From positions 2,480,001 to 2,544,000 of the forward strand of contig NC_019964.1 of the NCBI RefSeq assembly GCF_000328525.1: 64,000 nucleotides of DNA, in the 5' to 3' direction. The notes beneath the pieces were generated by a model. The model worked only from the letters and a program-made list of their open reading frames with translations, was not told the origin of the DNA and did not search any database. Both the position numbers and the translations under genes were made by a program. Within the stretch, counting starts at the first letter, position 1. Every line of letters begins with the position of its first letter. Shown piece by piece: positions 1 to 64,000 of this stretch. Source of the DNA: Halovivax ruber XH-70. Its GTDB lineage: Archaea; Halobacteriota; Halobacteria; Halobacteriales; Natrialbaceae.

Positions 1-578
1 TCGCTGGTGTAGAGACGATACCACGACTCACCCTCGAGGAGAGCTGGGCCAGGAAAGTCGTAGAGTTCGGCGTAGGCGTCGTTGACGTAGACGTGTTCAC
101 CGTCCTCGATGATCGCCATCCCGTCCATCGAGCTGTCCATCGCGCGCGAGAGCCGAGTCGTCTCCCGGTTCTTCGCCGACAGCGATGCGTGGATGTGACC
201 GACCATCGCGCCGAGGGCGCCTCCGATGGTGAACCCGAGGAGTCCGATCTGGAGATAGTCGACTGACCGGCCGAGACGCAACTCGACCAGCACGACCGCC
301 CAGCCGGCAAATAGCGCACCGAAGACGGCGAAGAGGAGCGTCCCGGCAGCGACGAGTTCCGTGCGCCGCGGTGACGGTGACTCGTCGAACGTCCGGAACC
401 CATCCCACAGCAGCGCGATCCCGACCAGCACGAGCAAAAACACGTCCAGGAGCACGAGCGACAGCGAACCCTCGTGGAAGGCCGCGTACGCGGCGGCGAC
501 AGCCAGAAAGCCTCCACCGACGAGTGTCACCGAATGGTGACGGAGGGCACGGACGACTGGCTCCGGGGCGAAGCGCAT
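1..578 (-). CDS. Membrane-bound PAS-domain sensor, N-terminal part (likely histidine kinase)
   Basis: The reading frame starts at ATG 578 and runs leftward off the window, so only about 192 residues are seen. The N-terminal ~130 residues hold about four hydrophobic membrane segments. A PAS domain follows, opening with MDSSMDGMAII and containing VYVNDAYAELY, the usual PAS core. In haloarchaea this layout (4 TM then PAS) normally leads into a histidine kinase or a bacterio-opsin-activator output, but that part lies outside the window. It is transcribed divergently from the BNR protein. The membrane-PAS reading is firm; the kinase assignment is inference. Confidence 0.75.
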   Translation of the reverse strand, partial: MRFAPEPVVRALRHHSVTLVGGGFLAVAAAYAAFHEGSLSLVLLDVFLLVLVGIALLWDGFRTFDESPSPRRTELVAAGTLLFAVFGALFAGWAVVLVELRLGRSVDYLQIGLLGFTIGGALGAMVGHIHASLSAKNRETTRLSRAMDSSMDGMAIIEDGEHVYVNDAYAELYDFPGPALLEGESWYRLYTS

Positions 579-695
579 TCGGGGGTCTATCCGAGAATAT
601 CACCACTATGGTATAATTGATGTGGCCAAATAGCGACGGCACCTACCGATCGATACCGGCCCAAGAACCATCTGTATCGGCGACAAACGGGCAAT

Positions 696-1709
696 ATGGA
701 CGTCGTTCATCTCGCACTGGCAGACACACTGCTCACGGTAACCGGGACGGGAGCCGATGCGTCGCGTCGAACCCGTTCGCTGGACGCCGGGCGACTGGAG
801 TGTGTCGCCAGTCCACCGACCGACCCCACCACCGTGTTCGTCGGAACGTTCGATGGCGGTGCAGTTCGACTCACGGACGAGGGCGTGGAGTCGCTCGACG
901 TCGGCGGTGAGCTCGATGGTGGCGACGATCCAGTCACGGCCCTGGCGATCTCGCCGCACGACCCGGATACCGTGTACGCTGGAACGGAGCCGAGTCGGCT
1001 CTACCGCTCTCGCGACGGCGGCGAAACGTGGACACACCTCGCTGGAATCGCCGACCTCCCCTCGGAGCCGGAGTGGTTCTTCCCACCGCGGCCGGACACC
1101 CATCACGTTCGCTGGATCGAGGTCGATCAGTTCGATCCGGATCGCCTCTACGTGGGCATCGAAGCGGGCGCGTTCCTGCTGAGTACGGACGGCGGCGAGA
1201 GCTGGCAGGAGCGACCACCGGGCGCACGACGTGACAATCACAGTCTGGAGACACACCCCGACCGAGAAGGACTCGTCTACGCCGCTGCAGGTGACGGGTT
1301 CGCCCGATCGACGGACGGCGGCGAAACCTGGGACCACCCGCAGGTCGGGCTCGACCACCGGTACTGCTGGTCGGTCGTCGCCGACCCCAGCGACCCCGAG
1401 TCGGTGCTCGTCTCGGCCGCCTCGGGTGCCTCGCAGGCCCACCGCCAGGGTACGGCCGACTCGTACGTCTACCGACTGCAAAGCGAGGACGCCTGGGAAC
1501 GCCTCGAGGGGACTGGCCTCCCGACGGGCGACGGCGTCGTCAGGGCCGTCTTCGCGACGACGGACGAAGCGGGCGTCGTCTACGGGGCGAACAACACCGG
1601 CCTCTACCGGTCGAGCGACTTCGGCGACAGCTGGCGACCCGTCCCGATCGAGTGGGACGACGCGTTCGAGACGCAGACGCCCCGTGGGATCGTCGTGCGG
1701 AGCGATTAG
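696..1709 (+). CDS. BNR/Asp-box beta-propeller protein
   Basis: The protein has 337 aa, no signal peptide and no membrane segment, so it is probably cytoplasmic. At least four Asp-box motifs are visible: SRDGGETW, STDGGESW, STDGGETW and SSDFGDSW. They space a six- or seven-bladed propeller of the sialidase/BNR (VPS10-like) type. Sialidase catalytic residues (the arginine triad) are not apparent, so the term glycosyl hydrolase should not be applied. Haloarchaeal genomes often carry such stand-alone propellers of unknown role. The stop TAG overlaps the convergent gene's stop by 4 bases. Confidence 0.75.
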   Translation: MDVVHLALADTLLTVTGTGADASRRTRSLDAGRLECVASPPTDPTTVFVGTFDGGAVRLTDEGVESLDVGGELDGGDDPVTALAISPHDPDTVYAGTEPSRLYRSRDGGETWTHLAGIADLPSEPEWFFPPRPDTHHVRWIEVDQFDPDRLYVGIEAGAFLLSTDGGESWQERPPGARRDNHSLETHPDREGLVYAAAGDGFARSTDGGETWDHPQVGLDHRYCWSVVADPSDPESVLVSAASGASQAHRQGTADSYVYRLQSEDAWERLEGTGLPTGDGVVRAVFATTDEAGVVYGANNTGLYRSSDFGDSWRPVPIEWDDAFETQTPRGIVVRSD

Positions 1710-2548
1710 GCGCCAACACCGGTATCTCCGTCCTCCGCAGCCGACACCCATTCGAACACGACGACCAAGGTGACCGCTTGCAGCGGGGCGATAAACAGCC
1801 CCGTAAGAAGTGTCCCGACGATCGGAACGCTCGCGAGCACCCAGGTACCAAGCCCGAAGAGGAGGATCAATCCGAAGAACGACCAGCCGTGTCCGAACGA
1901 GCGCTGATTACTCTCCCTGATCGCGACCGGGAGAGAACGGCCCGCGACGAGCAAAACGGGCGTCAGAAAGAGTCTGACGCCGACGACGGCCGCCACGATC
2001 AGTACCGGCACACCGATGAGCAGCGGCATCTCCTGAAACACGCCGAGACCACCGACGAATCGACCGAGCAGGTCGACGGCGACGACGAACCCGAGATAGG
2101 ACGCGAAACGATCACGAACGGGCGGCGTGTCAATTCTCGCGTCGGCGAGTCCCTGGTTGATGACGATCACGCCCGCAAGGACGATCGACCCGATCACAAG
2201 GAATTCCAGCCCGGCAGCCCAGAGCAGATACGGGACGTCGAGATCGATCAGCGCCTGCAGCGGCCGGACCGTCTGGGACTGAGGCGTAGGGTAGAGAGCG
2301 TAGTCGACGTTGATCGTTCCAGGCGTCACCGATTCCCACGTGATCGCGGGGATCGGATCCCGACGTCGAAGCACGTCGACTCCAGTCAGCACCAAGGCGA
2401 ATGCAGCGAACGGGAGGAAGAGAATCGGCTCGCGAACCAGTCGACCGGCGGCGCGTCCGAGAGAGCCGACCGCCAGTCCCGACCGGTCCCTGTGCGTTCC
2501 GATATCACCGGACTCGTCGTCGCCAGGGTCGGTCGAATACCCGGACAT
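1706..2548 (-). CDS. Polytopic membrane protein of unknown function
   Basis: The protein has 280 aa. The start ATG at 2548 overlaps the TGA of the upstream PQQ-type gene (ATGA), which argues for translational coupling and against the longer in-frame extension. After a ~45-residue acidic cytoplasmic N terminus come about six hydrophobic stretches, with a small-residue-rich middle (near residues 120-200) and a final long pair. It resembles the general layout of haloarchaeal DUF7847/DUF4013-like membrane proteins, but no diagnostic motif was found. The partner gene suggests a cell-envelope role. Confidence 0.65.
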   Translation of the reverse strand: MSGYSTDPGDDESGDIGTHRDRSGLAVGSLGRAAGRLVREPILFLPFAAFALVLTGVDVLRRRDPIPAITWESVTPGTINVDYALYPTPQSQTVRPLQALIDLDVPYLLWAAGLEFLVIGSIVLAGVIVINQGLADARIDTPPVRDRFASYLGFVVAVDLLGRFVGGLGVFQEMPLLIGVPVLIVAAVVGVRLFLTPVLLVAGRSLPVAIRESNQRSFGHGWSFFGLILLFGLGTWVLASVPIVGTLLTGLFIAPLQAVTLVVVFEWVSAAEDGDTGVGA

Positions 2549-3747
2549 CACGCTTCCTCCAGGGCGACGATTCGTTCGTGTCCAGCGGCGTACAGGACGC
2601 CGTCGCCAACGATCGGCTGAGAGAGCCCGTAGGGACTCTCCCACGTCCACAACCTGTCACCCGTCGCCGCATCGAAGGCGGTCACCTCGTTCGTCCAATT
2701 GTACGCCACGTAGACGACCCCGTCGGCGACGATCGGGTCGACCTGGCGGGTGTACTCGACGGACCAGACCTCGTCCCCGCTCGCGAGGTCGATCGCGTGC
2801 AGGAATCCGTCGCCGTCGGTCAAAAAGACGGTGTCGTTCGCGACCGCGGCGCTCCCGTCGGTCGCGTTGCCATCGTATTCGTAGGTCCACCGCGTCTGGC
2901 CGTCCGTCGGATCGACCAGTACGACCGCGTTCCAATCGGGGACGACGACCCCCTCGCTGGTCGCCGTCGGCGGGAGAATCTCGTCGGCGTCGAGTTCCAC
3001 CTCCCACAGGGAATCACCGGAGTCGACGTCGACCGCGTGGAGAAAGTTCGGCCAGCTCGCGAGATACGCGACGCCGTCCCGGACGGCCGGGCGGTGGAGC
3101 GGGTCACCGAACGTGTCACCGACGGTGTGTTCCCACTCGATGCGCCCGCTATCGCCGTGGAGGGCGACGAATCGACGCGTCTCGGGGACGGCCGCGATAA
3201 CCGTGTTATCGACGGCTACCGGTGCCGTCGCTATCGGGGAACCGAGCAATCGACCGGCCGGGTCCCGACCTGGCGCGTGCCAGCGTTCGGCGCCGATCGA
3301 CCAGCCGGCCACTTCGTAGCCACCGCCGGCGTTCAGTCCGAAGATCCCGTCTCGGCCCGTTACCGCCAGCGTATCGGTCTGATAGACGTTGCTGCCGACC
3401 CACGACGGAGCGGAGGTATACGATCCCTTCCTGTCGAAGCGTCGCTCACCGGTCGCTGCGTCGAACGCTGCGTGCGTCCGACGACCGACGGCAAAGAGCG
3501 TCCCGTCGACGAGGATCGGCGGGGCGGGACCGGCGAACGAGTCGTCGGTTTCTCGCTCCCAGCGGACCGCGACGTCGTCGGTCGGTCCCGAGCCGGCGGG
3601 GTTGTGTCCGGTGCCGGCGGCGTCGTGTCGTGGCATGGGCCAGTCCGTCGGCGCCGGTTCGAGTCCGTCCGAGCGAACGGCTCGAACGCCGACAACAGCG
3701 GCAGCGAGCCCACCGGCCCCGGCGACGAATCGGCGTCTGGAGGGCAT
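2548..3747 (-). CDS. Secreted PQQ-type (PQQ-like repeat) beta-propeller protein
   Basis: The protein has 399 aa. Its N terminus, SRRRFVAGAGGLAAAVVG, is a twin-arginine signal, so export is Tat-dependent. The rest is a series of PQQ-like blades with the repeat FDAATGERRF, VDVDSGDSLWEVEL, IDLASGDEVWSVEY and FDAATGDRLWTWES. In this family the repeats form an eight-bladed propeller. PQQ binding is not implied, and haloarchaeal members mostly lack dehydrogenase residues. The gene is coupled to the downstream membrane protein by an ATGA overlap. It is probably an extracellular scaffold or ligand-binding protein. Confidence 0.8.
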   Translation of the reverse strand: MPSRRRFVAGAGGLAAAVVGVRAVRSDGLEPAPTDWPMPRHDAAGTGHNPAGSGPTDDVAVRWERETDDSFAGPAPPILVDGTLFAVGRRTHAAFDAATGERRFDRKGSYTSAPSWVGSNVYQTDTLAVTGRDGIFGLNAGGGYEVAGWSIGAERWHAPGRDPAGRLLGSPIATAPVAVDNTVIAAVPETRRFVALHGDSGRIEWEHTVGDTFGDPLHRPAVRDGVAYLASWPNFLHAVDVDSGDSLWEVELDADEILPPTATSEGVVVPDWNAVVLVDPTDGQTRWTYEYDGNATDGSAAVANDTVFLTDGDGFLHAIDLASGDEVWSVEYTRQVDPIVADGVVYVAYNWTNEVTAFDAATGDRLWTWESPYGLSQPIVGDGVLYAAGHERIVALEEA

Positions 3748-3882
3748 TTTCTGAGCGTTGAACCGCCCCAGTATAAACTCTTGTTATCTCCCAGTCACGT
3801 TCGGGCTGGCCCCCTCGCCCCCGGATCGAGCGGTGAGAACGGCCAGGCACCCAGTCGAGCGGACGACGGGCGGGGGTGGCTT

Positions 3883-3896
3883 CGAAATCCTTTTAG
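3883..3896 (+). promoter_or_regulatory. Predicted BRE/TATA promoter of the rps24e-rps27ae operon
   Basis: CGAAA (BRE-like) is followed by a TATA-like CCTTTTAG. It lies about 40 bases before the S24e ATG, giving a predicted short leader. The inference is from spacing and sequence only. Confidence 0.4.
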
Positions 3897-3933
3897 CGCC
3901 GACCGGGGGATAGTAGAGTAACTGAGTGATATC

Positions 3934-4263
3934 ATGGACGTCGACATCATCGAAGAAGACGAGAACCCCATGTTGCATCGGACGGACGTTACGTTCGAAC
4001 TGACCCACGACGACGCCACGCCGTCTCGGCTCCAGGTCCGCGACAGTCTCGCCGCCAAGCTGAACAAGGACGCCAACGAGGTCGTCGTGCGCAACCTCGA
4101 TACCAAGTTCGGCATGCGAAAGACCGTCGGCGCCGCGAAGGTCTACGAGACCGCAGACGCCGCGACCGAGGTCGAGCAGGACCACATGCTCGAACGCAAC
4201 AAGATCGGCGTCGACGCCGACGAGGCGGCCGACGACACCGAAGCCGAAGCGGAGGAAGCCTGA
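3934..4263 (+). CDS. rps24e: 30S ribosomal protein S24e (eS24)
   Basis: The protein has 109 aa, the usual haloarchaeal length. The N-terminal beta strand region ([16 protein letters not shown]) and the conserved central [17 protein letters not shown] segment are the family signature. The C terminus is a short acidic tail typical of halophiles. It is the first gene of a two-gene cluster with S27ae, whose ATG begins 2 bases after this stop. The neighbouring Kae1-Bud32 gene completes an archaeal order seen in many genomes. Confidence 0.97.
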
Positions 4264-4264
4264 G

Positions 4265-4399
4265 ATGAGCCGACACGAACTCTACGCCGACGACGGCACG
4301 GTCGAGCGCGAAGAGTGTCCTCGCTGTGGCGACTCCTTCCTCGCCGACCACGGTGACCGCCAGCACTGCGGCAAGTGCGGCTACACCGAGTGGGAATAG
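4265..4399 (+). CDS. rps27ae: 30S ribosomal protein S27ae (eS31)
   Basis: The protein has 44 aa. It begins [11 protein letters not shown] and carries a C4 zinc ribbon, CPRC then CGKC, with 14 residues between the pairs. Archaeal S27ae is this stand-alone ribbon, which in eukaryotes is fused to ubiquitin. It starts 2 bases after the S24e stop, so the two are cotranscribed. Confidence 0.97.
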
Positions 4400-4504
4400 C
4401 GATGGGCCGGGCGGAGCGAGGCGTATCGACGATCGCGAACGGCCCATTGTGCCGTGAGCGGACGACGAGAACACCGCGCACGCGCTCGTGAGCGCACGAT
4501 CGCC

Positions 4505-6214
4505 GTGACTACTTCACCGCGAATTCTCGGGATCGAGGGGACGGCCTGGGCGGCCAGCGCCGCCGTCTACGATTCCGAAACCGATTCGACGTTCATCGAG
4601 AGCGACGCCTACGAGCCCGATAGCGGCGGGATTCACCCCCGAGAGGCCGCCGAACACATGCACACGGCCATCCCGCAGGTCGTCGAGGCGGCGCTTTCAC
4701 ACGCCCGCGAGTTGCAGGCCGAAGCCGACGAGTCGACGGGTGACGACCCGGCCGGAATCGCCGCTGACCCGCCGATCGACGCCGTCGCGTTCTCCCGGGG
4801 CCCCGGCCTCGGGCCGTGTCTGCGCATCGTCGCGACGGCCGCACGAGCGCTCGCCGGAACGCTGGACGTGCCCCTCGTCGGGGTCAACCACATGGTCGCC
4901 CACCTGGAGATCGGGCGCCACACCGCCGATTTCGAGGATCCGGTCTGTCTGAACGCCAGCGGGGCCAATGCCCACCTGCTCGCCTATCGGAACGGGCGCT
5001 ATCGCGTCCTCGGCGAGACGATGGACACCGGCGTCGGCAACGCGATCGACAAGTTCACCCGCCACGTCGGCTGGTCACACCCCGGCGGGCCGAAGGTCGA
5101 GGCCGCGGCGGCGGACGGCGAGTACGTCGATCTGCCCTACGTCGTGAAGGGAATGGACTTCTCGTTCTCGGGGATCATGTCGGCCGCGAAGGCCGCCGTC
5201 GACGATGGCACACCCGTCGAAGACGTCTGTGCTGGCCTCCAGGAGACCATCTTCGCCATGTTGACCGAAGTGGCAGAGCGCGCGCTGTCGCTGACTGGCC
5301 GCGACGAACTCGTCCTCGGCGGCGGGGTCGGACAGAACGAGCGCCTCCGAGCGATGCTCCGGAAGATGTGCGAAGCGCGCGGCGCGACGTTCCACGCCCC
5401 TGAACCGCGATTCCTCCGAGACAACGCGGGCATGATCGCCGTCCTGGGCGCCAAAATGTACGCCGCTGGCGAGACGATCGCGGTCGAGGAATCGGCGGTC
5501 GATCCCGACTTCCGTCCGGACCAGGTCGACGTGGTCTGGCGTGGCAACGAGACGGTCGAAGCGAACAGATTCGGGGCGGACGAGGACGATCGGACGACCG
5601 TCGACGGTGCCGAAGCCGTCGTCACCGTCGATCGTGAGGCGGACCGGGTCACGAAACGGCGGGTTCCGAAGCCGTACCGACATCCGACACTGGACGAACG
5701 ACTCCGGCGCGAGCGGACGGCGATCGAGGCGCGACTCACGAGTCTCGCCCGGCAGGTAGGCGTGCCGACGCCGGTGATCCACGACGTCGATCCCTACGAA
5801 TCGACGATCACGTTCGCACACGTCGGTGACCGGGATTTGCGCGACGCACTCACCACCGAACGCGTGCGGGCCGTCGGACGATCCCTGGCGACCATCCACG
5901 ACGCCGGGTTCGTCCACGGAGATCCGACCGTCCGGAACGTTCGCGTCGCGACCGGTTCGGACGCAGGCCGGACCGAGCCGGAGGCGGCCGCGGACCGACC
6001 ATACCTCATCGACTTCGGTCTGGGCTATCACACCGACCACATCGAGGATTACGCGATGGATCTGCACGTCTTCGACCAGAGCCTCGTCGGGACCGCGCCG
6101 GACCCGAAACCCCTCCGGGAGGCGGCGATCGACGCCTATCGCGAGGTCGGCGACACGCGGGTCCTCGATCGACTCGCCGACGTGGAAGGGCGCGGCCGGT
6201 ACGTCGGCGAGTGA
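4505..6214 (+). CDS. Bifunctional Kae1-Bud32 fusion: tRNA N6-threonylcarbamoyladenosine synthase subunit and Bud32 kinase/ATPase
   Basis: The protein has 569 aa from GTG 4505. An in-frame GTG at 4454 would add an arginine-rich 17-residue extension unlike homologues, which begin next to RILGIEGTAWA. The Kae1 half (residues 1 to ~330) has the metal-binding HMVAH (H129, H133), GPGLGPCLRI and SFSGIMSAAK. The Bud32 half has RERTAIEARL, the catalytic loop HGDPTVRN (near 471-478) and DFGLGYHTD. Both act in the KEOPS complex, making t6A37 on ANN-decoding tRNAs. The catalytic loop reads HGDP rather than the usual HGDL, but Asp and Asn are kept. The fusion is normal in Euryarchaeota. Confidence 0.95.
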   Translation: MTTSPRILGIEGTAWAASAAVYDSETDSTFIESDAYEPDSGGIHPREAAEHMHTAIPQVVEAALSHARELQAEADESTGDDPAGIAADPPIDAVAFSRGPGLGPCLRIVATAARALAGTLDVPLVGVNHMVAHLEIGRHTADFEDPVCLNASGANAHLLAYRNGRYRVLGETMDTGVGNAIDKFTRHVGWSHPGGPKVEAAAADGEYVDLPYVVKGMDFSFSGIMSAAKAAVDDGTPVEDVCAGLQETIFAMLTEVAERALSLTGRDELVLGGGVGQNERLRAMLRKMCEARGATFHAPEPRFLRDNAGMIAVLGAKMYAAGETIAVEESAVDPDFRPDQVDVVWRGNETVEANRFGADEDDRTTVDGAEAVVTVDREADRVTKRRVPKPYRHPTLDERLRRERTAIEARLTSLARQVGVPTPVIHDVDPYESTITFAHVGDRDLRDALTTERVRAVGRSLATIHDAGFVHGDPTVRNVRVATGSDAGRTEPEAAADRPYLIDFGLGYHTDHIEDYAMDLHVFDQSLVGTAPDPKPLREAAIDAYREVGDTRVLDRLADVEGRGRYVGE

Positions 6215-6385
6215 GTGCGCAGGGATGGCGGCCCCGATCGGACGCTGTCAGCCTCCACGGACGGATCAGTTCAAGCGACGGGGAGTGATGGCCCTATCAG
6301 GCTGACCCGTAGGTCTGTCGCATCGGTTTCACAGCACGCGGACGCTCACGCAATATTCTTGGGCCTTCGCGTCGTATCCGTCGGT

Positions 6386-6658
6386 ATGGCAGACAAACCA
6401 ACGTCCGGAGAGATCCTGGGAGTGCCGTACAACTTCGAGCGGCCGAGCATCGGTCGAATGCTCTCGTCGTACTGGCAGCCCGGCAAGAGCATGCTGGTCG
6501 AGAAACCGTTCGGCGTCGGCTACACGCTCAACCTCGCGAACTGGCGCTCGTGGGTCATCGTCGGTGTCGCTGCCCTCCTGCTGTGGAAGGAGAGTACGGA
6601 TGGAAGCGACGAAACCGAGGAGAGCGAACCGGTCGAAGTGCTCGTCGACGACGAGTAA
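6386..6658 (+). CDS. DUF5808-type small membrane protein
   Basis: The protein has 90 aa. The N-terminal half carries GVPYNFERPS, then SSYWQPGKSMLVEKPFGVGYTLNL, the recognisable haloarchaeal DUF5808 core. One membrane segment follows (WVIVGVAALLLW, near residues 56-67) and then an acidic tail. Longer upstream in-frame starts lack this conservation, so ATG 6386 was chosen. Function is unknown. The gene lies between Kae1-Bud32 and ITPase in the same direction with a 171-base upstream gap. Confidence 0.8.
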   Translation: MADKPTSGEILGVPYNFERPSIGRMLSSYWQPGKSMLVEKPFGVGYTLNLANWRSWVIVGVAALLLWKESTDGSDETEESEPVEVLVDDE

Positions 6659-6738
6659 TCGTTCACAAATTGCTCCCCGGCCGACGCAGCGCTCGATCGA
6701 TCGACGCGACTATTTCCGTTCGGCGTTGGCTCTCGACC

Positions 6739-7299
6739 ATGAGCCTGCGATTCGTCACCGGCAACGAGGGAAAGGTCCGCGAGGCGCGGGCGTACTTCGA
6801 CGGGATCACCGACGTCGAACAGGTCGCCTACGACTACGCGGAGGTTCAGGCCGACGACCTCGAGACGATCGCGAGCCGGGGTGCCGTCGAGGCCTACCGC
6901 GAACTCGACGGGACGGAGCCGCTCTTCGTCGAGGACTCCGGACTCGCGATCGAGGCCCTCGGCGGGTTTCCGGGGCCCTACTCCGCGTACGTCGAGGACA
7001 CGCTCGGCATCGAGCGGGTCTGGAACCTCGCCGCCGACGAGGAAAATCGACGCGCCCGGTTCGAGTCCGTGATCGCCCACGTCGACGGCGATCCAGCCGA
7101 CCCCGACGTCGAGACGTTCACCGGCACCGTCGCGGGCACCATCGTCGCCCCGCGCGGCGAGGGCGGCTTCGGCTACGATCCGATCTTCGCGTACAACGGG
7201 GCGACGATGGCCGAGATGGGTGCGACGGAGAAAAACGCCATCTCACATCGCGGTCGTGCGTTCGCCACGTTTGCCGAGTGGCTCGCCGAGGACGAGTGA
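6739..7299 (+). CDS. Non-canonical purine NTP pyrophosphatase (RdgB/HAM1, ITPase)
   Basis: The protein has 186 aa, the family length. It starts at ATG 6739 with the diagnostic SLRFVTGNEGKVREA. Other family motifs are FVEDSGLAIEAL, FPGPYSAYVE, GEGGFGYDPIF and the late KNAISHRGRAF. It hydrolyses ITP, dITP and XTP to monophosphates plus pyrophosphate, cleaning the nucleotide pool. A cytoplasmic dimer with Mg is expected from the family. Confidence 0.95.
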   Translation: MSLRFVTGNEGKVREARAYFDGITDVEQVAYDYAEVQADDLETIASRGAVEAYRELDGTEPLFVEDSGLAIEALGGFPGPYSAYVEDTLGIERVWNLAADEENRRARFESVIAHVDGDPADPDVETFTGTVAGTIVAPRGEGGFGYDPIFAYNGATMAEMGATEKNAISHRGRAFATFAEWLAEDE

Positions 7300-7335
7300 G
7301 TCGGTATCGCGGACGACGACTGAGTCGGTACCCGC

Positions 7336-7809
7336 TTACGCCCGCGGGTCGCGATCGGGTCCGGGATACGTGCCGCCTTCGACGTGTTCGTAGAGACTCT
7401 CGGGATCGAAGAGCGTCGCAAAGGCGTCCGGCGGTCGGATGCTCACGTCGACGCGGGGCTTGATCGTGAGTCCGGCGGTCGCCGAGGTGAGCCGTTCGTC
7501 GTCGGAGAGGAGATGGGCAGCCTCGCCGGCGTACGCCGACGCCAGCGCCGGGTGGTCCTCGGCCGGGTGCTCGACGCTGACGCGCTCGGCGGCGAGTCGG
7601 TCGCGGTGATCGGCCGCGAGTTCGGCGTCGGCGATGATCGTGACGAGCGCCTCCGTCGCATCAAGCAGGTGGTCGCTCGCGACGAGTTCGACCCAGGAGT
7701 GGCGCCGGACGCAGTCGAGCGCCTCGCGTGCATCGGCGCCGACGAGCAGGTCGGCCGCGAGGACGTCCGCATCCGCGACGACGCGTGCTGGATTCGGTCG
7801 ATCAGCCAT
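7336..7809 (-). CDS. PIN-domain protein (putative ribonuclease)
   Basis: The protein has 157 aa from ATG 7809. VVADADVLAADLLVG is the first PIN strand with its acidic residue. The middle carries acidic positions (HLLDATEALV, DHPALASAYAGEAAHLLSDDERL) compatible with the PIN Asp/Glu tetrad. The start overlaps the stop of a 45-aa gene by 8 bases. That layout recalls VapBC toxin-antitoxin pairs, although the partner does not look like a classical AbrB or RHH antitoxin. RNase activity is a family inference. Confidence 0.65.
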   Translation of the reverse strand: MADRPNPARVVADADVLAADLLVGADAREALDCVRRHSWVELVASDHLLDATEALVTIIADAELAADHRDRLAAERVSVEHPAEDHPALASAYAGEAAHLLSDDERLTSATAGLTIKPRVDVSIRPPDAFATLFDPESLYEHVEGGTYPGPDRDPRA

Positions 7810-7939
7810 CGGTTTCCTCCGTACCGTCGGCCGCCGATGCGGACGCATCGGATCGCTGTCGGTCGAGCGTCTCCCGGATCGTCTCGCGATCGGCGGCTAC
7901 CGTCGCAGCTCGTTCGAACAGGTCGGCCCAGGTCGTCAT
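7802..7939 (-). CDS. 45-aa protein coupled to the PIN gene
   Basis: It starts at ATG 7939 (MTTWADLFERAA) and ends overlapping the PIN start by 8 bases. It is highly charged and predicted mostly helical, with an acidic tail (ADGTEETDG). The overlap supports a translated gene coupled to PIN. It could be an antitoxin-like partner or a small conserved haloarchaeal protein, and no named motif is recognised. Confidence 0.5.
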   Translation of the reverse strand: MTTWADLFERAATVAADRETIRETLDRQRSDASASAADGTEETDG

Positions 7940-8067
7940 CGGGCGGACTTCGGTCCGCGACGAAAAAAGCGTGTGCGTCCGGATTGTGGGGTGCCAGTCG
8001 GGCCCAGATGGTCGCGCCGCCAGGATTGGTAGTGGTCGCGCCGCGAGGGTTGGTGGTGGCCAGCAGC

Positions 8068-9183
8068 TCACTCGTTCGAAGCGAGGTAGTTTCCGGAACA
8101 CCAGGCCCAGATCCCGTAGTCAGGAACGTGCAATCCCCACCAGCGGATGCCGTCGGCGTCGGTGGGTCCGTTGACGACCGTCGCGGTGGTCCCCTGTGGA
8201 AGCGTCTCGACGACGTCGTACCCGAGGCCGGGGCCGTCGCGTGCGTTGAGCGAGGAGGCCGTGGTGACGACCGACTCGTCCATGAAGAACGCGACTTCGG
8301 CGAGGTAGTTCCCGGAACACCAGACCCAGGCGTCCTGTTTCGAGAAGTGCAGGCCCCACCAGGTGATGCCGTCGGCCGTCTCTGGTCCGTTCATGATCCG
8401 GCCGACAGAGCCCTCCGGAAGGGTCTCGACGACGTCGTAGTCGAGCCCCGGTCCGGATCGTCCGTTGAGATCCGTCGTCGTCATCGCACCATCTTCCATC
8501 TCGAACGCGCCATCACCGCCGCCTCCGCCACCACCGCCGTCGCCGTTGCGGACGTAGTCCATGAAGGTGTCGGGGTCCCAGTCCGGCCCAGGACAGGACT
8601 TCGACGGCAGGTCGTTGCAGTAAGCGTCCTGCGGTGCGTGGCGGTGACCGATGATGCCGCCGGCCTGATTACAGCGGGCGCTGCCGTACTCGTAGTACTC
8701 GAGCGGGATGTCGTACTGATCTGCCAGTTCGCGGACGACGGCCGCCGACGCCTGGTAACACTCCTCCGTGAAGTACCCGCCGTAGTCCGAGTGCCACTCG
8801 TGTTCGATCCCGATCGAGGAGGAGTTCGTCCCGCTCGCGTGCCACGCCATATCCTCGTGGTGGACCATCTGTGTGACGTGCCCTGGATCGTAGGCGGTGT
8901 GCTCGTAGTTGCTGATCACGTAGTGTGCCGAGACGTTCGCGCTCGGGTCACGGAACCAGTCGATGGCACTCGTGTACGAGCCGACCGTGCAGTGGACGAC
9001 GATCCAGTCGATCTCCGCCGTGCCTCGATTCGCCGCCGAGTAGTTGCTCGAATCCGCAGCGAGGAACCGGTCCGCTGTGTTCGTCTGTCGGTGCGACGCT
9101 CCCGCGGTCATCGAGCCGGCGCCGAACGCGCCGCCGATGCCCGCCGAGAGCCCACTCGTCTTGAGGAAGGTTCGTCGATCCAT
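8068..9183 (-). CDS. Secreted N-acetylmuramoyl-L-alanine amidase (Amidase_2) with two SH3b repeats
   Basis: The protein has 371 aa. The N-terminal MDRRTFLKTSGLSAGIGG is a Tat signal. The Amidase_2/PGRP domain spans about 45-205. A zinc His lies in VVHCTVG, followed by AHYVISNYEHTAYDPGHVTQMVHHEDMAWHASG (the family's central stretch, abbreviated here by its ends), EHEWH and GHRHAPQ with the later CPGPDW. A Gly-rich linker leads to two bacterial-type SH3 domains (about 225-290 and 300-371), each ending CSGNYLA. The substrate is the MurNAc-L-Ala bond of bacterial peptidoglycan, which haloarchaea do not make. The target is therefore presumably other organisms or cell debris. Confidence 0.85.
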   Translation of the reverse strand: MDRRTFLKTSGLSAGIGGAFGAGSMTAGASHRQTNTADRFLAADSSNYSAANRGTAEIDWIVVHCTVGSYTSAIDWFRDPSANVSAHYVISNYEHTAYDPGHVTQMVHHEDMAWHASGTNSSSIGIEHEWHSDYGGYFTEECYQASAAVVRELADQYDIPLEYYEYGSARCNQAGGIIGHRHAPQDAYCNDLPSKSCPGPDWDPDTFMDYVRNGDGGGGGGGGDGAFEMEDGAMTTTDLNGRSGPGLDYDVVETLPEGSVGRIMNGPETADGITWWGLHFSKQDAWVWCSGNYLAEVAFFMDESVVTTASSLNARDGPGLGYDVVETLPQGTTATVVNGPTDADGIRWWGLHVPDYGIWAWCSGNYLASNE

Positions 9184-9208
9184 CGCATCAACAGTGATTT
9201 CCAACGGA

Positions 9209-9222
9209 AGTAATAAATTACT
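9209..9222 (-). promoter_or_regulatory. TATA box of the amidase gene
   Basis: The AT-only core TAATAAATTA (9211-9220) is a conspicuous island in GC-rich DNA. It is centred about 32 bases before the amidase ATG, as expected for a nearly leaderless haloarchaeal transcript. Confidence 0.5.
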
Positions 9223-9277
9223 AGCTCCGTTCACCACAACGAGTGGCGCGTCGACGAGCGAATGCGTTCGCCGACGA

Positions 9278-10147
9278 TCACAGTGCGTCGACACGCTCCA
9301 GTTGTTCTTCGATAGCTGCCCGCCCGTCCGCATCGAGCGGGCGGAGCGGGGAACGCGGCGTCCCCGCAGGCCGACCACGGAGTTCGAGCGCGGCCTTCAC
9401 GCCCGCCACGCCGAACTCACTCACGGCGCATTCGTTGAGTCCGGCGATCGTCGCCTGGATCGATCGGGCAGTGTCGCCGTCCCCGCGAGCGTGGGCGGCT
9501 GCCAGATTCGCCACCAGTTCCGGAACGAGATTCGCGACCCCCAGAATACCGCCGTCGGCGCCCACGTCGAGCGCCGAGGCGTAGACGCCGCCGCTGCCCA
9601 CGAGCACCGCGAAGTCCGCATCGGCGGTCAGCCCAACGGTGCGCTGGAGCCGGTCGACGTTCCCCGAGGAGTCCTTGATCCCGGCGATCGTCTCGTGGCT
9701 GGCCAGTCTGGCGACCGTCTCGGGAGCGAGCACGCAATCGGTGAATTTGGGCACGCTGTAGAGGTAGATCGGGATCGGACTCTCGTCGGCGAGGTCGCGA
9801 TAGTAGGTCTCGAGTGCCGCCTGGCCCTGGCCGTAGTACGACGGCGTGACGACCAGCGCGGCGTCGGCCCCCGCGTCGGCCGCCGCCTCCGTCGTCGCGA
9901 GGGTGGATTCGAACCCCTCGCGACCAGTCCCGGCGAGGACGGGCCCGTCGGCCGCGTCGGCGACGGTCTCGACGACCGTCTGGCGCTCGCCGGACGTGAG
10001 TAACGGCGCTTCGCCGGTGGAGCCACACGGGACGAGAAAGTCGACGCCGTCTGCTTCCAGCCAGGTGACGAGCGACGCGAGCCGGTCGTGATCGACGCTG
10101 CCGTCGGCGGCGAACGGCGTGACGATGGGAACGCCAGTACCCTGCAT
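9278..10147 (-). CDS. Dihydrodipicolinate synthase/KDPG aldolase family protein
   Basis: The protein has 289 aa from ATG 10147 (MQGTGVPIVTPF). It is a class I aldolase of the DapA/NAL TIM-barrel family, with PCGSTGEAPLLT, VTPSYYGQG, YLYSVP (the active-site Tyr) and GIKDSSGN with the Schiff-base Lys. Sequence alone does not separate 4-hydroxytetrahydrodipicolinate synthase from KDG/KDPG or other 2-oxo acid aldolases. No lysine or Entner-Doudoroff genes adjoin it, so the substrate is left open. Confidence 0.85.
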   Translation of the reverse strand: MQGTGVPIVTPFAADGSVDHDRLASLVTWLEADGVDFLVPCGSTGEAPLLTSGERQTVVETVADAADGPVLAGTGREGFESTLATTEAAADAGADAALVVTPSYYGQGQAALETYYRDLADESPIPIYLYSVPKFTDCVLAPETVARLASHETIAGIKDSSGNVDRLQRTVGLTADADFAVLVGSGGVYASALDVGADGGILGVANLVPELVANLAAAHARGDGDTARSIQATIAGLNECAVSEFGVAGVKAALELRGRPAGTPRSPLRPLDADGRAAIEEQLERVDAL

Positions 10148-10369
10148 AGCGGCTACTGAACGGCGACCGAGAAAAGTGTCGGGCTCGGGGCGATCTTCGG
10201 ACGATGCAGCCCGATCGTGAGTTCCCGTCCGTGCGCGTTTGGGCCGATCACCATGCCCAACTGCGTTGGCGCAACGGACACGACTCGGTCGGGGAAATAG
10301 TCCCGACTCGTTCATCGGACGGTTCCGACCCGTGCGGCGGAATCGGCTCCGACTCGGTCTGTGGAATCG

Positions 10370-10708
10370 CTACTCTCCAAGCAAATCGACAGGAGGTTCC
10401 GACGCGATTCCGTCTCCCTGCTGGACGAAGGGAGCGATCTCGTTCCACGCGGGGCCTTCACTGATCGTCCCGTCCTCCCGGTCCCAGCAGATGTAGTCCA
10501 TCGCCTCGAGTTTCGGCAGATGCGCGTGGTGAAGCATTACCCTCACGGAAGCGGCCCGTCCCTCACCACAGTCCGAATCGCCGGCGACACTGCGCGTTGC
10601 GTCCGCGACGGAGAGTGGGGCATCCTCCTGTATCGCGGTCAGCACTCGCCGTCGGTGGCCGTTTTGCAGCGCCTCCATAACCTGATCGACAGAAGTCCCG
10701 TTGCCCAT
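10370..10708 (-). CDS. DUF7344-type winged-helix regulator
   Basis: The protein has 112 aa from ATG 10708 (MGNGTSVDQVMEAL). The segment NGHRRRVLTAIQE, then VRVMLHHAHLPKLEAMDYICWD, is the haloarchaeal DUF7344 winged-helix signature. It is a small putative DNA-binding regulator. It lies next to a HTH-10 regulator on the same strand, so this is a regulatory cluster. A second protein of this type is at 14102. Confidence 0.7.
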   Translation of the reverse strand: MGNGTSVDQVMEALQNGHRRRVLTAIQEDAPLSVADATRSVAGDSDCGEGRAASVRVMLHHAHLPKLEAMDYICWDREDGTISEGPAWNEIAPFVQQGDGIASEPPVDLLGE

Positions 10709-10816
10709 AGTGTCGAGTGTATAGCCACACAATTACGGACGGTGCATGGCACACGAGGCCGTTAACCCATCCCACCACTCGGTGGATACAGACTGGAGAG
10801 CCACAAAGAACAGACG

Positions 10817-11497
10817 TCAACTAACCCGCTGGAACGCTTCAGACTCCTCGGCTTCCATCGCGATGAGTGAATTCGTCACGAGCGTCTCGATTCCCCGACG
10901 CAGTCGTTCGGTAACGGCCTGATCGGAGATACCCAGCGCGTCGCCCATATCCTGTGTGGACACCTGCCGTGGAATCGAATAGTAGCCCTCTTCGACCGCC
11001 CGGATTAGCGTCTCTCGCTGGGCGGTCGTCAGCCCATACCACATGCCGGTTCCCGGGCGAACGGGGTTGTAGATTCGACCGACTTCGAGGGAGATACTCG
11101 CGTCCGCGCAGTACTCCTGGAAGTCGCTGAGGCGTTCGTGAGTCTGGAAGCGAATTTCGAACTCCCAGGTGCTCGTAGTGCCGGTCGCACTGAGTAGCTG
11201 CCCACCGATCTCGGCGATTCCAAGAAAGAAGTCGTCCGTGGTGACGTCCCAGTCGAGTGAATACAGCCGTTCGTTCTTGTGCCGGCTCACTTCGACGATT
11301 CGATCCACGGCCGAGTGGTCACGGACGTTCTTTTCGAAAGACTCGCGGGCCTCGTCACTGACCGAGAAGAACGGTACTGCCTTCTCCCCGAGCGGCACCA
11401 TGGTTTCGAGTTCGACGGTTGCACCGGGGTCCAGCCTGAGAATGCGTCCCAGTTCGAACGCGTCGGCGGGTATCCGGAGGTGAGCGATGACGGCCAT
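10817..11497 (-). CDS. Bacterio-opsin-activator (Bat)-type HTH-10 transcriptional regulator
   Basis: The protein has 226 aa from ATG 11497 (MAVIAHLRIPADAFELG), the canonical opening of this haloarchaeal family. The N-terminal ~150 residues are the Bat ligand/GAF-like half. The C-terminal region has LTTAQRETLIRAVEEGYYSIPRQ followed by ALGISDQAVTERLRRG, the HTH-10 helix-turn-helix. It is a one-component regulator; the effector is unknown. A small gene (11716) is divergent from it. Confidence 0.88.
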   Translation of the reverse strand: MAVIAHLRIPADAFELGRILRLDPGATVELETMVPLGEKAVPFFSVSDEARESFEKNVRDHSAVDRIVEVSRHKNERLYSLDWDVTTDDFFLGIAEIGGQLLSATGTTSTWEFEIRFQTHERLSDFQEYCADASISLEVGRIYNPVRPGTGMWYGLTTAQRETLIRAVEEGYYSIPRQVSTQDMGDALGISDQAVTERLRRGIETLVTNSLIAMEAEESEAFQRVS

Positions 11498-11715
11498 TCC
11501 CTTCCCTGTGTCTGGGTCCGATCCGTGTAAAAAGGACCTGCATGGTATACCAACCTGCAAGCAAGTGCATGGTCCACCATGGTTAGGGTAGCCCTTTGCG
11601 GGCGGCGCGCCTTGCACGAACTGGACCGAACGCCCTGCGCGGATATCGGTCTCGTCAAAGGCGACGAGATCGTGACTAGCGCCACTCTTCGAGTCGTGGT
11701 CAGACGGCCCACTCC

Positions 11716-11910
11716 ATGACACGAAATCCACTCACGGACGTCTCGATTACGAGCCCCGGAGAGTTCGAGACCGTTCTCGCCGCAGCCGTCGAAACGGCAA
11801 TCGGAGCGAACGTAGACGTCCGCAGCGCGTGGGAGTTCGAAACCCGCGGTTCGACCCACAACTGGGAGGTTCAGATCGTCGAACTGGCGAAGGAGTTCGA
11901 CGACGAGTAA
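11716..11910 (+). CDS. Small haloarchaeal protein, possibly HalOD1-like
   Basis: The protein has 64 aa, beginning MTRNPLTDVSITSPGEFE. A conserved-looking block (NVDVRSAWEFETRG, then WEVQIVELAKE) follows an amphipathic helix. The layout resembles short haloarchaeal HalOD1/output-like proteins, but this is weak. It is divergent from the Bat-type regulator with a 218-base spacer, so it may be that regulator's target. Confidence 0.6.
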   Translation: MTRNPLTDVSITSPGEFETVLAAAVETAIGANVDVRSAWEFETRGSTHNWEVQIVELAKEFDDE

Positions 11911-12055
11911 CTCGAGTCGCGTCCAGGGCACCTACCACCCTTCCGTCCACGAACAGCGCGACTGCGCCGTCAGGGCAGATTCGATTCTGGCACTACGGAC
12001 GGCCCGACCGAGAAAACTGGCTCAGAAACGGCGTTCGGACGGGAGGAATCGGCCC

Positions 12056-12712
12056 TCAGTAGCCGAACTGGTCGCGGACGAGGACGACCGTGGTGCGGCC
12101 CTCCTCTAGTTCCTGACGGAAGATGAGCTGTTTGGCGATGGCCGAGTCGACGCCGTAGGCCTCGTTGGCCCGCTCGTTCTCCAGCGGGTAGGCGACGGAT
12201 TCGAGCCGGTCGAGCGCGTCAGAGAGCGTCGGCACGATCTTGTTCACGCCGCTGACGATGACGACGTTTCCGGCGGCGAAGGGGTACGCGCCGATACGGC
12301 TCCCCGATCGGTCGGCCGCGACGAGTTCGCCGGTCTGGGCGATGGCGTTGACGCTACCGAGGAAGTAGTCGGCCGTCTGCGACTCGCGCCGGGCCGCCTG
12401 GCGCTCCTCGTCGTCGTCGATGCTCCAGACCTGGTCCGGAAGGCTCTCCCACTCGTGGTCACCCTCGCTCAGGTACTCGACGAACCCGATCTCTTCGAGC
12501 GTCGTCGAGTGGCCGTTCATCACGGACGCCCCGGCGGGAATCTGTGACTGGACCGCCGTGAGCGCCTCGTCGGCCGAGTCGACGACCACGACGTCGAAGC
12601 CGTGGTCCTCGAGATTCGAGACGGCCTCGTCGATGGCGTCCGCGGCGGGGAGTTCGTCGAGCGACTCGTCGATATCGGTCTGGGAGACGTAATCAGATTT
12701 CTGCTGTGACAT
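12056..12712 (-). CDS. LUD-domain (lactate utilisation protein family) protein
   Basis: The protein has 218 aa from ATG 12710-12712. The longer upstream frame is non-coding. Features of the LUD fold (LutB/LutC, DUF1121) are PAGASVMNGHSTTLEEIGFVEYL, the RRESQTADYFLGSVNAIAQTGELVAAD region and VVIVSGVNKIVP. The last is the usual statement of the LutC-like NagB/RpiA-type core. No FeS partner genes (LutA, LutB) are adjacent, so a role in lactate oxidation is not supported by context. Confidence 0.8.
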   Translation of the reverse strand: MSQQKSDYVSQTDIDESLDELPAADAIDEAVSNLEDHGFDVVVVDSADEALTAVQSQIPAGASVMNGHSTTLEEIGFVEYLSEGDHEWESLPDQVWSIDDDEERQAARRESQTADYFLGSVNAIAQTGELVAADRSGSRIGAYPFAAGNVVIVSGVNKIVPTLSDALDRLESVAYPLENERANEAYGVDSAIAKQLIFRQELEEGRTTVVLVRDQFGY

Positions 12713-12896
12713 GGTGCGTGAGTCGACGCTCACAGATAGTGTGAGATCACCCAAAAGTGCTCGCTGACACCGGTGTCGGGAGGTGATACCAGTGTTACTC
12801 CGTGAGACCGACGCGGAACCGACGAGGATTTCGAGAGAACACCCAAGTTGATAGTCGGTGTGTCTAATTTCTCTGCTGGAGGAACAATACGTCTCT

Positions 12897-13574
12897 ATGG
12901 AAACGACATTCACCCACCAACCGTCGTTCACCCACCTCGTCGTCGAACTCGCAGCTGGCGAAACGATCCTCGCGGAACCCGGCGCGATGGTCGGGCACTC
13001 CCCGAACGTCGAGATTTCGACGGCCAGCAGCCGTGATGGGTTGCTCAGCTCCGCGAAGTCGATGCTTGGCGGGGAGTCACTGGTCGTCAACGAGTTCACT
13101 GCGGAAGGTGGTCCCGGCGAGGTGCGTCTGGCACCGCCAACACCGGGCGACGTCAAGGAACACGAATTGCAGGACGAGACGCTGTACACTACTGACGGCG
13201 CGTTTCTGGCGTCGTCGCCAGGTATCGACATCGACTCGGAATTCGGCGGGCTCAAGTCGATGCTCGGCGGGGCGAGCCTCACGCCGCTAGCTCTCAAGGG
13301 AACCGGCACCGCCTTCATCGACGCCTATGGCGGGCTCGAACGTCTCGATCTGGACCCTGGCGAGTCCTACACGCTGGACAACGAGCACCTGATCGCCTGG
13401 GACGACAGCGTCGAGTTCGATACTCGGCGCGTCGGCGGGCTGAAATCGACGCTGCTGAGCGGGGAAGGACTCGTCTTCGACTTCACCGGTCCGGGGAGCG
13501 TCTGGTACCAGACCCGAGACATCGATAGTTTCGTCGGCATACTCGCACCCAGAATCCAGACCAGCGACAGTTGA
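12897..13574 (+). CDS. AIM24 / TIGR00266 family protein
   Basis: The protein has 225 aa from ATG 12897 (METTFTHQPSFTH). Family features are the LAAGETILAEPGAMVGHSPNVEI opening (near residues 16-38), SAKSMLGGESLVVNEFTA, DGAFLASSPGIDI, the repeat LKSMLGGASL and GLVFDFTGPGSVWYQTR at the end. The fold is a two-layer beta-sandwich trimer related to mitochondrial AIM24. Biochemical role is unknown. It is monocistronic by spacing. Confidence 0.88.
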   Translation: METTFTHQPSFTHLVVELAAGETILAEPGAMVGHSPNVEISTASSRDGLLSSAKSMLGGESLVVNEFTAEGGPGEVRLAPPTPGDVKEHELQDETLYTTDGAFLASSPGIDIDSEFGGLKSMLGGASLTPLALKGTGTAFIDAYGGLERLDLDPGESYTLDNEHLIAWDDSVEFDTRRVGGLKSTLLSGEGLVFDFTGPGSVWYQTRDIDSFVGILAPRIQTSDS

Positions 13575-13671
13575 TCAGTCGACCGATCGACGACACCTCG
13601 CTGGGGCTGTGGGAAGTGAAACGACCGGAGTGCGGAGAAACGGATAAACGGGATCACATCGTTGGGTCGGT

Positions 13672-13962
13672 ATGGTCGAGACCGCTGCGACGACGCGTCG
13701 CCGACTGGCCGATCGACTGCGCGAGGAACCCGGCACGCCCGCGGAGCTCGGTCGCGAGTTCTCCCTCTCACCGTCGACCGTTCTCACACATCTCGAACAT
13801 CTCGCACACAGCCTCCAACACGACGACGAGGAGTTGCTCGTCGCACCACCCGAGTGTCGCGAGTGCGGCTTCGACGACTTCGACGACCTCCTCAATCGCC
13901 CGTCTCGCTGCCCCTCGTGCAAACACGAGGGGATCCGGGAACCGACTGTCACCATCCGGTGA
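13672..13962 (+). CDS. HTH plus zinc-ribbon transcriptional regulator (COG3357 type)
   Basis: The protein has 96 aa. Residues ~1-55 form a winged helix (TRRRLADRLREEPGTPAELG, FSLSPSTVLTHLEHL). Residues ~60-90 form a zinc ribbon with ECREC and CPSCKH separated by FDDFDDLLNRPSR. The combination matches the predicted archaeal HTH/Zn-ribbon regulators. Confidence 0.8.
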   Translation: MVETAATTRRRLADRLREEPGTPAELGREFSLSPSTVLTHLEHLAHSLQHDDEELLVAPPECRECGFDDFDDLLNRPSRCPSCKHEGIREPTVTIR

Positions 13963-14101
13963 CAGATCAACGGAGTGACGCTGGATTCGTATCCGATACG
14001 CCTTTCAGTGTCCGCGGAGTCCACACTGACGAACCCCCGACACCGGCGGCTTTCGATGGATTCGACGCCGAGTGACGACCCTGTCGGGGCCCCGACGATC
14101 C

Positions 14102-14476
14102 ATGACGACCCCTGCACCCGACACAACCGATCTGACGCTCTCCGTCCTCGACGCCCTCCCAGCGGACGCACCGGCAGCCCCGCTGACGAGCGCGCTCGAC
14201 ATCCTCACGAACGAACGCCGGCGACACGTCCTCCGGGTCGTCGGCGAGCAGGGCGAGACGATGACGCTCCCCGACGTCGCCGACGAGGTCGCCGTCCGGG
14301 AGTGTGGCCGCCCACTCCCCGAGATCCAACCCGAGACCGTTACCGAGACCTACATCTCGATCTACCACGACCATCTCCCGCGACTCGTCGACGCCAACCT
14401 CCTCGCGTACGATCAGGAACGCGATCTCGTTCACCCCAGGTTCGCTACCGACGCGGTCGATTCCCCCACGAACTAA
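14102..14476 (+). CDS. DUF7344-type winged-helix protein
   Basis: The protein has 124 aa from ATG 14102. An in-frame GTG at 14072 gives a less likely extension. LDILTNERRRHVLRVVGEQG, then YISIYHDHLPRLVDANLLAYDQE, is the DUF7344 pattern shared with the gene at 10370. It is a putative small DNA-binding regulator, convergent with pabC. Confidence 0.7.
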   Translation: MTTPAPDTTDLTLSVLDALPADAPAAPLTSALDILTNERRRHVLRVVGEQGETMTLPDVADEVAVRECGRPLPEIQPETVTETYISIYHDHLPRLVDANLLAYDQERDLVHPRFATDAVDSPTN

Positions 14477-14519
14477 CGCACTCCTCCCGGACGAACGCAC
14501 GCCAACCGCAGTCGCTCAC

Positions 14520-15500
14520 TCAGTAATAGCGTGCGTCGACGCGCTCGTCGAACGCCCGTTGTAGTCGCGCGGTCAGCGGCCAGCGACTCGGTTCCTCGAC
14601 TGTGTCTGACCAGCCAGCGGGCCAGGACCCAGCCACATCGTCGAGCGCCGATCGCTCGTCACCGGCCCCTCGATTCTGACCGACTGCTTCCCCGTCGAAC
14701 CGGCAGACCGGTCTGAGTTCCCACGTCGAGTTCGTCAGGAACACCTCGTCGGCCGTCGCGACGTCTTGCAGTTCGACCGAACGAGTGGCCGCCGGGATCT
14801 CCAGCTCGGCGGCCAGTTCGAGGACGACGCGGCGGGTGATCCCCGGCAAGACGGGACCGTCGGTCGACGGCGTCACGAGTTCGCCGTCGTCGACGAGGAA
14901 GACGTTGCTCGTCGCGCCCTCGGTCACGTGCCCCCGACCATCGAGCATGAGCGCCTCGTCGGCGTCGGTGCCGCGCAGTTCTAGTCGGGCGAGGATCCCG
15001 TTCGCGTAGTTGTGCGTCTTCGCCGCCGACGGGAGGGCGGCGTCGGGTATCCGTCGGGTCTCGACCGTCCGGACGACCGCCGGCTCCGCCCAGACCGGCT
15101 GTCCGTCGACGCCGCCACGCGGGAGTGGCTTCACCCAGATGACGACGGTCGGGTCGACCGGCCGCTGGGGCGTCACCGTGCCGGGCTGGACGCCCCGCGT
15201 GATCGAGAGCCGGACGTACGCATCGGCCAGTTCGTTCGCGGCGAGCGTCTCGTCGATGCGCGCTCGCAGGTCCTCGCGATCGAATCCGTGCGCTATCCCG
15301 AGCGTCTCGCAGGTTCGGGCTAACCGATCGGCGTGGGCGTCCCACTCGAAGATCGAGCCGCCATACGCCCGCACCGTCTCGAAGGCCGCGTCGCCGTAGC
15401 GAAAGCCGCGATCGTCGACGCTGACCGTCGCCTCCTCGGCGGGCACGAGCTCGCCGTCGACGTGGTACAGCAACGACTCCGCGTTGTCGGGGGCAGTCAC
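14520..15500 (-). CDS. pabC: Aminodeoxychorismate lyase (class IV PLP aminotransferase)
   Basis: The protein has 326 aa. The GTG start at 15500 overlaps the pabA stop (GTGA), so it is coupled. The class IV fold is shown by DDRGFRYGDAAFETVRAYGG at the N terminus, the PLP lysine in SAAKTHNYANG and TEGATSNVFLVDDG. In the folate pathway it splits 4-amino-4-deoxychorismate into p-aminobenzoate and pyruvate. Branched-chain or D-amino acid aminotransferases share the fold, but the pabB-pabA context decides. A ~40-residue C-terminal extension is present. Confidence 0.85.
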   Translation of the reverse strand: MTAPDNAESLLYHVDGELVPAEEATVSVDDRGFRYGDAAFETVRAYGGSIFEWDAHADRLARTCETLGIAHGFDREDLRARIDETLAANELADAYVRLSITRGVQPGTVTPQRPVDPTVVIWVKPLPRGGVDGQPVWAEPAVVRTVETRRIPDAALPSAAKTHNYANGILARLELRGTDADEALMLDGRGHVTEGATSNVFLVDDGELVTPSTDGPVLPGITRRVVLELAAELEIPAATRSVELQDVATADEVFLTNSTWELRPVCRFDGEAVGQNRGAGDERSALDDVAGSWPAGWSDTVEEPSRWPLTARLQRAFDERVDARYY

Positions 15501-16231
15501 GAGTCTCCCCTCCGGCGCTTGCGTGCGGCAAGCTCACAGAAGTTCTCGACGAGTCGCCTGCCGATGGCGAGCGAGATGCCGGTCGTCCGATCAGTCTCGG
15601 TGGCGGTGTCGCCGGGTTCGCCCGTCGACGATTCGTCGCGGCGAACGCTCGACGATCCCTCGACCGTGCGGGTCAAGAGACTCTCGGGATGGAACTGGAC
15701 GCCGACGTGCGGGCGCTGTCGGTGGCGAACGGCCATCACGACCTCGCGGTCGTCGACTGTCTGGGCGGTCTCGACGAGCGAGTCCGGAATCTCGGTTCGC
15801 GGGACGGCGAGCGAGTGGTAGCGGCCGACCTGCACCCGTTCGGGGAGCCCCGAGAAGATGCCCTCGCCGTCGTGCGTGACGACGGACGGTTTGCCGTGGA
15901 CGACGTCGGGTGCCTGGCGGACGTCGGCCCCGTGGGCCGCACACAGTGCCTGGTGGCCCAGGCAGACGCCCAGAATCGGGTATCCGGTCTCCGCGAACAG
16001 CGGGATCGAAATTCCCGCGTCGGCGGGCGTTCCGGGTCCGGGCGAGATCACGATCCCGTCCGGGTCGAGCCGACGCACGTCGTCGACGTCTATGTCGTCG
16101 TTCCGGCGAACGAGTACCGACCCCGCCACGCTCCCGACGTACTGGACCAGGTTGTAGACGAACGAGTCGTAGTTGTCGATCACGAGGATGGTCGGCCCCT
16201 CGCTCGACCCACCGCCATCGCCGTCGATCAC
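15497..16231 (-). CDS. pabA: Aminodeoxychorismate/anthranilate synthase glutamine amidotransferase subunit
   Basis: The protein has 244 aa with a GTG start at 16231 overlapping the pabB stop. It is a class I glutaminase: [25 protein letters not shown], the nucleophile in GVCLGHQAL and the catalytic His/Glu in [12 protein letters not shown]. It supplies ammonia to the chorismate-binding subunit. TrpG and PabA cannot be separated by sequence; the pabC neighbour favours PabA. A charged insertion (residues ~195-220) precedes the final helix. Confidence 0.85.
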
Positions 16232-17811
16232 GCCCGATCACCCCCATCGGATGTTGCATCGTCGATGTCGGCACCGGTCGCACCCGTCTCGACGGCGAGC
16301 GCGGCACGGTCCCCCAGGGCGTCGTCGAGCGCCGTCACGAGCGCGCGTGCTTTGTCGAGCGTCTCGTCGTACTCGTGTTCGGGGACCGAGTCGTGGACGA
16401 TACCGGCACCGACGCGGAGGTGGTAGGTTTCGGCCTGGCGGACGAGCGTCCGGATGACGATATTGACTGTCGCCCGGCCGTCGAAGCCGAAGATGCCCAT
16501 ACTCCCGGTGTAGGGGCCGCGGCGTGTGGCCTCGAACTCGTCGATGAGTGCCATCGTCCGGGGTTTCGGCGCACCGGTGATCGTCCCACCGGGGAACGTC
16601 GCGGCGATGGCGTCGGCGAGCGTCGCGTCCTCGCGGAGGCGGCCGCGAACGTCGGAGACGAGGTGCATCACCTCGGCGTAGCGGTCGATCCGGCGGTACT
16701 CGGCGACCTCGACCGAGCCGTATTCACAGACCTTGCCGAGATCGTTGCGCTCGAGATCGACCAGCATAGCGTGCTCGGCGCGTTCCTTCTCGTCGTCGCC
16801 GAGTTCGGCAGCCAGCGCCTCGTCTTCGGCTTCGGTTTCGCCACGCGGCCGCGTACCGGCGATCGGCTCGGTCCGGACGAGGTCACCGTCGCGTTCGAGC
16901 AGGAGTTCCGGACTCGCACTGACGAGGTCGGCCGACCGGTACTCCAGCAGGCCGGAGTACGGCGCCGGATTCACCCGGCGAACCGCATCGTAGGCGGCGA
17001 CGGGGTGGACAGCGGCGGGTGCCGCCAGTCGCTGGGAGATGTTCGTCTGAAACGTCTCACCGGCCCGAATGCGCTGTTTGACCCCCCGGACACGATCGGC
17101 GAACGACGCGCGGCCACACTCGCTCTCGAACGTCGCGTCGGTCGCGTCCACCGGTGGTGGGCCGGTCGACGGTTCACCCTCGAGAATCGCGGTTGCGAGG
17201 GCGAGCGCTCGATCGCGGCCGCGTTCGAAGAGCGACGCCGAAGAGTCGGCCGCTTCGACGCCGTCACCACTTTCTGGGTCGAGACGAGGGCACGCCGAAA
17301 TCCGCAGCGTCGTCGGGCCGTCGACGGGGCCCTCCCACGCGGCGAGGCGGTCGAAGACGGCGAGTTCGAGACGGGGGAGTGTGCGATCGTCGACCGCCGA
17401 TTCGGGCACCGTCTCGAGTTCGCGGGCGACGTCGTAGGAGAGCCAGCCGATCGCCCCGCACGGGTAGGGAACCCGCGTGTCGTCCTCGTCGGGGGGTCGT
17501 GTGATCGACTGGGTCGCGAGCACCCCCTCGAGGGCGGCGAGCGTCGGTGACGGCGCCGCCGTCTCGATCGATTCGGCCGGTTCGGAGACAGTCAGACGCT
17601 CGACGGGATCGACGCCGAAGTAGCCCCAGCCGGGCTGTCCGCCGGTCGTCTCGAGAAATGCACCGCCGGGCCCCCGACGGGCACGGCGGTAGGCATCGAA
17701 CGGATCGTCGACGGTGAGCCGCACCTCGACGGGAATTCGCGACCCTGGCGGGGCACGTTCGGCGGCCGCCCGGACATCGTCGAGGGTCGTCACCACGTGC
17801 GGCTCGGTCAT
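16228..17811 (-). CDS. pabB: Aminodeoxychorismate synthase component I (chorismate-binding)
   Basis: The protein has 527 aa from ATG 17811. It has the chorismate-binding fold: [31 protein letters not shown] (near residue 315), [34 protein letters not shown] and [12 protein letters not shown]. It acts with PabA to aminate chorismate at C4. PIAGT has alanine where E. coli PabB has the catalytic lysine, so the residue is TrpE-like. Activity as anthranilate synthase therefore remains possible; the pabC coupling favours p-aminobenzoate synthesis. Confidence 0.8.
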
Positions 17812-18030
17812 ACGCCGACAGACACAGACGGGGGTCAATCCTCTTACGGTAGCGGTTGGCGTGGACGGATACGACAGTGGCGCCGATTCCCCTGGTTCGT
17901 CCCGCAACATCGGCAGGTGCCGTGGTCGGCGGAGCGAGCGATTCGACCCCAGTGGTCGGGGAGGAGAAAAAGTGGTGAAAGCGTGCGGAGAATGCGCCTC
18001 GATCGGACAGAAATGGCTCGATCGGACAGG

Positions 18031-18825
18031 TTAGCGATCGTTCGCGCGATCGATCCACTCCTCGATGCGCGAGGCGGCGATGTCGGTCTCCGCGGCCAGT
18101 TCGTCGGCGTCGCTCTCGGCGAGCGCCAGCGTCGAATCGACGCCGGCGGTGGCGAGGCGCTCACCGTAGGCCGGACCGATTCCCTTGATCTCGGTGACCG
18201 GTTCGCTCTCGACCTCGGTCGGTTCAGGTGTCGAATCGGTCGTCTTCTCGGTCGTCGGCGTCGCGTCGGTATCGGCAGGGCCAACGGCCTCGGCAGGTTC
18301 GGCGGCCCCGTCTTCAGGGGGTTCGCGCGAGATCGAGCCGGTCGACCCGCTGGCGTCCGTTCCCGCGGCGACCGCATTCAATTCGTCCGAGGAGTCGTCT
18401 GCCGAGTCCGGCTCTGCCTCCTCGATCGTTGCGGCGATCGATTCGGTCTCGTCCGTCTCGGCGTCAGTGTCGGCCTCGTCGGCGGACGGCGTGTCATCCG
18501 CCTCGGGCGCAGCGTCGTCTTCGGCGTCCGATGCAGTATCGAGGTCGTCAGCAGCCGACTCCGCTTCGTCGTCGGACGTATCAGCGATATCGTCGCCCGT
18601 GGGTTCGGCGTCTTCGGTAGCGTCGACGACAGTACGGTCGTCGGCGCCCGTATCGGTCGGTTCGTCACGATCGCGGCTGCTCATCGGTGGCGGTGCCTCG
18701 CGTCCGGATCGTGCCGTCGAGTCGGTCGAGTCAGTGTCGACCGTGACGCCACCATCGCGGTCGCGACGCTTCGACCCGCTTCCCCCCACACCCAGCAGGG
18801 ATTTTAGCTTCTCCAGGAGTGCCAT
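18031..18825 (-). CDS. Acidic linker protein with C-terminal helix-hairpin-helix domain
   Basis: The protein has 264 aa from ATG 18825 (MALLEKLKSLLGVG). Residues ~20-195 are low-complexity acidic sequence rich in Asp, Glu, Ala, Thr and Ser. The final ~65 residues form a helix-hairpin-helix unit of DUF4332/RPA-type: VTEIKGIGPAYGERLATAG, then ALAESDADELAAETDIA and the SRIEEWIDRA helix. HhH units of this kind bind DNA non-specifically or mediate protein contacts. Role unknown. Confidence 0.75.
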   Translation of the reverse strand: MALLEKLKSLLGVGGSGSKRRDRDGGVTVDTDSTDSTARSGREAPPPMSSRDRDEPTDTGADDRTVVDATEDAEPTGDDIADTSDDEAESAADDLDTASDAEDDAAPEADDTPSADEADTDAETDETESIAATIEEAEPDSADDSSDELNAVAAGTDASGSTGSISREPPEDGAAEPAEAVGPADTDATPTTEKTTDSTPEPTEVESEPVTEIKGIGPAYGERLATAGVDSTLALAESDADELAAETDIAASRIEEWIDRANDR

Positions 18826-18896
18826 ATCGATTCGATAAACGGTTCGCCCGCTAAAATCGTTCGATTACGGCAGCGGCCGGTGTCCCTCTCGACCAA

Positions 18897-19772
18897 TCAC
18901 CGTTCCTGATCGGTGTTTGCCTCGAAACTGGACCGCAGTACCCGCCCCATCGCCGCGACCGGCGCGTCGCGACCGGTCCAGCGTTCGAACGCCGCCGCCC
19001 CCTGATAGAGGAGCATCCAGGTACCGTCGACGGCGGTCGCTCCGGTGGCAGCCGCATCGCGAAGCAACCGCGTCTCGCGCGGCCGGTAGACCGCGTCCAT
19101 CACGACGAGGTCCTCGTGGAGCGCCTCGCTCGGGACGATCGACTCGTCCGATTCCATCCCGACGCTGGTGGCGTTGACGAGGACCGTCGCGTCGGCGAGG
19201 AGCGTTGGGAGGTCGTCGAGGCCGTGACCCGACGCGTCGGGCACCTCGCTCGCGAGCGCCGTCGCCCGCTCGACGGTCCGATTCGCGACGCGAACGGTGG
19301 CGCCCGCCTCCGCCAGCCCGAAGGCGATCGCCCGACCGGCCCCGCCCGCTCCCACGACGACCGCCGTCGCACCGTCGAGCGAGTCGTCACGATCGGCGAA
19401 CCCTCGCTCCCGAAGCGCCCGAACGGCGCCGGCTGCGTCGGTGTTGTGTCCGGTCGGCCGGGTGACCGCGTCTCGGTCGTCGGCTCCCGCCGAGCCGCCC
19501 TCGGGGAACGCGATCGTGTTGACAGCCCCGATACGGGCCGCCAGATCGTCCGGCTCGACGTGGTCGATCGCCCCCTCCTTGAACGGAATCGTGACGTTCA
19601 GTCCCGCGATGCCGAGGGAGCTAGCGCCCCGAATCGCGTCGCCGAGCGCGTCGCGGTCGGGTTCGAACGTGACGTAGGTCGCGTCCATCCCGCGGGCCTC
19701 GTACGCCGCCTCGTGCATCGGTGGCGAGAGCGAGTGGCCGACGGGGTTGCCCAGCAGGCCGTAGACGTCCAT
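18897..19772 (-). CDS. aroE: Shikimate dehydrogenase
   Basis: The protein has 291 aa from ATG 19772; the upstream in-frame GTG is less likely. Motifs: GNPVGHSLSPPMHEAAY (shikimate site), NVTIPFKE with the catalytic Lys, GHNTDAAGAVRAL with the Asp, the Rossmann loop GAGGAGRA, and NRTVERA, whose Arg indicates NADP preference. It reduces 3-dehydroshikimate to shikimate. The nearby pab genes draw on the same chorismate pathway but are separated by the HhH gene. Confidence 0.95.
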   Translation of the reverse strand: MDVYGLLGNPVGHSLSPPMHEAAYEARGMDATYVTFEPDRDALGDAIRGASSLGIAGLNVTIPFKEGAIDHVEPDDLAARIGAVNTIAFPEGGSAGADDRDAVTRPTGHNTDAAGAVRALRERGFADRDDSLDGATAVVVGAGGAGRAIAFGLAEAGATVRVANRTVERATALASEVPDASGHGLDDLPTLLADATVLVNATSVGMESDESIVPSEALHEDLVVMDAVYRPRETRLLRDAAATGATAVDGTWMLLYQGAAAFERWTGRDAPVAAMGRVLRSSFEANTDQER

Positions 19773-19952
19773 ACGTCGAGTGGGCACGGGCCGCAGTTAA
19801 TGGGGTCGGTGTGGTCCGCATCGGATCCGCGGAGGACGGGAGACGTAGAAGGGGGAACCGGGACGACTCGACGGTCCCCTCGAGTTGAAGCGACGCTCGC
19901 CACCGAACCGAGAACCGACGAGTATTCGACGGGTGCGGCCTCATCTGTGTCC

Positions 19953-21317
19953 GTGATCGCGATCGTCGAGAGCCGCGCGGACCGTGCGTCGGTGCACATC
20001 TGCGACCAGCTGCGAGACCTCGTCGCGTGGAACGCTCGCGAGGACGAGACGCGTCCCGACGCCGACGGTGGCGGGACGTACTATCGAACGGACGGGTTCG
20101 AACTGCGCTCGTTCGAGGCGCTCCACCTCGATCTCGTCGACCCGGCCGCGGCGTTCAGCGAGGAACCCGACCTCCTCGTCTTCGCCTCGCGCCACTCCGG
20201 CGAGACGGGACCGCTCCTGACGGCCCACTTCACGGGTAACGTCGGTCCCGCGGAGTTCGGCGGCGAACCGAACGCGTTCGCCGACGCCGCACCGAACGCC
20301 CTCGCCGAGCTGCTCGCCGCTTACGATCGGTACGCGCCGGATCGCTACGAGGTCGGGATGGAGTGTACCCACCACGGGCCCACCGCCGTCGGCTGTCCCT
20401 CGCTCTTCGCCGAACTGGGCAGCGACGACGAGCAGTGGGACGACCCTGAGGGCGCCGAAGCCGTGGCACGTGCCATCCTCGAGTTGCGAGGGGTCCCAGC
20501 ACACCGGACCGATCCCGAGACCGGTCGCCCGCGCCAGGTCGTCGGCTTCGGGGGCGGCCACTACGTCCCGCGATTCGAGCGCATCGTCCGCGAGACGCCG
20601 TGGGCCGTCGGCCACATTGCAGCCGACTGGGGCCTGGACGAACTCGACGATCGGGACGCGGTCGAAACCGTGGTCCGGCGTGCGTTCGCGGCGACCGACG
20701 CCGACGTCGCCGTCGTCGAGGGGACCAAACCCGACCTCCGGAGCGTGATCGAGGAACTCGGCCATCGTGTCGAACGCGAAGCCTGGGTGCGCGAGGTCGA
20801 CGACCGGCCGCTGTCGCTCGTCGACGCGGTCGAAACCGCGCTGGGTCCGATCGCAGACGGCGTTCGGTTCGGCGATCGGGAGACCGAGGCGTTCGAAGTC
20901 GTCTCCCTGCCGACCGACCTCGTCACGACGGCGGAGGGTGTCGATCCGGAGCGAACGTGGGACGCCGTCACGGCCCACGCAGTCGCGGTCGAAACGTCGA
21001 ACGGCGGCAGCCGACTCGGAGGCCGGGCTGCGATTCCAACTGACACCGACGCCGACCGAACCGCTCGCGGACTCCCTCGGTCCCTCGTCGACGCGCTGGC
21101 CGACGTCATCCGGCCCGAATTCGAACGCGTCTCGGTCACCGACGCGGGCGTCGAAGTCGTCGAGACCGCCTTCGACCCGTCGCTGGCACGCGACCTCGGC
21201 GTCCCCGACGGACCGCTGTTCGGCGAACTGGCGTCGGGCGAGGCCGTGACCGTCGACGGTCGCCAGATCGAGCCCGAGGAGGTTCACGAACGCAGAACGA
21301 CGCAGTTCCCCTGTTGA
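19953..21317 (+). CDS. dtdA: D-aminoacyl-tRNA deacylase (archaeal DtdA/GEK1 type)
   Basis: The protein has 454 aa from GTG 19953 (VIAIVESRADRAS, matching the usual start); longer in-frame extensions overlap aroE's upstream region. Core motifs: HFTGNVGPAEFGG, MECTHHGPTAVG and VVGFGGGHYVPRF. They hold the metal-site His and Cys/Glu residues of the DtdA family. It releases D-amino acids mischarged on tRNA. The core ends near residue 285, and about 165 haloarchaeal residues follow. Confidence 0.93.
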   Translation: MIAIVESRADRASVHICDQLRDLVAWNAREDETRPDADGGGTYYRTDGFELRSFEALHLDLVDPAAAFSEEPDLLVFASRHSGETGPLLTAHFTGNVGPAEFGGEPNAFADAAPNALAELLAAYDRYAPDRYEVGMECTHHGPTAVGCPSLFAELGSDDEQWDDPEGAEAVARAILELRGVPAHRTDPETGRPRQVVGFGGGHYVPRFERIVRETPWAVGHIAADWGLDELDDRDAVETVVRRAFAATDADVAVVEGTKPDLRSVIEELGHRVEREAWVREVDDRPLSLVDAVETALGPIADGVRFGDRETEAFEVVSLPTDLVTTAEGVDPERTWDAVTAHAVAVETSNGGSRLGGRAAIPTDTDADRTARGLPRSLVDALADVIRPEFERVSVTDAGVEVVETAFDPSLARDLGVPDGPLFGELASGEAVTVDGRQIEPEEVHERRTTQFPC

Positions 21318-21539
21318 GCGCCATCGGCCGACCGTCGGTCACTGTCGCCGATCGGGCGATCGCCGTTGCCAACCGACGGAGACCGTCATCCGGACGGTAG
21401 CCTCATCGCGAAACTGCCGGAACTGTCTGCCGAGACCACCGTAAAATCAGCTGCCGGTTCGATATGGGCAGATGTCTGACGTCCGCATGACGTTGTGGGG
21501 AAACGATCATAACGGTGGGGTCGTAATGGCGTTTCAAGA

Positions 21540-22778
21540 ATGGATTCAATTGTCGAAGACGCCATCGACGAGGCCGAATCGGGTGACCCCGAGGCGCGGG
21601 CCGACCCCGTCTCGGACGAGCCCGCCCAGTCGTCGAACGCGTCGGGGACGATGACCGACGAGGAGCTAAAGGACGTCCTGCAGGACCTCCAGACGGACAT
21701 CACGGTCGTCGGCTGTGGCGGGGCCGGTGGCAACACGGTCGACCGGATGGACGAAGAGGGGATCCACGGCGCGAAACTGGTCGCCGCGAACACGGACGTC
21801 CAGCACTTGGTCGAGATCGAGGCCGACACAAAGATCCTCATGGGCGAGCAGAAGACCTCCGGCCGCGGCGCCGGATCGCTCCCGCAGGTCGGCGAGGAAG
21901 CCGCCCTGGAGAGCCAGGAGGACATCTACGACGCGATCGAGGGCTCCGACATGGTCTTCGTCACCGCCGGACTGGGTGGCGGGACGGGTACCGGCTCCGC
22001 GCCGGTCGTCGCGAAGGCCGCCCGCGAATCCGGCGCCCTGACGATCTCCATCGTCACGACGCCCTTTACCGCGGAAGGAGAAGTTCGCCGGACGAACGCC
22101 GAGGCTGGCCTCGAGCGTCTCCGCGACGTCTCCGACACCGTCATCGTCGTGCCGAACGACCGCCTGCTGGACTCCGTCGGTAAGCTCCCCGTCCGCCAGG
22201 CGTTCAAGGTGAGTGACGAAGTCCTGATGCGCTCCGTGAAGGGCATCACGGAACTCATCACCAAGCCCGGTCTCGTCAACCTGGACTTCGCCGACGTCCG
22301 CACCGTCATGGAGAAAGGTGGCGTCGCGATGATCGGCCTCGGGGAGTCCGACTCCGAAGCGAAAGCCGAAGACTCCGTCAAGACCGCCCTCCGCTCGCCG
22401 CTGCTCGACGTCGACATCTCCGGTGCGAGTTCCGCGCTGGTCAACGTCACCGGCGGGAACGACATGTCCATCGAGGAAGCCGAAGGCGTCGTCGAGGAGA
22501 TCTACGACCGCATCGACCCCGACGCCCGCATCATCTGGGGCACCTCGATCGACGAGACCCTGGAGGGCAGCATGCGAACCATGATCGTCGTCACCGGCGT
22601 CCAGTCGCCCCAGATCTACGGTCGCCCGGAGGGCGAGGCCGTCCAGCCTCAGGGCGTGGGCGGACAGGCCGGCGGCCAGCCACCGGCAGGCGGGCAGGGC
22701 GCCCCCGGCGGGCAGAACGCCGGCGGTCAGCCTGGCGTCGACGCCGAAGATGACGACGATATCGACTTCGTCGGCTAA
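21540..22778 (+). CDS. ftsZ1: Cell division protein FtsZ, FtsZ1 type
   Basis: The protein has 412 aa. The opening [13 protein letters not shown] and [11 protein letters not shown] identify the FtsZ1 group of haloarchaea; FtsZ2 begins differently. GTP-site motifs are [10 protein letters not shown] and the tubulin signature [10 protein letters not shown], and the T7 loop region is [10 protein letters not shown]. The C-terminal tail is Gly/Gln/Pro-rich and ends in an acidic DDDDIDFVG segment. FtsZ1 polymerises into the mid-cell ring. A TATA-like TCATAAC at 21506-21512 predicts an almost leaderless transcript. Confidence 0.93.
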
Positions 22779-23005
22779 CTCGTTCGACGATCCATACGCT
22801 ATCTGCGTCGTCTCCTGACGGTTCTCGTCTCCGCTCCGTTCGATGTTGTTCGCTTGTCTGCGACCGCTAGATGTGAGCTACCGGCGGGGCTGGGTAAGAA
22901 AACGACGACCGACTAGGCGAAGAAATGACGGCGAACTGGGTAGCAGAGGGTGACGATAGAACGGAGCGCCAGCACGGACGACGATCTGAGGCGGCAGAAC
23001 CGGGT

Positions 23006-23335
23006 CTAATCGTCGCCGAACGCCTCGCCGGCCGCGCTCGTCGCGTCGCCCTCGATGCTCGGCGGGTACTTGCCCCGTTCCAGTTTGAGGTCTGACTGCG
23101 GCCGTGCCATACAGGTCAGGGCATAGTGCTCGGCCTCTTCCTCGGTGAACCCGCGTGCGGCGGGCTGGGTGACCTCGCCCTCGACGATCTCGGCCGTGCA
23201 GGCCAGACACATCCCGACGCGACAGGAGTACTCCTGAGCGATTCCCTCCTCGAGACAGCGGCTCAAGATCGTCTCTTTGTCCGAACAGGTGATGGTCTCG
23301 CCCGTCCCCACGAACTCGACGGTGTACTCGGTCAT
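23006..23335 (-). CDS. [2Fe-2S] ferredoxin
   Basis: The protein has 109 aa from ATG 23335 (MTEYTVEFVG). A plant-type iron-sulfur loop reads CRVGMCLAC (C-x4-C-x2-C), with the fourth Cys in LTCMARP. It lacks the long acidic insertion of the classical halobacterial ferredoxin. The gene is divergent from a geranylgeranyl reductase 135 bases away, which suggests it may be the electron donor. Partner choice is inference. Confidence 0.9.
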   Translation of the reverse strand: MTEYTVEFVGTGETITCSDKETILSRCLEEGIAQEYSCRVGMCLACTAEIVEGEVTQPAARGFTEEEAEHYALTCMARPQSDLKLERGKYPPSIEGDATSAAGEAFGDD

Positions 23336-23470
23336 ACGGGCGGCTACGAAGGACGCCGTCAAAATACTTCGCTTGTCGTGGACGTTCGAGTGGCGTTTCA
23401 GTCGATTACCCGAATCACCCCGCCGAGTCGCACGAAAAACGTTTTCTACCAGCGCTCACGACTGATCGGT

Positions 23471-24880
23471 ATGAGTACACAGGAGGCCGACGGGGTCGGT
23501 GCGGGCGACCTCGGGCGGGACAGCTGGGACGCGGTGGTCGTGGGCGCCGGCACGGCCGGCTGTTACGCCGCGGCGACGATCGCGGACGCGGGCTACGACG
23601 TGGTCATCATCGAACGCAAGTCGCCCGAAGAGGCGGGCCACATCGCCTGCGGCGACGCGCTGAAGGGCGCCGACACCTTCCCCGACGCGATTCCCAAATC
23701 GCAGCTCGAACCGGCGTTCACGAACACCGGCGTCGACCACGGCCGGTTCGAGATCCCGCAGGAAGACACGGTCCTCGAGATCCCCGTCCCCGGCGAGCTC
23801 GCCGTCGTCGATCGCTGGACGTACGGCCGGAAGGTCATCGAGGGCGCGGCAGACGCCGGCGCAACCTTCCACTACGACACCGTCGTGCAGGACGTCCGCC
23901 AGACCGACGACGGCACGGTCACGGGCGTCGACGCGATCCGGAAGGGGACGCCCCGGACCTACGACGCCGAGATCGTCGTCGACGGCGCCGGCGCGCTGTC
24001 GATCCTCCAGGACAAAGCCGACCTCGCCGACTCGACGTTCGACACCAACGTCACCTACTCGCAGTTCTGCTCGGCCTACCGCGAGATCGTCCACGTCGAC
24101 GAACCCGTCGAGTGGTCCGACGCCCTCGTCTTCAAACCGACCGAGCGCGCCGCGGGCTACCTCTGGTACTTCCCGCGCACCGAGACCGAGATCAACGCCG
24201 GCCTCGGTTTCCAGATGACCGAGGAGCCGATGCACCTCGTCGACGACCTCAAACGCGATCTCCGGAACCGCGCCGAGTTCCAGGGCGCTCGCGTCGAAGA
24301 CAAACTCGGCGCCGCGATCCCCACCCGTCGCCCCTACGACTCCGCGGTCCACCCCGGATTCGTCGCCGTCGGCGACGCCGCGGGCCACGTCAATCCGACG
24401 ACCGGCGGCGGCATCGCCGGCGCCGCCTACGCCGGCACCTACGCCGCCGAGCAGGCGATCGAGGCGATGGAGCAGGGAACCATCGACGAGGAGGTCCTCT
24501 GGCGGTACAACGAGCGCGTCATGGACCACTTCGGCGCACGCTACGCCGCCCTCGACGTCTACAACATCCTCTCGACCGCCGTCGACATCGACGAACTCAT
24601 GGGCCTGCTCGCGGCCATGCCCGGCGAACAGATCGCCGAGGCGCTCTACTCCGGCAGCGCGAACCTCGGCTGGGGCCTGAAGATCAAGGCCCTCCTCAAA
24701 GCCCGCGGCCACTACGGCACCGTCTGGAACCTCTACAAGACCAAACAGCGCGCCGACGAACTGCTCACCCACTACGAGGACTACCCCAGCTCGCCCGCCG
24801 GCTTCGACGCCTGGCAAGCAGAACGCGACCGCCTGATGGAGTCGGTCTACGAGACGACCGGCGCAGACCCAAAATATTGA
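23471..24880 (+). CDS. Geranylgeranyl reductase family FAD-dependent oxidoreductase
   Basis: The protein has 469 aa from ATG 23471. The N-terminal FAD Rossmann fold is AVVVGAGTAGCYAAATIADAG then IIERK. The family-specific HIACGDALKG (near residues 57-66), DGAGALSILQ and VGDAAGHVNPTTGGGI follow. It is the class that saturates the geranylgeranyl chains of archaeal membrane lipids (digeranylgeranylglycerophospholipid reductase); some members act on other isoprenoids. The next gene begins within 11 bases. Confidence 0.85.
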   Translation: MSTQEADGVGAGDLGRDSWDAVVVGAGTAGCYAAATIADAGYDVVIIERKSPEEAGHIACGDALKGADTFPDAIPKSQLEPAFTNTGVDHGRFEIPQEDTVLEIPVPGELAVVDRWTYGRKVIEGAADAGATFHYDTVVQDVRQTDDGTVTGVDAIRKGTPRTYDAEIVVDGAGALSILQDKADLADSTFDTNVTYSQFCSAYREIVHVDEPVEWSDALVFKPTERAAGYLWYFPRTETEINAGLGFQMTEEPMHLVDDLKRDLRNRAEFQGARVEDKLGAAIPTRRPYDSAVHPGFVAVGDAAGHVNPTTGGGIAGAAYAGTYAAEQAIEAMEQGTIDEEVLWRYNERVMDHFGARYAALDVYNILSTAVDIDELMGLLAAMPGEQIAEALYSGSANLGWGLKIKALLKARGHYGTVWNLYKTKQRADELLTHYEDYPSSPAGFDAWQAERDRLMESVYETTGADPKY

Positions 24881-24890
24881 GTGGGTGTCG

Positions 24891-25937
24891 ATGGCGATTT
24901 TCCCGCCGACACGGCGACCGACCGTCGACCTCGTCGTCTTCGGCGACGAACCGGTCGACATGGTGCCGATCGCTCGTCGAACGCTTCGCGAGCGATTCGG
25001 CGTCGATCCCGGTGTCCGGCGGATAGAGCCGGTCGACTACTATGCAGACCTTGTGGCTCCCGCCGGGTTCGACGAGCCGACGTACTATCCCGCCACGGAG
25101 TTACTGGACCCGACGAAAGAGGCGAGCGAAGCCGATCGGGAGATCGGCCTGGTTGCCGACCCGCTCATCCTGGACGAACAGCCCAGAATCTTCGGGGTCG
25201 CACTCGTCGGCGAGTCACCGGCCGTGATTACGAGCGATCCACTGACTGACGGCGGCGATCGATTCGAAACGCGGGTCGAAAAGCAGGTGACGAAGCAACT
25301 CGGCCATCTTTTCGGCATCGAGACGACGCACGCAGGGTGTGTCTTCGAAGAGACGCCGACGCTCTATGACCTAGACGAGTCACCGCCGACGTTCTGTGAA
25401 TCGTGTCACGCTCGGCTCACGGATCCCACGACCAGTCCGAAGCCAGCCGACTGGTTCGTCAGGGACACCCGCGTATACCGCGAGGTCACGGGGGACGATT
25501 CCCGCGACGGGCCTGCGAAGGGAGTCGAGGAACCGGTTGCTATCCGGGACGAGAAATCGGAGACGGTCGTGACCGACGACCGGACGGCGGTCGGAGGTGA
25601 GGCGTCCGGCCGACAGCAGTCCGCAACCGGCGATCGAGGGCGCTCGGCCGCTGGCCAGTCGGCGAATCACGGCACGGGGCTCCCGGCGGGCCTTCGCCGC
25701 CCAGTCCACGGCCTGTACCGGTACGCCCGTGTCTGGGGGTTGATACTCTGTTTCGCTGCCTTCACCATCCTCGGCTTACTGATCGAACTGGAACTGTACG
25801 CGCGTTTGACCGGCGAGACGCCGTCGACCGGGGTGACCTGGGGAATGCTCGTCGGCGCCGTCGGCATCGGATACTACGGCCAGCGGACGGTGCGGCGGTG
25901 GGTCGGCCGTGGGCGGGCCCGTCTGACCCGGTCGTAG
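24891..25937 (+). CDS. Degenerate archaemetzincin-like protein with C-terminal membrane domain
   Basis: The protein has 348 aa from ATG 24891 (GTG 24885 is an alternative). Residues ~8-175 align by eye with archaemetzincin: VDLVVFGDEPV, FGVALVGESPAVIT, the GCVFEETPTLYD block and FCESC. The zinc site HExxHxxGxxH is here KQLGHLFGIET (135-145). First His to Lys, catalytic Glu to Gln and third His to Thr leave only H139. Residues ~195-275 are a disordered acidic linker, then two membrane segments follow (~285-305, ~322-337). Peptidase activity is therefore unlikely. It probably shares the transcript of the upstream reductase. Confidence 0.7.
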   Translation: MAIFPPTRRPTVDLVVFGDEPVDMVPIARRTLRERFGVDPGVRRIEPVDYYADLVAPAGFDEPTYYPATELLDPTKEASEADREIGLVADPLILDEQPRIFGVALVGESPAVITSDPLTDGGDRFETRVEKQVTKQLGHLFGIETTHAGCVFEETPTLYDLDESPPTFCESCHARLTDPTTSPKPADWFVRDTRVYREVTGDDSRDGPAKGVEEPVAIRDEKSETVVTDDRTAVGGEASGRQQSATGDRGRSAAGQSANHGTGLPAGLRRPVHGLYRYARVWGLILCFAAFTILGLLIELELYARLTGETPSTGVTWGMLVGAVGIGYYGQRTVRRWVGRGRARLTRS

Positions 25938-26057
25938 GGGCGGCGACCGAGACGAAGCACCTCCGTCGTCCGACACCCGCCGAGACGACCGTTTCAAAAC
26001 TATCGTCAAGCTGAATTTCGATATTACTAACTCGTTCGGGGAGGAATCCCGCCATCG

Positions 26058-26738
26058 ATGGTGGGGTTGACGACGATCGTCGGGGGCTTCGTGGGGCTCA
26101 TCGTAGCCTACAGTGGCGTCAGGTACGCAGGCCACGTCGAGCAACACGTTCTCGAGGCCGACGAGCGCTGCGAGCGGGCGTGGGCGAACGTCGAAGTCCT
26201 CCTCGAACGGCGCGCCGACGAAGTCGGGTCGCTGGTCGACCTCGCCGCCGAACACGCCGGACACGAGCAGGCCGTGCTCCAGCAGGTGCTCGACGCGCGC
26301 GAACGCGCCCTCGAGGCCCAGCAACCCGCCGAGGCCGCCGACGCGAGCATCGAGATCCGGGAGGCACTCGCCGAACTGTTCTCGACGGCCGACGCGGTCC
26401 CGTCGTTGCAGTCGGCCGACCGATTCGACGAGATTCGCGATAGCCTCACCTCGATCGAGCGCCGCCTCGAGAATCGCCGCGAGCACTACAACGAGGCGGT
26501 CGCCGCCTACAACGTTCGGATCGCCCGGTTTCCTGAACGCCTGGCCGCGTCGCGCCACGGGCTCGAATCGCGCGAGCCGTTCCGCGCGTCCGATCGGGCA
26601 CACGAGCGCGTCGACATCCGCGATCGCTTCGACGTGTCGATCCCCACGCCGACGGCAGGTGACGAGTCCACTCCCGACGGGCAGCCAGTCGAGTCAGACG
26701 GCACGCCGTCGGACGCCGACGAGCACACCTCCGGGTGA
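26058..26738 (+). CDS. LemA-family membrane-anchored protein
   Basis: The protein has 226 aa. An N-terminal membrane anchor (TIVGGFVGLIVAYSGVRY) is followed by the LemA helical domain: ERAWANVEVLLERRADEVGSLVDLA, the ALEAQQ region and ENRREHYNEAVAAYNVRIARFP. The tail is acidic and disordered. The GIDE-domain gene begins 6 bases after the stop. LemA and GIDE proteins co-occur in bacteria and archaea as a membrane pair. Confidence 0.85.
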   Translation: MVGLTTIVGGFVGLIVAYSGVRYAGHVEQHVLEADERCERAWANVEVLLERRADEVGSLVDLAAEHAGHEQAVLQQVLDARERALEAQQPAEAADASIEIREALAELFSTADAVPSLQSADRFDEIRDSLTSIERRLENRREHYNEAVAAYNVRIARFPERLAASRHGLESREPFRASDRAHERVDIRDRFDVSIPTPTAGDESTPDGQPVESDGTPSDADEHTSG

Positions 26739-26744
26739 GCGGTC

Positions 26745-27542
26745 GTGATTCTCGTCGCCTTCCTCTACGTGGGGGTCCTCGTCTTCTCGTTTCTCGGTAT
26801 CTTCTACGGGATCGTCGTCGTCCTGAACGGGTTCAAACGCTACCGGCAGGCGGTCCTGATCGCAGATACGCCGGCGTCGAAACTCGACTCGGTCGCGACG
26901 GGCCCGGCGGCCGTCAGCGGTACGGTGGAGCCGACCCGTCGACCGCTCGTCGTGCCGATCGTCGAACGGCCGTGCGTCGCCTACGAGCTGACGGTCTCCG
27001 ACGCGGGCGCCGGTTCGACCCGAACGCCCTGCGAAGAACGACGGCACCTCTCGTTCGCACTCCGGGACGAGACCGACACCGTTCGCGTGACCGCTGATGC
27101 CGTGGCCGACGCGGACGTCGATCTCACCCTCGATCGCCAGCGAGAACTGGAAGTCAAGAGCTTCGAGGAGTCGCCCGCTCCCGTCGCGAGGTTCGAGCGC
27201 GATCGGAACCTGCCCTCGCGCGGGATGACGTTCGACCGGACGTACGAACTCAGCTGGATCGAACCGGGTGACGAGATCTACGTCTACGGGCGCGTCGAAC
27301 CCGACACGACGGCAGCGACGCCGGACGGGAACCGACCAGCCGATTATCACGCCAAAAAGCGCGTCGCAGCCGGAGCGGACGCCCCGGAGCCGTTCCTCTC
27401 GAACAAGGTGCCTGAAGCGATCCTCACCGAACGCAAGTACGGCCTTGCAAAGGCGCTCGCGAAGGGGATCGTCGTCGCCGCCGTCTCGCTGCCCGTCTTC
27501 CTCTTCGTCTCAGGCATCGCTCCGGTCTTCCTCGCAGGGTGA
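26745..27542 (+). CDS. GIDE-domain membrane protein (MULAN-like, no RING)
   Basis: The protein has 265 aa with a GTG start at 26745, 6 bases after the lemA-like stop. An N-terminal membrane helix (residues ~3-27) is followed by a beta-rich GIDE domain: GTVEPTRRPLVVPIVERPCVAYEL, a variable middle and YELSWIEPGDEIYVYGRV. A C-terminal membrane helix (~240-262) closes it. In eukaryotic MULAN the GIDE domain precedes a RING; none is present here. It probably forms a complex with the LemA protein. Confidence 0.75.
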   Translation: MILVAFLYVGVLVFSFLGIFYGIVVVLNGFKRYRQAVLIADTPASKLDSVATGPAAVSGTVEPTRRPLVVPIVERPCVAYELTVSDAGAGSTRTPCEERRHLSFALRDETDTVRVTADAVADADVDLTLDRQRELEVKSFEESPAPVARFERDRNLPSRGMTFDRTYELSWIEPGDEIYVYGRVEPDTTAATPDGNRPADYHAKKRVAAGADAPEPFLSNKVPEAILTERKYGLAKALAKGIVVAAVSLPVFLFVSGIAPVFLAG

Positions 27543-27647
27543 CCGAGAACGGAGTACTCGGCGCGAGTGGGTGCTTGAGCGAATTTGGAGCAGCCGGGAC
27601 GCCTCGCCGTGTCGGGTTATACGATCTGGTTTCGCGTACCCCACCAC

Positions 27648-28862
27648 ATGAGCGCGTCGACCGGTCGTGAGCGAAGCGGCGTGCCGTGGCGGTCGCGGGT
27701 GTTCTGGACCGTTCTCGCGAGCACCGTCGTCGTGCCGCTGGGCGTGCCGCTCGTGAGTTCGCTGTTGCCGCTCATGCGGGACGCGTTCGCGGTGTCGGAC
27801 GTGCGAGCCGGTTACGTGCTCAGCATCTACTTCGTGCCGGGGATCTTCCTCTCGCCGCTCATCGGGCGGTTGCTGGACCGTGTCGGACGTCGTCCCGTCC
27901 TCCTCGGCAGTCTCGTCTCGTTCGGAGTCGTCGGGGCGATCATCCCCTTTCTGGGCGGCTTTACGCTCGTCCTGGGGGCGCGACTGGGACAGGGTGTGGC
28001 CGCCGCGGGCATCTTCGTGACGACGGTGACGATCGTCGCAGACGCCTTCGAAGGCCCACAGCGTAACACCGTCTTCGGGATCAACGTCGCGATCCTCTCG
28101 ACCGGACGCACCCTATATCCCGTCCTCGGCGGGACGCTCGCGCTGTACGGGTGGAAAGTGCCGTTCGCGTGTTACCTGCTCGCCGTCGGCGCCGCCCTGT
28201 TCGTCGCGCGGGAGTTCGAGGAATCGGCGGACACGAACGGATCGACGAGTGTGGACGATTCGACCGAACGGGCGACGATTCGACGAGCTATCGGAGAACT
28301 CTCCGTTCGCCGCACGATCCAGCTGTACGGGGCGACGATCCTCGCGGAGACGGTCGTCTTCGGGACGCTCATGACGACGCTCCCCTTTCTCCTCGCGAGG
28401 GACTTCGACGCCTCGGCCGCGACGATCGGCGCGGTGATCGCCACGGCGATGCTCGCGTCGGCTGCCGTCGCCGCGGCGAACGGTCACCTCGCCCAGCGGT
28501 ACGCGAACCGCTCGCTCGTCGCCCTCGGCTTTTGTTGCTTCGGCCTGGGACTCCTCGGCATCGGGGTCGCTTCCTCGCTGCGCACTATCGATGCGCTGGC
28601 GTTCGTGTTCGGTGTCGGAATCGGTCTCGTGCTCCCCTCCGTCGACGCTGCGATCAGTCGGTCCGTCTCCGCGGCGTCGAACGCGAGTGCGATGAGCCTG
28701 CGGAACAGCGCGACCGGCCTGGGGCGAGCCTCCGGGCCGATCCTCTTCACCGGACTGGCCACCCAGACCGGGTATCGGAGTCTGTTCACCCTGACAGGAG
28801 TCGCGACGCTCGCACTCGGGCTGGGATTTCTGGTGCTCCGGCGGGCACGAACCAGCAACTGA
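27648..28862 (+). CDS. MFS transporter (drug-efflux-like)
   Basis: The protein has 404 aa from ATG 27648 and about twelve membrane helices. The loop 2-3 motif A reads GRLLDRVGRRPVLL. The helix 5 region (FGINVAILSTGRTLYPVLGG) has a Gly/Pro pattern like motif C of drug-proton antiporters. A short charged loop (near residues 195-215) separates the halves. The AAC(3) homologue downstream is separated by 116 bases and may have its own promoter. Substrate unknown. Confidence 0.85.
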   Translation: MSASTGRERSGVPWRSRVFWTVLASTVVVPLGVPLVSSLLPLMRDAFAVSDVRAGYVLSIYFVPGIFLSPLIGRLLDRVGRRPVLLGSLVSFGVVGAIIPFLGGFTLVLGARLGQGVAAAGIFVTTVTIVADAFEGPQRNTVFGINVAILSTGRTLYPVLGGTLALYGWKVPFACYLLAVGAALFVAREFEESADTNGSTSVDDSTERATIRRAIGELSVRRTIQLYGATILAETVVFGTLMTTLPFLLARDFDASAATIGAVIATAMLASAAVAAANGHLAQRYANRSLVALGFCCFGLGLLGIGVASSLRTIDALAFVFGVGIGLVLPSVDAAISRSVSAASNASAMSLRNSATGLGRASGPILFTGLATQTGYRSLFTLTGVATLALGLGFLVLRRARTSN

Positions 28863-28978
28863 GCGGGCGAAGGGAAGACTGCTCTTCGCTCGTCGAAGAC
28901 GGCTATTCGGCGACGAAGGTCGAACCGGGCATTCCTCGGATTCACCAAGCTTATGCCCCCTATCCCCAACCCGACGAC

Positions 28979-29791
28979 ATGAACGAGACGCTCCCAAAAG
29001 ATCGCTCGCCGGAGCCGATCACCGTCGAGTCGATGGCGACGGACCTCCAGGAACTTGGTGTCCAGACGGGCCAAACGATACTCGTCCACGGCTCCCTCTC
29101 GGAACTCGGCTGGGTCTGTGGCGGCCCGCAGGCCGTCGTCGACGCCCTCCAGCGCGTCGTCGGCGCGGACGGCACGATCGTGATGCCGACGCACTCACCG
29201 GGGAACATGAACCCGGCCGACATGGGACATCCGCCGGTGCCCGAATCGTGGTACGACACCGTCCGCGAGACGATGCCGCCCTACCGCCCCGAGTCGACGC
29301 CGACGCAGGGGATGGGTGCGATCGCCGAGTGCTTCCGGAACTATGCCGACGTGGTGCGAAGCGACCATCCACAGCACTCCTTCGCCGCGTGGGGTGCCGA
29401 GGCCGAATACGTGACCGACGATCACGCCTTAGAGAACTCGCTCGGCGAAAGTTCCCCGCTGGCCAGGGTCTACGAGCTCGAGGGCGACGTCTGCTTCCTC
29501 GGGACGACCCACGCCACCAACACCTCGCTCCACCTCGCCGAGTACCGCGTCGACCTCGATCTCGGGACGGCGCCACAGCAATCCGCGATCCTCGTCGACG
29601 GCGAACGTGAGTGGGTCGAGTGGGACGACATCGACTTTACGGACGAGGACTTCTCCGAGTGCGGAGAGGCCTTCGAACGCGAGCACCCGGAGGCGTTCGA
29701 GTCCGGGACCGTCGGCGTCGGTGACGCAACGCTACTCTCGCAACCGGCCCTCGTCGACTTCGCGGTCGAGTGGTTCGAAGCGAATCGGTGA
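28979..29791 (+). CDS. Aminoglycoside N(3)-acetyltransferase family protein
   Basis: The protein has 270 aa from ATG 28979 (MNETLPKDRSPEP). It has the AAC(3)/YokD fold signature: ILVHGSLSELGWVCGG, GTIVMPTHSPGN, STPTQGMGAIAE and HPQHSFAAWG (the catalytic His region). Family enzymes transfer acetyl from acetyl-CoA to the 3-amino group of aminoglycosides, and many archaeal and chromosomal members act on unknown substrates. Resistance should not be assumed. Confidence 0.88.
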   Translation: MNETLPKDRSPEPITVESMATDLQELGVQTGQTILVHGSLSELGWVCGGPQAVVDALQRVVGADGTIVMPTHSPGNMNPADMGHPPVPESWYDTVRETMPPYRPESTPTQGMGAIAECFRNYADVVRSDHPQHSFAAWGAEAEYVTDDHALENSLGESSPLARVYELEGDVCFLGTTHATNTSLHLAEYRVDLDLGTAPQQSAILVDGEREWVEWDDIDFTDEDFSECGEAFEREHPEAFESGTVGVGDATLLSQPALVDFAVEWFEANR

Positions 29792-29797
29792 CCGGCG

Positions 29798-30052
29798 CTA
29801 CCCGTCCGTCGAATGTTCACCCCGCCGAGCACGCGCTTTCAGGTGCTCGGCAAACTCGGAGAGGTTCATCGCGGCCGCACAGCCCGGACAGCACAGGCGT
29901 TCTGCGGTCTGGTAGTCGTGCGACAGCGCGGCCGGCGGCTCGGAGACGAGCCGAAAGAGCCGCGCCGGTTCCACGTCCCGATCACACCGATAGCACTCCC
30001 GATTCGGAGTCCTGTCGCCGGTTCCGTCGCTCGTTCGCTCGACGGATGTCAT
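29798..30052 (-). CDS. Small Cys-rich putative zinc-binding protein, copy A
   Basis: The protein has 84 aa from ATG 30052 (MTSVERTSDGTG). The core ECYRCDRDVEPARLFR, then LCCPGCAAAMNLSEFAEHLK, has CxxC and CCxxC pairs for a zinc site. It is paralogous to the gene at 52983, which shares SVER, RECYRCDRDV and the second Cys cluster. Both are preceded by the same structured leader of about 250 nt. Function unknown. It ends 7 bases from the convergent AAC(3) gene. Confidence 0.75.
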   Translation of the reverse strand: MTSVERTSDGTGDRTPNRECYRCDRDVEPARLFRLVSEPPAALSHDYQTAERLCCPGCAAAMNLSEFAEHLKARARRGEHSTDG

Positions 30053-30300
30053 CCGAGTGTCCTCCGCGGTGGCCCAGCTGACCAGCCAGCGGCACTCGGC
30101 CCCCCATCCCCGAAACCGAAACTCTGCGACGGATAGCGATACGACTCTCTAGGTAACGGGCGTGCGAGACCTTTTTGTCTCGATAGTGTCTTTCGGAACA
30201 TGGCTGACAAAATCCCTGCTACAGGATTTGGAAGCCACGTCCCGGGTGTCTCTAGCACCCGGGGCACTTTCGTACCCGAACGGACGGAGCTTCCGTCTGT
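30053..30300 (-). ncRNA. Structured RNA leader or ncRNA, copy A
   Basis: This non-coding stretch lies between a TATA box and the ATG of the small Cys-rich gene, read on the minus strand. Hairpins in order: GACGGA/TCCGTC; CCCGGGTG/CACCCGGG; AAATCC/GGATTT; CGAGAC/GTCTCG with loop AAAAAG; then CCGAGTG/CACTCGG ending at the ATG. The first loop carries GGAAGC, complementary to a later GGCTTCC, so a pseudoknot is possible. A block after the fourth hairpin (CCTAGAGAGTCGTATCGC and on) is nearly identical to copy B (52721-52982). No protein frame explains the conservation. Confidence 0.65.
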
Positions 30301-30311
30301 ATCATTGACGT

Positions 30312-30330
30312 AATGGATAATATAGTTACT
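30312..30330 (-). promoter_or_regulatory. TATA promoter of structured RNA copy A
   Basis: On the minus strand AGTAACTATATTATCC matches copy B's AGTAAGTATAATATAC. A CCACC and a TTGTTT also lie upstream in both copies. The box is centred about 26 bases before the first hairpin. Confidence 0.55.
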
Positions 30331-30396
30331 GGTGGTCGTGTGCAAACAACCCGAGCTTCCAGACAACAGACGTCGCGTGACGCTCCATCCAGGCCG

Positions 30397-31671
30397 CTAC
30401 GGTCGCGTTTCGGCGATCTCCACGATCGCCCCCGCGAGCGTGTCAATGCCGTGCTGGATCGTGGGCTCGTCCACGTCGAATGTGGCGGTGTGGTGGCCGC
30501 CGGGGTGGTCAGTGCCCACGCCGACGTAGGCGGCGAGGCCGCCGTTGTCCTGGACCTCTTTCATGAGGAAAGTGGCGTCCTCGCTGCCGCCGAGGCCGGC
30601 CGCGTCGACGACCGTGTCGACGCCGTCGACCCCTTCTGCGACCGAGCCGACGATCTCGCGGAGTTCGTCGTCGCTCGCGGCGCTCGGTGCCTCGGCGCCG
30701 ATAGTGATCTCGACCTCGCAATCGTGCATGTCGGCAGCCGACTCGAAGACGCGCTCCACGCTGTCGCTCATGTATCGCATGAGGTCGGTCGTCTGGCCCC
30801 GGACTTCGGCGACGATGCTGATCTCCTCGGCGACGATGTTCGCGGCGGTCCCGCCCTCGACGACGCCGATGTTGACCCGCGTCGGCCCGTCGGAGTTGCG
30901 CGGGATCGCGTAGGCGTTCTGGATCGCGGTGCCGAGCGCCTGCATGGCGTTGCGGCCCGCCTCCGGTTCGGCACCGGCGTGGGCGGGTTCGCCGGTGAAC
31001 GTCGCTTCGAGGTGGCGCACGGCGAGGAAGTCCTCGATGCCGGCGACGACGGTGCCGGTGGGGTGGTCGAGCCCGACGTGCGTCGCGAGGAGGTAGTCGA
31101 CGTCCCGGATGTGCTCGCTCTTGGCCATCGACTTGCCGCCGCCGATGACCTCCTCCGCGGGCTGGAAGAAGACCTTGAGCGTGCCCTGGAAGTCCTCGTC
31201 GTCTGCGACGGCTTCGAGCGCGCCGATTCCGATCGCGGCGTGGGCGTCGTGGCCGCAGGCGTGCATGGACTCGCCGGTCGCTGACCGGAAGCCCTCCGCT
31301 GCGGGCAGGTGATCGTCGGTGTCTGCCTCCTCTCGCGGGAGCCCGTCGATGTCGACGCGGAGGCCGATCGTCGGTCCCTCGCCGCGTTCGATCACCGCGA
31401 CGGCACCCGTGTAGCCGCCTTCGAGCTGGGCGAGGACGTCGGGGTCGGCACCGGCATCACGGGCGCGGTCGTACCACCGTTCGAGCTCCGCGTCGTCCGG
31501 GACGGCGAGGCGATTGTCGCCGTCGATCGCGTCGGGGCCGACGTAGAGGGCGTCGAGGTCGAGTTGCTGGAGTCGGTCGACGATGCGCGCCGTCGTCTCG
31601 AACTCACGCCAGGCGGGTTCGGGGTGACGATGCAGCTCGCGACGAAGGGCCACGGGATCGATCGAAGACAT
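30397..31671 (-). CDS. M20 metallopeptidase/amidohydrolase, AbgA-like
   Basis: The protein has 424 aa from ATG 31671. M20D features: ELHRHPEPAWREFETTARI, a long insertion (residues ~45-85) like that of AbgA, LRVDIDGLP, HACGHDAHAAIGIG (zinc ligands), FFQPAEEVIGGG, GEPAHAGAEPEAGRNA (lid domain) and GTDHPGGHHTATFDVDE at the end. It should cleave N-acyl or p-aminobenzoyl-glutamate-type amide bonds in the cytoplasm. Exact substrate is not deducible. Confidence 0.88.
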   Translation of the reverse strand: MSSIDPVALRRELHRHPEPAWREFETTARIVDRLQQLDLDALYVGPDAIDGDNRLAVPDDAELERWYDRARDAGADPDVLAQLEGGYTGAVAVIERGEGPTIGLRVDIDGLPREEADTDDHLPAAEGFRSATGESMHACGHDAHAAIGIGALEAVADDEDFQGTLKVFFQPAEEVIGGGKSMAKSEHIRDVDYLLATHVGLDHPTGTVVAGIEDFLAVRHLEATFTGEPAHAGAEPEAGRNAMQALGTAIQNAYAIPRNSDGPTRVNIGVVEGGTAANIVAEEISIVAEVRGQTTDLMRYMSDSVERVFESAADMHDCEVEITIGAEAPSAASDDELREIVGSVAEGVDGVDTVVDAAGLGGSEDATFLMKEVQDNGGLAAYVGVGTDHPGGHHTATFDVDEPTIQHGIDTLAGAIVEIAETRP

Positions 31672-31811
31672 ACTGGAGTGGTAGCTGGTGACACGTAAAA
31701 TCGTGCCGACTCCGGCGAAGGGGCGTGGTGAGCGAGGGCGACACGGGCGATCGGCAGCCGAACACTGCGACCGGATCGTGAGTGGCCAGGTTCCGCACGT
31801 GGGCAGGTTCC

Positions 31812-32135
31812 TCAGGCGCCCTGGACCTGTTCGACCTCGACCTCGACGTGGACCGAGTCAGGGAACGAGCGGCCTGCGACGTCGCGGGCGAACGTCTGGT
31901 AGCCGTGGATCTCGAGCTCGCGAGTGAAGACGGTGTAGGACCAGGGCGACGACTGCCGGTCGTCGTCGGCGTGGAGACGCTGGTGCTGTGGGACCGAGAA
32001 GTGATCCGGTGGATGGGTGTGTGGTCCTTTCAGCGCCGCCCCTTTCCGTTCGGCTGTGCGTTTGATGTCGTCGACCACGCCATCGAGAGCGGCCCGGTCG
32101 CCGCTCTGAAGCGTGAGGCACGTAACGAAGGTCAT
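31812..32135 (-). CDS. uS10/mL48-family protein (S10 paralogue)
   Basis: The protein has 107 aa from ATG 32135. MTFVTCLTLQSGDRAALDGVVDDIKRTAERKG (given by its ends), KGPHTHPP, YTVFTRELEIHG and the C-terminal VHVEVEVEQV follow the S10 fold. It is not the ribosomal S10 itself, which sits next to EF-1A in haloarchaea and is better conserved. It is divergent from the Nudix gene across 96 bases that hold both promoters (TATA-like TAAAAAC at 32164-32170). Confidence 0.75.
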   Translation of the reverse strand: MTFVTCLTLQSGDRAALDGVVDDIKRTAERKGAALKGPHTHPPDHFSVPQHQRLHADDDRQSSPWSYTVFTRELEIHGYQTFARDVAGRSFPDSVHVEVEVEQVQGA

Positions 32136-32231
32136 AGATACTGCGCTAGTCCGTCCGGCGAGCCTAAAAACCTCCCGAGATGGGATCGTCAGTCCGATAT
32201 TCTCATTACGGCTCGGCCGGTACAGCCTGCA

Positions 32232-32672
32232 ATGGCAGTCGAAGCTACGAGCGCAGGCGCGATCCTCTTCCGCGACACGCGGGGCCGGCGCGAGTATCTT
32301 CTGCTCAAGAGTCGCCCGGGTGACTGGGAGTTTCCGAAGGGCGGCGTCGAGGGAGACGAAGAACTACAGCAGACGGCGATCCGCGAAGTTAAAGAAGAGG
32401 CAGGGATAGCAGACTTTCGACTACTCGACGGCTTCCGCGAGGACTACAGCTACGTCTTCGAGGCGAACGGGAACACCATCCACAAGACGGTCCACCTGTT
32501 CATCGCTCGCTCGTTCGAGGCGAGTGCCGAGCTGTCGAACGAACACCGCGACCTCCAGTGGCGCGATTACGAGCAGGCAATCAACACCGTCACACAGGAC
32601 GGGCCGCGCGAGATCCTGGAGCGAGCACACGAACACATCGACACGCTGGAGGAAGAACAGCAGCAACAGTAA
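32232..32672 (+). CDS. Nudix hydrolase, Ap4A-hydrolase-like
   Basis: The protein has 146 aa from ATG 32232. It carries a complete Nudix box, from GGVEGDEELQQTAIREVKEE to the AG that follows. The first strand AGAILFRDTRG and WEFPKGG are typical of bis(5'-nucleosyl)-tetraphosphatases. A Gln-rich tail (EEEQQQQ) ends it. Likely role is removal of Ap4A or related dinucleotides. The next 295 bases have no gene. Confidence 0.9.
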   Translation: MAVEATSAGAILFRDTRGRREYLLLKSRPGDWEFPKGGVEGDEELQQTAIREVKEEAGIADFRLLDGFREDYSYVFEANGNTIHKTVHLFIARSFEASAELSNEHRDLQWRDYEQAINTVTQDGPREILERAHEHIDTLEEEQQQQ

Positions 32673-32967
32673 CCCCGCAAAGGGGAGCGAAACCCCAGCA
32701 ACGGAGAACGCAACCCCCAGCAAAGCGGACCCACGCGGCACCCAGACGGCGGACACCGAACAGCGACCCCGTCCGACCCGCCACCCGGAGCGACGTCCAT
32801 CGACCACCTACCCGATTCGTCCACAGAGCGACTGCCCGGTGCGGTCATCGACCGACTACCTGGTGCGAACCGTCGACCGACGGCTGAGCTCGTGCCGTCG
32901 GGCGAGCGCCACGGCTGCCGGCCGTCCTCGTAAGGACTTTACTTCCGTTGTCCCTCTTCGGACGTGA
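32673..32967. repeat. Intergenic stretch with a hairpin and short direct repeats
   Basis: Directly after the Nudix stop lies CCCCGCAAAGGGG (32673-32685), a short perfect hairpin. Two imperfect copies of ACCCCAGCAACGGAGAACGC follow from 32691. Farther on, GGTGCGGTCATCGACCGAC is echoed by GGTGCGAACCGTCGACCGAC (32836-32880). No frame with coding character is seen. It may be a terminator region with decayed repeats. Confidence 0.35.
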
Positions 32968-33705
32968 ATGCTAGAGGCCGCCGTGTCCGACGTGCTAGAC
33001 GAGGACTGGGCCGACCGGACGACTGTCGGCTGGTTTCTCGCCCTCCCGTTCGTCGCGGCCATCGGTATCTGGGCAATCTTCGATCACCAGCTATCGGTCC
33101 CGATCGGCGCGATCGGTCTCCTCCTGTTGATCGGCTACGGGCGTCACGTCGTCCTCGGCTCCGTCGTCGACCCGGAGCTGCCGGCCGTTGGCGATATCGG
33201 CGGACTCGCGAAATCGGTGCTGGTCGGCGGCGCCGTCGTGATCGGACTCGTCGGCGTTCCGACGGGACTTGCCGTCCTCGCACTCTGGGCCGACGCGAGC
33301 CCGATCGCCACGGCGGTTTCCGAGTTGACCGCTGCCACGGTCGTCGCGGTCGTCTTCCTCGCCGGGGCGTACCTCACACCAGCGGCCCTGGCCGTAAGCG
33401 GGCGCCGCCTGAGAGTCGCCGAGTCATCGGCCGGTGACCGGCGTGCGTCTCGCACCGACGCACTCGTCGCGATCGTCTCGAGTCGCGATTACGGGATCGC
33501 GACGCTGCAGGCGATTCTCGCACTCTTCGCCATCGGTGCGGCCACGCTGATGTTGATCGTGACCGTGTTCGGCCTGGCCGTCCTGCCAGCGGTCGTCTAC
33601 CTGGCAGTCGCCGTCTCCGCGCGGCGGTACGCCTACGCGGTGGATCGAGCGCTCGATCCGCGTGCCGTCGACGAACTCGAAGACCGGACGGTTTCGTGGC
33701 TGTAG
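32968..33705 (+). CDS. Polytopic membrane protein of unknown function
   Basis: The protein has 245 aa with about six membrane helices: residues ~18-37, 42-58, 82-106, 120-140, then a charged loop and ~178-222. The helices are rich in Ala, Val, Leu and Gly. It resembles haloarchaeal DUF4013-like proteins in length and layout, without a diagnostic motif. A 61-base gap separates it from the next gene on the same strand. Confidence 0.65.
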   Translation: MLEAAVSDVLDEDWADRTTVGWFLALPFVAAIGIWAIFDHQLSVPIGAIGLLLLIGYGRHVVLGSVVDPELPAVGDIGGLAKSVLVGGAVVIGLVGVPTGLAVLALWADASPIATAVSELTAATVVAVVFLAGAYLTPAALAVSGRRLRVAESSAGDRRASRTDALVAIVSSRDYGIATLQAILALFAIGAATLMLIVTVFGLAVLPAVVYLAVAVSARRYAYAVDRALDPRAVDELEDRTVSWL

Positions 33706-33766
33706 CCGGTCGGCTGGACCGCACGCCGAGCCGCAAGGCTTTCGCCGTGCAGTTCGAACGACGTGT

Positions 33767-34795
33767 GTGAGCACGCCGTCGAACGAGTTTGCCTTCGAGT
33801 TACGCGTCTGTCGATGGGCCGAGCGCCACTGGCCTCCCGACGGTGAGCGAGCGGGCCCCGTCATCGTCGCCCGACAGTTCGGGGCCGCCGGCAGGCGCTG
33901 GGATACGATCGTGATCGAGTGCGATCCGGACGAACTCGGCGAGCGAGCAGCCTTCGGCCAGGAGCGGCTGGACGGCGACCTCCTCGACGTCGTGCGGTAC
34001 GCGCCGGCCGAGTGGGCCTACTATCGGGAGGCGCTGCCGGACCCCGGCTATCCGTGGCGGTACGTCCGGGAATCGATCCATCGAGCCGACGACCGGGGGA
34101 TTCTCGAGACGCGCCGGCGTGGCAACCGAATCGAGATTCGCCGGCGCTTCTCGTACCCCGACTGGGTCGAGCGAATCGTCGCCATCGAGAACAAACCGGA
34201 TCTGGACGCCAGCGCGGCCCGCGCGCTGTCCGACCAGCTAGAGCGGGACGTCGCGATGGGACTCGCGGACGAGGTCTGGATCGCGATCGAAGCCGACGAC
34301 GACCGCGTCTCGGCGGCACTCTTCGAGGACGTCCCCGTCGAAGCCGGGATCGTCGAGGTGGATTCGACCGCGCTCACTGCCGACGTCGCGTGGTACCCGC
34401 GCACGCTGGCGGTCGATCGACCGGGGACACGAATCCTCGAGCGACCCGACGGTGGCGCACACGACGCCTCCGCGGCGCAGTTCGAGTACGTGGAAGCGAG
34501 CGAGAAACGAGAGAGACGGCTCGAGATCGCCGAACGCGCCTACGAACGCGGCTGGCGGTCGTACGTCGACACGATGCGACCCGACTGCCGCCACTTCGAG
34601 GGACGCACCGACGGGCAGCTACTCCCGTACTGTCGAGCGAAGGGGCGCCAGCCGACCGCACGGGAGTGTGCCGGAAGCTGTCCGGCCTTCGAACCGGAGC
34701 CGCCGACGTGGCGAACCAGGGGGTGGCCGATCGAGGGCGGCCCAGGCGCGCGAATAAAACAGATTCTGGCCGATCGACGGGAGCGGCGGCGATAG
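33767..34795 (+). CDS. DUF5787-type haloarchaeal protein
   Basis: The protein has 342 aa from GTG 33767 (VSTPSNEFAFELRVCRWAE). The N-terminal ELRVCRWAERHWPP and the late DCRHFEGR...LLPYCRAKGR...ECAGSCPAF with several Cys are features I associate with DUF5787. The central IVAIENKPDLDASAARALSDQLERDVAMGLADEVWIA resembles a PD-(D/E)xK-type core (E-x-K), given here only as its ends and key E/K. A nuclease role is inference. Confidence 0.65.
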   Translation: MSTPSNEFAFELRVCRWAERHWPPDGERAGPVIVARQFGAAGRRWDTIVIECDPDELGERAAFGQERLDGDLLDVVRYAPAEWAYYREALPDPGYPWRYVRESIHRADDRGILETRRRGNRIEIRRRFSYPDWVERIVAIENKPDLDASAARALSDQLERDVAMGLADEVWIAIEADDDRVSAALFEDVPVEAGIVEVDSTALTADVAWYPRTLAVDRPGTRILERPDGGAHDASAAQFEYVEASEKRERRLEIAERAYERGWRSYVDTMRPDCRHFEGRTDGQLLPYCRAKGRQPTARECAGSCPAFEPEPPTWRTRGWPIEGGPGARIKQILADRRERRR

Positions 34796-34806
34796 CGCAC
34801 TTTCAC

Positions 34807-35430
34807 CTACGTATTCTCTTCGATGAAGTCGACGACGTCGGTCGCGACCTTCGCCTCCTGACCAACGAAGAAGTGGTCGGCCGACCACTCGACGAGGTCG
34901 GCACCCCGTTCGGCCGCGGCGTCGCGAACGGGTTGCCAGTCAGCGGTCTCGTCACGAGTGCCGTAGACGACCTGCAGCGGGACCGCCTCGTCGAGCGATC
35001 GAACGGCGTCCGCGACGTCGAGCTCCGGGGCGATGGTCGCGGCCGGTGCCAGCGCGGAGACGCAGGCGACGGGCGTCTCGACGGACGCGCTCGCCAGGAT
35101 CGCCTGCGAGGCGCCGAAGCTGAAGCCGAAACAGGCGACCGTCTCCGCCCGGTCGCTCGCCCAGCGAAGGGCGTTTCGCACGTCCTCGCGCTCGCCGTAG
35201 CCCTCGTCCCAGTCGCCGTAATCGATGCGAAGGCAGCCGACGTCGCGGTCCGCCAGCGCGTCGGCGACGGCTCGCAGTCGCCGGTCCGTTCGGGAACCGC
35301 CGTGCTGTGGGTGTGGCGGGCAGGCGACGACGAGGACGTCCGGGGCTTCCGGGCCGTCGAGCGTCCCACGGACGTCCCGCGCGCCGGGGATCAGGACGTC
35401 CGTCTCCGCGCCGGTGTCAGTCTCGTCCAT
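34807..35430 (-). CDS. Alpha/beta hydrolase (dienelactone-hydrolase-like)
   Basis: The protein has 207 aa from ATG 35430 (MDETDTGAETDV). Nucleophile elbow GFSFGAS, early HPQHGGSRTD (the oxyanion-side HGG-like segment), an Asp in VVYGTRDETAD and the catalytic His in SADHFFVGQE make a full triad. It is similar to the small CinA/YfhR-like alpha/beta hydrolases found alone in haloarchaea. Substrate unknown. It is convergent with the DUF5787 gene. Confidence 0.82.
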   Translation of the reverse strand: MDETDTGAETDVLIPGARDVRGTLDGPEAPDVLVVACPPHPQHGGSRTDRRLRAVADALADRDVGCLRIDYGDWDEGYGEREDVRNALRWASDRAETVACFGFSFGASQAILASASVETPVACVSALAPAATIAPELDVADAVRSLDEAVPLQVVYGTRDETADWQPVRDAAAERGADLVEWSADHFFVGQEAKVATDVVDFIEENT

Positions 35431-35531
35431 ACGCGTCGGTCGTCGCCGGGTGCCCTTGAACCCGTTCGATCCTGCGCCGAAGTGGTCCGAAGTCACGCGA
35501 GACCTGCCAGCTTGCCGGGACAACGTGTGTG

Positions 35532-35543
35532 ATGTTTTTAAGT
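35532..35543 (+). promoter_or_regulatory. TATA box of the PspA gene
   Basis: GTTTTTAAGT is centred about 29 bases before the PspA ATG at 35566, which implies a leaderless or nearly leaderless transcript. Confidence 0.5.
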
Positions 35544-35565
35544 AACGGGAACAACAGATACCAGT

Positions 35566-36366
35566 ATGGGCATCCTCTCTCGGACATCCTACATCATCAA
35601 ATCGAAGGTGAACTCGATCCTCAACCGGGCCGAGGATCCGACCGACACGCTCGATTACTCCTACGAGCAGATGCGTGATCAACTCCAGCAGGTAAAGCGG
35701 GGGATCGCAGATCTGACGACGCAGAAAAAGCGCCTCGAGATGCAAAAGCGCCGGCTCGAGGAGAACGTCGACAAGCACAACCAGCAGGCGCGTACGGCGG
35801 TCGAACAGGACCGCGAGGATCTGGCACGCAAGGCCCTAGAGAAGAAGAAGGCCAAGATGAACCAGATCGAGGAGCTCGAACGCCAGATTTCGAACCTGCA
35901 GAACCAGCAGGACCAGCTCGTCGAGCAGAAGGACACCCTCCAGACGCGCATCGAAGAGTTCCGCACGAAAAAAGAGACGATGAAGGCCCGCTACTCGGCC
36001 GCCGAGGCGAGTACGACCGTCAACGAGGCGATGACGGCGACGGGCGAGGAGTTCGAGGACGTCGGTCGCGCGATCGAACGCGCCGAGGAGCAGACCCAGG
36101 ACATGGAGGCGCGCTCGGCGGCGATGGACGAACTCCGCGAGACGGGCGCGTTCGACGAGGTGCTGACGGACAAGGACCAGATCGACCGGGAACTCGACCA
36201 GCTGTCGACCGACAGCGGCGTCGAGGCCGAACTGGAGACGCTCAAGTCGGAGGTCGGCGACGAGTCGGCCGCCGACGAATCGACGTCGGAATCAGACGCC
36301 ACGACCGAGGAGGTCGACGCCGACGTGGAGGCAGAGCTGTCCGAGATTCAGGAAGAAGAGGGGTAG
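35566..36366 (+). CDS. PspA/IM30 (Vipp1) family coiled-coil protein
   Basis: The protein has 266 aa, beginning MGILSRTSYIIKSKVNSILN, the amphipathic helix that inserts into membranes. EDPTDTLDYSYEQMRDQLQQV is the family signature. Long coiled coils occupy ~30-215, followed by an acidic disordered tail of about 50 residues. It is an ESCRT-III-related membrane-repair scaffold. Monocistronic, with a strong TATA box. Confidence 0.93.
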   Translation: MGILSRTSYIIKSKVNSILNRAEDPTDTLDYSYEQMRDQLQQVKRGIADLTTQKKRLEMQKRRLEENVDKHNQQARTAVEQDREDLARKALEKKKAKMNQIEELERQISNLQNQQDQLVEQKDTLQTRIEEFRTKKETMKARYSAAEASTTVNEAMTATGEEFEDVGRAIERAEEQTQDMEARSAAMDELRETGAFDEVLTDKDQIDRELDQLSTDSGVEAELETLKSEVGDESAADESTSESDATTEEVDADVEAELSEIQEEEG

Positions 36367-36753
36367 TTCCGCTCTCGCGGGGAGTCACTGTGCGAGGAGT
36401 GAGTGGGTGTGAGAGTCCAGGAGAGAGAGAGTGGGGAGTGAGAGAAAGTACGTACGTTTCTGACGGTCGGTCACCGGCGGCACCGAGACGAACGGGTCGA
36501 AGCGTCTCTGAACGGTCGGAGCGTCTCCGAACGGGCCGAAGCGTCTTCTGACGTATCAGTGGGTGACGGGCGCCACCGCCCAACCAAGGCAAGTAACCAT
36601 CAGTAACGGAAAACGGCAGAGACAGTCTCTCTCCCACAAATCTACACGCGAGTAACCGGTAGATTTATCACTGCATTCGTGATTCTCGCGGACGACGGGA
36701 GACGGTTCGGGGGGTACCCGACGGACGCGTCTACCAGCAGGACAAACGTTAGG
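36367..36753. other. Gene-free region between pspA and a membrane protein gene
   Basis: This 387-base gap has a purine-rich stretch (GAGAGAGAGAG near 36422) just after pspA, then a three-copy direct repeat (36491-36551). An AT-rich AGATTTATCACTG at 36661-36673 could be a promoter for the gene at 36754. No coding frame is convincing. Confidence 0.5.
36491..36551. repeat. Three-copy imperfect direct repeat of about 20 bp
   Basis: Three consecutive units approximate ACGGGTCGAAGCGTCTCTGA. The units end TCTCTGA, TCTCCGA and TCTTCTGA. They lie in a gene-free gap downstream of pspA. They could be regulator-binding repeats or slippage products. Confidence 0.6.
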
Positions 36754-37338
36754 ATGCCAGCCTCGAAACCACCAACCGACGGAATGCCCACTTCGTATCG
36801 AGGACTCGGCAGGACAGCGCAAGCGTACTGGAAAGCCTACGCGACGGTCTTCGTCTCGGCAACGGTGCTCTTCGTCCTCACCGGCTCGGCGATCGCGCTC
36901 GGACTGAACTGGGTGTACCCGCAGGCCACGCCGCTGGTCGGGATCACCGTCGTGAGTTTGAGTTTCCACATGGCCGTCCTCTACGTCCGCGACGTGTGGG
37001 CGGGCGAGTACAATCCAGACCAGACACAGGTGGCCTCCTCTCGGAGCCTCTTCGCGCTGCTTTTGATCGCGGTGGCCTTCGCGGCCGTGTTCGTCGCACT
37101 CGGAACGGTGGCCGGCCTCGCCGTGGCATACGCGATCGGCGACGTTCCGTACGCGGCGGCGGTCGCGGCGACGTACTACCCGGTTTTCGACCTGGTCGGC
37201 CTGCGTCGCGGCCACTGGACGCCCGGTTCGATCGTCCTCGCCGGGGTCGTCACCGTGCTCGCGTCGGCACTAGACGTCAGGCGGACGGTGTTCGAGTCGA
37301 TGCCCGTGATCGGGAACCGACGTCGGCCACACCTCTAA
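36754..37338 (+). CDS. Membrane protein of unknown function
   Basis: The protein has 194 aa from ATG 36754; an in-frame GTG at 36679 would add 25 uncharged residues. Four or five membrane helices: ~28-50, 58-80, 100-135 and 150-172. SYRGLGRTAQAYWKAYATVFVSA opens it. Its stop overlaps the convergent stop by 4 bases. No family recognised. Confidence 0.6.
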   Translation: MPASKPPTDGMPTSYRGLGRTAQAYWKAYATVFVSATVLFVLTGSAIALGLNWVYPQATPLVGITVVSLSFHMAVLYVRDVWAGEYNPDQTQVASSRSLFALLLIAVAFAAVFVALGTVAGLAVAYAIGDVPYAAAVAATYYPVFDLVGLRRGHWTPGSIVLAGVVTVLASALDVRRTVFESMPVIGNRRRPHL

Positions 37339-37706
37339 CTGGAGTGCTCCGGTGGCTCCGATCGGTTCCCCTCGCTCATACACCAGCCGACGAACGTGAT
37401 CGAGACGGCGATGCCACAGCCCCACGAGAGGATACTCGCGTACCCGTAGCCGATGACCCCCAGCCAGCGAGCCAGGAGGCCGACGAGCACGGCCAGTCCG
37501 ACCGGGACGGATTTGACGGCGAACTCGTAGACGAACTTCGCCCAGAACCCGACCGCCTGTTCGTGAAAACGGTCGGATCGGTAGAGTTCGTTGAGCCGTC
37601 GCTGGTATCGCACCGTCCACTCTTCGTCGGCGAGCCCCGGTTCGTCAGCAGGTTCCTGCGTCGACGCTGCCTCGTCGTCGGTCGCCAACTGCTCTTCGTT
37701 CCCCAC
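37335..37706 (-). CDS. Small membrane protein of unknown function
   Basis: The protein has 123 aa from GTG 37706 (VGNEEQLATDDEAAS). A longer extension upstream runs into the HtpX promoter and lacks coding character. Residues 1-35 are acidic; WTVRYQRRLNELYRS is followed by two membrane helices (~68-92, ~94-114). It overlaps the convergent gene by 4 bases. Function unknown. Confidence 0.55.
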   Translation of the reverse strand: MGNEEQLATDDEAASTQEPADEPGLADEEWTVRYQRRLNELYRSDRFHEQAVGFWAKFVYEFAVKSVPVGLAVLVGLLARWLGVIGYGYASILSWGCGIAVSITFVGWCMSEGNRSEPPEHSS

Positions 37707-37902
37707 AGCTACATTCGGTGTCCACAACCCCACGCAAAAACCTTCTTGTACGAGCGCGTAATCAACCGACAGAACGGAGTTCGCTGATACCCATAGGACC
37801 GGATCGTCCGGGCAAACCGTCCCCGATCGCCCGCGTTTCGAGTGGGTGATCTTCACACGCAATACCGCCGAACTTATGCCTCCGGCTGACCAATCTGTCC
37901 CC

Positions 37903-38727
37903 ATGACAGACTTCGGATTGAAGGTACGGATGGTGGTCGTCGGCGCCATCCTGTTCGGGTTCTACTTAGCTTCGATGACGGTCGTCTCCGCGATGTTCGG
38001 TATCGACCTCATCTGGTTACTCCCGCTCGGACTCGTCGTCCTCCCCCCACTTCAGTACAAACTCGGCAAGTGGCGAGCGCTAAGGGGTGCCGATGATATG
38101 CCAGAAGAAGGACAGTATCTGGAAGTTCATCGAATGACGGAAGCGCTCGCTCGTGATATGGAAGTGAAGAAGCCGAAGCTCAAAGTCATGGAGATGGGGA
38201 CACCAAACGCTTTCGCCGTCGGCCGGAAGGGCGCCGGCGTCGTCTGCGTCTCGACGGAGCTCATGGCGATACTCGATCGGGATGAACTTGAGGGCGTCAT
38301 CGCTCACGAAATCGCACACATCAAAAACCGAGACGTGATCACGATGATCATCGGCCAATCTATTGGGATGATCGTCGGCTGGGTCGCCTACATCGTCTAC
38401 ATGGCCGGTGGGGATCGTAACGCTGGCAGTATCATCGTCGGTATGGTCATCGCGAACGTCGCCCAGTTACTGGTGACGGCCTTCGTTTTGGCTATCTCGC
38501 GCTACCGCGAGTACGTTGCCGACGATGACGCCCGCGAGGCGATTGGTAGTGGGGATCCACTAGCTCGCGCACTCGAAAAAATCTCACGTGGAGCCGAGGG
38601 TCGCGAATCAAAGGTAGATGATAGTATGAGTGCGCTCTGTATCTTCAATGGTGATAAGAGCCTCTTGTCTAAGGTCTTTTCCACGCATCCCCCTATGGAA
38701 AAACGGATCGCAAAGTTGCGAGGTTGA
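37903..38727 (+). CDS. htpX: HtpX-family zinc metalloprotease (M48)
   Basis: The protein has 274 aa from ATG 37903. Two N-terminal membrane helices (~10-30, 34-50), then the peptidase domain: MGTPNAFAVGRKG, the zinc site GVIAHEIAHIKNRDVI (HEIAH), two more helices, and SRYREYVADDDAREAI with the third ligand Glu. It degrades misfolded membrane proteins. The DNA is less GC-rich than its neighbours from about 38080 on, as is the following gene, so this stretch may be of different origin. Confidence 0.93.
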   Translation: MTDFGLKVRMVVVGAILFGFYLASMTVVSAMFGIDLIWLLPLGLVVLPPLQYKLGKWRALRGADDMPEEGQYLEVHRMTEALARDMEVKKPKLKVMEMGTPNAFAVGRKGAGVVCVSTELMAILDRDELEGVIAHEIAHIKNRDVITMIIGQSIGMIVGWVAYIVYMAGGDRNAGSIIVGMVIANVAQLLVTAFVLAISRYREYVADDDAREAIGSGDPLARALEKISRGAEGRESKVDDSMSALCIFNGDKSLLSKVFSTHPPMEKRIAKLRG

Positions 38728-38898
38728 CGGGAAGGAAGCGATAACAAGTCCACCAATAGAAAGGTTGGTTGTACACAATTAGGCTGACATCGGACGCAGG
38801 CAGGAACAGTGAAGTACTGGTTTTGATACTCAATTATCAGCCACCGCTAGTAGGATCAGTATCCTCACAAGTTCAATTATTAAAATGAGATGAATAAC
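38728..38898. other. AT-rich spacer before the halocin-like gene
   Basis: This stretch (for example AATTATTAAAATGAGATG near 38874-38891) is much more AT-rich than the window average. It contains no gene. It leads into the TATA box of the next gene. Confidence 0.5.
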
Positions 38899-38907
38899 TA
38901 TATATAC
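38899..38907 (+). promoter_or_regulatory. TATA box of the halocin-like gene
   Basis: CTATATATAC is centred 26 bases before ATG 38929. This fixes the start at 38929 rather than at the in-frame ATG 38890, which would precede the promoter. Confidence 0.6.
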
Positions 38908-38928
38908 CCTCATGTATTTTTACATTCG

Positions 38929-39975
38929 ATGTCGCGGAAGAATGCCGATGACAGCGGAATTAGTCGGAGAAATGTGTTGCGTGCGAGTGCCGGGACAACC
39001 AGTGCCGCCGTCGGTGTCGCCGGTCTGAGTGAGCTAGTAACAGCCCACGATACGAACGAGAATAAACTGACCGAAATTGAACGGATACCGGAGGTCCGAT
39101 CAATACTTGGTGAGCTCGGTTACGAAGAACTACCCCAGCCCGATTCCGCCGAAACGGTGGAACTGGAATACGATTCGATCGTGGCTTCGGTCACGGTCAT
39201 TGACTTCGGATATGGTGAGCTGCACGTCGGAGAAGCTGATGGGCAGGTCGTTGCAACCTTCCATTTCGACGCGAACGGATCCTCGATTACTACTGGACAG
39301 CATAAACCAATCAAAAAATATCAAAAGATTCCCGACGGGACCCAAGCGTGGCTCGAAGGATCGGTTACGGGAACTAAATTCTATCGCACAACGACGAAAG
39401 ATGAGCGTGAATACGCCCTCTCGAGACTCTCACTCGAGAACAAAGAGGATGCGTCGGTCTACGCTACCGGCAGGGCTAATAGCTTCTATATCGATGTGCC
39501 CAGATCTAGTATCGCCGGCAATCCGAGCGAGCCAATAGGAGATGTTGCCAGGGCTAATACGAACGCTCCGCAATCCGCCGATAACGGTGACATAATCCGG
39601 TATAAAGTGACCCCCACGGGAACGTCCATCGCATCGATCAGGTCAGCAGGAACCAGTCATGGAGCTAACGACGTTGGCACAATGATAATTTCAAACCCGA
39701 TTAAAAAGGCGGCAGAAAAGGTCGCCAGGAATATCATCAAAACTCTCGGATGGGAAAGTGCCGACCAAGTAGACGATTCGTGTGGTTCCAAAGTCGGTGG
39801 ATGTCTAGATGGCATCTTATCGACGCTCGATTGCTTGAAGTGCAAGCCGATCTGTCTCGGTTCACCAACCGGAATCGGTGCTGTGCTGTGCATCGCATGC
39901 GTGATGGTTTCCTGTAGTCAAGCACTCAACACGAAATCTTGTGCCTTGGCAGTCAATTGTATCGAGAATCGGTAA
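38929..39975 (+). CDS. Putative halocin C8-like bacteriocin precursor
   Basis: The protein has 348 aa. SRRNVLRASAG (residues 12-22) is a Tat signal. Residues ~45-280 are a non-catalytic-looking beta-rich region. The last 60 residues (C285 to C344) hold ten cysteines among small hydrophobics, in the order SC, GGC, LDC, LKC, PIC, VLC, IAC, SC, SC, NC. Halocin C8 is known to be made as a Tat-exported precursor whose C-terminal Cys-rich peptide (ten Cys) is the toxin and whose N-terminal part is the immunity protein; this layout matches. Base composition is lower in GC than its surroundings. Exact homology needs a profile search. Confidence 0.6.
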   Translation: MSRKNADDSGISRRNVLRASAGTTSAAVGVAGLSELVTAHDTNENKLTEIERIPEVRSILGELGYEELPQPDSAETVELEYDSIVASVTVIDFGYGELHVGEADGQVVATFHFDANGSSITTGQHKPIKKYQKIPDGTQAWLEGSVTGTKFYRTTTKDEREYALSRLSLENKEDASVYATGRANSFYIDVPRSSIAGNPSEPIGDVARANTNAPQSADNGDIIRYKVTPTGTSIASIRSAGTSHGANDVGTMIISNPIKKAAEKVARNIIKTLGWESADQVDDSCGSKVGGCLDGILSTLDCLKCKPICLGSPTGIGAVLCIACVMVSCSQALNTKSCALAVNCIENR

Positions 39976-40091
39976 GCACTGACAGAGCAGTTTCCTAAAT
40001 ACAATACGAAAATCCAACCACCTGGCCAAATTTTGACCAACAGATCAATCATAGCGGAAATCCTTTGACCCAGTGGCGATTTGAAGCACTC

Positions 40092-40589
40092 ATGACTGAC
40101 GTTCACCCCGGCCAACGGGTGGCGGTACTCGTCGACGCACAGAACCTCTATCACTCCGCACAGAGTCTCCACAGCCGCAACATCGACTACGGCGAACTGC
40201 TGGACGCTGCGGTGAACGATCGCCAACTCACCCGGGCGATCTCCTACGTCATCCGCGCCGACGCCCCCGACGAAGAGAGCTTCTTCGAGGCACTCGAGGA
40301 CATCGGCTTCGAAACCAAGATCAAGGACATCAAACGGTTTCCCGACGGATCGAAAAAGGCCGACTGGGACGTCGGGATGAGCCTCGACGCCGTCACGCTG
40401 GCCAATCACGTGGACACCATCGTCCTCTGTACCGGCGACGGTGACTTTTCACGACTGTGTTCGCACCTCAGACACGAGGGCGTCCGCCCGGAGGTGATGG
40501 CGTTCGAGTCCTCGACCGCCGAAGAATTGATCGAAGAGACCGACTCGTTCGTCGACCTGGACGGCGACACCGACCGATTTCTCCTCTGA
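40092..40589 (+). CDS. NYN-domain (LabA/DUF88, PIN-like) protein
   Basis: The protein has 165 aa from ATG 40092 (MTDVHPGQRVAVLVDAQNLY). NYN motifs: LVDAQNLYHS, KKADWDVGMSLDAVTL and LCTGDGDFSRLCSHL. They supply the acidic residues of a PIN-like RNase. The last ~15 residues are acidic. It follows the halocin-like gene by 116 bases but is GC-rich and probably resident. RNase activity is inferred from the family. Confidence 0.88.
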   Translation: MTDVHPGQRVAVLVDAQNLYHSAQSLHSRNIDYGELLDAAVNDRQLTRAISYVIRADAPDEESFFEALEDIGFETKIKDIKRFPDGSKKADWDVGMSLDAVTLANHVDTIVLCTGDGDFSRLCSHLRHEGVRPEVMAFESSTAEELIEETDSFVDLDGDTDRFLL

Positions 40590-40723
40590 TCGGCGTGCAA
40601 CTTCGTCGGCTGCGGACAGCAGAGAAAACCGCAGAATCGACGCGGCTCAGACCGAACGCGACTACCGGTTCCGAATCGCCCACACACGGTTCGCTTCGCT
40701 CACCGGTCGTCGTTCCGAGATTC

Positions 40724-40900
40724 TCACTCCCGTTGCTCGTTCCGAATCTCGCCGACGATCCCCGCAGCAAGGGTCAGACAGACGCCGAGGAGGGCGATCG
40801 CGTGGAGTGCCGGCGTCGAACCGGCGACCGATTGTCCGACGGTGATGAGCCCGGCGGCGACGAGGAGAATCGTGCCGAGCGCGACCTGCGTGACGTCCAT
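40724..40900 (-). CDS. Small two-helix membrane protein
   Basis: The protein has 58 aa from ATG 40900 (MDVTQVALGTILLVAAG). Two hydrophobic helices (~5-22, ~30-48) are joined by GQSVAGSTPALHA, and EIRNEQRE ends it. Homology unknown. A short intergenic gap separates it from the divergent PUA gene. Confidence 0.5.
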   Translation of the reverse strand: MDVTQVALGTILLVAAGLITVGQSVAGSTPALHAIALLGVCLTLAAGIVGEIRNEQRE

Positions 40901-41072
40901 TCGTGCCTGCACTTGTTCATACCCTGGTAAAAACACTACTGATTTTGAATAGATAAATAATTCCTGCCTGTTGTTCCAAGATTCGAAGATGGGCCGACCA
41001 TCGATGACGGTGGAACCCGTTTCGGTGTGGCGTGTCGATACGTTTTCGACGCTTCGTCGAGAACGGTCACCG

Positions 41073-41546
41073 ATGACTGACACGGTCGATCGGGCGACGC
41101 TACGACAGATCGCCGCGTACCAGTTCGGCGCGGGTGCTGGCGAGGCACTGTTCCCCGCCGGCGAATCGCGGACGATCACGCGGACGAGCGGCGGCCGTCC
41201 CCAGCAGATTCACGTCGACGACGAGCGACTGGTCTCGTTCGGCACCGACGGCCGCTACACGCTGGGTATCGAAGGTGGCCGACGGCTCGCCGAGGCGTTC
41301 GATCCGCCAGCCGGACGGATCGTCGTCGACGACGAGAGCGAACCGTTCGTCAGGGACGGCAAGAACGTCTTCGCGAAGTTCGTCTGCGACGTCGGGAGTG
41401 CGGTTCGCCCCGGAGACGAGGTGCTCGTCTCCCACGAACGCGGCGACCTCCTAGCCGTCGGCCGCGCGGAACTGTCGGCCGAAGGAATCCGTGACTTCGA
41501 GACGGGGATGGCCGTGAAGGTTCGGGAGAGTGTCGAGAGACGGTAA
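41073..41546 (+). CDS. PUA-domain RNA-binding protein
   Basis: The protein has 157 aa from ATG 41073 (MTDTVDRATLRQIAAYQFG). The N-terminal helix plus small domain (1-75) is followed by a PUA domain (~80-157): RIVVDDESEPFVRDGKNVFAKFV, then IRPGDEVLV-like VRPGDEVLVSHERGDLLAVGRAELS. Such stand-alone proteins resemble the C-terminal part of archaeosine tRNA-guanine transglycosylase; a tRNA or rRNA modification partner is likely. Confidence 0.85.
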   Translation: MTDTVDRATLRQIAAYQFGAGAGEALFPAGESRTITRTSGGRPQQIHVDDERLVSFGTDGRYTLGIEGGRRLAEAFDPPAGRIVVDDESEPFVRDGKNVFAKFVCDVGSAVRPGDEVLVSHERGDLLAVGRAELSAEGIRDFETGMAVKVRESVERR

Positions 41547-41600
41547 AACGCCCATTTCAGCTAGGGGAGAGACTTTCGTACTGGTATCCGATTATCGAGT

Positions 41601-42440
41601 ATGAACCGACGAACAGTGCTGGCAGCGCTCGCTTCGGGGAGTGGGGCTGGCGCTGCAGGATGTCTCACCGATGGTGACGACCCCGACGATCCGGGGGAGA
41701 ACTCGACCGATGACCCGCCCACGGAGGGAGTTTCGGGTGAGACGTGCGGGCCGGCATCCGAATCCCTGGCCGACCGCCTGACCGACGAGCCGGGCGACGG
41801 CGAGTCCTGTCCGTCCGATCCGGAAGTCTCGCTGGCCGTCGAGAACGCCCGCGAAGAGAAGGCTGCGGTGGCGGTGACGGTCAACACGCCCGGCGGGGAA
41901 GACGACCCCGCATTAGACGAGCGATACGACCTCGATCCGGGCGAGCACGTCGTCGAATCCTCCGGGGTGCCGACCACCGGTGACGTGACAGTGACGGTGA
42001 GTAGTGACGACGGTACCGAAGACGAGTGGACGGCGAGCTGGGACGAGCGGTCGTGTAAGCGCCACGGAATCGTAATCGACCGCGACGGGATCGAAGTGGG
42101 CTACGTCGACCCGCTCTCGGGACCGGTGGACACCCAGCACGATTGCTACGCTGGCGACGGCGCCCCCATCAGGGTGGCGAACCGTGGACAGGCCCGGACG
42201 GTGTCGATCATCGTCGACGACCGCTGTTCAGGCGATCGGACGGAAGCGGAACTCGACATCGACGCCGACGACGTCGAGACGGTCAACGATGCACTCGTGA
42301 ACGGTGGCATCTTCGAAGTGACGGTCGACCCGGAGGACGGGACGAGTGACACCTACGACTTCGACGAGGAGTGCTGGGGCCTCTCGGTCGAGATAACCGA
42401 CGACGGGGCCGTCGAGATCCGACGCACGGAGATCGACTGA
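41601..42440 (+). CDS. Secreted lipoprotein of unknown function
   Basis: The protein has 279 aa, beginning [21 protein letters not shown], a Tat signal with a lipobox (AAGC, Cys21). An acidic disordered stalk (residues 22-70) follows. Two beta-rich repeats come next: [13 protein letters not shown] and the later [28 protein letters not shown], both with a Cys. They may be Ig-like or CARDB-like domains. Surface anchored; ligand unknown. Confidence 0.65.
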
Positions 42441-42601
42441 GGGCCCGACGGAATCGGGAGACCTCACAGTGGCCACGCCGTACTGGCCGGCCTCGTCACG
42501 GTACTCGTTCGAGACCCGACGACCGGGTCGCCGATCGCCTGGGCGAAACCGTGTCGGGTTCCTTCGGTAGTCTTTTTGCCGCGCGTGGCAAGGAACCCAG
42601 T

Positions 42602-42973
42602 ATGTTCGGGGGAGGCGGCGGACTCGACCCGCGGAAGATGGAACAGATGATGAACCAGATGGGCATCGACATGGACGAGCTCGATGCCGAGGAAGTGATC
42701 ATCCGGACGGACGAGCACGAACTCGTCTTCGAATCGCCGGACGTCACGAAGATGGACGCCCAGGGCCAGGAGACCTACCAGATCATCGGGACGCCGGACG
42801 AGCGAGCACGCGGCGCCACCGACGAGGCCACGTCGGACGCGACCGGTGGGTCGGTCGATCAGGGTGACGTCGAACTCGTCGCCAGTCGGACGGGCGCCAG
42901 TGAGGAGGCGGCTCGCGACGCCCTCGAAGCGAACGACGGCGACCTGGCGGCGGCCGTCGCCCAGCTGGAGTGA
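42602..42973 (+). CDS. nac: Nascent polypeptide-associated complex protein (archaeal NAC)
   Basis: The protein has 123 aa from ATG 42602 ([21 protein letters not shown]). The NAC domain continues as [36 protein letters not shown] (given by its ends). After a short acidic linker a UBA domain ([30 protein letters not shown]) ends the protein. As an archaeal homodimer it shields nascent chains at the ribosome exit. The trmI start lies 8 bases after its stop, so they form an operon. Confidence 0.95.
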
Positions 42974-42980
42974 ACCTCGC

Positions 42981-43727
42981 GTGACGGTCCTCGTCGTCTA
43001 CGAGGACCGCGAGTACCTCGTCGAGCCAGGCGAGGAGTTCGGGACGGACCTCGGCGTGCTCGAGATCCCGACCGACGTCGAACCGGGACAGACGATCGAG
43101 ACGCATCTCGGCACCGAGTTTCGCGTCCGCCGACTGCGCGGCCCAGACCTCTTTCATCACCTAGAACGGACGGGTGCACCCATGGTGCCGCGCGATATCG
43201 GTCTGATCGTCGGGGAGACGGGCATCCAGACGGGTGACCGCGTCCTCGATGCCGGCACCGGGACGGGCGTCCTCGCCGCGCTCGTGGCCAGAGCCGGCGC
43301 ATCGGTCGTCACCTACGAACGCGACCCCGAATTCGCCGACGTCGCTCGCGAGAACATGGCACTCGCCGACGTCGCCGACGCAGTCGAGGTCAGAACGGGC
43401 GACCTGACCGACGAGATCGACAGCCTGCTGAGCGATGGGGACGAATCGATTCGTCCGTTCGACGTCCTCACACTCGATACGGGTGACGCACCAGCAGTCG
43501 TCGAACACGCACCCAACCTGCTCGTCGAAGGCGGCTTCGTGGCGGTCTACAGCCCGTTCGTCGAGGACACCCGCGAGGTCGTGATGGCCGCGACCGAGGC
43601 CGGGCTCGCCGACATTCGGACCCGAGAGACCATCCAGCGCGAGATGGACTTCGACGACCGCGGCTCGCGGCCCTCGACCGCACCCGTCGGGCACACGGGC
43701 TACCTGACCATCGCGAGAAACGAGTAA
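42981..43727 (+). CDS. trmI: tRNA (adenine-N1)-methyltransferase (TrmI family)
   Basis: The protein has 248 aa from GTG 42981, 8 bases after the NAC stop. TrmI features: N-terminal beta domain with GTEFRVRRLRGPDLFHHLERTGAPMVPRDIGLIV, then the SAM-binding DAGTGTGVLAALVARAG, the acidic YERDPEF and DVLTLDTGD. It methylates A57/A58 in the T-loop of tRNA in archaea. The pairing with NAC is a recurrent archaeal neighbourhood. Confidence 0.93.
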   Translation: MTVLVVYEDREYLVEPGEEFGTDLGVLEIPTDVEPGQTIETHLGTEFRVRRLRGPDLFHHLERTGAPMVPRDIGLIVGETGIQTGDRVLDAGTGTGVLAALVARAGASVVTYERDPEFADVARENMALADVADAVEVRTGDLTDEIDSLLSDGDESIRPFDVLTLDTGDAPAVVEHAPNLLVEGGFVAVYSPFVEDTREVVMAATEAGLADIRTRETIQREMDFDDRGSRPSTAPVGHTGYLTIARNE

Positions 43728-43779
43728 CGGTACCGCGAACTCGAGGACGATCCGCCTCTTCGGTTCTGGAGCGCTCGCG

Positions 43780-44010
43780 TCACCGACCGCGGTAGGTATC
43801 GATGCCGAGCAGACGGTTCACCACGCACAGTTGCGTGACACCAGTGAACAGCAGTACCAACCCAGCGAGCACTGCGAGTACGCCGAGGGCCGTTCCGAGC
43901 GTGCCGCCGACGCCCAACCAGCCAGCGAGGATGGCGACGCCGATGAGCGCCAGGATCGGCCCAACGACGAGTCGCATCGTTCGATCAGTACCGCCCACGT
44001 TCTTTTCCAT
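43780..44010 (-). CDS. DUF2892/YgaP-type small membrane protein
   Basis: The protein has 76 aa from ATG 44010 (MEKNVGGTDRTMRLVVGPIL). Two membrane helices (~12-32, ~38-60) frame a Gly-rich loop, followed by TQLCVVNRLLGIDT, a typical DUF2892 ending. Function unknown. Confidence 0.85.
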   Translation of the reverse strand: MEKNVGGTDRTMRLVVGPILALIGVAILAGWLGVGGTLGTALGVLAVLAGLVLLFTGVTQLCVVNRLLGIDTYRGR

Positions 44011-44356
44011 GTACGATCACCGGTAGCACCTAGCACGTCAGAGAAAATAAGCACACCGTCGACCCATCAGTATCCGTCGAGGTCGCGGCCGGTCGCAAAT
44101 TACCACATATACACAAGGTCATACCTAGCTGCAGAATCACCTACCTGCGGCTCGAACGAATAGGCAGAGAGTGTGGCGGGTTGTGGTTTCGGACGGTGCG
44201 TAAAGCACGCCGTTTCACCACGAGCACCCTCGCGGTCGCAACTCTCCGCGCGAGCGGAGCGAGCGCGGTTCCCCGGCGGCTCCGCCGCCGGCCTTTTTCA
44301 TCGAAGTTTTTGCGCAAGTGGTTCGCCTCTGGCGAACCCGCGCCGCAAAAAGTTCG
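44011..44356. other. Gene-free region with stacked GC hairpins
   Basis: Between DUF2892 and tfs. Three hairpins follow each other: CCGCGC/GCGCGG (44246-44268), CCGGCGGC/GCCGCCGG (44273-44291) followed by TTTTT (44294-44298), and GGTTCGCC/GGCGAACC near 44320-44338. A T run on the minus strand (CTTTTTGCG, 44344-44352) lies just past the tfs stop and may end that transcript. No protein frame is credible. Confidence 0.45.
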
Positions 44357-44665
44357 TTAGTGGTCGTCTTCGCGCCACTTGTGCTCGCACTCGCTACAGA
44401 TGAAGAAGCGAGTCTCGGATTCGTCGGCCGAGCGAGTTTGCTGGAGGTACCAGTAGGCGCGGTCGTTCCCACACTCGGGACACAGGGCGTCGGTTTCGGG
44501 GAGCGACGTTTCCTCGGACGATTCGATAATCTCACTGGCCTCCTGATCGTCCGTGACGACGTACTCGTCGGTATCGCCTTTCGGTTTCGAGTAGTCGCAA
44601 CTCCCACAGACCCACAGGCCGTCGTCGGCTTTCATCATCGAGCCGCACTCGTCGCAGAACTCCAT
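44357..44665 (-). CDS. tfs: Transcription factor S (TFS)
   Basis: The protein has 102 aa. It has two zinc ribbons. The N-terminal one is MEFCDECGSMM plus LWVCGSCDYSK. The C-terminal one is ALCPECGNDRAYWYLQQTRSADE, with the acidic DE in its loop, plus FFICSECEHKW. This is the archaeal TFIIS/Rpb9-like cleavage factor that stimulates RNA trimming by RNA polymerase. Start ATG 44665 with a TATA-like CTTAAG ~32 bases upstream. Confidence 0.97.
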   Translation of the reverse strand: MEFCDECGSMMKADDGLWVCGSCDYSKPKGDTDEYVVTDDQEASEIIESSEETSLPETDALCPECGNDRAYWYLQQTRSADESETRFFICSECEHKWREDDH

Positions 44666-44962
44666 TGGTGTCCTGAAACTGGCGCGTCGAGGGACTTAAG
44701 CGACGTGTTTGGGCTGTCGGTTCCCGCGCACAGCACACCCGTTCAGCGTGCGGAATTGGACGGTCTCAGGCGGTTTTCGACCCTGTCGGTGGCCGTGGGG
44801 AAGCGTCCGAGACCCGACCGCCACGAGAGCCGGCGGGCCGCCGCTTGCGCGCAACAGTCCACGATCAATTCGGGAGGCACTCGGTGACAGCCAGACTGAG
44901 ACCGCTGACGCAGCATGCAGCCGAGGCGCAGGCGAGGTGGGAACCCCGAAGTGGCGATTCCG

Positions 44963-45217
44963 CTAACCCTCGCCTTCCGACTGATACGGTTCGCCGACGG
45001 CGTTTCGCGGGAGCGCACCGAAGAGTTCGGATTCGAGTTCGTTCTCGCTGTCGAATCGATCCGTGCCGACGAGTTCCAGCGTCTCACCGATCGTCGTTTC
45101 GCCGTCCGCGAGCTGGAGCGTCGTGTCGCCGAGTTTACGGTCGACGGTCTCCAGTGAGACCGGGTACGAAAGCGTGGCGAGACGGTCAGTGAGTTCGTTC
45201 AGTGTGATTGCGCCCAT
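44963..45217 (-). CDS. DUF5789-type small protein
   Basis: The protein has 84 aa from ATG 45217 (MGAITLNELTDRLATLSYPVS). ETVDRKLGDTTLQLADGETTIGETLELVG matches the DUF5789 pattern (given by its ends). Unknown function, haloarchaea specific. Confidence 0.7.
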   Translation of the reverse strand: MGAITLNELTDRLATLSYPVSLETVDRKLGDTTLQLADGETTIGETLELVGTDRFDSENELESELFGALPRNAVGEPYQSEGEG

Positions 45218-45357
45218 ACAGACCGATTCAGCGAGGAGGGTCTTGAACGGATGTCGCCGTCGGGCGGAGAGTCACCGGAGCGGACAGGTGACGATCGAGG
45301 AGGTGATCGAGTTGCGGTTCGGAATCATCATTGACGTCGCTACCGAAGGGGACACGA

Positions 45358-46656
45358 ATGCTCCGGTCGGTTCTCCAGTCGATCCGCGCGGCGTTCACCG
45401 TGGATCGTCGGGTCTTCGCGCTCGCGTTCGCCCGGCTCGCGGACGGCATCGGGAACTCCTTTCTGATCATCGTGATCCCGCTGTACGTGGCGAGCGACGT
45501 CGTGGGCGGGCGGACGTTCGGCCTCGAAGAGGCGATGATCATCGGGATCGTCCTCTCGCTGTACGGGCTCCTCAACAGCCTCTTCCAGCCGTTTACGGGG
45601 CGGTTGTCCGACAGTCGCGGGGCGCGAAAGCGCTTCATCCTGCTCGGTCTGGGCGGCCTGGCGACGACCAACTTCCTCTACCTGTTCGCGGGGTCGTACC
45701 TCTCGCTCGTCGTGCTCCGCGCGTTGCAGGGCGTAAGTATCGCGTTCATCGTCCCGACGTCGGTCGCGCTGGTCAACGAGCTCGCGACGGCCGGCGACCG
45801 CGGCGGGAACATGGGCGTCTACAACACGTTTCGGCTCGTCGGCTTCGGCGCCGGGCCGGTCGCCGCCGGGGCCGTGGTCGCCGGGGGTCCGTACGATCTC
45901 GCACTGGGTGGCTCGACGGTGTCGGTCAGCGGGTTCGAGGCGACGTTCCTGATCGCGACGCTGACGGCGCTCGTGAGCCTCGCGATGGTGGCCACGTTGA
46001 TCACCGATCCGGAGGGGACGAAGCGGCAAGCCGGTGGCACGCCGTCGGTCCCGTTCACCGACCCGCGAGGAGACAACGTGTTGAATCCCGTGATCACGCT
46101 CGGGATCGCCACGCTGTTCATGATGATCGCCATCTCCATCTTCGCGACGCTGCAGAACACCGTCAACGCCCGGCTCGATCAGGCCTCGACCTGGTTCGGC
46201 CTGCAGTTCTCGGCGTTCGTCATCGCCCAGATCTTCCTCCAGACGCCGATCGGCCGGGCGAGCGACCGGTTCGGCCGCCGGCCGTTCATCCTCTGGGGGA
46301 TGGTCATCTTGCTCCCGACGACCCTGGTCCAGGGGTTCGTGCAGACGTCGCTGGCGATGTTCGCCGCCCGCCTCGGACAGGGGGTCGCCGGCGCGATGGT
46401 GTTCGCCCCGTCACTCGCGCTGGCGGGCGACCTGGCCCCCGAAGGCGAGTCGGGGACGACCCTCTCCGTGCTGACGATGGCGTTCGGATTCGGGATCGCC
46501 CTCGGACCGCTCATCTCGGGTTTTCTCGTCGGCATCGACTTCGCCATCCCGTTCGTCTTCGCCGCCGGGCTCGCCCTCGTCGGTGCCGCACTCGTCGCGA
46601 CGCAAGTCGAGGAAACCCTCGAAGAGAACGTATCGACGCCGTCCGCAGCCGAGTGA
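45358..46656 (+). CDS. MFS transporter
   Basis: The protein has 432 aa from ATG 45358 (MLRSVLQSIRAAFTVDRRVF). About twelve membrane helices. Motif A is present in both halves: GRLSDSRGARKR and GRASDRFGRRPF. A soluble loop (near residues 217-240) separates the halves. Its substrate cannot be read off the sequence. It is followed by the DUF5797 gene on the same strand with an 83-base gap. Confidence 0.88.
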   Translation: MLRSVLQSIRAAFTVDRRVFALAFARLADGIGNSFLIIVIPLYVASDVVGGRTFGLEEAMIIGIVLSLYGLLNSLFQPFTGRLSDSRGARKRFILLGLGGLATTNFLYLFAGSYLSLVVLRALQGVSIAFIVPTSVALVNELATAGDRGGNMGVYNTFRLVGFGAGPVAAGAVVAGGPYDLALGGSTVSVSGFEATFLIATLTALVSLAMVATLITDPEGTKRQAGGTPSVPFTDPRGDNVLNPVITLGIATLFMMIAISIFATLQNTVNARLDQASTWFGLQFSAFVIAQIFLQTPIGRASDRFGRRPFILWGMVILLPTTLVQGFVQTSLAMFAARLGQGVAGAMVFAPSLALAGDLAPEGESGTTLSVLTMAFGFGIALGPLISGFLVGIDFAIPFVFAAGLALVGAALVATQVEETLEENVSTPSAAE

Positions 46657-46739
46657 GAACGGCCCTGCGTCAGATGGTCGCACACGAACGGTGGAAAATG
46701 TCGCAACGCAAAAGTACCGAATCCCCGTAGCCCCGGGTA

Positions 46740-47243
46740 ATGAGTCTCTCCGAGGAGGCACGCGAACGCCTCGCCGACGTGGTCCAGTTCCAGCCGACCA
46801 AGAACAGCGAGCTACAGGATCGATGGGAACTGGAGAGCGGCAGTGAGGTCCACCAGTATCTCGAAACCGAGCTCTCGGAGTACTACTACCGCGACGACAA
46901 CAGCCTCATCAGGGCCACGCCAGAGGCGGCCGACCTCGTCGACGTCGAGCCGGGTATCGAGAGCGATCCGGACGACGACGCCGCGCCGTCGAAGGTGAGC
47001 GTCACGCCGCTCCAGGAGACGATCCTCTCGGTCGTCCCCGGCCCCGACGAACGGTCGGCGAGCGTCGTGTCCGTGCTCCAGGCCGTCCGCGAGACGGGTG
47101 ACGCCGACCCCGACGTGGACGAGGTCAGATCCGGACTCTCCCGGCTCAAGCGCCTCGGCGTCGTTACGGTCGAGTACCGAACCGTCCCGACCTACCGGCT
47201 GGCAGTCGCACGCGACGAGTTCGACGTGACCGTCACCGAGTAG
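46740..47243 (+). CDS. DUF5797-type winged-helix protein
   Basis: The protein has 167 aa. MSLSEEARERLADVVQFQPTKNSELQDRW is the DUF5797 opening (given by its ends). YLETELSEYYYRDDNSLIRAT follows. After a linker a second HTH-like block (VRSGLSRLKRLGVVTVEY) ends it. Likely a DNA-binding regulator of unknown target. Confidence 0.8.
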   Translation: MSLSEEARERLADVVQFQPTKNSELQDRWELESGSEVHQYLETELSEYYYRDDNSLIRATPEAADLVDVEPGIESDPDDDAAPSKVSVTPLQETILSVVPGPDERSASVVSVLQAVRETGDADPDVDEVRSGLSRLKRLGVVTVEYRTVPTYRLAVARDEFDVTVTE

Positions 47244-47286
47244 CTGACGAGGATTGCACTCGATCAGATTCCTGCCGTCTCCGGAG

Positions 47287-48525
47287 TTAGAAGACGTACT
47301 CGTCGGCTAACTGCGCCGGCGAGATCAGCGACAGATCGCCGGCCTCCTGCTGTTCAGCGATCGACGATGCGAGAGCCTCGACCGTGGATGCGACGCTGTC
47401 GTCGACGTGCGTGAACGCGATCGAGGTGATCCCGCCCACTTCGGCGGTCCACTCGACCAGATTTCCTGCCGTCTCCGGATCGGGATTCGCCACGCGCGTA
47501 CAGAGGTGTGGGTTCGCGGCGTAGCCCTGCGCCGGGAATCGGCCGGCGAACGCGAGGTCGTGCTGGTCGGCGACGGCATCGTAGGTGACCTCGTCGAACT
47601 GGCCGCCGGGGAACGCGAAGAAGCGGGCGCCGTCCCCGTACCCGTTGTCTTCGAGCCACGCGGCCGCGTCGCGAACCTCGGCCTCGCGGTCCTCGGGGTC
47701 GAAGTCGAGCATACGGAGGCCCCGATTCGCGTAGCTACCGACCGTCCAGCCGGCGTTCGAGAGCTCGTCCAGGTGCTCCGTCGTCAGCCGGTTCCCCTCG
47801 GCGTTTTCCGAGGTCCGGACCCGGCCGGTCGCGACGAACGTCGTCGCCGGGATGTCGTGTTCGTCCAGGATCGGGTAGGCCGTCTCGTACTCCGACTCGT
47901 AGCCCCCGTGGAACTGGACCATCACCTGGCCGTTCTCGCTTCGGGGCGCGAAGAAGAGGTCGTCGATCCAGAGGTCTCCCTCGTGGTCGTCGCCGAGCCA
48001 GTGGACGATGTGAATCTCGCCGATGCGGGTGAGGTCGACCTCACCCCCCATCTTCGAGAGGCCGAAGTTGCGCCGGACGAAGGGATTCTCGGGATCCGTC
48101 TGCTGGCGATACTGGGCCTTGTGTCCGTTCTCGTCCCACAGCTGGATCGCGGGGGCGTTGCTCGATTCGGAGGCCATGGCGAGGCCGGGGACGACCTCGG
48201 AGCAGTCGAGCGGCGACGAGAGGGACTTGACGATTCGACCCCTGGCATCCGAATCGGGCGAGAGGCGCACCGACTGCGACCCGGTGACGGAGCGGTCGGT
48301 GTCGGCTGCCATCGACCCCTTGGTCGCCGTCCACTCCTCGAGCGATTCGAAGTCGTCCCAGGTGCCCGCGAGGTCCGGCGGCGCCTCCGACGGCTCGTCG
48401 TCGTCGAACTCGCCGAACTCGTCGTCGGAGTCGTTGTCGGGATCGTCGTCACCGCCGCTCGTACAACCCGCCACCGCGAGCGCCGTCGTTGCCGTTGCCG
48501 TCGTCAGATACGTGCGTCGCTTCAT
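47287..48525 (-). CDS. Lipoprotein with a degenerate polysaccharide-deacetylase domain
   Basis: The protein has 412 aa. Signal MKRRTYLTTATATTALAVAGC has RR and a lipobox (AGC). An acidic stalk leads to an N-terminal beta sandwich (residues ~55-190), then a NodB-type barrel. The metal/catalytic DD of the usual TFDDG is missing: the site reads VQFHGGYESEY (near 205). The HxxxH motif is also absent: WTVGSYANRG replaces GSHTxxH. ARFFAFPGGQFDE keeps the later motif. It may bind rather than hydrolyse acetylated glycans. Confidence 0.7.
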   Translation of the reverse strand: MKRRTYLTTATATTALAVAGCTSGGDDDPDNDSDDEFGEFDDDEPSEAPPDLAGTWDDFESLEEWTATKGSMAADTDRSVTGSQSVRLSPDSDARGRIVKSLSSPLDCSEVVPGLAMASESSNAPAIQLWDENGHKAQYRQQTDPENPFVRRNFGLSKMGGEVDLTRIGEIHIVHWLGDDHEGDLWIDDLFFAPRSENGQVMVQFHGGYESEYETAYPILDEHDIPATTFVATGRVRTSENAEGNRLTTEHLDELSNAGWTVGSYANRGLRMLDFDPEDREAEVRDAAAWLEDNGYGDGARFFAFPGGQFDEVTYDAVADQHDLAFAGRFPAQGYAANPHLCTRVANPDPETAGNLVEWTAEVGGITSIAFTHVDDSVASTVEALASSIAEQQEAGDLSLISPAQLADEYVF

Positions 48526-48806
48526 GTGTGACCCTACCGAGGGTGCCTCCAGCGACCGGTTTGTTATGCAGGCACTGGTTCCGACGTGGGGGAGCCGTAC
48601 ACCACCGGCAACGAGAGAGTACAGTGGGCCGTCCGCTCGGGTCGACGCGCGCGCCGATTCGGCGCCGCCGCCGGCGCAGCTCGCGCTGGAAGCCAGGTCT
48701 GGTGAGAGCGCGCTGGGTGTATCCTCTCGTTAGAACGTCAGTTCGGACCGCGAGCTGGACCGGGTTCGAGGGGCGCAATTTTGTCCCCCCGGGACGAACG
48801 GAGGCT

Positions 48807-49208
48807 ATGGCCGAGATCCCCACCGACGCGACCGACCTGTTCACGAAGCAGACGTTCGCCCACGTCTCGACGCTCCTGCCGGACGGCGCCCCGCACACGA
48901 CGCCGGTGTGGATCGATTACGACGCGGACGCGAACCGTCTCCTGGTCAACACCGAACGCGGCCGTCGGAAGGACAAGAACGTCCGCGCCGACCCGCGCGT
49001 GTCGGTCAGCATGACCGACCCTGACGACCCCTACCGGATGCTCTCGGTGACCGGCGAAGTAGACGAACTCACGACCGACGGCGCCCGCGAGCACGCCGAC
49101 GAACTCGCCGGGCGCTACACTGGTACCGCGGAGTATCCCAGCCCGATCCAGACAGAACGCGTCATCATGCGGATCCGCCCCGATCAGGTCAGGTACTCGG
49201 GAGCGTAG
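48807..49208 (+). CDS. PPOX-class (pyridoxamine 5'-phosphate oxidase-like) flavin/F420 protein
   Basis: The protein has 133 aa from ATG 48807 (MAEIPTDATDLFTKQTFAH). VSTLLPDGAPHTTPVWIDYD and KDKNVRADPRVSVSMTDPDDPYRMLSVTGE are PPOX-class features. Such archaeal proteins commonly use F420 or FMN to reduce small substrates. Cofactor is not decided by sequence. Confidence 0.85.
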   Translation: MAEIPTDATDLFTKQTFAHVSTLLPDGAPHTTPVWIDYDADANRLLVNTERGRRKDKNVRADPRVSVSMTDPDDPYRMLSVTGEVDELTTDGAREHADELAGRYTGTAEYPSPIQTERVIMRIRPDQVRYSGA

Positions 49209-49321
49209 ATCGGACGCGGTCGTCAGTCGGACACACCTGTAAGATTCGTCCCAAACACAAAGCGTCCACCCGGTCGATCAGCGCCAGTGGACGTACGACC
49301 GTTCGACGATACGATCGTGCC

Positions 49322-49504
49322 TTATTCTTCGTCCGTCTCTTTCATCTCCTGCAGTTGCCCGATGAGATCGTCGGTCGACGCCCCAGTCTCGACCGTCATC
49401 TCCCCGTCGTGATCGTTCTCGTGGACGGAAACGGCAGCATCTTCGTCCTCGTCACTCATCTCTGGCTGCTGCTGCTCGGATTCGTCGTAGCTACCAAAAC
49501 CCAT
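49322..49504 (-). CDS. DUF5786-type small acidic protein
   Basis: The protein has 60 aa from ATG 49504. MGFGSYDESEQQQPEMSDED is the DUF5786 opening. A short beta strand region (VSVHENDHDGEMTVE) and a helix (STDDLIGQLQEMKE) follow. Widely conserved in haloarchaea, unknown role. A 296-base non-coding gap lies upstream. Confidence 0.85.
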   Translation of the reverse strand: MGFGSYDESEQQQPEMSDEDEDAAVSVHENDHDGEMTVETGASTDDLIGQLQEMKETDEE

Positions 49505-49800
49505 GAAACAAACCACACCGACCACGCTTTTAGCTGCATCGGTTCTGGCCGCACAGTGACGCAGGATCTCACGCACTGCGGCGATCGGCGTGGTAACCGA
49601 CGGCATCGGTGGGCGGTGAATCGCGATCCGGAGAGTCGACGGGCGACCTTACCACAGCGGGCAGCGGCGACGGACGAGGATTGCTTCCAATTGAGCTGGC
49701 ACCCGCCACGCTGGATCGAGGCCGTGGCTGCTGCTCTGCGATAGGTTCTGTGCAGTCACAGGCGCCGAGCGGGTCACTGGACTATCGTCGACGTCGGGTG

Positions 49801-50478
49801 TCAGGGCTTCCTCGCCGGAATCGAGCCCGAAAACCGCCGTGCCGACTGGTACTCGAACACGAGTTCGTCCGCCGAACCGTGAGTCACCCAGAGGATGCCA
49901 TCGACCAGCTTCGCGAGCGACGCGACCGTCTCCTCGTCGTGTTCCGTGTACTGGATCCCGACGTAGCCGATTCCGTCCCCGGTTCGGACGCCCTCGATCC
50001 GCTGGAGCACGTTACAGACCCGGTCGGTGGCCGCGTGTTCGAGAAACGGCGTGACGGAGCGGACGACGAGGTGACGGGAGTCGGTGGATGGAATCGCCGT
50101 CTGGGTGAGTTCGGAGAGGGCGATGACGACGCGTTCGAGATCGGCCGTCGACGGGGTGAACACCGTCGGCGTCGGCCCGTACAGTGACGACAGGTACTGC
50201 CGTTCCGACTGCGTATCGACGAGTCCGAGCGACGGGCCGTCCCCGTCACAGATCGAGTCGTAGCTCGTGGTCGTCTGCTCTGCGCTTTCGGTGCTGGTTA
50301 CGGCGAGTGCGGCGTCGTCCGGCCGGCCGTACTGACACAGCGTTCGCAGTCCGAGTGAATACGTCGAGGGGTCCATCGTCCCCGCGACGAGCACGGTCGA
50401 TCCCCCGGTAACCGCGTCCGGAAACGGTGGAATCGATACCGAATCGGCGTCCGTCGGTGTGGTGAGTGATTCGTTCAT
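49801..50478 (-). CDS. DUF7504-type haloarchaeal protein (RecA/KaiC-like fold without Walker A)
   Basis: The protein has 225 aa from ATG 50478. GGSTVLVAGTMDPSTYSLGLRTLCQYGR replaces the P-loop strand (no GKT/GKS). LERVVIALSELTQT, then RHLVVRSVTPFLEHA and DGILWVTHG, resembles the core sheet of KaiC-like proteins. I believe this is the DUF7504 group. Probably regulatory; ATP binding is unlikely. Confidence 0.65.
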   Translation of the reverse strand: MNESLTTPTDADSVSIPPFPDAVTGGSTVLVAGTMDPSTYSLGLRTLCQYGRPDDAALAVTSTESAEQTTTSYDSICDGDGPSLGLVDTQSERQYLSSLYGPTPTVFTPSTADLERVVIALSELTQTAIPSTDSRHLVVRSVTPFLEHAATDRVCNVLQRIEGVRTGDGIGYVGIQYTEHDEETVASLAKLVDGILWVTHGSADELVFEYQSARRFSGSIPARKP

Positions 50479-51163
50479 GGCGTATCTGGTTCGAGTCGGG
50501 ATGGGTTCCTGTCTCAGTGAGTATACACTTCGAACGGGGTTTGTGTCGTCCCGAACACCCCGTAGCGCGCAGCAGTCTCGGTCGGCCCCGGTCGCTGCAC
50601 ACAGATCGGCGATCGTCCCTGCTTAGCTGCCCACCGGTGGTGTCGTCACGGACGGCACCCGGTGTGGGTCGTCCGTCAGTCGGACACAGTCGGTGTCTCG
50701 GCCCGTATGGAGTGCCCGACACGAACAGTGGCGGGCGTTTCACACGATGATCGGAGTGGCGCACAGCCGCACCCCCCGTGGCAGCGAGAGAAAGACGGGA
50801 CGGGCTTCGTCCGTAGATAGTTCCGTCGAACGCACAAATACGTTTCGCCACACGAGGCAGATTGCGACGAATCGGAAGGTGACTCGCCTCACCACGGCCG
50901 TTGTCAGCACACCAGTCGTCCACGGTATGGTGTCTCGTGGCACCCCCGTCGATCGCCTCGGCCCGTACCAGTGACTATTTACGAGCAGGACAAGTCTTTG
51001 CAGGCAACCGAAATACGCGCTGTCCACGACGTGGTAGCGAACGATCTTGCGACGCGGATCTGCGGAGGCGAACTCACACGCGGCGTTCGTCGGCTGGGAG
51101 GCCTCGTTCTGCGTGCCCCTTTGGGCGATACCATGCGTTTGACCGCTCTGATCGGATCGACAC
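50479..51163. other. 685-base gene-free region before RNase J
   Basis: No frame with coding character was found. The minus strand has a promoter-like CGAAACGTATTTGT near 50838-50851. The plus strand has CTATTTAC (50975-50982), about 180 bases before the RNase J ATG. A CCACCGGTGG palindrome lies at 50631-50640. It could encode an unannotated ncRNA or carry a long RNase J leader. Confidence 0.4.
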
Positions 51164-52516
51164 ATGGAAATCGAAATTGCAACAATCGGCGGCTACGAGG
51201 AAGTCGGCCGGCAGATGACTGCCGTCCGCGCAGGTACCGACATCGTCATCTTCGACATGGGGCTGAACCTGTCGAAGGTGCTGATCCACGACAACGTCCA
51301 GACCGAGGGGATGCACAGCCTCGATCTGATCGACATGGGAGCGATCCCGGACGATCGGGTCATGGCCGACCTCGAAGGTGACGTGCAGGCGATCGTGCCG
51401 ACGCACGGCCACCTGGACCACATCGGCGCGATCTCGAAACTGGCCCACCGTTACGACGCACCCGTCGTCTCGACGCCGTTTACCAGCGCGCTGGTCGAAG
51501 AGGAGTTCGACGACGAAGAGAAGTTCGGCGACGCCAACGAGCTGGTCACGATGGACCCCGGCGAGTCGATGTCGATCGGCGACACCGGCCAGGTCGAACT
51601 CGAGTTCGTCAACGTCACCCACTCCATCATCGGTGCGATCAACCCGGTGCTGCACACCCCCGAGGGTGCCGTCGTCTACGGACTGGACAAACGGATGGAC
51701 CACACGCCCGTCCTCGGCGACCCGATCGACATGGAGCGGTTCCGCGAGATCGGTCGCGAGGGCGAGGGTGTTCTCTGTTACATCGAAGACTGTACGAACG
51801 CGAACAAGCAGGGTCGGACGCCCTCCGAGAGCGTCGCGCGCGAGCACCTGAAAGACGTGATGTACAGTCTCGAGGACTACGACGGCGGGATCGTCGCGAC
51901 GACGTTCTCGAGTCACATCGCCCGCGTCAGCTCGCTCGTCGAGTTCGCCAAGGACATCGGCCGACAGCCGGTCCTCCTCGGGCGCTCGATGGAGAAGTAC
52001 TCCGGTGCCGCAGAGCGTCTCGGCTTCATCGACTTCCCCGACGACCTCGGGATGTTCGGCTACCGACGCTCGATCGACCAGTCCCTCGAACGAATTATGG
52101 AAGACGGCAAGGAGAACTTCCTCCCCGTCGTCACCGGCCACCAGGGCGAGCCGCGCGCGATGCTCACCCGGATGGCCCGCGGTGAGACGAACTACACCCT
52201 GGACGAGGGTGACAAAGTCATCTTCTCCGCCCGCGTCATCCCGGAGCCGACGAACGAGGGCCAGCGCTACCAGGCCGAGAAGCTCCTCGGCATGCAGGGC
52301 GCGCGCGTCTACTCCGACATCCACGTCTCCGGCCACCTGTGCCGAGAGGGCCACTACCAGATGCTCGATGCGCTCCAGCCCCAGCACGTGATTCCGGCCC
52401 ACCAGAACATGAGCGGCTTCTCCGGCTACGTCGACCTCTGCCAGGACGAGGGCTACACGCTCGGTCGAGACCTCCACGTGACCTCGAACGGGAACCTCAT
52501 CCAGCTCGTCGAATAA
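51164..52516 (+). CDS. rnj: Ribonuclease J (archaeal beta-CASP, 5'-3' exoribonuclease)
   Basis: The protein has 450 aa. Metallo-beta-lactamase motifs: [10 protein letters not shown] (H81, H83, D85, H86) and NVTHSIIGA. Later motifs: IEDCTNAN, the beta-CASP switch [12 protein letters not shown], and [26 protein letters not shown] closes the active site. It is the haloarchaeal RNase J of ~450 aa (bacterial RNase J is longer). It degrades 5'-monophosphorylated RNA. Confidence 0.93.
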
Positions 52517-52693
52517 GGCCAGTCCGTTCGTCGAGTGGGTTCGATTGGGAGAGACGGCACGCTCCTGACCACGGACGAGCCAAATTATCTGCGACCGTTC
52601 TTCGTATTATCCTGAGTGGCTACCACGATTGTTCATAAGATCCAAAATGACGGAGTGGTTTGGCGCTTGTTTCTAAATTCCCACCCTGTCCAG

Positions 52694-52708
52694 TAAGTAT
52701 AATATACA
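52694..52708 (+). promoter_or_regulatory. TATA promoter of structured RNA copy B
   Basis: AGTAAGTATAATATAC matches copy A's AGTAACTATATTATCC, and CCACC and TTGTTT occur upstream in both. Centred 20-26 bases before the first hairpin. Confidence 0.55.
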
Positions 52709-52720
52709 GTAGCACGTAGC

Positions 52721-52982
52721 CCACGCTGGAAGCCAGCGTCTCCATCCGTCGCAGGGGACAGCGCTGAGAAATGTCCCGGGTGGTGAGGCACCCGAGACGC
52801 GTGGCTTCCAAACCGCATCGCGATTTGGTTGCCATGTTCCGGAAGACACCATCGAGACAAAAAGGTCTCGCACGCCCATTGCCTAGAGAGTCGTATCGCT
52901 ATCCGTCGCAGAGCTTCGTTTACGGGGATTGGGGGCCGAGTCACTTCGCTCGGTTCAGACCTTCGAATCGCGAGGTGCTCGG
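52721..52982 (+). ncRNA. Structured RNA leader or ncRNA, copy B
   Basis: About 260 nt between a TATA box and the ATG of the second Cys-rich gene. Helices in order: ACGCTGG/CCAGCGT with loop AAG; CGGGTG/CACCCG; CCAAACCGC/GCGATTTGG with loop ATC (one mismatch); CGAGAC/GTCTCG with loop AAAAAG; CCGAG(T)CAC/GTGCTCGG ending at the ATG. GGAAGCC of the first loop complements GGCTTCC at 52803-52809. Helices 1, 3 and 5 differ in sequence from copy A but keep pairing. It may hide the GAGGTG ribosome-binding site. No protein frame crosses it. Confidence 0.65.
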
Positions 52983-53222
52983 ATGAAATCCGTCGAGCGA
53001 GAGCGCGGCGGAGCTGGCGATGTGGCTCGCGATCGGGAGTGCTATCGGTGTGACCGGGACGTGGCACCGCCGCGGCTCTTTCGGGTGGACGTCGAGCCGC
53101 CGGAGATCTTCTCGGCGGACTACGCCCACTCGGTTCGGTACTGCTGTCCGGACTGTATCGCCGCGATGGGGATGCTGGAGTTTACGGAACGGTGGAAGGA
53201 GGAAGCAGGGTTGCTAGAGTAG
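52983..53222 (+). CDS. Small Cys-rich putative zinc-binding protein, copy B
   Basis: The protein has 79 aa from ATG 52983 (MKSVERERGGAG). RECYRCDRDVAPPRLFR and YCCPDCIAAMGMLEF are shared with copy A at 29798, with small changes between. It contains CxxC plus CCxxC. The start follows a helix that abuts the ATG. A Shine-Dalgarno-like GAGGTG is ~8 bases before it, inside that helix. Function unknown. Confidence 0.75.
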   Translation: MKSVERERGGAGDVARDRECYRCDRDVAPPRLFRVDVEPPEIFSADYAHSVRYCCPDCIAAMGMLEFTERWKEEAGLLE

Positions 53223-53271
53223 GCGGCCTGAAATGACTCGGTTGCTGTTTCGATTATTTTGTCTCACAATT

Positions 53272-53709
53272 TCACATACGTGGGATCCACTCTGGAAACA
53301 TCCAAGTTGGAATCAAAAGAGGCTCACGAGAGATATCCTCGTTCAAAACATTCTCTCTGAATAACTCTGGTTCCCTAAACGCGGTTGCATCGGATTCAGA
53401 AGCCATAGCTATCGTATAGAGAAACGTCAGGGATAGGAAGAGAAGAGAGGGAGAACTCTCCACTAAGAAAAGCAATGCCGAGAAGATTCCAAAGGGCAAC
53501 CAAACAAATGGTGCTATCCCAGAAAAGCGAATGACCTCTTCGTCCACTGACTCAATGTTTCTAAAAAATACACCGTTAGGAATCACCCAAAGTCTGAAAC
53601 TTACCTTTGGATTTGCATTCGCTAATTTCCCTACGACCCAATGAGCACCCTCATGAAGATACGTCGCAGGTATTATAGCCAGTATAAACGGAATCGCGTA
53701 TTCTTCCAT
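53272..53709 (-). CDS. Putative membrane metalloprotease-like protein with HEGAH motif
   Basis: The protein has 145 aa from ATG 53709 (MEEYAIPFILAIIPATYL). HEGAHWVVGKL places an HExxH zinc motif at the end of the first membrane helix. Two further hydrophobic segments follow (~70-90, ~95-112). The SESDATAF segment may supply a third acidic ligand, as in M50 or DUF3267-like proteases. AT-rich codon use sets it apart. Small size and missing family context keep this tentative. Confidence 0.5.
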   Translation of the reverse strand: MEEYAIPFILAIIPATYLHEGAHWVVGKLANANPKVSFRLWVIPNGVFFRNIESVDEEVIRFSGIAPFVWLPFGIFSALLFLVESSPSLLFLSLTFLYTIAMASESDATAFREPELFRENVLNEDISREPLLIPTWMFPEWIPRM

Positions 53710-53877
53710 GACAGCCAAATAGATTCCCTATAAAAATAATTTTTCTGCAGAGTATTCCCAGCAACTCTCACTTGTGAAGTCCGGTTAGTTATTCTCTTCT
53801 GGTTACGGCCTCGGTCACGACATCGAACTGGACAGTCATCGTCGAGAGGGTCTCAACGTACAAATGGTGGGAAGAAC

Positions 53878-55122
53878 TCAGTTTTCCATGTTTTTTAGCC
53901 AATCTTCCCGGAGAACATAGTAGTCCTGTTCATCAATCATATCCCATATCACTAAACAGCACAGGGTTAACCCAAGAACACCAATAATTGCCCCACTCCC
54001 GTTACCATGTATGTTGAAATTCCTTTGCTCAGACATCACCGCCAAAAAATTCTGTGTAGAGTCCCGCTCACGGTCCAAAATTGAAGTATTTCCCATCACT
54101 CCCGCCAACAGTTGCAACTCAGATAGAGAATACCTATTTAAATCATTTATTATAGATAATGAATCATTTGTGGTGTCAGTAGCAACGTGCTCCTTCCAAT
54201 GCTGGAGCCTATCATGATATGTTAATCCGCTCCGATCTGGAGAACCAGGTCGCCACGTAGCCTCAATTTGACCTGAATTTACGTTTCCCTCTTGGTCTAA
54301 GTTAGGGCATCTTCGCTTAACTAATCCATCCAAAATGGCCAACGAGGTAGGCCCAGCGATTCTAAAAGCAGATTCAGGCGAAGTGGCTCCTAAGCCAGTG
54401 ATGTTTTTCACGAATTGCTGGGTTGGTCTATCAACACCCTGGATTCGCTGTTCCACCAACACATAATCGATAAGGCTTCTAAAATCATGTACGATTCCAG
54501 CAAAAGCAAAGTTGTCGGGTTGCCCGGCTGTATCAGGGTTTGTAAGCCTGTCAAAAACATCACTTTCGCCAAGAGAGAAAGATAGGAAATCCTTAGTGAA
54601 ATTCCAATAGCTTAGGAAATCAGTAGACACTGTGGAGGTTTTCGACCTCAATATTAGATCAAAAAGGTATCTAGGATATGTTCTTAGATCACCGATGGTA
54701 CTGAAGTGAATTGGTTGGTCAAACAGTATGTTACTGCCTGTGAAAATTACTGGTTGTGCAATCTTAACACCATCGCCTCCCAGAGTCAGTCCTTCATTTA
54801 GTTTCTCTATGAAATCTTCAAGTCTGTCTGATGGTGTATCGCCTTGGGGATCGGGAATTGGACTAAAGTCATTTTCCTGGTTAGATTCATTCTCATATTG
54901 GATTATTTGGGCAGTTATATAATCAACACTTTCAGTGTCTGGTTTCTCTAAAATGGACTGAAGAACATCTGGATCACCTTGGAACTTAACGAGATATTCA
55001 TCTTCTGAAATTCTTGTAGAATTGTACCCATTTACTTCTTCATGGTATTTTGGCGCATCCCCCCTGAAGTCTTCAGGACCATCAATTTCAACGACCGGTA
55101 CTCGAAACCATTTTTCTGCCAT
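53878..55122 (-). CDS. Island protein of unknown function with HEPN-like motif and C-terminal membrane segment
   Basis: The protein has 414 aa from ATG 55122 (MAEKWFRVPVVEIDG). RNFNIHG (R367-H372, G373) matches the Rx4H (RNxxxHG) motif of HEPN RNases. It lies at the end of a helical region (residues ~305-372) before a hydrophobic helix (~377-396). The N-terminal ~100 residues are charged; the middle (FTGSNILFDQPIHFST and on) is unrecognised. AT-rich with unusual codons. HEPN assignment rests on one motif only. Confidence 0.5.
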   Translation of the reverse strand: MAEKWFRVPVVEIDGPEDFRGDAPKYHEEVNGYNSTRISEDEYLVKFQGDPDVLQSILEKPDTESVDYITAQIIQYENESNQENDFSPIPDPQGDTPSDRLEDFIEKLNEGLTLGGDGVKIAQPVIFTGSNILFDQPIHFSTIGDLRTYPRYLFDLILRSKTSTVSTDFLSYWNFTKDFLSFSLGESDVFDRLTNPDTAGQPDNFAFAGIVHDFRSLIDYVLVEQRIQGVDRPTQQFVKNITGLGATSPESAFRIAGPTSLAILDGLVKRRCPNLDQEGNVNSGQIEATWRPGSPDRSGLTYHDRLQHWKEHVATDTTNDSLSIINDLNRYSLSELQLLAGVMGNTSILDRERDSTQNFLAVMSEQRNFNIHGNGSGAIIGVLGLTLCCLVIWDMIDEQDYYVLREDWLKNMEN

Positions 55123-55215
55123 GCAACCAATATATCGGCACGGATTGGTTTATAATTTGGCAGTGGAAGGATTCAATACCCTAACATCGCTCGTCGGTTC
55201 GAAATGCGGGAGAAG

Positions 55216-55288
55216 TGGGCCGGCGCGAATTCGAATCGCGGTTACGGCCACCCGAAGGCCGAAGGATACCAAGCTACCCCACCGGCCC
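55216..55288 (-). tRNA. tRNA-Pro (anticodon CGG)
   Basis: 73-nt cloverleaf on the minus strand: acceptor GGGCCGG/CCGGCCC with discriminator A; D arm GGGT...ATCC; anticodon stem CGGCC/GGCCG with loop TTCGGGT (U33, CGG, G37); T arm CGCGA/TCGCG with loop TTCGAAT. CCA is not encoded. A TATA box TATAATTATT (55315-55324) lies ~30 bases upstream. The AT-rich island adjoins its 3' end. Confidence 0.95.
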
Positions 55289-55568
55289 GCAGGTGAAATG
55301 TTGCGACGGCCGCGTATAATTATTGCGTTGTACGCCTCGGCGGACCGGGCGACGACCTGTGGACGGACTCGACGCCTAGCCGGTCACCTGGCCGGAACCA
55401 CCGGTTCGAATACGTGAACGTTGCCTCGTCCCGACGGACCGAACCAGCTCGATAACAAAGGCGTGAAACGGACTTTTTCAGGGGTATGAGACGTTCGAGA
55501 GAGACGGACGGAGGGCTTTTCCCGGCGATTGCGCGCCGTCCGACCGACGCCTCCCCGCGGAGGGCGGC

Positions 55569-57287
55569 ATGACGAAGACGGTCGTGCTCGGGTTCGACGC
55601 ACTCGACTTCCGGTACCTCGACCGATTCGCGGACTCCCTGCCGAACTTCGCCGCCATGCGCGAGGAAGGCGTCGAGGCGCCGCTCGAATCGACCCACCCG
55701 CCCTGGACCGGCAGCGCCTGGCCGTCGCTGTACACCGGCTGCGATCCGAGTCACCACGGCGTCTACGGCTTCTTCGACATCGACGGCTACCCCGACGAGG
55801 GGACCGTCGTCTCGCGAGCGGACGTGGGCCCGGCCGCGATCTGGGACTACCTCTCGCGCGACGACCGTCCCTCGGTGGTGATGAACGTCCCTGTCACCCA
55901 TCCCGCCGGGCCGATCGAGGGCGTCCTGCTCCCGGGCTACCTCGCGTCCGAGGACGATCCCGGCCACCCGAAGGGGATCCGGGACGAACTCGAGGCGGAG
56001 CTCGGAGAGCCCTATCGAATCTACTCGCGGGGCGAACTCAGCGACGACCCCGAAGCAAAGTTCGCGGGCTATCTCGAATTGCTCGACCTGCGGCGGCGGG
56101 CCGCCCTCGCACTGCTCGAGCGCGAGGAGTGGGAGCTGGCGTGGATACAGGTCCAGAAGACCGACGCGGTGTTCCACAACTTCGACGAGGAAGCTCGCTT
56201 CCGGGAGGTGTACGAAGCCGCCGACCGACTGGTCGGAGACGTCCGCGACGCCGTCGGCGACGACGTCAACGTGCTCTGCTGTTCGGACCACGGAATCGGC
56301 CCCGTCACCGGCCACGTGATCTACGTCAACGAGGTGCTCCGCCGGCACGGCTTCGTCACGGTCGACGAGGGCAACGGCGACGACGGGCCGTCGCTCTCGG
56401 ACGCGAAGCCGTCACTCGCGACCGCAGCCGATCGCACGGGATCGAACGGGGCCAGCCCGCTCGAACGGGCGTTCACGATCACCCGACGCGGCGCGGAACG
56501 GGTCGGGCTCGACCCCGCGACGGTGTACGGCGCGGCCGAGCGGATCGGGCTCGACGGGGTTCTCCTCGACCTCGTGCCCGATTCGGTCGTCCAGAACACC
56601 GGCGAGGCTGTCGACTGGCGCCGGTCGCAGGCCTACTGCGCCAGCGCGACCCGGATGGGGGTCCGGATCAACCTCGAGGGTCGAGAACCCGCGGGCGTCG
56701 TCCCGCAGTCGGCGTACGAGACCGTTCGCGACGAGATCATCGCGCTCCTCTCGAACCTCGAGACGCCCGACGGGAAGCCGGCGTTCGATTTCGTCTGTCG
56801 GCGCGAGGAGCGCTACGACGGCCCTCACCTCGGGAAGGCGCCTGACGTGCTCTTCCGCCCGCGTGAGATGAACAACACGGTCAAGACGGGTCTGTACGGC
56901 ATCGAAACGGCGCGAACCGACGTCTTCGACCACAAACTCGAGGGCGCGTTCGTCGCCGCGGGCCCCGACGTCTCGAACGAGCGGGAAGAGGCGGGAGGGC
57001 GGGACGGAGCGAGGGAGGCCGGACCGGAACGCCTGTCGATCACCGACGTCGCCCCCATCGCGATGGCGCTGCTCGACCGGCCGGTTCCCGAGCAGATGAC
57101 CGGCTCCGTCCCCGATTCGGTGGTCGCCGGCCCCGTCGAACGGTCGCGGTACGCGGACGCTCGCGATGGGCCGCCCGTGGGTGCCCGGGCAGGCGACGAT
57201 GACGGGGAAGGACCGGACAGTGAAGCCGACAGCGGCAACGCGGACAGCGAGGTGACCGCCCGCCTCGAAAACCTCGGGTACATCTGA
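55569..57287 (+). CDS. Alkaline-phosphatase-superfamily phosphodiesterase/pyrophosphatase
   Basis: The protein has 572 aa from ATG 55569 (MTKTVVLGFDALDFRYL). Metal and nucleophile motifs: GFDALD, PPWTGSAWPSLYTG with the Thr/Ser, the AWIQVQKTDAVFHNF segment and CCSDHGIGPVTGH. C-terminal half carries GVRINLEGREPAG and FDFVCRREERY, then a disordered acidic tail. It is a type I phosphodiesterase/nucleotide pyrophosphatase-like protein, no signal peptide. The flippase ATG overlaps its stop by one base, suggesting envelope or glycan metabolism. Confidence 0.85.
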   Translation: MTKTVVLGFDALDFRYLDRFADSLPNFAAMREEGVEAPLESTHPPWTGSAWPSLYTGCDPSHHGVYGFFDIDGYPDEGTVVSRADVGPAAIWDYLSRDDRPSVVMNVPVTHPAGPIEGVLLPGYLASEDDPGHPKGIRDELEAELGEPYRIYSRGELSDDPEAKFAGYLELLDLRRRAALALLEREEWELAWIQVQKTDAVFHNFDEEARFREVYEAADRLVGDVRDAVGDDVNVLCCSDHGIGPVTGHVIYVNEVLRRHGFVTVDEGNGDDGPSLSDAKPSLATAADRTGSNGASPLERAFTITRRGAERVGLDPATVYGAAERIGLDGVLLDLVPDSVVQNTGEAVDWRRSQAYCASATRMGVRINLEGREPAGVVPQSAYETVRDEIIALLSNLETPDGKPAFDFVCRREERYDGPHLGKAPDVLFRPREMNNTVKTGLYGIETARTDVFDHKLEGAFVAAGPDVSNEREEAGGRDGAREAGPERLSITDVAPIAMALLDRPVPEQMTGSVPDSVVAGPVERSRYADARDGPPVGARAGDDDGEGPDSEADSGNADSEVTARLENLGYI

Positions 57288-58834
57288 TGGCCGATCGGGC
57301 GCGGGAACTCTCGGCGCTTCTCTCGAGTGCTGCGCTCGTCGTCGCCGGTGGAATCGTCGGCTCGGTGGCGAAACTCGGCGAGCGGGTCGTGATCGGACGA
57401 CTGCTCTCGCCCGACGCCTACGGTGAGGTGAGTATCGGTCTCGCACTCTTGACGTTCGCGGCGACGTTCGCCATCGCCGGCTGCACCCAGGGTGTCTCCC
57501 GATTCGTCCCGCGGTACACGGACCCCGCGGACCGGCGGGGCGTCTGGGTGAGTGGCCTGCTCGTCGCGGAGACACTCGCGCTCGCGCTCGCGGCGTTCCT
57601 GTTCGTCGGCGCGGAGGGGTTCGCCGTGCGCCTGTTCGAGACCGACGCGGCGGTCCCCTTCCTTCGCGTCCTCGCGATCGCGTTGCCGGTCGTCGTCGGG
57701 TTTCAGATCGCCGTCGCCGCCATCAGAGGGTTCGAGAACACCGTCTACCGGACCGTCATCAGGGATCTCCTCGACCCGGCGCTGCGAACCGGGCTGATCG
57801 CGTTCTTGCTCGTCCTCGGGTGGGGCATCGTCGCCGCGGGCGTCGCCTACCTGCTGGCGGCAGTCGTGACGGTCGTCGTCGCCCACCTCTTTCTCTCCCG
57901 GCTCGTGGCGCTGCGCGGCCCCGTCCGCACCCACGTCCGCGAGCTGGTCACGTTTTCCGCGCCGCTTGTGGTCGCGACGATGGTTGGGACGCTCCTCACC
58001 CAGACGGACACCATCATGCTGGGCTACTTCCGGAGTTCCGCCGAAGTGGGACTCTACAGCGCCGCCTACCCGCTGGCATCCGGCCTGCTCGTCGTCCTCA
58101 CCGCCTTCGGTTTTCTCTACCTTCCCATTGCCTCCAGACTCGACGCCGACGGCGAACGCGACGCCGTCGACGACATCTACGCGACGACGACGAAGTGGGT
58201 TTACGTCGTCACCTTCCCCGCGTTCGTCCTGCTCGCGGTGTTTCCGGCGGACGTCCTCGCACTCGTCTTCGGCCCGGCGTACACCGACGCGGCGGTCGTC
58301 CTCCCGATCCTCGCGACCGGGTTCTTCGTCTCCGCGGCCGCCGGCCGTGACCGGGAGACACTCTCCGCGTTCGGGTCGACCAGCTGGATCGCTATCGGGA
58401 ACGGCATCGGCCTCCTGTTGAACGTGCTCGTCAATCTCGCCCTGATCCCACGCTTTGGCATCCTGGGCGCCAGCGTCGCCTCGGTCACCTCGCTCGTCGC
58501 CGTCCACGCCGTCATCTGCGCCGTCCTCGCCGTTCAGTACGACATCACGCCGTTCTCGCCGGAGGCGACACGGACGTACCTCGTCCTTCCAGCAACGATA
58601 CTCCCAGTGACGGCGCTCGCGGCCGGGTGGCTCACCATTACGCCGGTCACCATCCTTCCGTTCCTCGTGGGCACGGGACTGTGCTCACTCGTCGTGGTCG
58701 GCATCGCCGGCGGCTTCGAACCCGACGACGTCGTCGTTGTCGACGTCCTCGAAGACTCGCTCGGCCGATCGATACCGCTCGTCCGCCGATGGATTCCAGA
58801 CGCGAGATCCGAATCGTCGCTCTCGGCCGATTGA
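57287..58834 (+). CDS. Oligosaccharide flippase (MOP/Wzx-like)
   Basis: The protein has 515 aa; ATG 57287 overlaps the previous TGA. Twelve to fourteen membrane helices. SVAKLGERVVIGRLLSPDAYGEVSIGLAL, then GFENTVYRTVIRDLLDPALRTGL and VGLYSAAYPLASGLLVVLTAFGFLYLP follow the polysaccharide-flippase pattern (given by ends). Likely translocates lipid-linked glycans for S-layer N-glycosylation or exopolysaccharide. Coupled to the phosphodiesterase upstream. Confidence 0.9.
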   Translation: MADRARELSALLSSAALVVAGGIVGSVAKLGERVVIGRLLSPDAYGEVSIGLALLTFAATFAIAGCTQGVSRFVPRYTDPADRRGVWVSGLLVAETLALALAAFLFVGAEGFAVRLFETDAAVPFLRVLAIALPVVVGFQIAVAAIRGFENTVYRTVIRDLLDPALRTGLIAFLLVLGWGIVAAGVAYLLAAVVTVVVAHLFLSRLVALRGPVRTHVRELVTFSAPLVVATMVGTLLTQTDTIMLGYFRSSAEVGLYSAAYPLASGLLVVLTAFGFLYLPIASRLDADGERDAVDDIYATTTKWVYVVTFPAFVLLAVFPADVLALVFGPAYTDAAVVLPILATGFFVSAAAGRDRETLSAFGSTSWIAIGNGIGLLLNVLVNLALIPRFGILGASVASVTSLVAVHAVICAVLAVQYDITPFSPEATRTYLVLPATILPVTALAAGWLTITPVTILPFLVGTGLCSLVVVGIAGGFEPDDVVVVDVLEDSLGRSIPLVRRWIPDARSESSLSAD

Positions 58835-59048
58835 GACGATTCTCGAGAGCCCATTCGATGTGATTCGCAGGAGTTGTCGAGAGATTCGAACGACAGTGGA
58901 GGTCACCACCCCCGAACCCAGGATCGAGCGAGTCGCAGGTTCCAGTGTGGCCCAGAACCCTGTGGGCGCGGGTTCTCCTGTAGCGCAGACGACAGAGATC
59001 ACAGCTTCCGGCGCGGCGCAGAAGTAATGGTCGCAGAACGCAGGTGGC
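58835..59048. other. Intergenic stretch with hairpin downstream of the flippase
   Basis: Contains AGAACCC/GGGTTCT (58954-58960 with 58970-58976, loop 9). No gene is visible; may be part of the convergent 3' ends. Confidence 0.3.
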
Positions 59049-59645
59049 TCAGAATCGCTCGTAGCCGTCCGTGTCGAGCGCGTGGTGAGCGACGGTGATC
59101 GCCTGGTCGGCGTGCAGCGCGTGCGGACCCAGACGAACGCGGCGATCGGTGTACTCGGCGAGCGTCTCGCGTTCGGCGTCGGTGAAGTCGCCGTGATCGG
59201 AGAGGACGAACGCCGGTTCCTCGGGGAGCGGGCCCACGACCAGCGGGTCGCCGTCCTCGTGAAGGTGGACGATCGTCGCCTCGTCGGCGAGCTCGTCGAG
59301 TGTCGCCGCGAAGCCGCGCCGATACACCTCGAAGCCGGGGCTCGGTTCGGCCGGGAGCGCGCCGATGGCCTCGTCGCGGTGTTCGAGGGCCGTCCTGATG
59401 CGGGCGGCCGTCGAGCGCTCGTCGGGGTTCAGCCGGCGGACCTCGCGCCCGTCGACGGAGATCGTGAGTTCGTCCTGCAGGACGAGGTGGACGCGGACAT
59501 CTTCGCGGATGCCGTGCGAGCGCAGGAGGGCGGCCGTCAACGATCTGCAGAGGGCGTCCAAGCGACCGGCGCCGCCCGCGAGGTCGTCGAGCGAGAACGA
59601 CGGCGTCGTCGGCACCTCGTGGGCGAGACAGACGAACTGGCGCAT
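59049..59645 (-). CDS. trmY: tRNA (pseudouridine(54)-N(1))-methyltransferase
   Basis: The protein has 198 aa from ATG 59645 (MRQFVCLAHEVPTTPSFSLDDLAG). TrmY signatures: HGIREDVRVHLVLQDE, TISVDGREVRRLNPDERSTAARI, and the SPOUT knot residues LSDHGDFTDAE plus LHADQAITVAHHALD. It makes m1Psi54 in the T-loop of archaeal tRNAs. Confidence 0.95.
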   Translation of the reverse strand: MRQFVCLAHEVPTTPSFSLDDLAGGAGRLDALCRSLTAALLRSHGIREDVRVHLVLQDELTISVDGREVRRLNPDERSTAARIRTALEHRDEAIGALPAEPSPGFEVYRRGFAATLDELADEATIVHLHEDGDPLVVGPLPEEPAFVLSDHGDFTDAERETLAEYTDRRVRLGPHALHADQAITVAHHALDTDGYERF

Positions 59646-59750
59646 ACCGACTCGGTCGCGGACGCGGCGGAAAGGTGTCCCGATTCCGAGCGGTACGGGT
59701 TGCATACACAGGCCGAATCGGTATGCGTGGACCCGGCGACCGGAGATGGT

Positions 59751-59918
59751 ATGGCGAAGGCAGAATCCGACGGAGACGCGATACTGTGGCGGTTACGCGG
59801 ACATTCGTGTCCGAGTTGCGAGGACGGAACGCTCGTCCTGAAACCCTACAAGGGCAACCGGGCCGTGGTCTGTGACGGGTGCGATACCCCACGCGCCCAG
59901 GTGTGGGACCAGGTATGA
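59751..59918 (+). CDS. HVO_A0556-type zinc-finger microprotein
   Basis: The protein has 55 aa from ATG 59751 (MAKAESDGDAILWRLRGHSC). CPSC and CDGC form two Cys pairs separated by about 22 residues (EDGTLVLKPYKGNRAVV). Matches the haloarchaeal zinc-finger microprotein group. Role unknown. Confidence 0.85.
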   Translation: MAKAESDGDAILWRLRGHSCPSCEDGTLVLKPYKGNRAVVCDGCDTPRAQVWDQV

Positions 59919-60026
59919 GTCGGCGGGCGAGCGACAGTGCGCTCAGGTGTGGGATCGGACAGTAGCTGACGGGAGACGGCACACGACATCGAAAGGATCC
60001 TGTGAGCCGAGCGCGTCGGGCCACGC

Positions 60027-60806
60027 ATGCCGACGGTTTCGAACGACGGCGTCTCGCTGCACTACGAGGTCGACGGAGCGGGGACGCCGGTCGTCTTCGT
60101 GAACGAAGCGGGCTTCGGCGGCTGGTCCTGGGGGTGGCAACACCGGGCCGTCGCGGGCCCCTACCGGAGCGTGGTCTGGGACCTCCGGGGGACGGGCCGC
60201 TCCGACGCCCCCGACGGGCCCTACGAACTCGAGACGCTCGTGGACGATCTCGAGGCGATCCTCCAGGCGCTCGACGCCCGCAACGCACACGTCGTCGGAG
60301 CCGGCCTCGGCGGCGTGATCGCGCTGCAGGCCGCCCGCGACTCGACACGGATCGAGACGCTCACGGTGATCGGGACGCCCGCACGGACGGAGGCGGTCGA
60401 TCGTGACGCACTCGTCGTCGACCGGGATCGAGCCGCCCTCCGGGCGTCGACCGAATCGCTCCTCTCGTCGTCCTTCCGGGCCGACCAGCCGGACGTCGTC
60501 GACGGCATCGCCGAGTGGCGCGCAGACGGTGACGCCGATCCGGCGTCCACGCGCGCCCAGCTCGACGCCGCCTCCGGGTTCGACGCGACGGCGTGGGGCT
60601 ACGAACTGACGACGCCGACGCTCGTCGTCCACGGCACCGCAGACTCGGTCGTCCCCCACGACGCCGGTCGCCGCCTCGCCGAGTCGCTCCCCCGTGGCGA
60701 ATTGCGATCGATCGACGGCAGCGACCACCTGCCACAGATCGAACGGTCGCGGGCGGTCAACGATCACCTGCTCGGGTTTCTGGCGGACCAGACAGACGAC
60801 GAATAG
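60027..60806 (+). CDS. Alpha/beta-hydrolase fold protein lacking the nucleophile Ser
   Basis: The protein has 259 aa. It keeps the fold: FVNEAGFGGWSWGW, WDLRGTGRSDAPDGPYELETL, LVVHGTADSVVPHDAGRRLAESLPRG and the late DGSDHLPQIE with the His. The elbow normally G-x-S-x-G reads G91-A-G93-L-G95, so the nucleophile Ser is Gly93. Such proteins may use other chemistry (as in some cofactor-independent dioxygenases or decarboxylases) or none. Its next neighbour is an AMP-ligase-like gene, 57 bases downstream. Confidence 0.75.
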   Translation: MPTVSNDGVSLHYEVDGAGTPVVFVNEAGFGGWSWGWQHRAVAGPYRSVVWDLRGTGRSDAPDGPYELETLVDDLEAILQALDARNAHVVGAGLGGVIALQAARDSTRIETLTVIGTPARTEAVDRDALVVDRDRAALRASTESLLSSSFRADQPDVVDGIAEWRADGDADPASTRAQLDAASGFDATAWGYELTTPTLVVHGTADSVVPHDAGRRLAESLPRGELRSIDGSDHLPQIERSRAVNDHLLGFLADQTDDE

Positions 60807-60863
60807 CGTGGGCGGTATCGAAGCACCACGCCAGATCCGTCCCGGCGAATCCGGCCCGCCGGT

Positions 60864-62180
60864 TTGACGGGGACCGCCGTCGTGAATCCCAGCGTGTCCA
60901 TCGACGCGCGGGCCGCCCGGTGGGGCGACCGAACCGCGATCGTCGACGTCGCCGAGACCGACCGGTTCGCCCCGGCGGGGACCATCGACGACGATCGCCT
61001 GACCTACGTCGAACTCGCCACCCTGTCGTCGTGGCTCGCCGACGCGCTGGCAACCCAGGGCGTCGAGGCCGGCGAGACCGTCGCACTCCTCTCGCGCAAC
61101 CGAATCACCGGCGTCGCACTCCTCTTCGCCTGTCGGCGCCTCGGGGCCACGTTCGCCCCGATCTCGCACCGACTGACCCCAGTCAGCGTGGAGACGCCGC
61201 TCTCGCTGCTCGAGCCGGCAATCGTGCTCGCCGAATCCGCCCAGCGCGACCTCGTCCGAAGCGTCGATGGCGCCCGGACGGTCGCGCTCGAATCGCTCTT
61301 CGACGCCGACGGTGGCGGGGCCGACACGACCGTCGGCACGGACGAGGGGCCAACCGACACTGCCGCCGACCCACCCAACCATTCGACGCCACCCGCAGAC
61401 GGCCCGAGTCGGGGTGAAGACGGCGAAGCGACCCCACTGCTGGCCCTCAACGGGAGCGACGGCGCGCCGATCGCCACGTACTCGTCCGAAACGGTCGAGG
61501 CGAACTGTCTCGCGGCGGTCCTGACGTGGGGGCTCGGACCGACCGATCGGACGGTCCTCCTTCGGCCGCTCTCACGACCGGACGGGCTCCTCGCCGTCGC
61601 ATTGCCGATCCTCTACGCGGGCGGTCGACTCGCTCTCGATCGGGCGTTCGACCCAGCCGACGCGGCGAAAGCGATCGCGGCCCACGGAGCGACCCACCTC
61701 GTCGGAACGGCGGACGAGTATCGGTCGATCCTCGCGAGTGACGGCGGCGCTGCGGCACTTTCCGCCGTCGATCGAGCAGTCGTCTCGGGGCGAACCGACG
61801 GCGAACTCCTCGACTCACTCGACGCGTGCGCCGGGACCGTCGACCGATCGTTCGGCTGGCTGGGCTGTCCGAACGCGCTCGCGAGCGACCGTGGGACGCC
61901 CGAATCCACACACGACCAGCACGCGAGTTCCCACCCAGAGGTGATCGGCCGCCCGTTCCTCGACGTCGACGCCCGGCTGGTCGACGACGGGACCGTCGTG
62001 GCGGGTGCGGGAACCGGTGAACTTGCCGTATCCGGGCCGGCCGTGGCCGACGTTGTGGTCCCCGACGAGGACGCGGGGAACGCTTCACAGCCACGACGGT
62101 GGCGACGGACGGAGACCCGATTCCGGCGCGACGAACGCGGTCGATATGCGCTGGAGACGGGCATGGACGGGACGCCCTGA
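60864..62180 (+). CDS. Degenerate AMP-binding (acyl-CoA ligase-like) protein
   Basis: The protein has 438 aa from TTG 60864 (GTG 60882 possible). N-terminal fold is typical: RAARWGDRTAIVD, LTYVELATLSSWLADALATQGV, ETVALLSRNRITGVALLFACRRLGATFAPI. But the A3 P-loop is degraded (LLALNGSDGAPIATYSSE, no TSGTTGxPKG), a long acidic insertion precedes it, and the A5 YGxTE and C-terminal domain are missing or unrecognisable. It is probably not a competent ligase. MenE or fatty-acyl ligase are the closest shapes. Confidence 0.65.
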   Translation: MTGTAVVNPSVSIDARAARWGDRTAIVDVAETDRFAPAGTIDDDRLTYVELATLSSWLADALATQGVEAGETVALLSRNRITGVALLFACRRLGATFAPISHRLTPVSVETPLSLLEPAIVLAESAQRDLVRSVDGARTVALESLFDADGGGADTTVGTDEGPTDTAADPPNHSTPPADGPSRGEDGEATPLLALNGSDGAPIATYSSETVEANCLAAVLTWGLGPTDRTVLLRPLSRPDGLLAVALPILYAGGRLALDRAFDPADAAKAIAAHGATHLVGTADEYRSILASDGGAAALSAVDRAVVSGRTDGELLDSLDACAGTVDRSFGWLGCPNALASDRGTPESTHDQHASSHPEVIGRPFLDVDARLVDDGTVVAGAGTGELAVSGPAVADVVVPDEDAGNASQPRRWRRTETRFRRDERGRYALETGMDGTP

Positions 62181-62281
62181 CGAAACAGTGAGACACAGCG
62201 AAGCCGGTTCCCAGAGACGATTGGCGACGATCAGGGGGCCGGCACAACGCATATTGAGCCGGCAACCCAAACACGACTCGA

Positions 62282-63007
62282 ATGCGCCGACCGCGACTCG
62301 CCTTGCTCGATGCCAGCCACGGAGACGAGAACGTCCCACGGAACTACCGCCGCGAGCTGTCGGCCTCGCTCGCCGAATTCGACGTGACGGCTGGGTCGCT
62401 GCCGACGGACTACGACGTCGACGGCGTGGTCGTCACCGGGTCGCGATCGTCGGTCTACTGGGACGAAGACTGGATCGAGGCGACGAAGGCGTGGGTCGAG
62501 GGCGCGATCGACCGCGGGGTTCCCTGCCTCGGCGTCTGCTGGGGTCACCAGTTACTCGCCGACGTACTCGGCGGCGAGGTCGCCGATATGGGCGTCTACG
62601 AGATCGGCTACCACGAGATCGACCGGACGACCGACGAGTCGGTCCTGCTAGCGGGCATCGACGAGACGTTCCTTGCCTTTACGACCCACTCTGACGCGGT
62701 CGTCGACCTCCCCCCGAAGGCGATCGAACTTGCCAGGAACGAGTACTCGAACCACGCCTTCCGCCGCGATCGCGTCTTCGGCGTCCAGTTCCATCCAGAG
62801 TACGACGCCCAGAGCGCCCGCGATCTGACGATGGAGAAGGAGCTGGACGACGACCGTCGCGAGCGCGTCCTCGCCGGCATCACCGACGAGAACGCCCGGC
62901 GAGCCGCCGGAGCCAAGCAACTCTTCGAGAACTTCGTGGCGTACGTCGAGGGCGGAGCCGGCGTGTCCGACGCCACCGACGGCGCCGAACGCGTCGACGC
63001 CGACTGA
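62282..63007 (+). CDS. Class I glutamine amidotransferase-like protein
   Basis: The protein has 241 aa from ATG 62282. GVCWGHQLLADVLGG holds the Cys nucleophile and VFGVQFHPEYDAQSA the His-Glu. ASHGDENVPRNYRREL and VVVTGSRSSVYWDEDW match the GMP synthase-like/YfeJ group. It is stand-alone with no synthase partner. Likely a small-molecule amidotransferase or peptidase-like enzyme. Confidence 0.85.
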   Translation: MRRPRLALLDASHGDENVPRNYRRELSASLAEFDVTAGSLPTDYDVDGVVVTGSRSSVYWDEDWIEATKAWVEGAIDRGVPCLGVCWGHQLLADVLGGEVADMGVYEIGYHEIDRTTDESVLLAGIDETFLAFTTHSDAVVDLPPKAIELARNEYSNHAFRRDRVFGVQFHPEYDAQSARDLTMEKELDDDRRERVLAGITDENARRAAGAKQLFENFVAYVEGGAGVSDATDGAERVDAD

Positions 63008-63466
63008 TCACGCCGTCCCGCGTCGTTCGACGATCACGAGGTCGGTCCGGGTGTGGACCGGGTCGCCGGCGTCGTTCGTCGCACGGAGACGGAAGGAAAC
63101 CTGGCCGCGATCGTCGCTCCAGGGTGCCTTTTCGACGACCGATATCTCGACGGCGAGTGCGTCGTCGGGCCGAACCGGTTCGTGCCAGCGGAGGTCGTCG
63201 ACGCCCGCGGCGGCGACGACGGCCACGTCCGCGAGGACGGTCTCGACGAACGGTCGCATGCAGGCCGCGGCGGTGTGCCAGCCGCTCGCGATGAGGCCGT
63301 CGAAGTGGCGTTCGGCGGCGGCTTCGTCGACGTGGAACGCCTGGGGGTCGTAGCGCTCGGCGAATTCGAGGAGTTCGTCCTCGGTGATCGTGACAGTGCC
63401 GACGTCCCACTCGTCGCCGACGGCGAGATCCTCGTAATACAGCGGCGATGCGATGTCGGTCGTCAT
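63008..63466 (-). CDS. MaoC-family (R)-specific enoyl-CoA hydratase-like protein
   Basis: The protein has 152 aa from ATG 63466 (MTTDIASPLYYEDLAVGDEWD). Hot-dog fold with the MaoC motif AERYDPQAFHVDE (D and H) and LIASGWHTAAACMRPFV. It hydrates enoyl-CoA or dehydrates 3-hydroxyacyl-CoA. It follows the acyl-CoA dehydrogenase on the same strand by 16 bases, so both act in an acyl-CoA pathway. Confidence 0.88.
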   Translation of the reverse strand: MTTDIASPLYYEDLAVGDEWDVGTVTITEDELLEFAERYDPQAFHVDEAAAERHFDGLIASGWHTAAACMRPFVETVLADVAVVAAAGVDDLRWHEPVRPDDALAVEISVVEKAPWSDDRGQVSFRLRATNDAGDPVHTRTDLVIVERRGTA

Positions 63467-63482
63467 GAGTGGGTGACCTCCA

Positions 63483-64000
63483 TCACTCGTAGAGACGGTT
63501 GGCGACGACGAGGCGGTTGATCTCGTTGGTTCCGTCGTATATTTGGGTCCCCTTCGCCTCGCGCATGTAGCGCTCGACGGGGTAGTCGGTCGAGTAGCCG
63601 CGAGCGCCGTGGACCTGGACGGCGTCGGTCGCGATCTCCATCGCGGCGTCGGTCGCGAACGTCTTGGCCATCGCCGCGTCCTGGGTGATCCGCTCGCCGC
63701 GATCTCGACGGTCGGCTGCGGCGAGCGTAAGGAGGCGAGCCGCCTCGGTTCGAGCCGCCATGTCCGCGAGCGAGAAACTCACGCCCTGAAACTCGCGGAT
63801 GGGCTGGCCGAACTGCTCGCGGTCGTCGGCGAAGTCGCGGCTGGCGGCGAACGCGCCCTGGGCGATGCCGACGCCCTGGGCCGCCGTGCCGAGCCGGCCG
63901 ATGTCGAGCCCTTCCATGATGTAGCGAAAGCCGCGGCCCGCTTCGCCGACGAGGTTGTCGGCCGGGACCCGAAGACCGTCGAAGCGGAGTTCGCTCTCGA
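63483..64000 (-). CDS. Acyl-CoA dehydrogenase, C-terminal part
   Basis: The frame continues past the right end of the window, so the N terminus is missing. Visible: RVPADNLVGEAGRGF, DIGRLGTAAQGVGIAQGAFAAS (given by ends), REQFGQPIREFQGVSF, AAMEIATDAVQVHGARGY (FAD pocket), and the end QIYDGTNEINRLVVANRLYE, the family's terminal signature with the catalytic EGTxxI-like region (DGTNEI). The catalytic base expected near there reads Asp in DGT rather than the usual Glu of EGT. This may be normal in some classes. Confidence 0.9.
   Translation of the reverse strand, partial: ESELRFDGLRVPADNLVGEAGRGFRYIMEGLDIGRLGTAAQGVGIAQGAFAASRDFADDREQFGQPIREFQGVSFSLADMAARTEAARLLTLAAADRRDRGERITQDAAMAKTFATDAAMEIATDAVQVHGARGYSTDYPVERYMREAKGTQIYDGTNEINRLVVANRLYE

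Follow-up and report, generated by a model that had tools for sequence, protein, structure and literature searches.

A large family of structured mRNA leaders with a predicted start-codon switch upstream of zinc-ribbon-type microproteins in Halobacteriales

Among ribosomal proteins, cases of autogenous control by a structured leader are known. Translational riboswitches lie in the 5′ UTR and combine a conserved multi-helix core with two helices that exclude each other, the start of translation being buried in one of them. No natural riboswitch is named as demonstrated in Halobacteriales in the study reporting that a synthetic switch burying the AUG works in Haloferax volcanii (PMC8241225). Haloarchaeal leader ORFs constitute a second related system, since termination-reinitiation coupling at ATGA overlaps has been demonstrated in H. 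volcanii, where an SD sequence is preferred for reinitiation and not for de novo initiation (PMC6728339). Regarding the encoded proteins, haloarchaeal zinc-finger micro-proteins are small paired-CxxC proteins (PMC11241148). In the brz-brb operon, a gene for a zinc-finger protein is joined by one for a small basic protein (PMC3184054).

In the window (the whole 64-kb stretch of Halovivax ruber DNA analysed here), two loci, copies A and B, align with each other from the TATA box through the leader to the end of a Cys protein (Table 1). As the initial annotation had described, near-identical blocks are present in both copies, and helices that vary in sequence between them remain paired. However, the leader, which had been presented as a ~250-nt element that was non-coding throughout, consists of a ~110-nt structured 5′ UTR followed by a 50-codon open frame (ORF1), which takes up about half of each leader in both copies; the most striking conserved blocks, CGAGACAAAAAGGTCTCG and CCTAGAGAGTCGTATCGC, fall within ORF1. 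The element shares with translational riboswitches its 5′-UTR position, a conserved multi-helix core with compensatory substitutions and, by computation only, an expression platform of mutually exclusive helices at the start. Unlike them, it belongs to no Rfam 15 class, would bury an SD-less AUG, has a hairpin ~20 nt inside the coding region and was found only in Halobacteriales. The ATGA overlap and the SD use recall the reinitiation leader ORFs of Haloferax, but ORF1 is short, fast-evolving, lies under a structured leader and carries an RNA hairpin. In the same way, the downstream microprotein (ORF2) resembles the paired-CxxC micro-proteins, and the gene pair recalls brz-brb; in contrast, ORF2 falls into no Pfam or NCBIfam family over cut-off, and no such leader is described for these systems in the available text of the two reports.

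Table 1. Features of copies A and B, in positions of the window
Feature	Position	Strand	Basis
TATA box, copy B	52698..52706	+	sequence
RNA element core, copy B (P1-P4 up to ORF1 AUG)	52724..52836	+	covariance-model match 79.1 bits, E 9.7e-16
P1 5′ arm, copy B (UGGAAGCCAGCGUCUC)	52727..52742	+	pairs with 52794-52810; covariation
P2 hairpin, copy B (GGGACA/UGUCCC)	52755..52777	+	covariation
P3 hairpin, copy B (GGGUG/CACCC)	52778..52793	+	covariation
P1 3′ arm, copy B (GAGACGCGUGGCUUCCA); alternative partner of start region	52794..52810	+	co-evolution test, folds
P4 hairpin, copy B, just 5′ of start codon	52808..52828	+	covariation
ORF1 start region GCCAUG, copy B; complementary to GUGGC 52801-52805	52831..52836	+	co-evolution test, folds
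ORF1, copy B, 50 aa leader ORF (MFRKTPSRQKGLAR...)	52834..52986	+	weak protein-level selection
P5 hairpin, copy B (CGAGAC/GUCUCG), within ORF1, ~20 nt past A of AUG	52853..52870	+	covariation, stability
P6 helix, copy B, before ORF2; 3′ strand overlaps SD-like GAGGUG	52936..52982	+	pairing
ORF2, copy B, 79 aa CxxC/CxxC zinc-ribbon-type microprotein	52983..53222	+	reading frame, alignments, structure model
RNA element core, copy A	30199..30298	-	covariance-model match 59.4 bits, E 7.1e-11
P1 5′ arm, copy A (GACGGAAGC)	30289..30297	-	sequence
P1 3′ arm, copy A (GGGACGUGGCUUCC)	30230..30243	-	sequence
ORF1, copy A, 50 aa	30049..30201	-	reading frame
P5 hairpin, copy A	30165..30182	-	stem-loop pattern
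ORF2, copy A, 84 aa CxxC/CCxxC microprotein	29798..30052	-	reading frame

The core of the fold is a long-range helix, P1 (5′ arm UGGAAGCCA..CGUCUC with GAGACG..UGGCUUCCA), which encloses P2 and P3, and hairpin P4 stands just before the AUG; GAAA precedes the P2 3′ strand in 144 of 173 elements. The pairing between a loop GGAAGC and a conserved GGCTTCC, which had been read as a pseudoknot, is real but corresponds to P1 itself. Likewise, the former helix 3 is P4, which covariation supports. The former helix 1, a hairpin formed locally in A and B, is not conserved: the initial 30 nt fold no better than shuffles (−5.68 vs −5.81 kcal/mol). RNAalifold recovered P3 alone on the first MAFFT alignment; the helices were then set by hand in a 47-sequence alignment, followed by model-fitted alignments. 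In the independent MAFFT seed alignment, 88.1% of the cells pair and 47 cells show double changes (16.7 ± 3.4 when shuffled). The model-fitted alignment, which includes distant families, leans to structure and consists of related sequences, gave compensatory changes on both sides of 27 of the 30 pairs, with 314 double-change cells (75 ± 7 shuffled), a covariation score of 0.323 (0.113 ± 0.005 shuffled) and 91.9% of cells paired, this last value falling to at most 52% once the partner was slid. The effect size and the sliding control leave little doubt that the core covaries. Note that the invariance of P3 in the seed is partly due to the search pattern; in distant families its sequence varies and its pairing is kept. 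An H-type pseudoknot in which the P2 loop would pair with the strand on the 5′ side of P2 (CGC/GCG) was rejected, as the native pairs scored 8.42 vs 8.25 ± 0.17 after permutation. Since the elements fold at a mean z of −3.7 relative to dinucleotide shuffles, and the expected number of exact cores per window is 0.00, a chance origin is excluded.

Rfam 15 gave no match at gathering score in the 64-kb window and none even at E ≤ 5 over 52690–53000, and no published description of this RNA family was found in the open-access literature. The proposal of an undescribed structured RNA is upheld by this result, together with the strong compensatory change. However, copies A and B are not a simple duplicated pair, since the Halovivax ruber genome carries 23 copies by BLAST and 24 by R1, a first covariance model built on 47 sequences (E ≤ 1e-3). 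Homologues are indeed numerous in Halobacteriales. R1 matched 87 of 125 Natrialbaceae genomes and 26 of 29 genera, with 1 to at least 30 matches per genome, the 30 best matches being scored. Exact-core matches with names belong nearly all to Natrialbaceae (Halovivax, Natrinema, Natrialba, Halostagnicola, Halopiger, Natronorubrum and others), and the scattered ones in unrelated bacteria look like chance. Divergent members are found in several other Halobacteriales families, e.g., in Haladaptatus upstream of SWIM zinc-finger genes; a second covariance model (R2) matched 112 of 392 genomes and 45 of 95 genera at E ≤ 1e-4. In a phylum-wide sample of 295 genomes, every match fell within the order. 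The element is thus an RNA family without Rfam entry, very large (24–30 copies per Halovivax genome, hundreds of members) and, within the genomes sampled, confined to a single order.

The P1 3′ arm shows complementarity to a stretch made up of the ORF1 AUG and the nucleotides immediately 5′ of it, and both sides change together: GGCUUC occurs with GAAGCC, GGUCUUC with GAAGACC in Haladaptatus (e.g., L241), GGUUUC with GAAACC in L132 and L061, where the P1 5′ arm is altered as well, GGGGUUC with GAACCC in L254, and GGCAUC with GAUGCC in L176, a contig of a viral collection. Arms matched with their own start regions score 15.85 vs 14.20 ± 0.21 for permuted pairs (150 permutations, maximum 14.74), and for the non-canonical arms only the values are 14.23 vs 11.46 ± 0.38 (500 permutations, maximum 12.5); this test addresses sequence preference flanking the AUG, but the sequences are related, and such a preference could account for part of the complementarity. 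When the P1 5′ arm was blocked in predicted folds, the 3′ arm paired with at least 5 nt of the start region in 153 of 171 elements, and the mean number of paired AUG bases rose from 0.90 to 2.33. Two mutually exclusive folds, with the start codon exposed (ON, P1 closed) or buried (OFF), are shown by these computations, in line with the riboswitch-like character first suggested for the leader. The median energy difference between the two is 5.3 kcal/mol in favour of ON, in an energy model that represents 37 °C and 1 M NaCl and not the haloarchaeal cytoplasm; an exposed start codon is therefore the predicted default, and because P1 is also transcribed first, OFF may form only rarely or may depend on an active trigger.

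We propose, with moderate confidence, that the element is a cis-acting translational switch at the mRNA 5′ end, initiation being SD-less at ORF1 and reinitiation SD-assisted at ORF2. The transcript would start close 5′ of P1, as suggested by the fixed TATA spacing (in 108 of the 141 copies in which a TATA was found, the final one precedes the element start by 30 nt), and P1, P2 and P3 would form the conserved three-helix core. With P1 closed and its 3′ arm occupied, the ORF1 start codon, between P4 and P5, would be largely free; with P1 open, the 3′ arm would pair with the sequence before and including the AUG, thereby extending P4 and burying the start codon. P5, which is part of the module, would stand at the leading edge of the initiating ribosome. 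Ribosomes having initiated without SD sequence would traverse ORF1, mainly a leader ORF, terminate at the ATGA and reinitiate with an SD on the zinc-ribbon microprotein of ORF2. Both folds, each with its covariation, are established by computation, as are the location of P5, the ORF overlap and the SD use; we infer that the cell toggles between the two folds. The genes associated with the element suggest no ligand.

The P5 hairpin lies ~20 nt past the A of the AUG, inside ORF1, and 128 of 130 pattern-matching sequences share one offset. One of its pairs alternates between A-U (about 75 sequences) and G-C (about 50), besides two G·U and one A·C mismatch, and this alternation turns the amino acids R/L into G/P. 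The stability excess over shuffles is limited to the windows +12 to +18, with −4.9 and −4.0 kcal/mol in Natrialbaceae, −2.1 and −3.1 kcal/mol in 14 elements of other families with unrelated proteins, and little excess in Haladaptatus. The fixed position of P5 relative to the AUG and the energetic preference for ON would also suit a constitutive initiation or stability element, in which an SD-less start between P4 and P5 is presented to the 30S and the sequestor complementarity is a by-product; indeed, haloarchaea initiate leadered mRNAs without SD by a route reported as unknown (PMC3986360). A pure recruiting element would, however, have no need for a start region that tracks the changes of the P1 3′ arm across families, and we consider such a constitutive role rather unlikely.

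The ORF1-ORF2 junction bears on the second half of the proposed switch. In copies A and B, the TGA of ORF1 overlaps the ATG of ORF2 as ATGA. Of 114 ORF2 starts, 80 lie at −4 and 98 have an SD match of ≥4 nt in front of them, whereas 10 of 114 ORF1 starts have one; these overlap and SD counts, read as SD-less de novo initiation at ORF1 and SD-assisted reinitiation at ORF2, fit the Haloferax measurements (PMC6728339). Among the 173 elements ending in AUG, 115 are followed by a short ORF1 and a Cys-type ORF2, 26 directly by a Cys-type protein (some being ORF1-ORF2 fusions) and 32 by neither (several look degenerate or cut off). In three elements (L216, L219 and L223), ORF1 and ORF2 form one fused frame, so their split is not essential. 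The last helix, which had been thought to control access to the start, is P6 at the ORF1 3′ end in Halovivax; it includes part of the SD region before ORF2 and is paired in 21 of 21 copies but covaries weakly. Control is instead predicted to act mainly at the ORF1 start codon, and P6 may at most gate reinitiation at ORF2. Two small overlapping frames could also suggest a type II toxin-antitoxin pair; Pfam scans gave no match to a family of that kind.

As for ORF1 itself, 14 pairs picked for similar flanks gave a pS of 0.075 in codons 1–13 vs 0.267 later, and a pN/pS of 0.75 in codons 14+ vs 0.37 in ORF2, which does show selection on its protein. For ORF1, these values point to a leader ORF constrained by its RNA more than to a functional protein, and a conserved ORF1 protein was rejected given such weak selection; a first test on paralogs detected no third-position excess in distal ORF1. 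The frame could nevertheless encode a weakly constrained peptide.

The ORF2 proteins belong to two ribbon types. The type 1/2 zinc ribbon has invariant C20, C23, C55 and C58 in 44 sequences, and the shorter type 3 (CPxCG...PCGC) has C14, C17, C37 and C39 (CxxC then CGC) in 30 sequences. Both show the paired Cys of haloarchaeal zinc-finger micro-proteins, and the window copies exceed the size of such proteins (<70 aa), while many type 3 copies are shorter. Single-protein scans assigned ORF2 to no Pfam or NCBIfam family over cut-off, and whole-alignment scans gave weak scattered matches only. The type 1 structure model reached a pLDDT of 75.7. The best PDB match of type 1/2, to which the ORF2 of copy B (52983-53219, +) belongs, is archaeal eS26, at insignificant values (sequence profile E 0.054, fold E 0.13). 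An eS26 identity was rejected, the hhalign score of 76.0 not being above that of a zinc-ribbon control (71.9); the likeness is only a lead, because type 3 scores about the same against type 1/2. In Saccharolobus, eS26 disfavours leadered mRNAs. As in ribosomal-protein leaders, ORF2 follows a structured leader and faintly resembles a ribosomal protein; unlike in these leaders, no downstream ribosomal-protein gene was recognised, the Pfam eS26 model (PF01283) giving nothing over cut-off in 21 haloarchaeal genomes, and haloarchaea are reported to be without eS26 (PMC11698992).

Cys/Zn-type ORFs follow 141 of the 173 elements with AUG, which may suggest autoregulation, where the encoded zinc protein, or a ribosome carrying it, would bind P1–P3/P5 and stabilise one state, the product being the trigger. 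Zinc ribbons often bind RNA, and the insignificant best match of type 1/2 to eS26 would point the same way. However, this likeness does not rise above its control, and the Pfam eS26 model gave nothing over cut-off. Moreover, the same RNA core precedes different proteins, namely the two ribbon types, SWIM fingers and a provirus protein that lacks a Cys motif, and autoregulation appears improbable to us. With still less confidence, and as a speculation, the element might be a translation-state sensor, a start-codon switch read by the ribosome, whose zinc microproteins act on the 30S and feed back on the 20–30 sister mRNAs.

The many dispersed copies per genome, some of them degenerate and without intact ORFs, could be expected of a stand-alone or trans-acting RNA, or of a mobile RNA element merely located upstream of genes. 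Elements occur on plasmids too, as well as on one contig of a viral collection; neither two exact-pattern scans nor two distant BLAST searches against phage records turned up further viral copies. A trans-acting role, which the initial annotation had envisaged, is not supported, since the fold is anchored on the start codon and continues into ORF1, with ATGA coupling to ORF2. Moreover, several of the 14 similar-flank pairs join copies of two Halovivax species whose flanks are 84–94% identical, which suggests inheritance in place and would speak against a mobile element. Altogether, we hold this explanation to be very unlikely. That conservation reflects only a protein-coding ORF1/ORF2 family without RNA function, as the ORF in half of the reported leader might suggest, is refuted computationally, because the strongest covariation lies 5′ of any conserved ORF and synonymous sites are depressed in the P5 codons.

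Several loci have particular arrangements. In the genome of Halovivax ruber itself, two copies (L042 and L050) are degenerate, one with ORF1 cut to 9 codons, whereas the other lacks ORF2 and has its P2 loop enlarged by an insert of ~60 nt. Natrinema pallidum (L103) has two tandem copies, at 2828-2929 and 3322-3423, 494 nt apart. On the plasmid of Natrinema sp. SYSU A 869 (H20) and in similar records for many Natrialbaceae matches, ORF1 and ORF2 are absent from the plasmid gene tables, which are incomplete. Elements in other families and on plasmids often adjoin winged-helix, PIN or ParE genes. As an example, the element on the viral-collection contig (L176:8510-8604; IMG/VR contig IMGVR_UViG_3300026986_000020) heads a non-Zn gene beside a divergent winged-helix gene, and the contig also has an integrase-like gene, judged by eye from the sequence. 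In Haladaptatus (L241, L243-L246, L248-L250, L260 and L263-L269), copy-specific palindromes flank the TATA of the SWIM zinc-finger gene promoters; at several of these loci a winged-helix gene stands in divergent orientation, in some cases accompanied by a PIN toxin gene. The overall layout looks as though every copy were under a repressor of its own. At L257 and L259, the first gene 3′ of the element encodes a Cys-motif protein; at L259 the following gene shows a weak RAMP similarity (Pfam E 0.034), and a PAPS-reductase-like gene is found close to L257. Type IV CRISPR operons, possibly present at these two loci, were not retained, as PADLOC gave no match and the RAMP hit in Pfam was weak.

Structured leaders have been thought untypical of haloarchaea, and this RNA family contradicts that view for several families of the class. 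In addition, two mostly unannotated families of zinc microproteins are brought to light. The family provides a natural construct set for how haloarchaeal ribosomes choose an SD-less internal start codon, and it allows one to ask whether a hairpin ~20 nt downstream helps in this choice, and whether archaea use translational switches.

Follow-up and report, generated by a model that had tools for sequence, protein, structure and literature searches.

Archaeal innate antiviral systems are less explored than bacterial ones. Among the described HEPN proteins closest to the one considered here, Csm6 is tied to type III CRISPR and combines its HEPN domain, by fusion, with a sensor domain for ring nucleotides. 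Tha of staphylococcal prophages is, in the available excerpt of its description (PMC11087260), a single protein with a low-confidence N-terminus and a C-terminal HEPN domain carrying the motif RNSIMH; the histidine is needed for its function, and a viral tail protein serves as its activator. In AbiA the C-terminal HEPN domain has an Rx6H motif and is fused to a polymerase, and the accessible part of the report (PMC11077055) gives no RNase activity found for this domain, which serves dimerisation. HEPN toxins of HEPN/MNT toxin-antitoxin pairs are common according to the excerpt of a further paper (PMC7641770). As to what defines the domain, the available sections of a HEPN survey (PMC3710099) describe a motif that ends one helix just before the next and an acidic residue in helix 2, typically within Ex3[KR].

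The window (the whole 64,000-nucleotide stretch of Halovivax ruber DNA analysed) contains at 53878-55122, on the minus strand, an ATG-initiated gene for a 414-residue protein that the original prediction had taken for a possible membrane-anchored HEPN defence protein with an N-terminal sensor region, lying in an AT-rich segment on the 3' side of tRNA-Pro. The gene, its motif and its surroundings were found as described: the string RNFNIHG occupies residues 367-373 and matches the Rx4H pattern, the motif proper (RNFNIH, residues 367-372) being encoded at 54007-54024 on the minus strand; G+C is 42% in the gene versus 60-70% in the flanks further out; and 92 bp separate the start of the gene from the 3' end of tRNA-Pro (cgg; 55215-55288, minus strand), the island lying on the 3' side of the latter. 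A TATA-like box (TTATAAA, 55149-55155, minus strand) about 30 nt upstream of the ATG suggests, judging by sequence, a candidate promoter belonging to the gene itself. Rfam gave no matches over 52400-55600. A single R....H in 414 residues is about what chance would supply, and the motif gains significance only because both of its residues are invariant in 17 aligned loci. Our preferred reading, which we hold to be probable though far from assured, is a single-protein haloarchaeal HEPN ribonuclease that is carried as cargo by elements at tRNA genes and arrests growth when triggered by infection.

A search with the single sequence detected the family in 7 of 391 genomes of the class, the source genome included, and profiles built from the first members raised this to 8 of 391. 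The profile search of an order-level sample yielded 16 positive genomes out of 392, belonging to 12 of 95 genera and contributing 17 loci (one genome has two copies), and in a phylum-level sample 6 of 392 genomes were positive, every one from the same order; the three samples overlap. Among the 17 loci, L010 and L011 are broken. With tblastn, no relative was found for the window protein or for L053 in plasmids and phages, nor for L015 in plasmids. Viral contigs scanned with four family queries and genome contigs scanned with the window protein likewise contained no relative, and the genome-contig scan with query A1 returned one match (L087, Natronorubrum sulfidifaciens JCM 14089), which is the L015 copy. 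The window protein passes no family model of Pfam, NCBIfam or PADLOC, and the best E-values over all 17 members were 0.034 for Pfam and 0.0018 for PADLOC, so that the other members match PADLOC anti-phage system models only at E >= 0.0018. Literature on haloarchaeal HEPN proteins or on HEPN cargo at tRNA genes, in the portions available, contained no account of the family. The defence and domain libraries consulted hold no match to this compact one-protein family, which recurs within a single haloarchaeal order in 12 genera or more. That it lacks a database model and represents a new family of HEPN RNases is the best reading and a reasonably probable one.

Conservation was evaluated in an alignment of all 17 loci, which the broken L010 and L011 enter as partial reading frames. 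Mean column identity is 19%, and R367 and H372 are its sole invariant columns, so the expectation that both would be kept in homologues was borne out in 17 of 17 loci. The next most conserved position is W173 (16 of the 16 rows with a residue at that column), which lies in a conserved N-terminal helical region recognised from alignment and model (residues 143-185; 54568-54696, minus strand). The residue after the arginine is N in 14 loci and H, G or W in one each, in line with the polar residue expected at this position in HEPN proteins, and G follows the motif histidine in 14 of 17. In the preceding core helix, an acidic residue is present at D265 (54328-54330, minus strand; D or E in all 15 rows that cover it), where it starts a [DE]x3[KR] pattern, position 269 being K or R in 10 of 15 rows. 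The HEPN hallmarks, i.e. a conserved Rx4-6H, a polar residue after R, a motif at a helix end and an acidic residue in helix 2, are all present, and the C-terminal region is very probably a HEPN domain.

An AlphaFold model computed from 5 sequences was poor (mean pLDDT 57.9), and one computed from all 17 reached a mean of 69.9. In the latter, helices are predicted at residues 143-159, 167-185, 203-227, 249-271, 359-371 and 378-395, mostly with pLDDT of about 70-95, and the block means over residues 251-410 vary between 55 (291-300) and 95 (381-390). The last four of these helices, with an insert at 272-358, make up the putative HEPN helical domain (residues ~203-395; 53938-54516, minus strand), the helices being named after the description in the HEPN survey. 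The motif closes helix 359-371 and is followed by a loop and helix 378-395, as the HEPN layout demands. The fold expected in the original prediction was borne out in part, matches in structure libraries being weak. Foldseek searches of PDB and viral models with both models returned nothing at E <= 0.001 and the 17-member profile had no meaningful match among PDB sequences, absences from match lists that do not constitute evidence against a HEPN fold. A second structure aligner listed mostly seven-helix receptors and a few soluble proteins, HEPN proteins among them. In the second of two comparisons the best soluble protein was the AbiA HEPN domain (8oz7_C; Z 5.3, rmsd 3.8, 122 aligned positions, model residues 192-396), and Csm6 was listed there with two chains (Z 4.6 and 4.5); a third Csm6 chain (Z 5.8) came from the other comparison; unrelated helical bundles occur at similar Z, and by the aligner's own caveat values of 4.5-5.8 may reflect a mere common arrangement of helices.

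The family was further compared with haloarchaeal HEPN sets drawn from 97 genomes each (ApeA-type, 5 sequences; DUF4145, 6; Swt1-like, 1, which is below its family cut-off) using hhalign on the C-terminal part of the 15 full members. Default local alignments were short and non-significant; those against ApeA and Swt1-like landed on the R....H motif. A longer alignment with ApeA, in which the acidic-helix and motif regions are paired together, scored 16.7 against 16.6 for the best of 150 column shuffles and 14.8 for the reversed profile, a slim margin. Shuffles scoring at or above the real alignment numbered 0 of 150 for ApeA, 13 of 150 for Swt1-like and 81 of 150 for DUF4145. At the level of profiles this weakly supports a HEPN affiliation that may be nearest to ApeA. 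Nine Pfam families are matched at E <= 1 by one or more of the 17 members, and PF18739 is not one of them. When profile consensus sequences and single members were run against Pfam and PADLOC, the matches were sub-threshold throughout; two bear HEPN names, CARF-HEPN and RTasHEPN, neither is significant, and the non-significant RTasHEPN stretch in L057 (residues 226-247) includes the motif of that member (239-244). As neither fold-library nor sequence-profile searches clearly single out HEPN, the protein might be some other helical enzyme or binding protein in which R and H stand five residues apart by chance. We regard this as improbable, given that three HEPN features beyond the R/H pair fit and that the ApeA comparison pairs the motif and the acidic-helix region.

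The original prediction had read the hydrophobic stretch after the motif as a membrane helix, and together with the N-terminus as sensor this would make a membrane-anchored sensor-HEPN. The window protein itself suggests such an anchor, with a Kyte-Doolittle peak of 2.34 over residues 378-396, and its first 90 residues lack a counterpart in the 60 remaining genomes of the 61 in the family. In 15 of the 16 other loci, however, the post-motif helix is again the most hydrophobic stretch and scores just 1.15-1.84, mostly near or under the usual membrane threshold (L056 differs, its maximum of 1.85 lying outside this helix). The model also places the helix where HEPN helix 4 belongs, with pLDDT block means above 90 for residues 381-410. 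Hydropathy and model thus point to a buried helix 4 of the predicted domain; an anchor is not supported, and the membrane-anchored sensor-HEPN appears extremely improbable. Residues 1-94 (54841-55122, minus strand) form a segment that is mostly of low confidence in the model, and in the alignment the relatives begin later or carry different N-terminal extensions. Since the N-terminal ~90 residues are confined to this one genome of the family, the label of sensor amounts to a guess, and a sensing role of the N-terminal region is possible. One family member (L055:8289-9827) is longer at the N-terminus by about 200 residues, which are a candidate for another kind of sensor part.

Within the favoured reading of a single-protein HEPN ribonuclease, Tha would be the nearest working analogue, the likeness being one of layout. 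Going by the available excerpt of its report, the two share a single-protein organisation, a C-terminal HEPN domain, an RNxxxH motif, an N-terminus that is not confidently predicted and carriage on integrating elements; they come from different domains of life, and a trigger and RNase activity are known for Tha only. The ApeA-type HEPN domain (PF18739) is similar in its Rx4H motif, the N that mostly follows R and the acidic residue in the preceding helix, whereas haloarchaeal ApeA has a long and apparently unrelated N-terminal part. With HEPN/MNT systems the protein has in common a HEPN RNase, putative here, on mobile DNA. It was not assigned to ApeA, to HEPN/MNT or to a PADLOC system because no member passes PF18739, no MNT partner was seen beside the gene and no PADLOC model passes. 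AbiA shares the R/H motif and, having a HEPN domain in which the report (as excerpted) found the motif without RNase activity, it offers a precedent for a domain that binds RNA or dimerises without cleavage, for instance in a mobile-element regulator. We consider such a non-cleaving role unlikely here: R and H are the sole invariant columns among 17 divergent loci, and because they alone are invariant, their role should be chemical rather than structural. The protein is likely to be an active, if still putative, RNase.

The neighbours of the gene were scanned selectively (30 proteins with Pfam, 10 with PADLOC), so that the counts of defence genes and integrases given here are lower bounds. The L015 copy adjoins a DrmD/BrxH-like SNF2 helicase (E 7.6e-81) and a DUF499/HmaC-like ATPase (E 1.1e-15); among the proteins scanned at the other loci there was no defence match, leaving defence genes beside 1 of 17 loci. 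Among the proteins scanned, the predicted link to defence was thus seen at L015 and at none of the other 16 loci; beyond this, a defence role would follow from what HEPN proteins do in other systems. No partner gene recurs: what the loci have in common are families of integrases and of ordinary genes of elements or hosts, no MNT nucleotidyltransferase was present among the neighbours scanned with Pfam, and in L013, L014 and L059 the HEPN gene appears alone among host genes. A HEPN RNase restrained by an unrecognised antitoxin, i.e. an addiction-type toxin that stabilises its island, would have precedent in the common HEPN toxins mentioned above and would suit a gene borne on an island. The lack of a recurring partner makes a stand-alone protein likelier than a toxin-antitoxin pair, and, with no nucleotidyltransferase found and the gene by itself at three loci, we give the addiction toxin a minor share of the probability.

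A tRNA gene lies within 1.5 kb in 7 of the 17 loci, and in all seven the HEPN gene is on its 3' side: Phe at 24 bp (L010), Pro at 92 bp (the window), Val at 95 bp (L059) and 173 bp (L052), Lys at 421 bp (L013), Ala at 614 bp (L054) and Glu at 1410 bp (L012). Of the 10 tRNAs in the loci, seven are located within the 18% of sequence closest to the HEPN gene (p ~4e-4, a value qualified by the fact that the 1.5-kb limit was chosen after the data had been seen). All 17 HEPN genes are below their own locus in G+C. Integrases were detected beside the gene or elsewhere on the island in four loci. In L052, 27 bp of the tRNA-Val 3' end are repeated exactly at 11094-11120, and the repeats bracket about 2 kb that hold the HEPN gene and an N-terminal integrase fragment. 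L029 has a 22-bp tRNA-Arg repeat just beyond its integrase and so combines an integrase with a duplicated tRNA 3' end, an integrase adjoins the gene in L012, where two identical tRNA-Glu genes lie 5.5 kb apart, and in L058 the integrase is 51 bp from the HEPN gene. A mobile island linked to tRNA genes is supported across the family; for the window copy, neither an att repeat of tRNA-Pro nor an integrase was found in the island. The slot between a 79-aa repeat-borne reading frame and tRNA-Pro (53223-55214, no strand assigned) is filled in the closest genus relative with ~3.06 kb of other genes, which marks the site as variable. These are three unannotated genes (L070:3268-6330; 167, 273 and 159 aa) with no Pfam match. 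In the window island a single further gene was called, at 53272-53718 (minus strand) and downstream of the HEPN gene; it encodes a 148-aa hydrophobic zincin-like protein with a DUF3267 match (E 6.5e-5) that is below the cut-off, and this protein has no match near the family loci searched.

In the favoured mechanism, the C-terminal four-helix HEPN domain would dimerise, and both chains would contribute R367 and H372 to a metal-independent RNA-cleaving site, with help from the acidic residue in the helix before. Until a virus or a rival element is sensed, the N-terminal part, which is less conserved, would keep the protein inactive; once triggered, it would cut host and viral RNA and growth would stop, as with Tha. 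Small integrative elements that target tRNA genes at their 3' ends would carry the gene as cargo. Antiviral growth arrest as the function seems to us somewhat more probable than not. A more speculative extension, to which we attach a low probability, is that such loci are mobile single-gene immunity cassettes, elements down to 2 kb in size that contain hardly anything besides an integrase and one HEPN RNase, the latter acting as an RNA-cutting suicide switch whose N-terminal sensing parts change quickly; an equally tentative part of it has these cassettes inserting at many different tRNA genes, at the 3' end in each case, with Phe, Pro, Val, Ala, Lys, Glu and Arg represented among the loci seen. 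The family would supply an antiviral candidate that can be tested in haloarchaea with tractable genetics, and searches for such genes should cover tRNA-gene slots besides clustered defence islands.

Several further features were observed. Two HEPN-bearing islands encode large proteins that are 31% alike over 581 aa (L015:15866-19501 and L029:11552-13591); PADLOC gave no match for either and Pfam none for the L029 one, and they are perhaps element replication proteins. Next to the window island, a multi-copy repeat (52767-53222, and again at 29932-30269) has many matches in its own genome and in all four genus relatives and none in Pfam, NCBIfam or Rfam. It includes the 79-aa reading frame, which has a CxxC motif (52983-53222), and upstream of this a highly conserved stretch with the hairpin CGAGAC-AAAAAG-GTCTCG, the stretch as a whole folding no better than shuffles. 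Elsewhere in the window, an AT-rich gene at 38890-39975 (1-kb windows of ~51% G+C) encodes a 361-aa protein for which no family passes; with its Tat-like signal and a C-terminus rich in cysteine, it is reminiscent of halocin C8-type precursors.
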